This document shows, piece after piece, positions 1-39,440 of a DNA stretch of 39,440 bases (within the stretch, counting starts at the first letter, position 1; each line of letters begins with the position of its first letter). Origin of the DNA: Parvularia atlantis. Its lineage: Eukaryota; Opisthokonta; Rotosphaerida. The notes below the pieces were generated by a model. It saw nothing but the letters and a program-made list of their open reading frames with translations, did no database searches and was not told where the DNA came from. The position numbers and the translations under genes are program-made. Where the stretch lies: positions 1 through 39,440 of the forward strand of contig CALSCO010001525.1 in assembly GCA_943704415.1 (NCBI GenBank), read 5' to 3'.

Positions 1-120
1 CCCCCCGCGCAGACCCTCAAGGCCAGCTCGATCACGCGCGCGCAGTACCTCGAGCTCGGGCACGACTACCTCGTCGAGCACGCGCTCTCGAACCGCTTCC
101 ACCGCGTGCCCCTCGACTGA
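1..120 (+). CDS. 3' end of an unidentified protein gene
   Basis: An open frame runs from the window edge to a TGA at 118-120. The last 29 residues include ITRAQYLELGHDYLVEHAL and end in RFHRVPLD. The string CGCAG at 8-12 could be an intron acceptor, so the true last exon may begin at 13. I do not recognise the family from this short tail. The next gene on the same strand starts only 42 bp downstream, which fits the compact spacing seen throughout the window. The coding call rests on the clean frame and GC-rich third positions. Confidence 0.5.
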   Translation, partial: PPAQTLKASSITRAQYLELGHDYLVEHALSNRFHRVPLD

Positions 121-162
121 GTGGTTGTGTGACACGATATATACTCGCATCAGAGCATTGCC

Positions 163-787
163 ATGGCGGCGGCTGCAGTGCCGTCCCTCCCGACGCTCAA
201 GAACGGCGTGGGCGCGTACTACATGCAGCTCAAGCGGCTCGTGGTCAACTATTGTGACTACGGCGGGAGCAGCCGGCACGTGCGGTGCGCGCGTCCGCCA
301 TGCGCATCCGCATCGGCCCGTCGGCTCAACGGCGTGCGCAGCGCGTTCATCACGAGCGACCTCATCGACTTTGCGCGCGCCAATCCGGCCGTCGAGGTCG
401 TCGTGGAGCAGCGCCGCGGGCGGCACCCGTGCCTGCGTGGCGAGTACTGTGCGTGTGGGGCGCTGAGTGCGCGTCGGACGCGATCGGCTGATGCGTCGGC
501 GGCGGAGCAGTGAACGGGCGCGAGAAGGTCATCGGCGTCAAGAACGAGGACGCGGCGACGATTGCGGCGCACATTGCGGTGCGTGCGTGCACGCGTGCGT
601 GTGCATAAACGAGGCTGACGGCGGGGCGCGGCAGTACCTGCGCAACACGAGCGGCGCCAAGGTGACCAAGCTCAGGGGGCAGTACCGCTTCGGCCCGCCC
701 ACGCACCCCAAGGACCTCTGGAACCCGTTCGATGTGCTCGTCAAGAAGGTCGAGCTGCCGCGGCCGGCCCCGGGCGCGGGCAAGTGA
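163..787 (+). CDS. MRPL43: Mitochondrial large-subunit ribosomal protein mL43 (L51/S25/CI-B8 domain)
   Basis: A structural protein of the mitochondrial ribosome large subunit with the thioredoxin-like L51/S25/CI-B8 fold. Four exons fit: 163-284, 342-448, 511-578 and 635-787, which give 149 residues. All three introns (57, 62 and 56 nt) start with GTGCG and end in CAG. The spliced protein reads through the family core: LIDFARANPAVEVVVEQRRG, then HPCLRGEYLNGREKVIG, and a C-terminal part with LRNTSGAKV and WNPF. This lines up with human MRPL43 (ARENP, RRGGHP, EYLNGRE, LRSQSG, WHPF). The codon for the Leu in EYLNG is created only by splicing, which supports the second intron. The start is the first ATG in frame. 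It encodes no obvious long presequence, as is usual for mL43. Confidence 0.93.
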
Positions 788-797
788 TCATCTGTTC

Positions 798-1523
798 ATG
801 GCAAGCAACAGTGCACAGCGCGCTGCTGATGTACGACGTCGCGCGTCCCGTTGTGCAGGAAGCGCCCGTTGATGCATCTCGTGCACGCGCCCGCGGCCGG
901 TGACGCGCAGCTGCCGCAGTTGCCGTCGCTGCACGGCACACACGGCCCGTTCGCAGATTGCACCGAAAACGCCACCAGACGCTTGGCAGCATGGTGGCGA
1001 ACCTGCGTCACTCGCTCGCGGCGCTCAACGCAGAGGCCGAGCGGCTGGCGCGCGAGCTGGCGGGCTACGACGCGCAGCTGGCCGCGATCGAGGGCGACGA
1101 GCGGGCGGTGCGTGCGCGCGCGCGCGCGCGAGCGCCTGCGAGCGAGACAGCGGACGCTCACGCGCGGGGCCCGGGCGCAGCTGCAGGAGACGGAGCAGCG
1201 CCTGCTCGCCGAGCGCGCCCGCCTCGAGCACGAGCGCGCGCGGCACCGCGCCGAGCAGTACGACCCGCTCAAGGCGCGGGTCGACGCGGCGCGGGCTGCC
1301 GCGGGCTTGCCGAAGCTGCCGAGCATCGAGGACGAGCACGAGAGCGCGACGACCCGGTGCACGCGCGCGCTCACTGTTGCCGCGATGCTGCTCACTGGCG
1401 TGTGCACACTGCGTGCCGATCAGGTATCTGCAGGAGCGGCTGCAGCAGTGGAACGCGCCGGGCAACGCGACAGCCGTCGCCGAGATGGTGCCGGTGGCCG
1501 GGCGCGGGCGACGCGGGCGTTGA
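798..1523 (+). CDS. ZC4H2-like coiled-coil protein lacking the zinc finger
   Basis: A small, charged coiled-coil protein. The best exon model is 798-852, 911-1107, 1181-1356 and 1424-1523, with GTGCA or GTGCG donors and CAG acceptors. The segment EQYDPLKARVDAARAAAGLP, followed by KLPSIEDEHE and then LQERLQQW, resembles human ZC4H2 ([27 protein letters not shown], KAEW) in order and spacing. In ZC4H2 a C4H2 zinc finger follows about 60 residues later. Here the frame ends after a short Gly/Arg tail at a TGA, and no CxxC pairs are visible before or just after it. Exon 1 is uncertain: ATG 798 lies only 10 bp after the mL43 stop, and an in-frame ATG at 991 is an alternative start. The homology is by eye and limited to the helical part, so another coiled-coil family is possible. 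Confidence 0.55.
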
Positions 1524-1742
1524 CGCTCAGCACTGGCAGAGCCGTGCCAGGCTGTGTCGCGCGCTTGCTGCTAGGCTAGACGACAACAACACCATGGTTG
1601 AGCCTGTGTTCTCACTGCCCTTGGTTTTGGTAGTACATCCACCCCGAGCATTCCTAACCTGTTGGCCACGCACGCACGTTGAGTTCTTCTTGAAGGGGAA
1701 AGACAAGACAGACAAGAGCATCAGCGCTCAGGGCGCACTCGC

Positions 1743-2887
1743 TCACAGCCAGGCCGCGACGGCGGCGACGGCCACCACGACGAGCACGCAGCCGGCGCCA
1801 GTGCGAGCCGCGGCACCGGTGGGCGTCGGCGTCGGCGTCGACGTCGGCGCGCTCGTCGGGGCGTTCGTCGGGGCATCGGTGGGCGCGCTCGTCGGGGCGT
1901 TCGTCGGGGCATCGGTGGGCGAGTCCGTGGGCGCGTTCGTCGCAGGAGCAGTGGGCGCGTCCGTGGGCGCGTCCGTGGGCGCGTCCGTCGCAGGAGCAGT
2001 GGGCGCATCGGTGGGCGCATCCGTGGGCGCGTCCGTCGGCACCAGCGGGCTGCACTCACACGCGATCAGCACCGCACACATCGCCTACGCTGAACGTACC
2101 ACTCGCCGCTGTAGATGCCCACCTCGTCGAGCGGATCCTCACAGCTGTCGTCCGGGCAGAGCCACTGGCCGGTGGTGCTGTTGCAGCCCGCGTTGGTGAA
2201 AGCAGCGATCTCGTATGCCGAGCCATCGGCGTTGTACAGCTGGATGGGCGTGCCTGCACGGACCGTACAGTAAACGAGACATGCGCCACAGCGTCAGATA
2301 CGCACGGCTGGTGGGCACGTTCACGACCAGGCTCTCGCACGTGGTGCCCTCTATGTCGCCCGTGCACGAGACTGAGGCCCACAGGCCAAACGCGCTCGCG
2401 TCCGGCAGCGTGATTTCGGAGTCGAACGACGTACGGTACCCGCCGGTGGCCGCCCAGACGACGGTCGCCGCGTAGGTGAAGTCGGGCCGGATGTCCTTGC
2501 ACGAGTACGTGCTGGAGCACTGGAACGAGACGCGGCTCCGGTCGCCGAAGACGAACGTGTTGCCGCCGAAGAGGTTGACTGCGGCTTGGAGCGCAGACGC
2601 GCTCACGGTGACGGTTGCGTCGGTGCCGACGCGGTCAGCAGAAGAGGGGCTCAAGGTGAGAGACGAGCACGCTGACGGTGACATCGGCCATGGGCGGCAC
2701 GATGAAGTTGACGAACCCGCATGAGGTGATGTCGACGCAGCGCAGCTCGCAGGGCGATTCGACGCAGGTGAGCGTACTATAGGAACAGCTGGCAGCGTCA
2801 TCGCACTCGAAGGGCGGGTCGGCGCGCGCGCTGGGGGGCGGCGGCGAGGAGCGCGACGGCGAGGACCAGGGCGGAGAGGGCGCGCAT
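1743..2887 (-). CDS. Secreted, GPI-anchored Cys-rich surface protein with PTDAP repeats
   Basis: The protein starts with a signal peptide (MRALSALVLAVALLAAAP). A Cys-rich ectodomain follows (FECDDAASCSYSTLTC, CELRC), then a beta-rich region around FGGNTFVFGDRSRVSFQC. Next comes a region of about 70 residues built of PTDAP/PTAPAT/PTNAP units, typical of a mucin-like stalk. The C-terminus is TGAGCVLVVVAVAAVAAWL, a hydrophobic tail ending at the stop, which is the layout of a GPI-attachment signal. Introns with donors GTGCGTAT (ends near 2239) and GTACGT (ends near 2063) restore frame. Two other joins need a one-base skip at homopolymers: the G6 run 2833-2838 and the G4 run near 2647. Skipping one C in the first yields a signal-peptidase site SARA|D. 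These are probably sequence errors, otherwise recent gene damage. The function is unknown, probably cell-surface. Confidence 0.65.
1846..2040 (-). repeat. Tandem coding repeat (PTDAP / PTNAP / PTSAP units)
   Basis: A 15-bp period, encoding five-residue units such as PTDAP, PTNAP, PTSAP and PTAPA, is tandemly arranged in the stalk of the surface protein. On the plus strand it appears as GTSGGCGCGTCCGTG-like units, with a near-perfect longer duplication around 1846-1915. Such repeats commonly vary in copy number between strains. Confidence 0.8.
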
Positions 2888-3221
2888 GAGCTTTCAGGGG
2901 CTGCACCAGCGTGACTCGTGACTTAAAAGCAATTATGAGGCATGCTTTATGCGTTCAGCGTGCAGCCAATCAGCGAGGAGCAATGCGTTTGTTGGCTGCA
3001 CGGCTCACCTGGAAAATACCGCGCAAACAACACCGCGTGGTGCGCTGTGTGGGCGCGCGTGTGGGCGCGCGTGTGCCCCGCGTGTGTCGTGCGCGCTGCA
3101 CCGCGTACTTGAGTCAGGTTAGCATAAACGACACTATCTTGTTCAGTTCTATGTTCTCTGCCGCTAGTCTGCCGGCGTTCAGTCGGTCCACGCACCGCCG
3201 CTACAGTATTGCAGTGTGCAT
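2888..3221. other. Intergenic spacer (334 bp)
   Basis: This lies between the stop of the coiled-coil membrane protein gene and the start of the surface-protein gene, both on the minus strand, so it should hold the 3' UTR of the first and the promoter of the second. It contains two direct copies of GTGTGGGCGCGC (3047-3070 region) and an AT-rich island with AAAAGCAATTAT at 2925-2936. I see no convincing coding exon here. Confidence 0.4.
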
Positions 3222-6200
3222 TCACGACTCGCGCGCGAGCTCGTCCAGCAGCTGCTGCTTGAATTTGGCCTCGTCGCGCAGGGTCTCGCGCAGCTGCACA
3301 GAGCGAACGTGAGCAAGGCGCGCAGAAAGCGCAGGCGTGCGCGCCGGCCGGGCACCCGCTGATTGTGCTGCGTGAGCGACCCGATCGCCTGCTCAACTGA
3401 CGCCGCCCGTGTCTCGGCCTCGCGCACCATCGCGACCTCGCGCCCGAGCAGGTGCTCTGCGTCGAGCTGCACGAGCCGCTGCTGCTCCTGCGCGACAGCG
3501 GGCGCGGCGGGTCAGCAGCGGGCGCGGTTGTGGCGCCACCCTCCCCAAGCGCGTGCCTTGAGCACGTCGATCTCGCTGGTCATGCTGTGGAGCGTCTCCA
3601 GGCTGGTCTCGAGCGCCTGGCTGACCTTGTCGAGCGCAGTGCGGGTCTCGTGCGCCTCGCGGACCATGCGCGCGTTCTCCTTCTCAAGCTCGGCCATCGC
3701 CTTGGTGTGCTGCGCCGCGAGCTTGACGACGTTGCGCTCGGCCGCGCGCAGCTGCTCGGTCGTGGCTGCGATGGCGCCCTGCGCCGCGGCGATCTGCGGA
3801 GTGGCGGCACGAGAATCGGCTGGCGGACCGCACAGTCGCCCGCGGGGCGCACCCTATCGGTCAGCTGCTTGCGCTCGGCGCGGATGCGCTGCGCATCCTG
3901 CTCGAGCTGCTGCACCACCACCTCCTGCTGCCGGAGCGACTGCCGGAGCGAGTCCATGCGGCGCTGCTCGCGTTTCTCCTTTGTCTCGTCCTTGAGCATC
4001 GCGTTCTGCAGCGACACAAGCTCGGCCTTGAGTGCCGACTCTTGCTTCTGAAAGTCGCGCTTGAGCCGCTTGATCGTCGCCTGTTGCTCCTTGCGGATGA
4101 CAAGCTGGTTTGTTTGTTGTGGCCGTCAGCCTCTGGTCGCACGCTGCACCACCAAGAGACGCACCTCAATGTCCAGCAGCCGCTGCAGCTCGGCCTCCGA
4201 CATGGACGCAAGCGAGTCGAGCGCGCCGGCCGCCGTGGCCTGAGCAACGAGGTCGTCGCGCGCCGCGGCTGACATGGCCGGCTCAGCCCCTGCGCACGCG
4301 CGTGTGTGAACCAACACGGCGCCACGCAGGCGCAGGAGCGCGCACCATGCCCGTCACCCGTCGCTGGCCCCGTCGCACTGCTGCCCTCGCCAACGTCGTG
4401 CTCGGCCGCGTCGCCGCCGCTGGGCGCAGACGGCGGCGCAGGTCGCACCGCGGGCGCTGCTGCCGCGCTTGCTGTCGGTCTTGCACTTGCTGCGCTTGCT
4501 GCTGCCGCGGCCGCGGCGAGGTCGCTGCGCGCGTCTGAGAGCGTCGCAAACGACACGAAGGGGCTGCGGGCGGTGTGAGCGCTGCGCCGCGCGCCGTGAC
4601 CGGGTGCGCACCTGGCGACAATGCACTCGAGCGCAAAGAAGCGCACAAAAACGCGCACCGAGTGTGTCGTGGCGGGTGCGAGGTCGGCGATGGTCAGCGT
4701 TGGCACCTCGTCGTCCGAGTGCACCCGTCGCAGCTGTGCGACCCCGCGTGAGTTGCCAGCGTGCACACCGGCGCAGCGTGTGCACCTGCTCGCCGCGCAC
4801 GGCGCAACCGTCGAGAATGACGAGCAGGTTCTTGTCGGACGTGTCCCAGGTGGCCGGGTGCGGCAGCAGCTCGTCAAGCGAGTTCATCGTGCCCGGGATA
4901 CCCGCACCGAGCGGTGCCTCGGCGCCGACCGACGCGGGCGTCTTGCGGCTCGCCTCGGGCACGAGCAAATTGCCGAGCGCGGCTGTGCGGCGGGTGCAGC
5001 GTCAGGGTCGCGAAAGCGGTATATGCAGCACCATCGCTGCACATGCGAGCCGCGAGGCCGACAGCGGCGTGACCAAGAACGACCACAGCGTGCTCGGTGG
5101 CCTTGCCTGGTCCATCAGCTTGACGTGGTTGTTGACGTCCTGCTGCGGCACGACGCCAAGCGAGAACGTGATGGATGACGCCGTCACGGCCTCGACGCAG
5201 ACCTCGAGACGATTCTCCAGCAGCATCATGCGCGCTGCGCGCCCGCGTGAGCCACGTGCAAGCCCAAACCACACAGGCGCACACACTCGCGAATGAGCGG
5301 CCCTCGCCGTGCTGCGCGAGCTGCTGGTCGGTCTCCTTGACCTGCTCGCGGTCGATGAACAGCGCGGCGACTGCACAGCACGTCAACTGCGTGCAGTGCG
5401 CAGGCGCTCACCCACCCTCGGTGATGATCAGGTAGAAGCCATAGCCGACGCAGTGCACCGCGAGCGGCTCAGAGTACGGCGGCACGGTCGTGTTTCGCCC
5501 AAAGACATCGTACCCGACAAAGACCAGCCACAGCATCCACGAGACGGCGTCAAAGCCGCGCACGGAGCACACCCTGCACGCCGCCTAGATCAGCTCGGCA
5601 CGACGGCGGTCGCGGCAAGCGCACATGTAGCCGAAGACCATCATGTTGGCGATGGCCGGCAGCCAGCCGGGCGCGGTGTAGTGCACAAGGATGATGTACG
5701 TGAGCATGTCGAGCAGGCCGATGAGCACGCTGAAGACGACCAGGAGCTGCGCCCCCCTCCGGCGGGCACGGTCAGGGCGCACACGGCGCGCACGCGGTGT
5801 GTCACGGTCGGCGGCACCTGCAGGTGAGTCTGGAACGCGCGGTAGTAGGAGAAAAGCGAGAGGAAGCAGAAGACGACCCACTCGAGCGGGAAGCTGACCG
5901 ACGCGTCCGACAGGAGGATGACGAACCACGTGCCGACGACCTCGAGGAACTTGTACCTGTGGCGCGCGCGTGCGCGCACGCGCACGTGTATGAGTTTGCG
6001 AGGACCAACGGCGCACGTCGCCGCCAGCACCTGGCGAAGACGCCGTCGACGACCTCGTCCAGGTCGCTCAGCAAGCGCGACACGGCGCCCGTCGCGCCCG
6101 CCGCCGCCGCCGCCCCGCCGAGGCCGCCGCGCCGCCCGGGCGCCTCGTCCAGCGCGCCGGGATCTGGGCGCGCAAGGTGAGCAAGTCACACGTGGGGCGG

Positions 6201-6354
6201 GGCGCGCACCGAGCGTGAACGGCGCAAAGGCGCCGCCGCGCCCGCTGCTGCTGCCCGCGCTGCCCGCGCTGCCCGTGCGCGCCGCACCCGCCGTCGCGGC
6301 CGCGACCGCGGGCTTGTTGCGCCTTCGTGCCGTGGGTACAGCAGGGGGCGACAT
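3222..6354 (-). CDS. Multi-pass membrane protein with FN3-like domain and long C-terminal coiled coil
   Basis: A multi-exon gene starting at ATG 6354. The N-terminus is low-complexity and Ala/Gly-rich. Hydrophobic segments follow: VVGTWFVILLSDASVSF, WVVFCFLSLFSYY, LLVVFSVLIGLLDML, WLPAIANMMVFGY, WMLWLVFVGYDVFG and HCVGYGFYLIITEG+VAALFI. The last becomes a complete membrane helix only after removal of a 45-nt intron. A beta-sandwich-like part reads LEVCVEAVTASSITFSLGV and later TIADLAPATTHSVRVFVRF, which looks like the two ends of an FN3 domain with an insertion. The C-terminal third is coiled coil (LRQQEVVVQQLEQDAQ; MAELEKENARMVREA), ending in DELARES. First intron 6164-6209. I do not recognise the family. 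The FN3 and coiled-coil part would be cytosolic if the N-terminus is. A split into two adjacent genes is possible, but the spliced helix argues for one. Confidence 0.6.
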
Positions 6355-6388
6355 TATTGCGAATCCAACATTACTCGCAGCCGGTACA

Positions 6389-7334
6389 CTAGCTCTCTTT
6401 CACGGCCGCCATGTCCTGGCGCAGCGCGTCGTACCCGCCCGGCCACGTGAACGCAACCGACGGGCCCGAGGACGGCAGTGAGCCAAAGAGCGCCTCGTAC
6501 AGCACCATCGCCGCCACGAGCTGGCCCTCGGTCGACAGTTGGCCCAGGTACGCATCGCCGGCCGACGCCGAGCAGAACAGGCGCAGCACCTCGTCCTGGC
6601 GCTTGGCGGCGATGCGCATGAAGGCCGCGCCGACGCCGACCGTGCGCACGACGCCCTTGCCGCCGAGCGCCTTCACGTACAGCTCCATCGCCTTGTCAAT
6701 CTCGCCCTGCACGTCCTTCATCGTCGTCTTGGCCAGCTGCGGCTCGCCGTAAAGCCGCCCGTAGCCGCCGTACAGCAGCGTCGCGGCACCGGTCGCGGCC
6801 AGGCGCGGCGCGTAGAAGCGGCTGAGCTGCGTGAGCGCGGCCGCGCGGTGCGAGTCGAACAGGGGCACCTGCGATCACGGCACCGCGTCAGCACAGCACG
6901 TTAGGGCTTCGTGCGCGGGCACGGGCGGCCTGCCGGCCTGGCGCCTCGCGCGCGCACCTGCGTCTGCTCTTGCAGCAGCACAAACTCCGGGTGCGTGGCG
7001 AGCGCCGCGTCAATGTCGTCGGCGCTGTCGCGCGAGTGCTGCGCGTCGACGGGGTGTCAGCCACCGCTGCCGCACGCATGCAGTCGCGCACCCGGTTGAG
7101 CGAGAAGCCCGACGCCACAACCGACGCTTTGAGCTCAACCTCGTGCCCGTTGGCGCGCGCGAGGTCCTGCACGAGCGCGACGAGATGCGGCACCTTGACG
7201 CGGCTGCCGTGCATCGTCTCGCACGTCGGCTCGAGCACGAGGTTGCCGACCACCGCCAGGCTCACGGTGCGCGCGCGCACGGCCGCCGGCACCGCGACCA
7301 GCACGAGCACGAGAAGCACTGCGCCGCCACGCAT
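6389..7334 (-). CDS. Secreted SGNH/DUF4886-like protein, probably catalytically dead
   Basis: The product begins with a signal peptide (MRGGAVLLVLVLVAVPAAVRA). A Rossmann-like start follows (VSLAVVGNLVLEP), then VSGF-like GFSLNRVRDC, the block FVLLQEQTQVPLFDS, and a helical C-terminus with LVAAMVLYEALFGSLP. The LQEQ(S/T)Q motif and the final helix match bacterial-type SGNH hydrolases of the DUF4886 kind. In that family, block I is GNS (Ser nucleophile) and a DxxHP pair precedes the last helix. Here block I reads GNL, and the segment before the helix is AYLGQLSTEG, with neither Asp nor His in place. Two introns lie between 6869 and about 7080. The start lies 31 bp from the start of the divergent CCDC97 gene. 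A binding rather than hydrolytic role is an inference. Confidence 0.6.
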
Positions 7335-7365
7335 GGTCTTAACGATTCTCAGACACCCGCCCGTG
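7335..7365. promoter_or_regulatory. 31-bp divergent intergenic region (presumed bidirectional promoter)
   Basis: The start codons of the SGNH-like gene (minus, 7334) and CCDC97 (plus, 7366) are only 31 bp apart. Any promoter and both 5' UTRs must overlap here or extend into the neighbouring coding regions. No TATA box is visible. Confidence 0.4.
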
Positions 7366-8572
7366 ATGCCCGCGAGCTTCGCCAACGCGGCCGATGCAGC
7401 GAGCGTCGTTGCGCGCGTCTGGGCCAACGCGGGCGCGTCGCCGGCCGAGTTCCAGCCGCGCCGCAGCGATGCGCCGCCACTGAGCGACGCGCAGGTGCAG
7501 GAGCAGCTTGGCAAGGTGCGCGCCGGGCGCGGTTGTGCACAACGGCCGCTCACCCCGGCAAGGTGCGCGCAGACGCTCGCCGACAACCCGAGCCTGTTCC
7601 TCGAAAAGTACGGGCGCTTTGTCGACGCCGAGGCGCTGCGATACTTTGAGCCGCTGCGGTCGGCGTACGAGGTCGACTTTTTTGTACGGCGCGTCGAGTG
7701 CGTGGCGCCCGCGATCGCGCACGCGCGCGGCCGCCGATGCTGACAAATGCGCTCAGAGGAAGCCTCGGCGGACGCGGCCCGCCAGCCGTGACCGTGCGCA
7801 ACCGGCGGTACCGGCGCATGCAGGAGCTGATCGAGGGCAACGAGTACTTCTCGGAGGAGATGATGAAAGAGCGCAATCCGGCGCTGTGGGAGCACTACAT
7901 CGGGCGGTACCAGACGCAGCGTGAGCGCGCGGCCCCGTTCGCGCCGGGCACGCGCCTGTCCGAAATCGTCCTGCGTGAGTACGACCTCGACCGGCTCGAG
8001 AGCGAGGCGCGGCAGCACCCCGACTACGGGCACGGCGCTACGACGGCCGCCGCTGGCGGCAACGACGACGATGGTGCGAGCGATGGACTCCAGGACGACG
8101 GCCGCGCGGACGAGTTTGAGGAGGAGTTTGAGTCGTCGGACGAGGAAGAGGACAAGGACGAGGACGAGGACAAGCCGCAGATGGACGCCGGGCCGAGCAG
8201 ACGCAAGCGTGAGGCCATGCCCGAGCGTTTCCGCGGCCACGCCCTGCCCGTGATCTCGGATGAGGAGCGCGCGCGCCTGCGCGACGACTTTGCCGCGCTC
8301 ATGCGCCAGCAGTTTCTCAGCGGCGGTGACGTGCGTGCTCATGCGCATGTGTGTTTGGCACGATCTCACACGCGTGCGCCTTGCAGCACGGCTTCTTCGA
8401 CTACAGCGCCGTCGACCGCAACGAGGACTACGACGACTGGCGCCAGGCCAACGCCGACCTCGCCGACCAGTACTTTGACGCGGACGACGACGGTGACGGC
8501 GACGGCCGTGACGACGGCGGCGACGCGGCACCAGCACCAGCATCAGCAGCCGACGAGGACCAGTACGGGTTT

Positions 8573-8575
<3 letters not shown>
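7366..8575 (+). CDS. CCDC97: CCDC97 family protein (DUF2052)
   Basis: CCDC97 is a conserved nuclear protein associated with the SF3b part of the U2 snRNP. Exons: 7366-7515, 7573-7697, 7757-8330 and 8387-8575, with introns of 57, 59 and 56 nt. Diagnostic segments are VRNRRYRRMQELIEGNEYFS, followed by EEMMKERNPALWEHYIGRYQ, then a long acidic stretch (EEEFESSDEEEDKDEDEDK), DDFAALMRQQFLSGGD and GFFDYSAVDRNEDYDDW. Human CCDC97 has the same order (NRRYxALQEL, YFSEEEMRxREPLLYEHYIGQY, FLDGKDxDFDYSxVDENxD). The protein looks full length. Its TGA at 8573-8575 touches the first recognisable codon of the next gene. If the last intron (56 nt) is retained, the frame stays open into the cytidylyltransferase. 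Confidence 0.9.
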
Positions 8576-9941
<1,366 letters not shown>

Positions 9942-10021
9942 TGTGCAGCCCTCCTGCGCTACCGTATCTCTTGCAGCATCATCACACAAACAGCGCCAGC
10001 TCGACGCCCACCAAAGAAGAG

Positions 10022-10036
10022 GAGAGAGAGAGAGAG
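10022..10036. repeat. Short (GA)n microsatellite
   Basis: A purine run of AG/GA dinucleotides sits in the 155-bp gap between the convergent ECT and PP2C genes, followed by CCG trinucleotide repeats near 10060-10090. Nothing coding is apparent in the gap. Confidence 0.8.
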
Positions 10037-10096
10037 TGAGATCCTTTTCCGTCCACCCGCCGCCGCCGCCGCCACCACTGCCGCCGCCCGGGCTGC

Positions 10097-10996
10097 TCAC
10101 GCCGTGGCTGTCCCGGCCGCGTCCAGGTTGATGTCGATGATCATGACCGTGAGGTTGTCGGTGCTGCCGCGCTTGAGCGCCTCCTGCGTGTCACGGCGCG
10201 GTTGAGGGCACGCTCGTGCGGCCGCACGGCGCACCTTGAGCAGTTTGTCGGCCGCGCTCTGCGGGTCCTTTGTGTCCTTGATGAAGTCGAGCGCGTCCTG
10301 GTCCGACATGACGTCCCAGATCTGCGCCACGATCAGCGATGCACGACGCAGGGGGGGGGTCCGTGGCGCCGCGCACCCCGTCGCACGCGAGGATCAGGCG
10401 CGTGTCGGCCGCGCCTAGCCTCGTCTCGGTCGTGAACGGGCGCGAGATGACAAACTCCTTCATCGGGATGTCGCCGAGCGCGCGCGTGATGGCGAGCGTC
10501 CCTGCGCGCAGCGGCAATGCTCAGGCGGTGCGCGCAGGCCGCGGCGGGCGCGCACCGTTCACGCGCTCCTTGATGATGAAGCCACCGGTCTCGGCGATGC
10601 GCTTGCGCTCGTTCGGGTCGGACGCCTGCGCGACGTCAGCTCGGCACGGCGAACGGGCGTCGCTGCGCACATGCACCTTGTGGTCGTACGAGAGGCGCAC
10701 GGCCTTGCCGTCGCGGCTGAGCACGGCGCGGGCGTCGCCGACGTTGCCGGTGAACAGGGTAATCTGCGCGCGCACACGCCCCTGCTGAGCGACGTCGCGG
10801 CCGGGGCGCCGTGTGCCCGCGCGCACCGTCTTGTCGGGCTCGACGCGGACGTAGGCGACGACGCAGGTGCAGCCCGGGTAGAGGATGGACGCGTTCTTGA
10901 GCCCGTCGTCGGTCATCTTGAACGACTCGTCCAGCGCCTCGGGGATGCTGGTGGCCGTGGTGAGCGCCTGCCGGAAGTTCTGCGCATGCGCGGACG

Positions 10997-11037
<41 letters not shown>

Positions 11038-11310
11038 GTTGTCACGTCACGGTGGCACGCGCGAGAGAGTGTGCGCACCTCTGCCAGCGCCTTCTCGCAG
11101 AACTCGGCCGCCTGCTTGCCGCCGTGCCCGTCGAGCACGGCGAAGAAGCCCTGCGTCGGGCTGCCGTTGAACGCGACTTCGGCGATGTGCGCGTCCTGAA
11201 CGGCGGCGTGAGTGGCGCGCACGGAAGCACACGGCGCGGGCACAGGGCGGCACCTCCATCGTGCGCCGAAAGCGCTGGTTCTTGTCCGACAGCACGCCCA
11301 CGGCGAACAT
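10097..11310 (-). CDS. PP2C-family protein phosphatase (PPM)
   Basis: A metal-dependent Ser/Thr phosphatase. The start is ATG 11310 (MFAVGVLSDKNQRFRRTME), and the metal-binding RRTMEDAH motif is completed across the first intron. Motifs follow in order: FFAVLDGHGGKQAAEFC (catalytic Asp), GCTCVVAYV, LFTGNVGDARAVLS, YDHK, NERKRIAETGGFI, LAITRALGDIPMK, LILACDG (metal Asp) and GSTDNLTVMIIDI (terminal metal Asp). This is the standard single-domain PP2C layout without extra targeting domains. At least seven introns are needed. One of them holds a 38-nt run of C in the sense strand. The gene is divergent from tafazzin with 125 bp between starts and convergent with ECT. The substrate is unknown. Confidence 0.93.
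10998..11035. repeat. 38-nt G homopolymer inside a PP2C intron
   Basis: Thirty-eight consecutive G on the plus strand (C in the PP2C transcript) lie within the intron that ends at CGCAG just before exon sequence FRQALTTATS. The rest of the intron is normal (GTGCGCACAC donor). Such a tract can form G-quadruplex on one DNA strand. It can also mark a sequencing or assembly weak point, so the exact length is uncertain. Confidence 0.85.
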
Positions 11311-11435
11311 GTTTGCGCGGGCGCACGGCGGCGGGCTTCGAGCGCGTGAGGCGTGAGGCGTGAGCGAGACGACGTCGAACACGACCGTGGGCGGGCAGAT
11401 GCGTCTGTCAATATAGCTCTTGACGCACAACTGCG
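11311..11435. promoter_or_regulatory. Divergent promoter region PP2C / tafazzin
   Basis: A 125-bp spacer between two start codons pointing outward. It has three nearby copies of GCGTGAG (11343-11365) and an AT-rich core CAATATAGC near 11409. Promoter function is inferred from position only. Confidence 0.35.
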
Positions 11436-12583
11436 ATGGACCGGCGAGGATGCACGCCGCGGCCGCCGATATCGAGCGCGCTGTGGTCGATGCGCGAGGC
11501 GGCGCGGGCCAACAGCACGGTGTCGCGCGCCGTGCTCACGGCCGTGTGCGGCCTGTCGGCGCTGTTCATGCAGCGCCTGTGCCGCACGACCACCTACAAC
11601 GTCCAGACGCTCATCGACCTCGTCGACTCGGACCGCGGCGGGCGCCCGCTCCTCACGGTGCCGTGCCGCGGCGTGGCGGGCCGCGCACGGGCGCTCACGC
11701 CGGCCCGACGCGCCAGGTCATCAACCACGAGTGCAACATCGATGACCCGCTGCTGGCCGGCGCCCTGCCGTGGCCCGTGCTGCGCCGCTGCATCCGCGCA
11801 GGCCGCATGCGCTTCGTGCCCGCTTCCGAGTACATCTGCTTCCCAAACGACCTCTTGGGCTTCTTCTTCGGCCTCGGCCGGCTCGTGCCCGTGCGGTGCG
11901 CGCCGTCTGCGCGCCAGATGCCCGCGCTCACGTCGCCCGCGGTGCCAGATGGGGCCTCGGCGTGCACCAGTTTGGCATGCGCTACGTCGGCGACCGCCTG
12001 CTCGAGGGCGGGTGGGTCAACATCTTCCCGGAGGGCTTCGTGAACCAGCGCGGTGGGGGTGTGGCCGCGTGCGAGTGCGGCTGGCGTTGACGGGGGCGCC
12101 GCGCAGGGTTCATGTCGCGCATAAAGTGGGGCGTCGGCGAGCTGATCATGCGCGCGGGCGCGGCGTCGCCAGCACAGCACCCGATCATCCTCCCGATCGC
12201 GCACGACGGTGCATGGCCGCACGGACGCGCTGTTGCGGTCCTGCCTGACCGAGCGGGCGCCAGGCATGCGCGACGTCATGCCGGCCTCGCCGCCCGGGTT
12301 CAAGCTGCCGCGGCTGGGGCGCGAGGTGCATGTGATGGTGGGCGAGCCGTTCGACATGCGCGAGCTGCTGGACTACCACGCACACGCAGGGTGCGACATT
12401 CGCGCACACCGCATGCACCTCGCTGAGCGCGAGCGCAGGTCATCGCCCGACGTCGTGCGCAGCCACCTGACCGAGGTGGTGCAGATGAAGCTGGCCGACC
12501 TCGTGCACCGCGTGCGGCACTACCGGCACGACGCCACGCCCGATGACCCATTGCAGCTGCGCTACGTCGGCCGCGGGCGCTGA
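11436..12583 (+). CDS. TAZ: Tafazzin, cardiolipin-remodelling acyltransferase
   Basis: A mitochondrial phospholipid-lysophospholipid transacylase that remodels cardiolipin. Exons: 11436-11657, 11717-11895, 11949-12058, 12107-12208 and 12264-12583, the last with an optional in-frame 48-nt intron at 12391-12438. The N-terminal hydrophobic anchor is VLTAVCGLSALFMQRL. The acyltransferase HX4D motif is VINHECNIDDP. Further family blocks are ASEYICFPNDLLGFFFGLG, GGWVNIFPEG (block III), IKWGVGELI, HPIILPI and MRDVMPASPPG. This is the order in human TAZ (SNHQSCMDDP, ICFTKEL, HIFPEGKVN, FKWGIGRL, MNDVLPNSPPY). The segment between FFFGLGRLVPVR and WGLGVHQFG is shorter than in long human isoforms. The 3' end faces GPHR with 50 bp between stops. 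Confidence 0.95.
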
Positions 12584-12633
12584 GCGCAGCTCGCCTGGCT
12601 TTAGAATGTACAGCTGCACAAGCACAGGCACGG

Positions 12634-14839
12634 TCACGACGCGTGCTCGTGCCGCGGCTGCGACGCCGCCACCCACAGGTGGTTGGCCACGTACAAGTAG
12701 ACGGCCCAGCTCGTGGCAAAGATGAGGAAGAGCACGTCGAACCACCTGCGCCGGCGGCGTCAGCAGCAGCGCAGTCGAGCGCGAGCACGCCGCCGCACCG
12801 GTGGTAGAAGTTGAACTGGAGACTGCCGAGCACACGCGTGAGGATGGAGCTGTGCGGCACGAACGATCAGCGGGCATGCTGGTTGCGCCGAAGCGGGGCG
12901 CGCACCGGTACTCGGGCGGCAGGTTCATGCGCATCAGCAGCACCGACGACACGCAGTACATGCCGATGACCTATGGCCGCGTTGTGAGCGCCCGCGCTTG
13001 TGCGGTCGGCCGCCAAAGGCACGAACCTGCGCAAAGATGAGCACGACGACCTTGGACGAGGCGTTGCTGGCGTGGGCGTGGAAGAACTGCACGGGCGCGC
13101 GCGTCAGTGACGGCGTCGCGCGTCTGCTCGCAGCGCACCTTGCCGAGGTGGATGAGCAGGCCGCGGATGTTGGTGACGATGATCACGCCTGGGTGAGCGT
13201 CAGTGCGTGCACACGACGGGCCGACAGCGCAGCGCGGCGCACCCACGAGGATGAACGAGATGTACTGCGACCACAGTGGCACGTCGACCTTCAGGTGCAG
13301 CCAGTGCACGAGGATCTCCATGCCCTGCGTGACCGGGTCCTTCTTGCCGTGGCGGTCGTAGATGATGTTGACGCTGGCCTGGCCGGTGCGGCGCGGCGGT
13401 GAGCGCCAGCATGCGCAGCGGCGCCTCGCCCACCATCACGATCTTATAGACGCAGTAGACCGACAGGACGTACCCGAGGAAGTTGAAGTAGCGCCCGCGG
13501 AACGTCTTGGACATGCGAATGCGCTCCTGCGGGCGCGTGAGCGACATGCGCACGGGCACACCGCAGTGCAGCGCCAGACCGACCTGCATCAGACGCTGCT
13601 CGTGCAGCTCGAGGAACATCTGGCGGCTGACCTCCTCCAAGCCGCTGATCTCGTTCTGCAGCATGCGCAAGCCTGCGGGCGCCGCCGCGCTCATCACTAC
13701 ACCGCGAGCACGATCGCCAGCGCAGCCCGCACTCTCGTCTGCGACCGTGCCACCGCCGCTGCCGCCGCCACCGCCCCTGAGCCCGCCGAGGCCGAGCAGG
13801 TGCTGCGCAAAGTCGCTCAGCCCCGGGCGGGAGCCGCGCTCGGGCGTCTTTTGCTTGGGCTTCTGGCGCTCGAGCACGACGCGCCTCTTCTGCAGAGCGT
13901 TGGTGCTGGTGTTAGCAGCGGCGACCGCACGCGTCGCACGCACGGCGCACCTTGCTGCCGATGGTCTGGAGGGTCTGGATGAGCCGGCGCTCCTGCTTGG
14001 CGACCTCCTCGGCGTCAACCGAGCTGGTGCACCAGCTTAGGTCCACAACCGGCACGCGCATGTGAGCGCGCACCGCACAAAGTACGTGATGTACGAGTAC
14101 GGCCCGTGGACGGCGCCCGAGCCCGACAGGAACGCCATAACGGTCACGCCGACGACGCCGACGCGGCTGACGAGCTGCTCCATGCCGATCTTGTCTGCGC
14201 GCGGGCGTGCGAGCGTCGGCCGCATGCACCGCCGGCGGGTGCGCGCACCGTGGTCGATCGGGAAGAAAGTGAAGACGTACCAAAACGCGGTGGCGTAGCC
14301 AAGCCACATGAGCGCGGCGAGCACGGCCGTGAATGCCGGCCGAAGGGCTGCGTCCCGCGGCGTGAGCGCACGGCGCGCGCGCGCGCACGGGGCCGCTGCC
14401 GCCGCCGCGGCCGCCGCCGCACCGCGCTGCCAGCTCGCGATGACGAGGTAGAAGAAGTAGTACGGGAGCAGGCCGACGACGATGAAGACCATCGTGTACA
14501 GGCTGAGGCGCCAGTGCAGGAAGCGCGAGGTCTCGTCCAGCACGCCCAGGACCTCGAAGATGATGAGCTCGAACATGGTGCACGAGAGCGTGAACGTGCA
14601 CAGGAACGCGAGCTGCACGCCGCGCTCGCGGATCTCATAGTTCTTGAACAGCTCGAGCGCGAACCAGAGCAGCCCGCCGAGCAGGAACACCATCTGCGTG
14701 CCCAGCACGACGAGCGAGTCCTGGCACGGCGCGAGGCGTGAGGCGTGCGATGCGGGCCGCGCGCGCGCGCAGGCACCGTCAGGAACCGCTGGCTCAGCAG
14801 CGCCGGCAGGATCGCGATCTCTGCCGCCGGTGCGTTCAT
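12634..14839 (-). CDS. GPHR: Golgi pH regulator / GPR89 family anion channel
   Basis: A multi-pass membrane protein that acidifies the Golgi in animals (plant GTG1/2 are relatives). Start ATG 14839 (MNAPAAEIAILPALLSQRFL). Diagnostic blocks are LFKNYEIRERGVQLAFL, CTMFELIIFEVLGVLDE, EQLVSRVGVVGVTVMAFLSG, ERRLIQTLQTIGSKV, EISGLEEVSRQMFLEL, KTFRGRYFNFLGYVLSVYCV, DPVTQGMEILVHWL, WSQYISFILVG, IVTNIRGLLIHL, VIGMYCVSSVLLMRMNLP and LQFNFYHRWFDVLF. These follow human GPHR in order and nearly residue for residue. About nine short introns are needed. A low-complexity insert (GLGGLRGGGGGSGGG) sits in the large cytoplasmic loop. The tail ends SQPRHEHAS. Confidence 0.95.
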
Positions 14840-14962
14840 CGCGTGCAAAGTGCTTCCTGGGGCCGCCGTCTCACGAGCCGCTCACGGCCCGGGCCACAGA
14901 CACAATTTTTGTCAAGCATTTTTAAAGAGGGGACGCGCGTGTCGCGGCGCCAGTGTGCGCGC

Positions 14963-17900
14963 TCAGCCGAGCAGGATCACGAGCTCCTTCGTGTGCTGCG
15001 CGATCGTGAACGCGAGGCCAGCCACGCCCTGGCTCTCGGGCCGCAGACCCTGTTGCACGGCCACGGTCAGCGCGCGTGGCCTCGCGACGCAGGCCCCGAG
15101 CACGCACGTCGCGGTCGACGTTCTGGCGGATCTCGAGCATTGACGCGATGACGGTCGCGAGCGACTGCAGGATCGCGTCGACGCGCGGGAGCACCTCAGG
15201 CGCGGGCGCCTGGCCGGGCGTGGTGAGGCTGTGCGAAATGACGTTCTTGAACCGGGTGATGGCGACGACGACCGAGTCGAGCGCCGTGATAAAGTCGCTG
15301 TCGGAGCGGGCCGTCTGGCACGCGCGCGCGGGTCAGCGGCGCATGCCATCGCCAGGGCCACCGCGCGCACCTTGAGCACGAGCAGCAGCGTCTGGATCGC
15401 CTGCACGATGACGTTGGTCTGCTGGTCCAGGAACGCCTTAAGGTCCTCGACCTGGCAGCGCGCGTCAGCACCTCGCCATTGCCATCGCATGCCGGCGCGC
15501 ACGAACCGCAAACTCGCTGCGCGCGGTCGACACGCCCGCATTGAGCTGCGACAGCAGCTTCATGACGACTTGCGAGAGCGCGGTCGACAGCGTCTCCATC
15601 TGGATCACCGACTCCTCCGTGAGGTGGCCGCCCGAGGCTTGCCCCTTGGCCAGCACGACGAGCTGCGTGAGCTTGTCCGAAATCTCGTTCTGCAGGCTGT
15701 TGAGCTTCTCGATCTGCTGCGGCTTGAGCTCGCCCTTGTGCTGGCGCTCAAACTCCTCCGCGTCGTCGAGGTGCTTGCGCACGGTCATCACTGCGCACGC
15801 ACGGTCAGACCACGCATCGCGAGTGCGCACGCACACGCGCCGCACCGATCGACTTCATTGCCAGGAGGATGTCGGCCGGCACCTGGCGCTGCACCGCGCC
15901 AAACAGCTCCTGGATGCCGTTGACGAGGTCCTTGATGGCCATGCCGTCGTCAAACACCATTTCCTGTTGCGCACGGAATGAGCACCGCGCAAGACACAGT
16001 GCAGCGCGGCGCACCTCGGTCACCGAGACCATGAAGCTCGTGTTGGTCGACTGGCGCGGGAGCGTGGCGACGCCGGCCATGCCCGCGCGCGACATTGTGC
16101 TCTGCACCATTGACGCGCGCGCGCTCGCCTTTGGCAGCGCGTGAGGTCACAGGCAGCGGTCGGCACGCGTGCGTGCGCACCTTGAGCGACGACACCTGCT
16201 CCTTGAGCGCGCGGACCTCCTCCTTTAGCGCCATGTTCTCGACCTGGATCTCGTTGCGCTCCATCTCGACGTTGTTCTTCTCGTCCAGTAGCGCGCGGGC
16301 CTCACGCGACTTGGCCTCGACCGCGTTCTCGTGCTGCAGCAGCATCGCCGACAGCTCCTCGACGATGGCCTTGTGCTTGGCCGAGCTGGCCTCGATGTCG
16401 CCGAGCAGCGCCTTTTTCTCCGCGGTGAGCTGGCGGTGGGCTGTCAGCTGCTGCACACCAGCGCGCAAACGTCTGCCGGCGCACTTCGCTCAGGAAGTCC
16501 TGCGCGTCACTCAGCTGCGTGTTGAGCGAGCGGATGCGCTCTTCGTCCTGCCGGACGGTCAGCTCGAGCAGCGCGACCTGCTGCAGCAGCTTCTCGTTCG
16601 CGGCCATCTGGCTGCGCAGCGCCTCTTCCGACTGCGGCCCCGTGAGCCTTGCCGCGCGGGACAACCACGCGCGCACCTTGTACTGCTCGGCCTCGTTTTG
16701 CCGCACCATGCGCAGCTCCTGCTCCAGGTTGGAGATCTGGCGCTCGTACACGGCGACCTTGCTGCTAAACTCGCTCTCGAGCGCGACGATCTTCTGCGCG
16801 TGCTTGGCCTGGGCCCGCGCGGCGGCGGCGGTGAGTGCGCGGCTGGTGATCGCGCGTACGCGTCGTGCCGGGCGCACGTTGAGCTGCGTCATCTCGGTCT
16901 GGTGCACCAGGCGCACGTTCTGGATCAGCTCCTCCGTGTGCACGGACGACTGCGCGGCCTCGACGAGGACCGACGCGGCCGAGCCGCGCTTCAGGTCAGG
17001 CACGGGCGAGGGCGGCACGGCCAGCCCGGCGGGCTTGGGCGGGAGGACGAGCGTGCGGTCGGGCGAGGCCGTCAACGGCGGCTGGATGAGTGTGTGCGTG
17101 CGCGAGCCGGCGGGCGAGATCATCGTGCCGAGGTCGGCCATGAGGTTGTCAAGTGAGTCAAAGTTGAGCGTGCTGTACTCGGTGTCAACCTCGGTCGCGG
17201 CGGTTGCTGTGGCGCGAGCACGCGTCACACGGCCATGTCGTGCAGCATGCCGCACAGCCGCCCGCACCGCTCTTGTCGCCCAACGGCCGTGGCGGCGCCG
17301 GCATGGTGACGTTGGATCCGCGCGTCTTGCTGCGTTGCGGGCGCGTGTCAAGGCAGCGCAAGCGCGCGTTAGGGCAGAGTGCGCGCACGTCAGCGCCTGC
17401 GCGACGATCGGCGCAGGCGGTGCGGGCGTGCGCTCCGGGTGCGCGGCCGCACGCGCGGCGCCTGCGCCGGCCGGGTGCGGGGGCAGCACGGCCACGCCGC
17501 CTGGAGGCGGCTGGAACGCGGCCGGCGGGCTGGACGAGAGCGCGGGTACGGGTACGGGGGCGACTGCGGCTGCGTGTGCGGGTGCGGCTGCGAGCGTGCC
17601 CTCGACGGCTGCGCGCGCGGCCGGGAAGCGGCGGCCGATCTCGACGTAGACGTCGCAGGCGAGCTCCTTGTACCTGTCGGGCGCGTCAGGCCGCAGGGTG
17701 CGCGCCGCACACGGACGCGCCTGTCATCCGGCAGCGTCGCGAGCTTCTGCCGCGCCTGGTTGCGCTTCGGGTGGAACAGGTCCTGCACGGGCAGGAACGG
17801 CATCGCCTCGCCGCCCTGGGCCGCCGCGCGCATGAGACGGCGCACGCTCGCGGCGCACGCACGCGCACCCGCAGCGCCACACGGCGTTTGAGCTCGTCAA

Positions 17901-18162
17901 ACACGTCCGTCGCGAGCTCGTTGAACTGCTGCTTGGACAGCTTCGTGAGCTTGTCGCTGCGGTGCGGTGCGGCGCGGCGCGGCGCGTGTTTGGCGTGCGT
18001 GCGATCGCGAACGCCGCGCGGGCGGCTGCCGCACCGCGCGAGCAGGCGCGCGTCGCCGACGCCCTTCTGCTTGACCTCGTCCAGGTACGCCGCGAGGTAC
18101 GCGTGCAGCTCGCGCAGCTGCGCCTCGGCCGCATCGTCCTCGCGCGAGCGCTTCGACGCCAT
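14963..18162 (-). CDS. Spa2/GIT-type scaffold (SHD repeats, LD-like motif, coiled coil)
   Basis: A polarity or adhesion-type scaffold. The start is ATG 18162 (MASKRSREDDAAEAQLREL). Two Spa2-homology-domain repeats follow: DKLTKLSKQQFNELATDVF+DELKRR, and FHPKRNQARQKLATLPDDR joined to YKELACDVYVEIGRRFP. The second is split by a GC-AG intron (17674-17720). A Pro/Ala-rich linker comes next, then FDSLDNLMADLGTMI, which resembles a paxillin LD motif (LDELMASL). A long coiled coil follows (FSSKVAVYERQISNLEQELR; EVRALKEQVSSLK). The C-terminus is predominantly helical (IEKLNSLQNEISDKLTQLV; VIQMETLSTALSQVVMKLL; FTIAQHTKELVILLG), recalling a FAT-like four-helix bundle. SHD proteins (yeast Spa2, metazoan GIT) bring together exchange factors and kinases at polarity sites. 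There is no ArfGAP domain. Confidence 0.8.
17674..17720 (-). other. GC-AG intron in the Spa2/GIT-like gene
   Basis: Joining ...CCGGATGACAG to GTACAAGGAG keeps the conserved SHD reading (DDR-YKELACDVY). The only donor with the right phase is GC (intron begins GCGCGTCC, ends CCCGACAG, 47 nt). CCTGAC, a branch-like motif, lies 16 nt before the acceptor. Confidence 0.75.
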
Positions 18163-18187
18163 CCGGGAGAGGAGGAAGAAGAAAGGG

Positions 18188-18196
18188 AAAAAAAAA
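18188..18196 (-). terminator. Pol III terminator of tRNA-Lys (T9)
   Basis: A run of nine T in the minus-strand sense, 12 nt beyond the tRNA 3' end, is a canonical RNA polymerase III stop. Confidence 0.85.
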
Positions 18197-18208
18197 TAAA
18201 CAAGCACT

Positions 18209-18315
18209 CTCCTCGTGTGGGGGTCGAACCCACGACCCCAGGATCGCCAAGCGGCCTGACGTCACGCGCCGCGCCAATAAAAGTCCTGTGCTCTAGCCGA
18301 CTGAGCTAACGAGGA
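18209..18315 (-). tRNA. tRNA-Lys-UUU: tRNA-Lys (UUU) with a 33-nt intron
   Basis: All arms pair: acceptor TCCTCGT/ACGAGGA, D stem GCTC/GAGC, anticodon stem CAGGA/TCCTG, and T stem GTGGG/CCCAC with the TTCGACC loop. The anticodon loop CTTTTAA has anticodon TTT. An insertion of 33 nt (18245-18277) lies between positions 37 and 38, the standard site of eukaryotic nuclear tRNA introns. No CCA is encoded. A T9 terminator follows. The D-arm and T-arm sequences serve as internal A and B boxes. Confidence 0.95.
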
Positions 18316-18375
18316 AGCATTATCCGATCGGGCGCGGAAAACGGCCAAGACCGCGCGCACGCCGTAATCAACCGC

Positions 18376-20703
18376 ATGGCCGAGGCAGCGCCCGTCGCGG
18401 GCCCCTGGACGGCGCTGGACCCGCCGCTGCGCGCGACGACGCTGGCCGCGCTCGCGCGCCTCGGCTTCGCACAGATGACACCCGTCCAGGCCAGCGCCAT
18501 TCCGCTCTTCATGTCCAAGAAGGACGTCGTGGTCGAGGCCGTCACGGGCTCTGGCAAGACCCTCGCCTTCCTCGTGCCCGTGCTCGAGATGCTCCTGCGC
18601 CGCGACGCGCCGCTCAAGCGCAACGAGGTCGGCGCGGTCGTGATCGAGCCCACGCGCGAGCTCGCCAAGCAGGTCGCCGACGTCCTCCAGACCCTCCTCG
18701 CCGACGTCCCGCACCTGCCCATGCTCATGCTCACGGGCGGCACGCACCTCGAGCACGACGTGGCCGCGTTCCGCGAGCACGGCGCCGCCATCGTCGTCGC
18801 CACGCCTGGCCGCCTGGAGGAGATGATGGCCAAGGTACAAGACTTCCGCCTGCAGGAGCTCGAGGTGCTCGTGCTGGACGAGGCCGACCGGTGCGCCGCA
18901 GCCGTGGTGCCGGCCGCCACCGCACGCGCGCGGTCTCACGCCAGGGGCGCAGGCTGCTCGACCTCGGCTTCGAGACGACGCTCAACAGCATCATGCAGCG
19001 GCTGCCCAAGCAGCGCCGCACGGGGCTGTTCTCCGCGACCATGACCGACGGCGTGCACGGGCTCGTGCGGGCGGTGTGCCGCGCGGGCCGGCCGACCGCG
19101 TGCCCGGCCGCTCACGCGCGTAAATGGCAGGGCTTGCGCAACGCCGTGCGCGTCGTCGTCAAGGTGGAGCGGTCGCAGTCCAAGGTTGTGCAGAAGACGC
19201 CGTCGCGGTGAGCACGTGAGCGCCGTCGAGCGCTGCCCGGCTCAATGCGGTGCAGGCTGCACATCCACTACCTCGTGTGCGAGAGCGACGAGAAGATGGC
19301 GCATCTGGCCACGTTCCTCAAGGGCCGCGCGGGCGAGAAAGTGATGGTGCGCCGCGGGCGAGCCGTGGACGGCCGGCACTGACCCGAGCCAACACCAGGT
19401 GTACTTTGCGACGTGCGCCTGCGTCGACTACTACCTGCGCGTGATGGCGAGGATACGCATGCTCAAGGGCGTCAACCTGTTTGGGCTGCACGGGCGCCTG
19501 GACCAGCGCAAGCGCAACGGTGCGCCCTGTGGGTGGCCTATCTGCTGCTCACGTGCGCGCGAGCGCGTGCAGCCGTCAGCCAAGCTTTTGCCGCTAGCAC
19601 CGACGGCGTGCTGCTCTGCACCGACGTCGCCGCGCGCGGCCTCGACATCCCCGACGTCGACTGGGTTGTCCAGTACGACCCGCCGCAGGACCCATCCGAC
19701 TTTGTGCACCGCTGCGGGCGCACGGCGCGGATCGGCAAGGAGGGCAGCGCGCTCGTCTTTCTGCTGCCCAAAGAGGAGACGTACATTGGTGCGTGGCGCG
19801 CGGTCGGCGCGTGCACACCGCGCGCTCACTGCCGCGCGAGCAGAGTTCATGCGCCTGAGGAAAGTGCCCGTGACGCCCTTCGCCACTGAGCCGGTCGGCC
19901 GCGAGCATGTCGAGCGCGTGCTGTCGCAGATGAAGGCCGCGAGCCGCCGCGACCGCGACGTGTTTGAAAAGGTGTGCACATCAGCGCCAGCGTGAGTGTG
20001 CGCTTAGAATTGTTCGCCGAAGGGCACGCTCGCCTTTGTGAGCTTCCTGCGCTCGTACAAGGAGCACGTCTGCAGCTACATCTTTGTGCTCCGCGACCTC
20101 GACCTGGGCCGGCTGGCGCGCGGCTTTGCCCTGCTCCGGGTGCGCGCGTCGCTCTGCCGCGGTCGGTTTGCTGATTGCTCTCGCGCCAGCTGCCCAAGAT
20201 GCCCGAGCTCAAGAACGCCAAGATCGACTTTGCGCCCGAGGAGATCGATGTGCGCGCGCGTGGGCTGGCCGCTCTGCCCCGCTCTCTCGCTCACGCACGA
20301 CGGCGCAGTTTGACGCGATCCCGTACGCCGACAAGACGCGCGAGCGCCAGCGGCAGGCGCGCCTGGCCAAGATCCGCGACGGGTCGCTCGTGCCGAAGCC
20401 CGCGCGCGGCCGGCGCCCGGCCAAGACCGTCGCGTGGTCCGACCAGAAGGACCGCAAGAGCAAGCGGCGCGACCGGCGCGAGAAGTGCGTCGTGGCGTGG
20501 TGCGAACGCGCGGCCTGTGCCTGACGGCGTCGCGCAGGAAGGACCTCAAGCGGCAGCGCGGGGCCGACGATGCGGGCCCGGCCGACGCGGCCGTGGACCT
20601 GGACGAGATCAACGAGGACTACCGCGCGTACAAGCGCTCACGCAAAGGCAGACCAGACGACGACGATGTTGACTCGAGCACGCTCGACAATGCCGATTTG
20701 TAA
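18376..20703 (+). CDS. DDX55: DEAD-box RNA helicase DDX55/Spb4 (60S ribosome biogenesis)
   Basis: A nucleolar ATP-dependent RNA helicase needed for 25S/28S rRNA maturation. All motifs are present: Q motif [24 protein letters not shown], Ia PTRELAKQ, Ib TPGRLEE, II DEAD (followed after splicing by RLLDLGFE), [27 protein letters not shown] and [12 protein letters not shown]. The C-terminal block is typical of Spb4/DDX55 rather than other DEAD helicases: [63 protein letters not shown], and a basic tail. About ten short introns interrupt the gene. The start is the first ATG, 60 bp from tRNA-Lys. The stop lies only 32 bp before the next start codon. Confidence 0.95.
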
Positions 20704-20735
20704 TTAGCCTGTGCGCTGAGGCTTACGTACAGAGG

Positions 20736-21752
20736 ATGGCGCCGCGTGAGTGCCCGGAGCCCCTCGCCGGCTTCGACTTCCTGCTGGGCGTGCTGCTGCT
20801 GGGCGGCATCCTGCTCTCGTACCTGCCGCAGATGGTCAAGATCTGGCAGCGCAAGAGTCACGTGGGGTTGTCGCTGACGCGGGTGAGGCGTGTTCACCGC
20901 GTCCGCACGACCTGCTCACCACGCGCCGCCGCCGCACCGCCCCGCGCCGCCGCCGCCCCGCGCAGCTTGTCCTGGCCACCGTGTGCAGCTCGGCCAACTT
21001 TGTGCTCTATGTCGCGCTCGAGAGCAACGACGCGTTCTACTGCTGCACGTCATCGTTCGTGTGCTTCGCCAACATGCTCTCGTTCATCCAGAGCACGCTC
21101 ATCGTTCTGTGCGACGAGGGCACGATCCTCCTGGCCTTCTACTACTTTGACCACAACTGGCTGGCCGAGAACGGCTACAACGCGCACAAGCTCTTTGCCG
21201 AGGCGCGGCTGATCGTCTCACTGCTCGTGGGCTGGCAGGCGCTGATCCTCCTGGTGCGTTGGCGCACGCACCACTGCAGCCGGCCGCCCGCTGATGCGCG
21301 CTCAAACACGCAGCTCTTCCTCAGCTTCACCCTCGGCCTCGGCTTCGACAGCTCGGTCACGTACATCTACGGCCAGATCCTCGTCGCCATCGCCTCGATC
21401 GGCACCATCCTCGTACTCCTGCCGCAGATCTACGCCACGTACAAGCTCAAGCACATTGGCTCGCTCTCGATGGCCACACTCTTCCTCCAGGGCTTTGGCA
21501 CGGTCATCCTCACGTACTTCTCGTTCACACAGAACGCGTGCGTGCGCCATGTTCGCCAGCCCGTGCACGCGGTGCTCAGTGCGCCCGTCGCCGCCCAACA
21601 GGTGGTACATCTCCGTGCCCTACGCCTTTTCCGCGTTCTTCACCATCGTCCTGTTCTTCGAGGCCTGGTACTTTCTCCGGCAGGATCGCAAAACCGGCCA
21701 CGACCCGACCGCGACCGCTGGCGTGCACAACCCGCACCACCCCAAGATGTGA
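20736..21752 (+). CDS. PQ-loop repeat membrane protein
   Basis: A seven-helix transporter-like protein of the PQ-loop (MtN3/cystinosin) superfamily, often in lysosome, vacuole or Golgi membranes. Two PQ motifs are visible: ILLSYLPQMVKIW (residues about 26-38) and ILVLLPQIYATYKLK in the second half. Hydrophobic helices include LLGVLLLGGILL, LVLATVCSSANFVLYVAL, ARLIVSLLVGWQALILL, ILVAIASIGTIL and FSAFFTIVLFFEAWYFL. Three introns separate the exons, each with GTGAGG or GTGCG donors and CAG acceptors. The first is unusually long (about 80 nt) and CCG-rich. The tail is short and polar (GVHNPHHPKM). The substrate cannot be told from sequence. Confidence 0.85.
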
Positions 21753-21820
21753 GAAACAGCGCCGGCTGCTGGCTGCGCCCTCCCCACTGCTACGTACGTA
21801 GGCCTATCAAGAAGTGCCGC

Positions 21821-21830
21821 AATAATAAAA
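21821..21830 (+). promoter_or_regulatory. AATAAA polyadenylation signal for the PQ-loop gene
   Basis: AATAATAAAA, 69 bp after the PQ-loop stop, contains AATAAA. It lies next to the stop codon of the opposing 7TM gene (21835), so the two convergent 3' ends probably overlap. Confidence 0.5.
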
Positions 21831-21834
21831 GCAA

Positions 21835-23354
21835 TTATCGTCGCACTGAGCTCGCCGTCGACGCCGTTCGCGTGACCTGTCGGCAGCGGGCATGAGCGCG
21901 CGCCCGGCCAGCCAGCCGCACGCACCCGTGGCAGCATCGCCGACGGCACGATGCCGCCGTCCCCGTTGATGCTCGCCTCGAAGCTGGTCGACAGCGGCGC
22001 GGTCGTCAGCAGGCTCTCGTACCTGCGCGTGGACGGCATCGGCCGCGGAGCAGGCACGGGGCGCGACGCGGGCGCTTGTGCGGGCGCCTGGGCGGGCGTG
22101 GCCGGCACGGAGAGGTCGTCGTCCGCCCCGTCCTCGCCCACAAAGGGCGTGCAGGCCGAGAGGAAGGCGTCGGTCGACGTGTGCGGGTACGACGCCTGGT
22201 GGTGCGACGCCATGCACAGCAGCCGCCGCCACAGGTCGACGTAGTTGTGCCTGAACGTGCGCGAAAGCGCCATGAACGCCTGGCGCGGGCGTGAGCGGCG
22301 CACACGAGAGAGCGAGCGAGTAAACGCGCGCGCACGACAAAGTTCAGGAAGCCCTGCAACGGGGCGAAAAAGGCAAAGATGATCGCGAGCGGGAAGGTCG
22401 TCTCGGGGTCCATCGTCACGTCGGCAAAGTCGCGCACGAGCGCGAGTACGGCGAGCACCTGCGCACGCTGGTGAGCCGCACCAAGCGCGTGCCGCGCCGG
22501 TATGTCGAGAGCGCACCAGGCTCCAGAACCAGCATAGGATGAACGAGACGACGATGCTCACGAAGATCCGCCGCCGGTCCTCCGAGATGCCGGAGAAGCG
22601 TGGCGTCAGCTTGGAGTAGTTTGCGAGCTTGCGGAACTCGCTGGCGCGCACGTCAAGCAGGAGGCACGCACAAAGGCGCGCCGCACCGGCGCAGCAGCAC
22701 GAGCAGCAGCACGTTGGTGCACCACGAGAAGAAGATCCAGCCGTCGAAGAAGACGATGCGCGCCCACGACGCCGTGAACCAGCACCCGACCTCGTGCTCG
22801 ATCACCGTCTCCGAGTACAGCCCGAGCCCGATCGGCACAGCCACGCACACGGCCGGGACGAGCGTGCACACGGCGAGGTAGCCGAGCTCGTACACGCGGC
22901 CGCGCGCCTCGTTCCGCCGCACCTCCTGCAGCATCGCGAGCCCGCTGGCCGCGCACGCGCGCACGTCAGATCACGGCGCGGGCGTTGTTGGCACGACGCA
23001 CATGCAGCAAGACCAGAAGAACGTGGAGACGTAGAAGAACGTCTGGGTGGCGCGCGGCGTGAGCGCATCGCAGCGGCGCCGCACCGCGCGCACCGAGAGC
23101 ACCGCGCCCGACACGCACAGCGGCACGGACGGGTCCGGCACGTTGGTGAACCATGCTGCCGAGCCGCCGAGCATGAACAGGCTCATGTACGTGACCAGTT
23201 TGAGGAAGAACGAGCGGTCACCGGGTACGAGCGCGTAGTACGCGATAAGGCTGAGCTCGCCCGCGATCGACAGGCTCGCCGACGTCCACATGAGCGGCAG
23301 GTACACGCTCGCGTACAGCGTCCAGCCGTCGTTTTCGGCGGACCCCCTTGCCAT
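21835..23354 (-). CDS. Class E / cAMP-receptor-like 7TM receptor
   Basis: A seven-helix receptor resembling Dictyostelium cAMP-receptor-like proteins. From ATG 23354 (MARGSAENDGW) the helices are TSASLSIAGELSLIAYYAL, KLVTYMSLFMLGGSAAWF, TFFYVSTFFWSCCMCVV, GYLAVCTLVPAVCVAVPIGL, ARIVFFDGWIFFSWCTNV, RRIFVSIVVSFILCWFWSLV and FPLAIIFAFFAPLQGFLNFV. A CWFT motif in the second outer loop could pair with the TM3 Cys. The cytoplasmic tail of about 110 residues is rich in Ser/Thr/Pro/Ala. An intron near 21894-21942 (GTGCGTGCGG to CCGACAG) yields a natural end SSVRR-TAA. Without it, the frame would run antisense into the PQ-loop gene. The ligand is unknown. Confidence 0.8.
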
Positions 23355-23488
23355 GCGACGGGTGTGGCGGCGATGAGCTGTGTCACAATGCTTTTCCCGG
23401 ACGAGCTGACGCGATCAGGAGGCCCGCGCGCCGGCCTCAAGAGGGCGGCCTGCGCCACGCGGCGCCGCACCGCGCACGTGCACGCACC
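23355..23488. promoter_or_regulatory. Shared upstream region of the 7TM receptor and the Rho-F-box gene
   Basis: A 134-bp spacer between outward-pointing start codons. It has no TATA box. A bidirectional promoter is inferred from the arrangement only. Confidence 0.35.
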
Positions 23489-24488
23489 ATGCTCTCGCTC
23501 AAGTGCGTGTTTGTCGGCGACGTGGGCGCGGGCAAGACGAGCCTGACCATGGTGCTGGTGCGGCGCCCCACAACACGCCCGGCGGCTGAAACCGCCGTCT
23601 CACGCGCGCGACGTGCAGAACGGCGCCCCGTTCGACCCGAACGCGTTCGTGCCCACCGTCGCGGACAACTGGGCGGTGATGCGCATGCACCGCGGCGTGC
23701 CCGCGCAGCTCGGGCTGTGGGACGTGAACGCCCGCGAGGAGTACGACCGCCTGCGCCCGCTCTCGTACCCGCAGACGGACGTGTTTGCGCTCTGCTTCGA
23801 CGTCACGCGGCCACACGCGCTGCAGCAGATCCGCGACAAGTGGCACCACGAGGTGCAGCACCACTGCCCGGGTGTGCCCGTCGTCCTCGTCGGCACCAAG
23901 AGCGACCTGCTCGAGTCTCAGGCCGACGCCGACGCCCTCGCCAGCGGCGCAGAGCGCGACCGAACGTGGGCCCTCGCTGCGGCCTGGCGCGAGCGCCAGC
24001 GCGAGATCGGCCGCCAGCACCTGCTGTGGCGCGTGCGCCACGTCTGGCCGCTGCTGCGCCACGTCAGCCCGCGCGTCCCGCCCAAGGACGGCCAGTGCCG
24101 CCTCGACGGCCTGTGCGACGAGCTCGTCCTGCACATCCTTGGCTATCTCGACACGCCCGACCTCGGCCGCGTGGCGCGCGTCAACCGGCGGCTGCGCGAG
24201 CTCGCCGGCGACCGCGCGCTTTGGCCCGCGTGGCGCTACAAGCGCGGGCAGGTCGCCGGGCGGATCAGCGAGATTACGCCGTACACCGTGCAGGAGGTCG
24301 CGCGGAAGATCGGCGCGCGCGCGACGGTCATCACCAGCGCGACGGAGCCGGCGCTGGTTGTCGAGACGCTCTCGACGGCGCTGCTCGACGCGACCATGGA
24401 CCACTCGCCGTCGATCCACCGCCTCACGCTGCAGAACAAGCGCGGCCCGCGGCTCGTGCGGCGTGTGCGACGTGCGCTGCGCCTGTGA
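23489..24488 (+). CDS. Atypical Rho-family GTPase fused to an F-box
   Basis: Two exons (23489-23557, 23619-24488) give about 312 residues. Residues 1-140 are clearly Rac/Rho: KCVFVGDVGAGKTSLT, FVPTVADNW (switch I Thr kept), WDVNAREEYDRLRPLSYPQT, WHHEVQHHCPGVPVVLVGTK and SDL. Numbered against Rac1, Gly12 is Val, Ala59-Gly60-Gln61 is Asn-Ala-Arg, and the G5 SAL motif is not recognisable. At about residue 205 a canonical F-box begins (DGLCDELVLHILGYLDTPDL, then RVNRRLRELA and LWPAWR). The last 80 residues are of unknown fold and end in a basic tail without CAAX. Known family facts: F-boxes bind Skp1 of SCF ubiquitin ligases, and Gly12/Gln61 changes block GTP hydrolysis in Ras-like proteins. I infer a GTP-locked or inactive switch that recruits an SCF ligase, analogous to RhoBTB with Cul3. 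A short 3' intron near 24460 would change the last residues. Confidence 0.88.
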
Positions 24489-24576
24489 ACTGCGCGAGCG
24501 CCTGTAATTGTACGCTTGCTCCCTTGCTGAACATGCCCGATCCAATGCCACAAGCCCTGCATGCCGCGCTGCGCGC

Positions 24577-26669
24577 TCACTCAAACTTGATGCCCTGCGC
24601 CAGCGGCAGCTTGCGCGAGTGGTTGATGACCCTGCGCGCGAGCACGGTCAGCACGGGTTATCTCGCGCGCGTGCGCACGCACACGGTGGACTGGCGGCAG
24701 TAGTACTTCCACGCGTCCGAGCCGCTCTCACGACCCCAGCCGGTCTCCTTGTTGCCGCCAAACGCGCCGCCGATCTCCGCGCCCGACGTGGCCTGGTTGA
24801 CCGAGACGATGCCGCAGTCGGAGCCGGCCGGCCTTGGGGCGTGCGCGCGTGCGGCGTGAGCGCAGACAGCGACAGCGACGGCCGCCGCGCCACGCACCCA
24901 ATCCAGCGAAAGATAGCCTCGGGGCTCTGCGTGAACAGCGCCGACGACAGGCCCTGCGCCACCTCGTTGTTCCAGGCGATGGCCCGGTCGAGCGAGCTGA
25001 ACTTCATCGTGTGCAGGATGGGCTGTGTGTGCGTCAGCGCCGCACGACGTCCGCCCACGCAGTGCCACGCACCACAAACGTCTCGCGGTGCACGAGCGGG
25101 CAGTCGTGCTCCATTTGCGTCAGTGTCGGGCGCACAAAGTTGCCCTTGCCCGGCAGGACCTCGCCGCCGCAGAGCACCTGGCCGCCCTGCTTGGGCACCT
25201 CGGCCACGGCCTTGGCGTACTCCTCGACCGCGCGCGGCGTGTGCAGCGGGCCGCAGAGCGTGCCGGGCGTGAGCGGGTCGCCGATGCGCACGGTGGCGTA
25301 GGCTTTCTTGAGCCGCTCGATCACGGTGTCGTACAGCTTCTCGTGGATCATCTAGGCGCGGGCACTGCCCGTCAGCCCGCAGCGAGCCGCCAGCGCCGCT
25401 CGCACGCGTGCACGCACCAGCCGGCGCGCCGACGTGCACCGCTGCCCGGCCGTACCGACGGCCGCGAAGAGCACGCTGCGCACGACCATGTCCACGTCGG
25501 CGTCGTCGTTGACGATGATGGCGTTGTTGCCGCCGAGCTCCATCAGAGCCTTGCCTGCGCCCGCGGTGAGCACGCACTGTGCACATGCCCCTCGCCACCC
25601 GCCGCGCACCAAACCGGCCCTGGACGGTCGTGGCCACCTGCCGGCCGACGTGCGTGCTGCGGGCACAAGGCGGGAGTCAACGACGACCACGGCCCGCGCC
25701 AGCGCCTGCGCACACACACCTGCCCGTGAATGACACGAGCGGGATGCGCTTGTCGCCCGCGATCGCCGCGCCGACGTCCGCGCCGCCCGTCACGAGCGAG
25801 CAGATGGCGCCGGGCAGGTTGTTGGCCTCGAGCACGCTCGCGAGGATCTTGGTCACGGCGACGCTGACCAGGTTCGTCGTCGGGGCGCCCTTCCTGCGAC
25901 ACACACGCACGCACGAACGCGCGCGTCAGCACGACCGGCCGCAGCCCGGCATGCGGGCAGGGGCGCGCACCAGAGCATGGTGTCGCCGCAGACGAGCGCG
26001 AGCGCGTTGTTCCAGCCGTAGACGGCCACGGGGAAGTTGAAGGCACTGATGACGCCGACGTGGCCGAGCGGGTGCCAGCGCTCCATCATCGTGTGCTCCT
26101 CGCGCTCGGACGGGATCACCTTGCCGTTGAGCATGCGGCTAAGGCCGGCGGCGTAGTCGGCGATGTCGATGTACTCCTGCACCTCACCCAGGCCCTCGGG
26201 CTCGATCTTGCCCATCTCGAGCGACACGAGCCGGCCGAGGGCCGTCTTGCGCGCGCGCAGGGCGTCGCCAATCTGCCGCACGACCTCGCCGCGCTGCGGC
26301 GCCGGCATCGCGGCCCAGCGCGCGCGCGCGGCCTCCATCGCCTGCACGGTCTCGTCGTAGTCGGCCAGCGAGCCGGTTGTGACGGCGGCGATGGGCTCGT
26401 GCGTGGCCGGGTTGACCGAGACCACGCGCGGGCCGCGCCCGCCCCACCGGCCGTTGTACACGCCCGCGTTCTCACGCTCGAGGCCGAGCTCGCGCAGGAA
26501 CGGGTACTTGTCGAACGCGAGCTGCGGCCGCGGCGCAGCACGGGCGAGGTGCGACGCGTGAGACGTAGCGCAGCGACAACGTGTGAGGCGCACGCACCTC
26601 CGACGCCGCCGTCGACAGGCAGCGCGCGCCGCCGCGCCGCGTGGCAAACCGCGCCGAGGCGAGCAGCAT
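24577..26669 (-). CDS. ALDH7A1: Alpha-aminoadipic semialdehyde dehydrogenase (antiquitin)
   Basis: An NAD-dependent aldehyde dehydrogenase of lysine breakdown, mitochondrial or cytosolic. The start at 26669 gives a short Arg/Ala/Ser-rich presequence ([20 protein letters not shown]), consistent with mitochondrial import. Family blocks are [61 protein letters not shown] (catalytic Glu), [10 protein letters not shown] (catalytic Cys), [45 protein letters not shown] and [20 protein letters not shown]. The C-terminus is [10 protein letters not shown]. The YGWNNAL, FGGNK and LPLAQGI strings are specific for ALDH7. Eight or so short introns are present. The start is 33 bp from the divergent start of the next gene. 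Confidence 0.95.
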
Positions 26670-26702
26670 GGTTCGAGTTTCGAAGAGTGTGACGGGCGCG
26701 TG

Positions 26703-29447
26703 ATGCGGGCGCTGGCCATCATGGCCGCGTGCTGTGTCGCGGCGGCCGCAACGCCGCCGCCGCACCAGCAGCACCACCAGCCGCCCGCGCCGCCACTGCA
26801 GCCGCTGCGCCGCGTGACCGTGCCCGTGCGGCTCAACGTCGTGCTCGTGGGCTTCGAGAGCGCGCTCGCGGACCAGGCGCTGCTCGCGCCGTACCTCGAG
26901 GACGTCGAGACGCGCCTGCCGCACGCCTTTGTCGACGGCGGGGCGTCGGACGCGGTCGAGTACGCCTACGCGGTGCACGTGGTGCCACTCAGCCACACCG
27001 TCACGAAGCTGTTCGAGGCCGTCATCTCGACCTTTGTGCGCGCCGACAACGCGACGGCGTCGGGCGCGCATTACCAGGTCGACGTCGACCGCATCCTGCC
27101 CGTGGCCGAGTCGCTCGTGCACCGCCTGGGCCTGCACGACGCCTACACGCTCCTGCTCCTCAACTGCCCCAAGGGCCTGCGCGCCGACCTGCGCTACGGC
27201 TACCGCGCGGGCTTCTCGGCCGACGAGCTGCGACAGATCGCGACTTCGGACGACCTGCGCAAGATTGTGCTGCAGATCAACACCGCCGCCGACAAGAACC
27301 GGCCCGGCGGCCCGGGCGGCCCGGGCGACGCCGGCGGCATGCCTGCGCACGACGAGGACGCCGAGGCCGCCCTGCCCGACGAGGCGTCGCGTCCGCTCCC
27401 GCGCGGACCCGGCGTCGTGTTTGAGGACATGGTGGCGCAGGCCGACGCGTGGGCGCGCGCGTTCCTCGCCGAGACGCGCCAGCTGCTCGCGCGCCAGGAT
27501 GCGCCCGGAAACGTGCCCGCGGAGGACTGCGCGCGGCCGATGACGGTGCTGCTGCAGGACCCGGACGGCGACCACAGCCATGCCGTCAACATGAAGCCCG
27601 CGCTCACGCTGGCCGAGGCCGCCGAGGCCGCCATCGCCGTCGGCCATCCGAGCGACGCCGCGGCGCTGCGCCTGGCCGCGCAGGGCGGCGTGGTGCACGC
27701 GGGCTGCGTCGTCGGCAGCTGGGTCGGCCACGGCCGAACGGCGTTCATCGACCTGGCCGCGGGCCCGTTCTCGTGGGGCACGACGGCCACGGGCAAGGGC
27801 GCGCTCGTCGACACGGCCGCGGTGTACCCGGGCGCGCGCGACACGGTGGCGCAGGCGACGCGGCGGTACCGGACGCGCGCGCTGCTGCAGGCCGGCGACA
27901 CGGACGACGACACGTTTGACGACGGCGGAGCGAGCGCGGACGCGGGGCGCAGCCGCAGCATCGACGCCGAGCTGCGCATCTACGAGGCCTTCCTCGCGCG
28001 CAATTGCGATCCTGAGAACCTGCCGCAGGGCGAGGCGGGGCAGCGGCTGACGCGCGCGTGCGAGGAGACGCGCGTGCGCATGGCGCGGCTCGAGGCGCGC
28101 CGGGCCGAGCGGCCAGTGGCGCCAGGGGGCGGGCTGCTGTCGGACGTGGTCGAGGAGGAGGAGGCGCCGGCGGGTGCAGCGGACGCGGACGCGCCCGAGC
28201 GGTATCCGCCGGCGGCGTACGAGGAGTTTGGCGCGCGGCTGGGCAGCGTCATCTCGCGCACGCTGCGCACGCTCGTGACGCCCCCGACGGCGCGGTCGTC
28301 GCTGGACCTGCGCGGCCTGGCCAAGCGCGTGTCGTTCCGGGTCGTGGTCGTGACCAACCACCACAAGGCGTACCGGCACCTGGGCGCGGCCGCGGGCGGA
28401 TTTGACTATGACCTGTTCCGGACGGAGATGGACAAGCTCTGCCTGCCGGGCCACGCGTTTGCGTACACGCTGCAGGAGGTCGCGCTGACGGACGAGTCGC
28501 GGCTGGCGATGGTCTACTGGGACGCGCTGCACACGGCCGTCACTGGCGCAGGCGGGCAGGGCACGCGGATGTACCTCGACTCGGAGCACTTGCACCGGCA
28601 GCTCCTGGGCGACGACGGCGTGACTGAGGCCTCGGTCACGCCCGACGGGCTCCTGTCGCGCGTGCTCGTGTTCATCTTCGTGGTCGACTACGAGTTGCCG
28701 GTGCTGATCGACCTGTACCAGCAGGCGGCCGTGATCGACAACGCCGTCGTGGCCGTGCAGCACGGCCTGCAGACGTTCCGCACGCGCGACCAGTGCAACG
28801 GCCAGCCCGTCGCCGTTAGCCTGCGCAACCCGACCAAGGCCGTCATCGCCGCCGCGGCCGAGATCGTCGGCGGGCTCGCGGCCCCGCGCGACCGCCTGTG
28901 GTCGGTCGGCGCCGCGCCACTGCAGGCCACGTCGCCACGCGCGCGGCACGGCGCGTTTGACGTCGACACGGCGCACCGGCACTGGCTCACCGTGCGCATG
29001 GACCGGATCAAAGGCGCGCTCGACACGGTGCTGGCGCGGCTGCGCGGCGAGACGTCGGTGCACGTGGCGCGCGAGGTGGAGACGCTGCGTGCGACGTACA
29101 GCGAGGTTGTGCGGGTGCTCGAGGCCGTGGGCGACCACGCGGCGCTGATGGACTATCGGACCGTGTTCCGCCTGCTGTCGACGGCCGAGGACGACGTGCG
29201 GGTGCTGTTCAACGTGACGGCGGCGATGGGCGCGGTGCAGCACGAGGCGCACTGCCGGCACGAGGTCGACCCGGACGAGCAGGCCGCGCAGACCGTGCGC
29301 CTGCTCACGACCATCCTCACGCTCGGGCTCGTCAACGCCGTGCTGCTGCTCGTCTACTACCTGTGCACGTACGCGGGCCCGCTCCCGGCCGCCGTGCGCG
29401 CGACGATGCCCGAGGTGCTGCGGCCGAGCAAGGTGAAGATCAACTGA
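26703..29447 (+). CDS. Intronless type I membrane protein, plant At5g58100-like
   Basis: A single uninterrupted exon of 914 codons. The signal peptide is [17 protein letters not shown] large lumenal/extracellular part follows, with [44 protein letters not shown]+[19 protein letters not shown] and [20 protein letters not shown]. One membrane helix sits near the C-terminus ([20 protein letters not shown]), leaving a short cytosolic tail ending SKVKIN. The FIDL(S/T)AGPFSWG string and the order NVxLVGF ... AFIDL recall a plant family of secretory-pathway membrane proteins typified by Arabidopsis At5g58100 and At3g28720, recalled from memory. The biochemical role is not established. ATG 26703 was chosen because it gives the signal peptide; the frame is also open further upstream. 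The lack of introns is odd beside neighbours with eight to ten. Confidence 0.7.
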
Positions 29448-29586
29448 GGTGGTCTGAGGTCGAGCACAAAAAGTGTAGAAAAAAGATGAAGAGTAGCAGC
29501 AGCACTGGCAGGGCAGGCAAGCTGGCAGGACAGGGCAGAAAAAAAAAAAAGGAAGATGGAAACAGCGGGCCAAAGGCAGCCGAAGC

Positions 29587-29592
29587 AAAAAA
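29587..29592 (-). terminator. Pol III terminator of tRNA-Ala (T6)
   Basis: Six T in the minus-strand sense lie five bases after the tRNA 3' end. A second run of twelve T occurs further on (29538-29549). Confidence 0.75.
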
Positions 29593-29597
29593 CCTAC

Positions 29598-29669
29598 TGG
29601 AGGTGAGGGGGATCGAACCCCTGGCCCTTCGTATGCAAAACGAAAGCGCTACCACTGCGCCACGCCCCC
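29598..29669 (-). tRNA. tRNA-Ala-UGC: tRNA-Ala (UGC), no intron
   Basis: 72 nt. Acceptor GGGGGCG/CACCTCC, D stem GCGC/GCGC with AGTGGTA loop, anticodon stem TTCGT/ACGAA with loop TTTGCAT (anticodon TGC), T stem AGGGG/CCCCT with TTCGATC loop, discriminator A. The acceptor stem has the G3:U70 wobble that identifies alanine tRNAs, and one C6:A67 mismatch. No CCA is encoded. Confidence 0.95.
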
Positions 29670-29777
29670 GGCACATCAAAAACTTAAGGCGGCGAAAACG
29701 CTCATGGCCGCGATTATGGCCGACTCTCCTGTGAAACCAATCAGTCGGGCTAACTGCGTCTACGCCGGCCCCGTGCG

Positions 29778-31304
29778 CTAGAACACAGTGCCGAGCGCGT
29801 CAAACCATGCCGTGACGGTCGGGTCGACCAGGGCGACGCGGCGGAAGGCGTCGAATGAGATGCGCCCCGTGCCGTCCGGGTCGGCCGCGCGGAAGGCTGC
29901 CGCCGCGCGTGCAGGTCAGCGGCGAGCGAGCTGCAAACGCGAGCAACAAAAAAACGCACTGCGCTGCACGAGCTCGCCGATGGCCTCGTCCGACAGGGCC
30001 TCGATTACGGGCTGGATCTGCTGCGGCGTCGGCCAGCGCAGGCTCGCACCGCCCGCGCTCGACGTGTCGCTCCCGCTGGCGCCGCTGCTCCCGCCACCGC
30101 TGCTCCCGCTGCTCGCGGCCGGCGAGGGCGGTGCGGGCGGCGTGCTCTTGCTCCGCCCGTCCTCGGCCGGGATGGCCGCCGAGAACGCGGCCGAGACGGG
30201 CTTGTCGCCCTCGGGGTTGTAGCGCTGTACCATGTCGTCCTGCAGCGCCCGGGCTACGTCGCGGATGAGCTCGAGCGAGAGCTGGAAGTACGCGCGGAAC
30301 ATCTTCTCGAGGTCGCCCGCGCTGATGAAGCCGTCGCCGTCGAGGTCGTAGCCCTTGAAGATGTCTGCGCGCGCGCGCGCGCGCGCACGCGCCTGCTCAG
30401 CCCCGCGTGCCCGTTCGCCCCCGCACGAGCCGCACGTACACGTCATCTTTTCGTCCTGCGAGCCCTTGCACAGGATCGACAGGCCGCACACCAGCTCGGA
30501 GAAGTTGATCAGGCCGTCGCCGTCCTGGTCAAAGAAGCTGAAGATGCGCTCGGTGATCAGGTTGCGCTCGAGCCCGAGCGGTCCCAGGCACTGCTCAAAG
30601 ACGCGCCAGCTGATGCCTGCGCCGCCGGGCGCGTTCGGGTCGCACAGGGCGCGGAACTGGTCATGCAGGGCCTCGAGCTCGACGTGGTCAAAGTGCGTGC
30701 GCCGCTGCAGCTCGCGCAGGTCGTCCCAGCTGAGCGCGGCGTCGTTCGGCGAGCGGCCCGCGCCCGGGTAGAGCACAGGCGCGAGCGGCGTGCGCGGGTT
30801 GGCGAGGGGCGGGACGGGCACGCGGATCTTGACGAAGACGTGCGTGCGCGGCACGTGCGGCTCGGCGGCCTCGCACGCCTCGCACAGGTCGTAGTCGACG
30901 CAGTTGGCGCACTTGTACCGCACGCCACGCAGGGGCGACGTGTTGCAGTGGTTGCAGGTCACGCCCCGGTGCACGTAGCCCTCGCGCCGCGCCTGGTCCT
31001 CCGCGATCGAGTACAGCAGGTTGAGCAGGTGCTGGCTCTCCTTGCCCCTGCCCGCGGGCGGCGGCGCCGGCAGGCTCGCGGTCGCCAGGGCCGGCGCCGA
31101 CGCCGACGCCTCTTGGTCGGCCGAAGCCGAGCGCGCCGCGCCGCCGTCGCGGTGCCGCCTGCTCCGTCTGCGGCTGGGTGCCGCGAGCCCCGCGGCCTGC
31201 GCGGCCGCCGTGAGCGCGTGCTGCTGGTACAGGGTGGCCGAGAGTGACGCCACGGCCACGGCGACGCCGGCGAACGCGAGCGTCACCCAACCCTGGTCGC
31301 TCAT
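29778..31304 (-). CDS. Membrane-anchored ZZ zinc finger and EF-hand protein
   Basis: Three exons (31304-30440, 30364-29960, 29896-29778) give 462 residues. A single N-terminal helix (WVTLAFAGVAVAVASLSATL) acts as anchor or signal-anchor. A ZZ zinc finger follows (CNHCNTSPLRGVRYKCANC, DYDLCEAC, HVPRTHVF). Then come calcium-binding EF-hands: FFDQDGDGLINFSEL, YDLDGDGFISAGDLEKMF, and a last one formed by splicing (FRAADPDGTGRISFDAF). The first two loops have the full D-x-D-G-D-G-x-I pattern. The third (DPDGTGRIS) is plausible. A Ser/Gly/Pro-rich linker separates EF2 and EF3. The intron donors are GTACGT and a T-rich GTGCGTTTTTTT, the least GC-rich in the window. The role is unknown: a calcium sensor on a membrane that may bind small protein tags through ZZ. 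Confidence 0.85.
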
Positions 31305-31450
31305 CCGCGCCTTGGGTAATCCTGCGGCTGCACCTCTGGTGCAACACACCGCCGGCGTGGCGTGGCGCCGTGTCAGTCGTCGAGCGAGCGGGCGATTGGG
31401 CACGCTCATCACCCGCCGCCGACCAAGCTCACAAAGACACACAGCTTTTT

Positions 31451-33214
31451 TCACCAGCGCCGCACGCGACGCCGCGGGGGCCCCACAGGCTCGCCGCCGT
31501 CGCGCCCGCCGCGGTACTCCCACACGCCCACGGAGCCGTCCCACGACGACGAGCACAGCACGGGCAGGGTCGGGTGCCAGGCCACGTCGCGCACGATGTG
31601 GTCGTGCCCGCCCTCGAGCCGGTGCGTGATCGCGCCCGTGAGCGCGTCCCAGACGTAGACCGTGCCGTCGTGCGAGCCCGAGTACACGAAGCGCTGCCCG
31701 GTCGTCTCGAGCGGCGAAAACTTGGCGCGGATGAGCGTGTCGTAGACCTGGTGGCCGGTGTAGGTCTGGAGCGAGACGTCGTTCTCGAGGCGCTGGTTGC
31801 GCAGGCTTGTGCTGCGCAGGGGCCCGAAGCGGTAGTCGGTGCGCCCGCGCCGGCGGCCCAGGTCGACGCGGCTGCTGTCGCTCATGTGGCGCAGGTCCCA
31901 CAGCTTGATCGACTGGTCCTTGCTGTTGCTGATAAAGTACCGCCCGTCGTTGCGCGGGTGGATGTACGTGATCCCGTCCTGGTGGCCCTCGAGCACGCCC
32001 ACGGGCTGGTTGCGGCGCAGGTCGCGCCGGTCCCAGACCTTGCACAGTGTGTCGTCCGAGCCGCTTAGCAGGACGTTGTTGGCGCCGTCGGCCCAGGCGA
32101 CCGTGTTGATGTCGTCCTCGTGCGCGGGGATGGCGAGGATGCGCCTCTGACTGGCGACGTCGTAGACGTAGAGGCAGTGGTCGCTGCTGCCGGCGAGGAT
32201 CTCGCGCGAGTCGCTCGAGAACTTGATGCTGAAGAAGCACACTGACCCGCTCCGGCTGACCGGCTCAAAGTCGAGCGCCAGGTGCAGGTCCGAGCCCGTC
32301 GCCTTGAACACATTCACGAGCTGGACGTACCGGCTCCAGGTCGAGTAGATCAGGAACTGCTGGTCGGGCGAGAAGTCGACGTCGATGATACTCCAGCCCA
32401 TCTGCCGCGCCTCGACCTCCTTCGTCAGGAGGAACGACCGCTCAAAGTCGAAGAAGCGGATCGTCGCGTCCTGGCACGCGCTCACAAACGTCCGCCCGTC
32501 TTTGCTGAACGACCCGCAAAAGTTCTGGTGGTGGAACGGGCCCAGGCGCCGCACGAGCCGGTTTGGCAGCAGCTGCCGCGTCAGCGACCGCTTCTTGGCC
32601 AGCGTGAGCGAGCCGAACGCCTCGCGCGCGCGCAGCCGCCGCAGCACCGCCGCGCCGGCGCGATCGGTCGGCGTCGTGGCCGCGCGCAGCTCCGTCGCGA
32701 GGTCGTTGCTGCCGATGGCCGGCGCGGCGGACGCGGGCACGGGCGCGGGCGCGGGCGCGGGCGAGGCGAGCGGCGACGAGTCGAGCGACGACGGCTCGTC
32801 CGACACGACGTCGTGGTCAAACAGGAGCAGCTCAGCGCGGCGGCGCGCCGCGGCCGAGCGCAGGCGGGTCGCGATCGGCCGGCTGTCCTCGTCGTCGCTG
32901 CCCTCTTCCTCTTCCTCGTCACCCTCGTCGTTCTCGTGGTCTTCGTCGTCGTCTTCCTCCGCATCCTCGTCATCGTCGTCATCGTCGTCGCCGCCGTCGC
33001 CCAGCAGCGCCCCGAGCCAGCCGTGCTCGTCGTCGCCACTGGCCGACATCGCATCGTCGACGCTCAGCCGTCGCCGCCGCAGAGCCGCCGCCGCCGTCGA
33101 CCCGGCCAGCTCTCCGCGCTCGGCGCCGCTCTCGGCGCTCTCGTCGCTCTGGTCGCCCTCGGCCTCCTGCGCCGCGGCCGCGGCCTCGACGAGCAGGCGC
33201 AGAATGCGTCGCAT
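31451..33214 (-). CDS. DCAF11: DCAF11/WDR23-like WD40 receptor of CUL4-DDB1
   Basis: A substrate receptor for the CUL4-DDB1 ubiquitin ligase (animal WDR23 degrades NRF2; plant LEC14B is a relative). Single exon, 587 residues. The N-terminus is disordered and very acidic (runs of D and E at residues about 75-110). The segment LLPNRLVRRLGPFHHQNFCG leads into seven WD40 blades: GSFSKDGRTFVSACQDATIR, IDVDFSPDQQFLIYSTWSRY, FFSIKFSSDSREILAGSSD, HEDDINTVAWAD, GHQDGITYIHPRNDGRYFIS, NSKDQSIKLWDLR, YSGSHDGTVYVWD and DVAWHPTLPVLCSSSWDG. The FCGxFSKDG...ACQD and YSTWSRYV strings are typical for DCAF11. It is divergent from the LRR gene with 70 bp between starts. Confidence 0.93.
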   Translation of the reverse strand: MRRILRLLVEAAAAAQEAEGDQSDESAESGAERGELAGSTAAAALRRRRLSVDDAMSASGDDEHGWLGALLGDGGDDDDDDDEDAEEDDDEDHENDEGDEEEEEGSDDEDSRPIATRLRSAAARRRAELLLFDHDVVSDEPSSLDSSPLASPAPAPAPVPASAAPAIGSNDLATELRAATTPTDRAGAAVLRRLRAREAFGSLTLAKKRSLTRQLLPNRLVRRLGPFHHQNFCGSFSKDGRTFVSACQDATIRFFDFERSFLLTKEVEARQMGWSIIDVDFSPDQQFLIYSTWSRYVQLVNVFKATGSDLHLALDFEPVSRSGSVCFFSIKFSSDSREILAGSSDHCLYVYDVASQRRILAIPAHEDDINTVAWADGANNVLLSGSDDTLCKVWDRRDLRRNQPVGVLEGHQDGITYIHPRNDGRYFISNSKDQSIKLWDLRHMSDSSRVDLGRRRGRTDYRFGPLRSTSLRNQRLENDVSLQTYTGHQVYDTLIRAKFSPLETTGQRFVYSGSHDGTVYVWDALTGAITHRLEGGHDHIVRDVAWHPTLPVLCSSSWDGSVGVWEYRGGRDGGEPVGPPRRRVRRW

Positions 33215-33284
33215 CGAGTGAACGCCACTGAGAGTGACAGGCGCAAGTCAGCATGCCCGCGCTTTGTTGACGTTGGGGTGACCT

Positions 33285-34253
33285 ATGGAACTCGACGAGG
33301 TCAAGGTGACCCCGCGCCCCCGCACGCGCCGCACACACGCTGAGTGCGCGTGCACGCAGGAGTGGATCCTGGACCACAACCCGTTCGGCGACAAGGCCAA
33401 GCGCGACTTCAAGAAGGTCCTCAAGCGCGCGGCGACAACGGGTGTGCTCGACCTGAGCTACCAGGAGCTCGAGGAGGTCTCGCCCAAGGTCTTCGACGTG
33501 GCCGCACTGACCTCGCTCAACCTCGGCGGCAACGCCCTGCCGACCCTCGTGCCCGACATCGGCCGGCTCGTCAACCTGCGCTCGCTCGACGTCTCCGGCA
33601 ACAAGCTCGCGGACGTGCCCGGGGCGCTGCAGCAGGTGGCGCGGCTCGAGACGCTCGTGCTCGCGTTCAACCCGCTCGCACGCGTGCCGGACGTGGTGCC
33701 GGTGCTGCGCACGCTGCGCATGCTCGACCTGAGCGGATGCCGCCTGACGAGCCTGCCCGAGTCGATCGGGAGCCTGATCGCGCTGGAGACGCTGCGGGCC
33801 GAGCGCAACCAGCTGCGGCGGCTGCCGCGCTCGCTCGGGCGGCTGGACCACCTGCGCACGCTCGTGCTGACCGACAACACGCTGGACGAGCTGCCGGACG
33901 AACTGGGCAACCTGAAGGAGCTGCAGACGCTGGACGTGCTGGGCAACCAGCTGACGGTGCTGCCGCGGTGCCTCGCGGGGCTCAAGGGCGTGCGCACGGT
34001 CGACCTGAGCAACGGCATGCTCACGACCGTCCCGGGCGACGTCGTGCGGCAGCTCACGCACGTGAAGCAGCTCAACCTCAGCCGCAACAAGATCGCCGCG
34101 CTGCCGGACGAGCTGCAGGAGCTGTGGATGGTGCACGAGATCGATCTTAGCTTTAACCCGCTCACGTCGGACGAGGTCTGGCCGGTGGCGGTGCGGCGCA
34201 TGAACAACATCAAGTTCAACTGGAACGCGATGCGCGGGGCGCTGTCCAAGTGA
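33285..34253 (+). CDS. Leucine-rich repeat protein
   Basis: Two exons (33285-33305, 33360-34253) give 304 residues. The 54-nt intron is a multiple of three and open, so retention would add 18 residues. The short N-terminus (MELDEVK, EWILDHNPFGDKAKRDF) is followed by about nine 23-residue LRRs of the LxxLxLxxNxLxxLPxxIG type, for example LTSLNLGGNALPTLVPDIG, LRSLDVSGNKLADVP, LRMLDLSGCRLTSLPESIG, LRTLVLTDNTLDELPDELG and VKQLNLSRNKIAALPDEL. A short cap follows (VRRMNNIKFNWNAMRG). There is no signal peptide, membrane helix, kinase or Roc domain, so it is an intracellular Shoc2/plant PIRL-like binding scaffold. The partner is unknown. Confidence 0.9.
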   Translation: MELDEVKVTPRPRTRRTHAECACTQEWILDHNPFGDKAKRDFKKVLKRAATTGVLDLSYQELEEVSPKVFDVAALTSLNLGGNALPTLVPDIGRLVNLRSLDVSGNKLADVPGALQQVARLETLVLAFNPLARVPDVVPVLRTLRMLDLSGCRLTSLPESIGSLIALETLRAERNQLRRLPRSLGRLDHLRTLVLTDNTLDELPDELGNLKELQTLDVLGNQLTVLPRCLAGLKGVRTVDLSNGMLTTVPGDVVRQLTHVKQLNLSRNKIAALPDELQELWMVHEIDLSFNPLTSDEVWPVAVRRMNNIKFNWNAMRGALSK

Positions 34254-34449
34254 GGCCTGCGCCCCTTCCCCGCCTGCGCGCTGATTATTGTTGGTTGTGT
34301 GTCGGATGGTGTGTATGCGGCGGCGTCGGTGCGAGCCCAAACGGTCCGTCCTCATGCCTCATGTGCGTCACGCTGATACCAGGAAAGAGACACACGCGCG
34401 CTGCGCTGCTAGGGCCGCACGCGCGTCCAGGCCCGCCTCGCAGCGCCGC

Positions 34450-34835
34450 TCAGTGGTACTTGGCCATGGCCTCCTTCTCTGCGCACGCACGCGTCGGGTC
34501 AGCGGCCGCCCGGCCTTCCGCGCGCGCGCGCCGACGACGACGCACTGATGTGTGAGTACTCGAGCACGTAGCCAAGCACGCCCACGGCGACCATAATGTG
34601 GAACAGCGGCCGCGCCCCGCTGTTCTTCCCAAAGTTGCGCTGGACGTACGCCGTCGACCACGTGCTCAGGCCCGCGGCCACATTATTCCTGCGCGGGCCG
34701 CGGCGCCGTGCACGCGCGTCAGCACTGTGCGAGCGGGCGTGCGTGTGCATGCGCGGGCGGCGGGACGCACGGCGCGAGCAGCGCGCGGACGTAGCCGCCG
34801 AGGTTGCGCAGCTTCAGGTCCAGCACCGACGACAT
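34450..34835 (-). CDS. ATP5MF: Mitochondrial ATP synthase subunit f
   Basis: A small membrane subunit of the F1Fo ATP synthase at the dimer/peripheral-stalk interface. Three exons (34835-34771, 34688-34546, 34478-34450) give 78 residues. Introns are 82 and 67 nt with GTGCG donors and GCAG acceptors. The product starts MSSVLDLKLRNLGGYVRALL, has one membrane helix (PLFHIMVAVGVLGYVLEYSH) and ends KKEAMAKYH. Human subunit f has VKLGELPSWI, a single helix, and the tail YKHLKHERLRKYH. The terminal KYH is a strong family mark. It is too short to stand out as an open frame, because the last exon codes only nine residues. Confidence 0.85.
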
Positions 34836-34889
34836 GCTGAATGTTGCAATTCGATTGGCAAACAGGCGGTATTTACACATATTCGAGGC

Positions 34890-36403
34890 CTACTGGCTGC
34901 GGCCGATGTCGAGGTCAAACTCGGCCGCCAGCTGGCGCTTGTACGAGAAGAACTTGATCATGGGTAGGAGCGCCTGCACCTGCTCACGCTGCAGCAGCTC
35001 CGGGCAGAGCGAGCGCACGGCCTCGACCCGGCCGATCTCAAACTGGAACGCGTCAAACGCGAGCACGAGCTGCTCGGGCGTGAGCGCTGGGCCGCGGCGC
35101 GCGAGCAGGTACGCGCGGATGAGCTCGGCGCGCTCGGCGTCCATCAAGTGGAAGTCCTGCAGCCGCTGCACGAGCTCGTCCGGCGTCGCGGCCTCGTCCA
35201 GCGTCACGCCCGCACGCCGGCGCCGCGCCGTGTCGGCCACGCTGCTCTCCTCCTCAGTGATCTTGCGCCGCATGCGGATCCACCGACGCCGCCGCACAAA
35301 CATGCGCCCGTTGCACTTGCCCGACCACTTGGACGAGAGCCAGCTGAAGGCGTACTGCCAGCCCTCCTCGTCCACGTCGCCGCTCTTGTCCACGCGCCAG
35401 TCCCACAGCCACTTCCACGAGCTGTTGGGCAGGTCGATGTACTCCTTGGCCAGGCGGTGTTGGCCGTGGATGTTGGACCACTGGCCGCGCTCCGTGCCCG
35501 GGAACAGCGCTGTGTTGCGCGCGCGCAACCCCGCGTCAGGCGCTAGCGGTCGCGCACCTGCGAAAAGCGCCGCACCGCACCGCGCGACGAAAAGCCCTTG
35601 GGGCCCGAGAGGCCGCTGCCACGCTGATTCTCCCACACCTCTTCGAGCACGAGGTCCGACGGCAGGACCATGCCGACGTCGGCGCCGGGCACGTCGTCGA
35701 TGGTGACGGCGCTCGCGCCCGGCGCCGCCACCACGCCCGCAGCCGCAGCCGCAGCCGCAGCCGCCGACGCTGACGCTGACGCTGACGCTGACGTCGACGC
35801 TGACGCCGCGCCCTTCGCCACACCCTGCCTGAGCACGTACTCGACGTCGCCATCGCCCGTGGTCGTGGGCATAAAGCGGTACTGGATCACGAGCGGGCCG
35901 CCCTGGAGCGACAGGTGGCCCTCGTACAGCTTGTGCGCCTTGCCCCAGGGCTGCTCGGGCGCGAGCAGCTCGTACGGCTGCGCGCTGAGCGAGACGCGCA
36001 GGCTGCTGCCGAGCAGTTTGCCGTGGACCTTCTGCCGCAGCACGACCGAGACGTCGGTCGTCTGGCCCGCGGCGTCGAGGATGACCAGGTCCGTCAGCAC
36101 CTCGTGCTTCTCGTGCGCGGGCACCTTGCTGCGGTGCACGACGGCCACGGCCGCGCGCTCGTTCGGGTTGAGCTGCGCGACGCGCGCGTCAGCACCGTCG
36201 CTTGCCAGTGCCCGCGGCGCACGTATGACGTCGGCGTGTCGACCATGCGCGCCGGCAGCTCGGGCCAGGCCGGGTCGAGCGCGCGCGTGCGCACGCGCAC
36301 GGTGAACGTGTACTGCGTGCCACGGGCGGTCAGCGCGCTCGCGCCGCGCGCAGCCAGACAGACGCACCGCGCTCTTGTTATCCACAATCACGCTCGTTAC
36401 CAT
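34890..36403 (-). CDS. Dysferlin-domain protein
   Basis: The start at 36403 (MVTSVIVDNKSA) leads through three small exons (YTFTVRVRTRALDPAWPEL, then LNPNERAAVAVV). A beta-rich N-terminal half with alternating hydrophobic strands follows (LVILDAAGQTTDVSVVLRQK; HLSLQGGPLVIQYRFMP). A low-complexity Ala/Ser run comes next (35740-35815). The C-terminal half has the DysF pair: VLEEVWENQRGSG...FPGTERGQWS, then LPNSSWKWLWDWRVDKSGD, DEEGWQYAFSW and GRMFVRRRRWIRMRRK. The W-x-W-D...GWxYA...VRRRxWxR pattern is that of dysferlin and fungal peroxins Pex23/Pex30. Unlike Pex23/30, no reticulon-like membrane hairpin is visible. A helical tail ends in DIGRSQ. The N-terminal half could be a C2-like beta sandwich (inference). 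Confidence 0.8.
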
Positions 36404-36556
36404 CGCTGAATTGTGCTTTGAGACTTAGCCCATTCATCAACGCACCCGGCCAGTACGGGCTGCACGTGTGCTCCGCCATTTACACACCATCCGTATCTGA
36501 CCCACTGAGCGAGAAGCGGCCGCCGACTGCTCCTCGCGCGCGCGGCCCTCTCGTCC

Positions 36557-38113
36557 ATGGACAGCATCAGGAAGAAGCTCAGCTCGGCCATGGGCACGCT
36601 CGGGCGCAAGACTGAGAACCCCGTGGAAGCGTGCGTGCGGCGCCGGCTGGGGGACGGGGGACGCTGGGCACGCGCGGGCCGGGCTGTTGTGTCGCCTGAG
36701 AAACAACGTCGCGCACACACGCGGCGGGCCCGCTCACACGCCGCGCCCGCACGCAGGGCCGCGCACCACAAGGACGTGGTCGACATCAAGTTCGCAGACC
36801 TGACGATCAAGAAGACGCTCGGGACGGGGTCGTTTGGGCGGGTGCTGCTTGTGCAGCACAAGGTGCGCGCGACTGCGGCGCGTGCGCATGCGCCAACACG
36901 CCCGCGCGCCGGCCCGAACCCTCCCCGCGACCTCCCGCACCCGCCCGCTGCCCCGCCCACCGCAGGCGAGCAAGAAGCACTACGCGATGAAGATCCTCAA
37001 GAAGGCGCAGGTCGTCAAGCTGAAGCAGGCAAGCGCGAGTCGCACGCGCTCGGGCCGGCCTCGCGGGTTTGACGTGCGCGCACGCGCGCACGCGCAGGTC
37101 GAGCACACGATCAACGAGCGCAACATTCTCAAGATCATCGACAACCCGTTCACCGTCAACCTCATCTCGTCGTTCCAGGACGACGCCAACCTGTTCATGG
37201 TGATGGAATACGTCCCCGGCGGCGAGCTCTTCTCGTACCTGCGGCGGCAGCAAAAGTTCGACCCCGAGACGGCCAAGTTCTACGCGGCCGAGATCGTCAT
37301 CGCGTTCGAGCTCATGCACGCCAAGGACATCCTCTACCGCGACCTCAAGCCCGAGAACGTCCTGCTCGACGCCGAGGGCCACGTCCGGTTAACAGACTTT
37401 GGCTTTGGCAAGGTGCGGCGTGGCGCGGTGGTGGCGCGATGGCGTGGCGTGGCTGCGCTGGCGCGGCGGCGCGGCATGGGGCTGACGACTGACACGAACG
37501 CGCGCGCATGGCAGGAGGTGCCGGATGTGACGTGGACCCTGTGCGGCACACCAGACTACCTCGCACCCGAGATCATCCAGAGCAAGGGCTACGGCAAGGC
37601 CGTCGACTGGTACTCGCTCGGCGTGCTCATCTACGAGATGCTGGCCGGCTACCCGCCCTACGCCGACGACGACCACTTCCGGCTGTACGAGAAGATCCTC
37701 GCGGGCAAGCTCAGGTTCCCGTCCAAGTTCGACCCGGACGTGCGTGCACCCGCCTGCCTGTGCACAGCGCGTGCGCCCTGACGCCACGCGCCGCAGGCCA
37801 AGGACCTGTGCAAGAAGCTCATGACGGCAGACCTGACGCGAAGGTTTGGCAACCTCAAGAACGGGTCCAAGGACATCCGCAACCACAAGTGGTTCGCCAA
37901 CATTGACTGGAAGAAGGCTGTTAAGAAGCAGCTGACACCACCGATCAAACCGGCGGTGCGTGCGCAAGGCCGCGGCGAGCGCGGATGGTGACACATGTGC
38001 AGATCAAAGAGGACGGCGACGCGTCCAACTTTGACGACTACGAGGAGGACAGGGAACCGCTCGGGCTGACGGGCGGGGCCGACCCGTATCGGAGCATGTT
38101 TGCGAGCTTCTGA
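36557..38113 (+). CDS. PKA-C: cAMP-dependent protein kinase catalytic subunit (PKA-C)
   Basis: Seven exons: 36557-36630, 36757-36862, 36966-37028, 37098-37412, 37515-37739, 37797-37955 and 38003-38113. They give 350 residues, the same size as mammalian PKA-C. Motifs: [85 protein letters not shown] (activation-loop Thr kept), [17 protein letters not shown] and NFDDYEED. The C-terminal hydrophobic motif is MFASF, as in FSEF-ending PKA. The third intron is GC-AG. The N-terminus [13 protein letters not shown] lacks the Gly2 needed for myristoylation. With the 7TM receptor of the cAMP-receptor-like class in the same window, cAMP signalling in this organism is very likely. Confidence 0.96.
37029..37097 (+). 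other. GC-AG intron in PKA-C
   Basis: The conserved reading [13 protein letters not shown] requires a join of AAGCAG at 37028 to GTCGAG at 37098. The intron starts GCAAGC and ends GCGCAG (69 nt). CAG|GCAAG is the classic minor GC donor context. Confidence 0.88.
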
Positions 38114-38144
38114 CGTTTGTGCGCGCGTGCGTTCCGCTTTCTTT

Positions 38145-38250
38145 GCTGTCCTCCCCTCCCTCCCTCCCTCCCTCTTGTTCGTTTTCCCCTGTCCCGCTCC
38201 CTGCCTGCGTCCCCCCTCCCCCTTCACTCCGCCCGCCTCTGCCCTACGCC
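38145..38250 (+). repeat. Pyrimidine-rich tract (CCCT repeats) after PKA-C
   Basis: A C/T tract containing CCCTCCCT units lies in the 209-bp gap between the convergent PKA-C and oxidoreductase genes. It is probably 3' UTR or spacer, with no coding signal. Confidence 0.6.
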
Positions 38251-38322
38251 GAGACGCACTACAGCACACCTTTCGTTGTTGTTCTTTCACTCGCCCCTGT
38301 ACAGAACCTGCGTTCACGCCCC

Positions 38323-39420
38323 TCACGCCGCACCTTCATCCACCGTGACCTCGATGCCGTGCGCGCGCATCCGCTCAAACAGCCCTGACAGCTCCACGCC
38401 CGACGCCTCCGGGTACACAAAGCCGCTCGGGCACGCCGCGCCGCCGTCGCGTCCCAGCAGACGCATCACGAGCAGGAATAGGCCGGTGGTCGTGAGCGCC
38501 AGCTGGCCTTGCGCGTGCGTGAGCGTGACCGTGACCACCTCGGCGCCCACCCGCGCCGTGACGATCGCGACGGTCTTGAGCGGCGCCGTCGGCACGGTCG
38601 TGTTGGTCAGCAGGCTCTGCTTGACGCTCGTGGGCAGGATGCTGAAGAGCCGCAGGCGGTATGCCCACCAGAGCACGGTGTTGAGCGTGCTGTTGAACGA
38701 GCCCACGCGCAGGACACAGCGGCGGCAGGCGAGCGTGCGCGGGAGCGAGTCGGCCGCGAGGTCGTTGATGCGGTACAGCTTGACGCGCTCGCCGCCGGGC
38801 AGGGCGATCCACTTTGGGTCCGAGTAGCCCTGCACCGTCTCTGTGTTCCCGTCGCCACCCACCGCCTTGAACGTGTCGCCGAGGTCCTCGAGCGCCGAAA
38901 TCGAGTCGGGCCCGGACGCCTCGTTGTCGTCGGCCGCCAGCACAATCTCGATCGTCTCCACCGGCGCCGACAGCTGACGGCACGCCGCCGCCGCGCTTAG
39001 CACCCCGAGGCCCGCGAAGAGCGACGCGCCGAGCATGAGCGTGGCCTGGCCGGGGTTACGCCGGCGTAGCTCGTCCAGCTCGCTCACGCCCTTGCAGATG
39101 TCGATGTAGCGCAGGCCACGCTCGAGCACCTCGGCCACGAGATGCCCGGCCGGCTCGGACACAATCGCAACGACCGCGGCCACGTCGCCGTCCGCAAGGC
39201 CGGCCGTGCGCAGCGGCGCCGGGCTGGCCACGTCGACCCGCACGAGGCGGACGCGGTCGCGCGCGGTCGTACCGAGCGCCGCATCGACGGCGGCCTGGGC
39301 CCGCGCCGGGTTGCGGCCGCACAGCACGAGCGGCACACCCGCCAGCTCGGGCGCGGCCAGCAGCATCTGCGCCACGCGCAGGCCGACGAGGCCCCAGCCG
39401 CCGACGAGCACGACCGCCAT
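38323..39420 (-). CDS. Saccharopine-dehydrogenase-like NAD(P)-binding oxidoreductase
   Basis: A single exon of 365 residues from ATG 39420, 20 bp from the window edge. The N-terminal Rossmann fold starts VVLVGGWGLVGLRVAQML (GxGxxG), followed by VLCGRNPARAQAAV, DVAAVVAIVSEPAGHLVAEV and RYIDICKGVSE. This is the layout of the saccharopine dehydrogenase NADP-binding domain. The second half (VKLYRINDLAADSLPRT; WWAYRLRLFSILPTSVKQSL; VTVTLTHAQGQLALTTTGLF) matches the alpha/beta C-terminal part of such oxidoreductases. True saccharopine dehydrogenase is longer, so the substrate is uncertain. ALDH7A1, also of lysine breakdown, is in the same window but 12 kb away. Confidence 0.75.
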   Translation of the reverse strand: MAVVLVGGWGLVGLRVAQMLLAAPELAGVPLVLCGRNPARAQAAVDAALGTTARDRVRLVRVDVASPAPLRTAGLADGDVAAVVAIVSEPAGHLVAEVLERGLRYIDICKGVSELDELRRRNPGQATLMLGASLFAGLGVLSAAAACRQLSAPVETIEIVLAADDNEASGPDSISALEDLGDTFKAVGGDGNTETVQGYSDPKWIALPGGERVKLYRINDLAADSLPRTLACRRCVLRVGSFNSTLNTVLWWAYRLRLFSILPTSVKQSLLTNTTVPTAPLKTVAIVTARVGAEVVTVTLTHAQGQLALTTTGLFLLVMRLLGRDGGAACPSGFVYPEASGVELSGLFERMRAHGIEVTVDEGAA

Positions 39421-39440
39421 CGGCTTTGTTGCTGTTGTTG

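Follow-up and report, generated by a model that had tools for sequence, protein, structure and literature searches.

A Rho GTPase joined to an F-box in Parvularia atlantis, with substituted switch residues

Known Rho/ubiquitin-ligase adaptors and the Rho/F-box gene

Proteins that carry an atypical Rac-group G domain and a cullin-ligase docking domain in one chain are known from RhoBTB1/2 and Dictyostelium RacA, which combine Rho with two BTB domains that serve Cul3, as described in two papers (PMC4931677, PMC8305917). The same sources report that RhoBTB1/2 have Asn in place of Gly12 and a Rho insert of great length, and they also report GTP binding by RhoBTB2 (PMC4931677), and the absence of a CAAX box from RacA and RhoBTB1/2 (PMC8305917). 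We analyzed a window (the whole stretch of 39,440 nucleotides of Parvularia atlantis DNA) that encodes a protein of the same general design. The window protein is like RhoBTB1/2 in lacking a CAAX box, in the substitution of its Gly12 position, and in its enlarged Rho insert (PMC4931677, PMC8305917). It differs from RhoBTB in having an F-box (Skp1/Cul1) rather than a BTB domain (Cul3), no BTB domain being found among its Pfam matches up to E 1; in the position of the docking domain, which is C-terminal in RhoBTB and most likely lies inside the G domain here; and in its switch II sequence, DVNAR. The linker of the window protein presumably resembles the linker that follows Rho in RhoBTB, a likeness that prompted us to consider membership of the RhoBTB group; this was dropped given the Pfam result. 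RhoBTB is the nearest known kind, and the window protein can be classed with the Rho/ubiquitin-ligase adaptors.

Compared to Rac1 and Cdc42, the protein has about 110-120 extra residues, including the F-box, and no CAAX box, and the window member in addition carries Val12 and Asn-Ala-Arg. The likeness to Skp2 and FBXW7 consists of an F-box that scores above Pfam cut-offs and that weakly matches the F-boxes of these two proteins in sequence (E 0.0036 and E 0.012, respectively). The usual partner domains of the F-box, which bind substrate, are LRR and WD40. Here a Rho domain, which most likely encloses the F-box, stands in their place, and the F-box starts with LC instead of LP. A man-made counterpart, the photoinhibitable LOV2-Rac1 (PDB 5hzh), was among the structural matches listed (chain residues 3..327); it is likewise a Rac1 containing a whole foreign domain, and differs in being engineered.

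The Rho/F-box gene is on the + strand and consists, in a splice model inferred from the reading frames, of two exons (23489-23557 and 23619-24488) with a product of 312 amino acids. Exon 1 supplies the start codon, β1, and the P-loop; exon 2 supplies switch I, β2 to G4, a linker helix, the F-box, a putative resumed G domain, and a basic tail with the stop codon. The first 23 residues are in a different frame from the rest, and the two are joined by a predicted GT..AG intron of 61 nt (23558..23618, +, GTGCGG...GTGCAG). An alternative donor at 23552 would result in a 67-nt intron and a protein of 310 amino acids, with a Ras-domain score in Pfam of 78.2 bits as against 83.3 bits for the donor at 23558. 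One uninterrupted frame covers exon 2 from switch I to the stop codon, with a GC content of 76, 48.4, and 94.8% at codon positions 1, 2, and 3, respectively.

The first-pass annotation of this DNA had proposed that a Rho GTPase and an F-box are found in one protein, and a domain search, which it put forward as a check, bears this out. Pfam identifies the Ras family (PF00071) at residues 5-124 (83.3 bits, cut-off 21.6) and an F-box at residues 186-225 (PF00646, 30.3 bits, cut-off 20.5; PF12937, 40.9 bits, cut-off 24.3), the latter encoded at 24105..24224 (+) and beginning DGLCDELVLHILGYLDTPDLGRVARV. Rac1 and Cdc42 lead the PDB sequence matches, which cover residues 2 to about 128-139, and Rac1 is the best relative of solved structure by sequence (E 1.1e-39, residues 2-128). 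Its alignment with the window protein had been described as gapless, which is contradicted by one extra residue in switch I of the window protein. Among the matches listed, Rho-type database proteins have 39-55% identity over 38-59% of the window protein. A faulty gene model or assembly, by which adjacent Rho and F-box genes are read as one, could draw on the dependence of exon 1 on a predicted intron. We rejected this explanation as highly improbable, based on the single open exon from switch I to the stop codon and on the same order of parts in three proteins of 283-345 amino acids from other sources.

Relatives and the substitutions in the Rho head

A search for orthologues with the same fusion yielded these three database proteins, P0002 (345 aa), P0133 (283 aa), and P0139 (301 aa), which share 38%, 34%, and 33% sequence identity with the window protein, respectively. 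Ras and F-box matches (PF00646 and PF12937) are above Pfam cut-offs in all four family proteins; the presence of both domains in three relatives indicates that the fusion is conserved. The F-box has an identical position in all four, and the linker preceding it (23949..24065, +; W..AA.W....E..R.H..W..R.VWPLLR), defined by alignment and helical in the models, is clearly common to the window protein and P0002 and less so to P0133 and P0139. At its start the F-box reads LC in the window protein and LP in all three relatives. Leu-Pro at this location is important for Skp1 binding, and on sequence grounds Skp1 binding by the window F-box may be weaker owing to the change.

Two protein searches returned 1 protein with both domains among the best 120 of 482 matches and 3 among the best 120 of 5552; P0002 is counted in both searches and was itself the query in the second. 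Use of residues 136-312 alone as query gave no match even at E 10, and since this search also missed the known relative P0002 it is uninformative on absence. In the genome, a 16.25-Mb assembly of 616 contigs that contains the window, a search with P0139 gave eight matches, among which were the window gene and an F-box alone, and no other Rho/F-box locus was found. We also considered a giant-virus origin; a scan of viral contigs with alignment A2 gave no relative, the two patterns used, both derived from the Rho part, yielding 137 stretches of which none was confirmed. The genome has a canonical Cdc42 gene (G000:C50:10178-10647, locus L013), an exon of which is 91-92% identical over 100 amino acids to chytrid Cdc42 proteins, the best of 234 proteins with which it was compared. 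Predicted introns, cullins, and Skp1 mark the genome as eukaryotic, and the Cdc42 match hints at an opisthokont, maybe one close to fungi.

Alignment with Rac and the codons themselves confirm that Val is at the Gly12 position and Asn-Ala-Arg at positions 59-61, as initially reported. Val12 is within the G1/P-loop sequence GDVGAGKT (23516..23539, +), which has the form GxxxxGK[ST]. The G3 motif (23721..23735, +), part of the sequence WDVNAREEY encoded from 23718, reads Asp-Val-Asn-Ala-Arg in place of Asp-Thr-Ala-Gly-Gln (DTAGQ). Relative to Rac1, the sequence alignment reveals G12V, F37A, Y40W, T58V, A59N, G60A, and Q61R, with Thr35, GKT, and TKxD being kept, the last as an intact G4 motif TKSD (23895..23906, +). 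Sequencing error is unlikely to lie behind VNAR because three of its four codons (GTG AAC GCC CGC) are at least two bases from every codon of the consensus residue, and because G3 ends in AGQ at all 11 other distinct GTPase loci of the same genome where it was readable. This survey took in 30 GTPase loci, including the window gene, with a simple pattern that tolerates other residues; the remaining loci had no G3 match or were repeats.

All three relatives keep DTAGQ, and Gly12 is kept in P0133 and P0139, the two in which it is readable. The start of the P-loop is missing from P0002, whose gene model perhaps reads into an intron and thereby loses it. The G4 motif is TKAD in P0002 and deviant in P0133 (LQND) and P0139 (LQSD). 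The β2-β3 hairpin that precedes DTAGQ is shortened in the relatives and of full Rac length in the window protein, so the more degenerate switch is found in the otherwise more Rac-like head. Because Val12/Asn-Ala-Arg and LC occur in the window protein alone, the comparison suggests that it is a derived, probably non-cycling member of the family. The G12V and Q61R changes would block GTP hydrolysis. The first-pass annotation had pointed to these hydrolysis-blocking changes, and they are present in the window protein but are not a family trait. According to two papers, H-Ras with G60A is mostly in the inactive state 1 and impaired in GTPase activity (PMC4867591), and such state-1 mutants are defective in effector recognition (PMC3280954). 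Given this preference of H-Ras G60A for state 1, the term 'constitutively active' is unwarranted for the window protein, and by analogy a head that is probably non-cycling and fixed in state is a safer description than one locked with GTP in an active form.

These same substitutions would also be expected of a pseudo-GTPase or decaying copy, in which the Rho head is no longer a switch in Parvularia atlantis or the gene is being lost. All of the head substitutions listed above, together with the LC of the F-box, stand against the DTAGQ and LP of the relatives, and the gene is the sole fused one found in the genome by the P0139 search. However, the frame is open with a GC3 of 0.95, the G4 motif, GKT, and the switch-I Thr are intact, the F-box scores above cut-off, and the RhoBTB2 head, also substituted at Gly12, can bind GTP (PMC4931677). 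We consider this explanation possible though doubtful. It overlaps with the reading we favor, which a fixed-state head on an SCF ligase fits as well, and the likelihoods that we assign to the different readings do not sum to one.

Position of the F-box relative to the G domain

The F-box was originally thought to follow directly upon the G domain and the G5 motif (SAL) to be lost. The relatives and models lead us to revise both points, in that the F-box most likely interrupts the G domain and G5 has probably been displaced past it. For P0139 and P0002, the Rho match after the F-box was equaled by 0 of 2000 shuffles each, and a MAFFT alignment puts G5-α5 after the F-box. Predicted structures, including the P0139 fold, indicate that the Rho fold can close across the F-box, the AlphaFold input alignments already carrying Rac G5 aligned after the F-box. 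The location of G5 after the F-box in two of three relatives and the closure of the Rho fold in the models argue that the G domain most likely encloses the F-box close to the Rho insert, with G5 displaced and not lost.

In the window protein, the resumed Rho G domain (24273..24404, +) would comprise α4, β6 with G5, and α5, as placed by alignments and models. The displaced G5, Thr-Ser-Ala-Thr, is at about 24333..24344 (+) in alignment A2, with other alignments placing it one residue off. The match of the window protein's own sequence to Rho after the F-box is weak, 17 of 2000 shuffles and, in a second test, 39 of 1000 being as good, and the region before the F-box scores about the same (41 of 1000). 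The corresponding region of P0133 fails both tests, with 785 of 2000 and 330 of 1000 shuffles as good. An HMM built from the C-terminal regions of the three relatives did not recognize that of the window protein (511 of 2000 shuffles), and a full Rho HMM found no second Rho match in the window protein or P0133. For the window protein itself, nesting is therefore a prediction that draws on the relatives and on structure prediction. Its own model is poor (mean pLDDT 56, pTM 0.41), and the F-box parts are of low confidence in both models; Rho and other GTPases occupy the structural matches listed for the models, with no F-box folds among them.

Some of these results could also be produced by an end-to-end fusion, in which Rho is truncated after G4 and is followed by the F-box and an unrelated tail, with G5 truly lost. 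The Pfam Ras matches end at profile positions 116-120 of 162 in all four family proteins, the window tail is unmatched by the HMM of the relatives' tails, and the Foldseek alignments listed for the window model span 88-111 columns and cover just its first part. Such a fusion is at odds with the position of G5-α5 past the F-box in P0139 and P0002, with the MAFFT alignment, and with the P0139 fold; in addition, a G domain without β6 and G5 would miss a core strand. We regard an end-to-end fusion as unlikely and favor nesting of the F-box.

A proposed role in SCF ligases

The explanation that we favor, with moderate confidence, is that of a conserved Rac/Cdc42-like GTPase with its G domain interrupted by a helix and an F-box, whose Rho head recruits for SCF and is in a fixed state in the window member. 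It builds on the observed fusion, substitutions, and two-domain conservation, and on the predicted nesting; the SCF assembly, the targets, and the fixed state we infer. Besides the weak post-F-box match and the poor model of the window protein, the LC of its F-box and the deviant G4 motifs of P0133 and P0139 count against this explanation. A long helix and the F-box would be inserted between G4 (TKxD) and α4/G5, in place of the Rho insert, and the parts of the Rho fold on either side would close round this insertion. The F-box would project from the region of the Rho insert helix, where it could dock Skp1-Cul1, and the Rho head would do the recruiting in an SCF ligase, selecting partners or targets. 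For members with a normal switch, the nucleotide state could decide what gets recruited. In the window member, loss of hydrolytic and switching residues (G12V, T58V, A59N, G60A, and Q61R) would result in a non-cycling, fixed-state head.

The likely function of the protein is that of an adaptor for SCF ligases, with Rho as its head. The same genome contains one match to Skp1 and, distributed over four contigs, strong matches to cullins. The suggestion made at the outset, of a non-cycling GTPase arm on an SCF ligase, holds up in that the link to SCF is a natural one with Skp1 and cullin matches at hand, but G60A opposes a simple GTP-locked state. We also put forward, more tentatively, a family of GTPase-gated SCF receptors in which nucleotide state would determine the orientation or accessibility of the F-box, thereby coupling Rho signaling to Cul1 ligase assembly, with the window version locked by its natural G12V, G60A, and Q61R changes. 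The protein ends in a basic tail (24432..24485, +) in which 8 of 18 residues are Lys or Arg, compared to 5-6 in the three relatives. The reported absence of a CAAX box is upheld, the last six residues being without Cys in the window protein and likewise in all four family proteins; the basic tail may hold the protein at membranes.

The first-pass annotation knew of no described Rho/F-box protein; targeted searches of the literature on F-box and Rho/GTPase showed none in the titles and abstract openings of the matches listed, a set that lies apart from subscription papers and preprints. The whole words GTPase, Ras, Rac, and Rho are absent from the main text of a paper on Dictyostelium F-box proteins (PMC9485057), as is 'GTPase' from a paper on ubiquitin (PMC2691004). 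The Rho/F-box protein type is apparently both conserved and undescribed. Whereas RhoBTB is known to join Rho to Cul3 ligases, what would be new is the joining of Rho to Skp1/Cul1, with the adaptor nested in the G domain. If true, this would show that a link between the state of a small GTPase and protein degradation evolved repeatedly and by another route. With normal-switch and switch-dead members in one family, nature would itself provide the comparison needed to see what a ligase adaptor gains from the GTPase cycle.

Several other genes were noted in the window. A putative aldehyde dehydrogenase gene with introns, recognized by eye, is convergent with the Rho/F-box gene (24570-26720, − strand), and a putative multi-pass membrane protein, likewise recognized by eye and maybe a GPCR of the cAMP-receptor type, is divergent from it (22500-23354, − strand). 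A 914-amino-acid open frame at 26703-29447 (+) has just a short match to DUF7906 (46 bits). A protein kinase domain (PF00069, 172 bits) is encoded at 36888-37781 (+), where one intron, placed by eye, may start with GC rather than GT.
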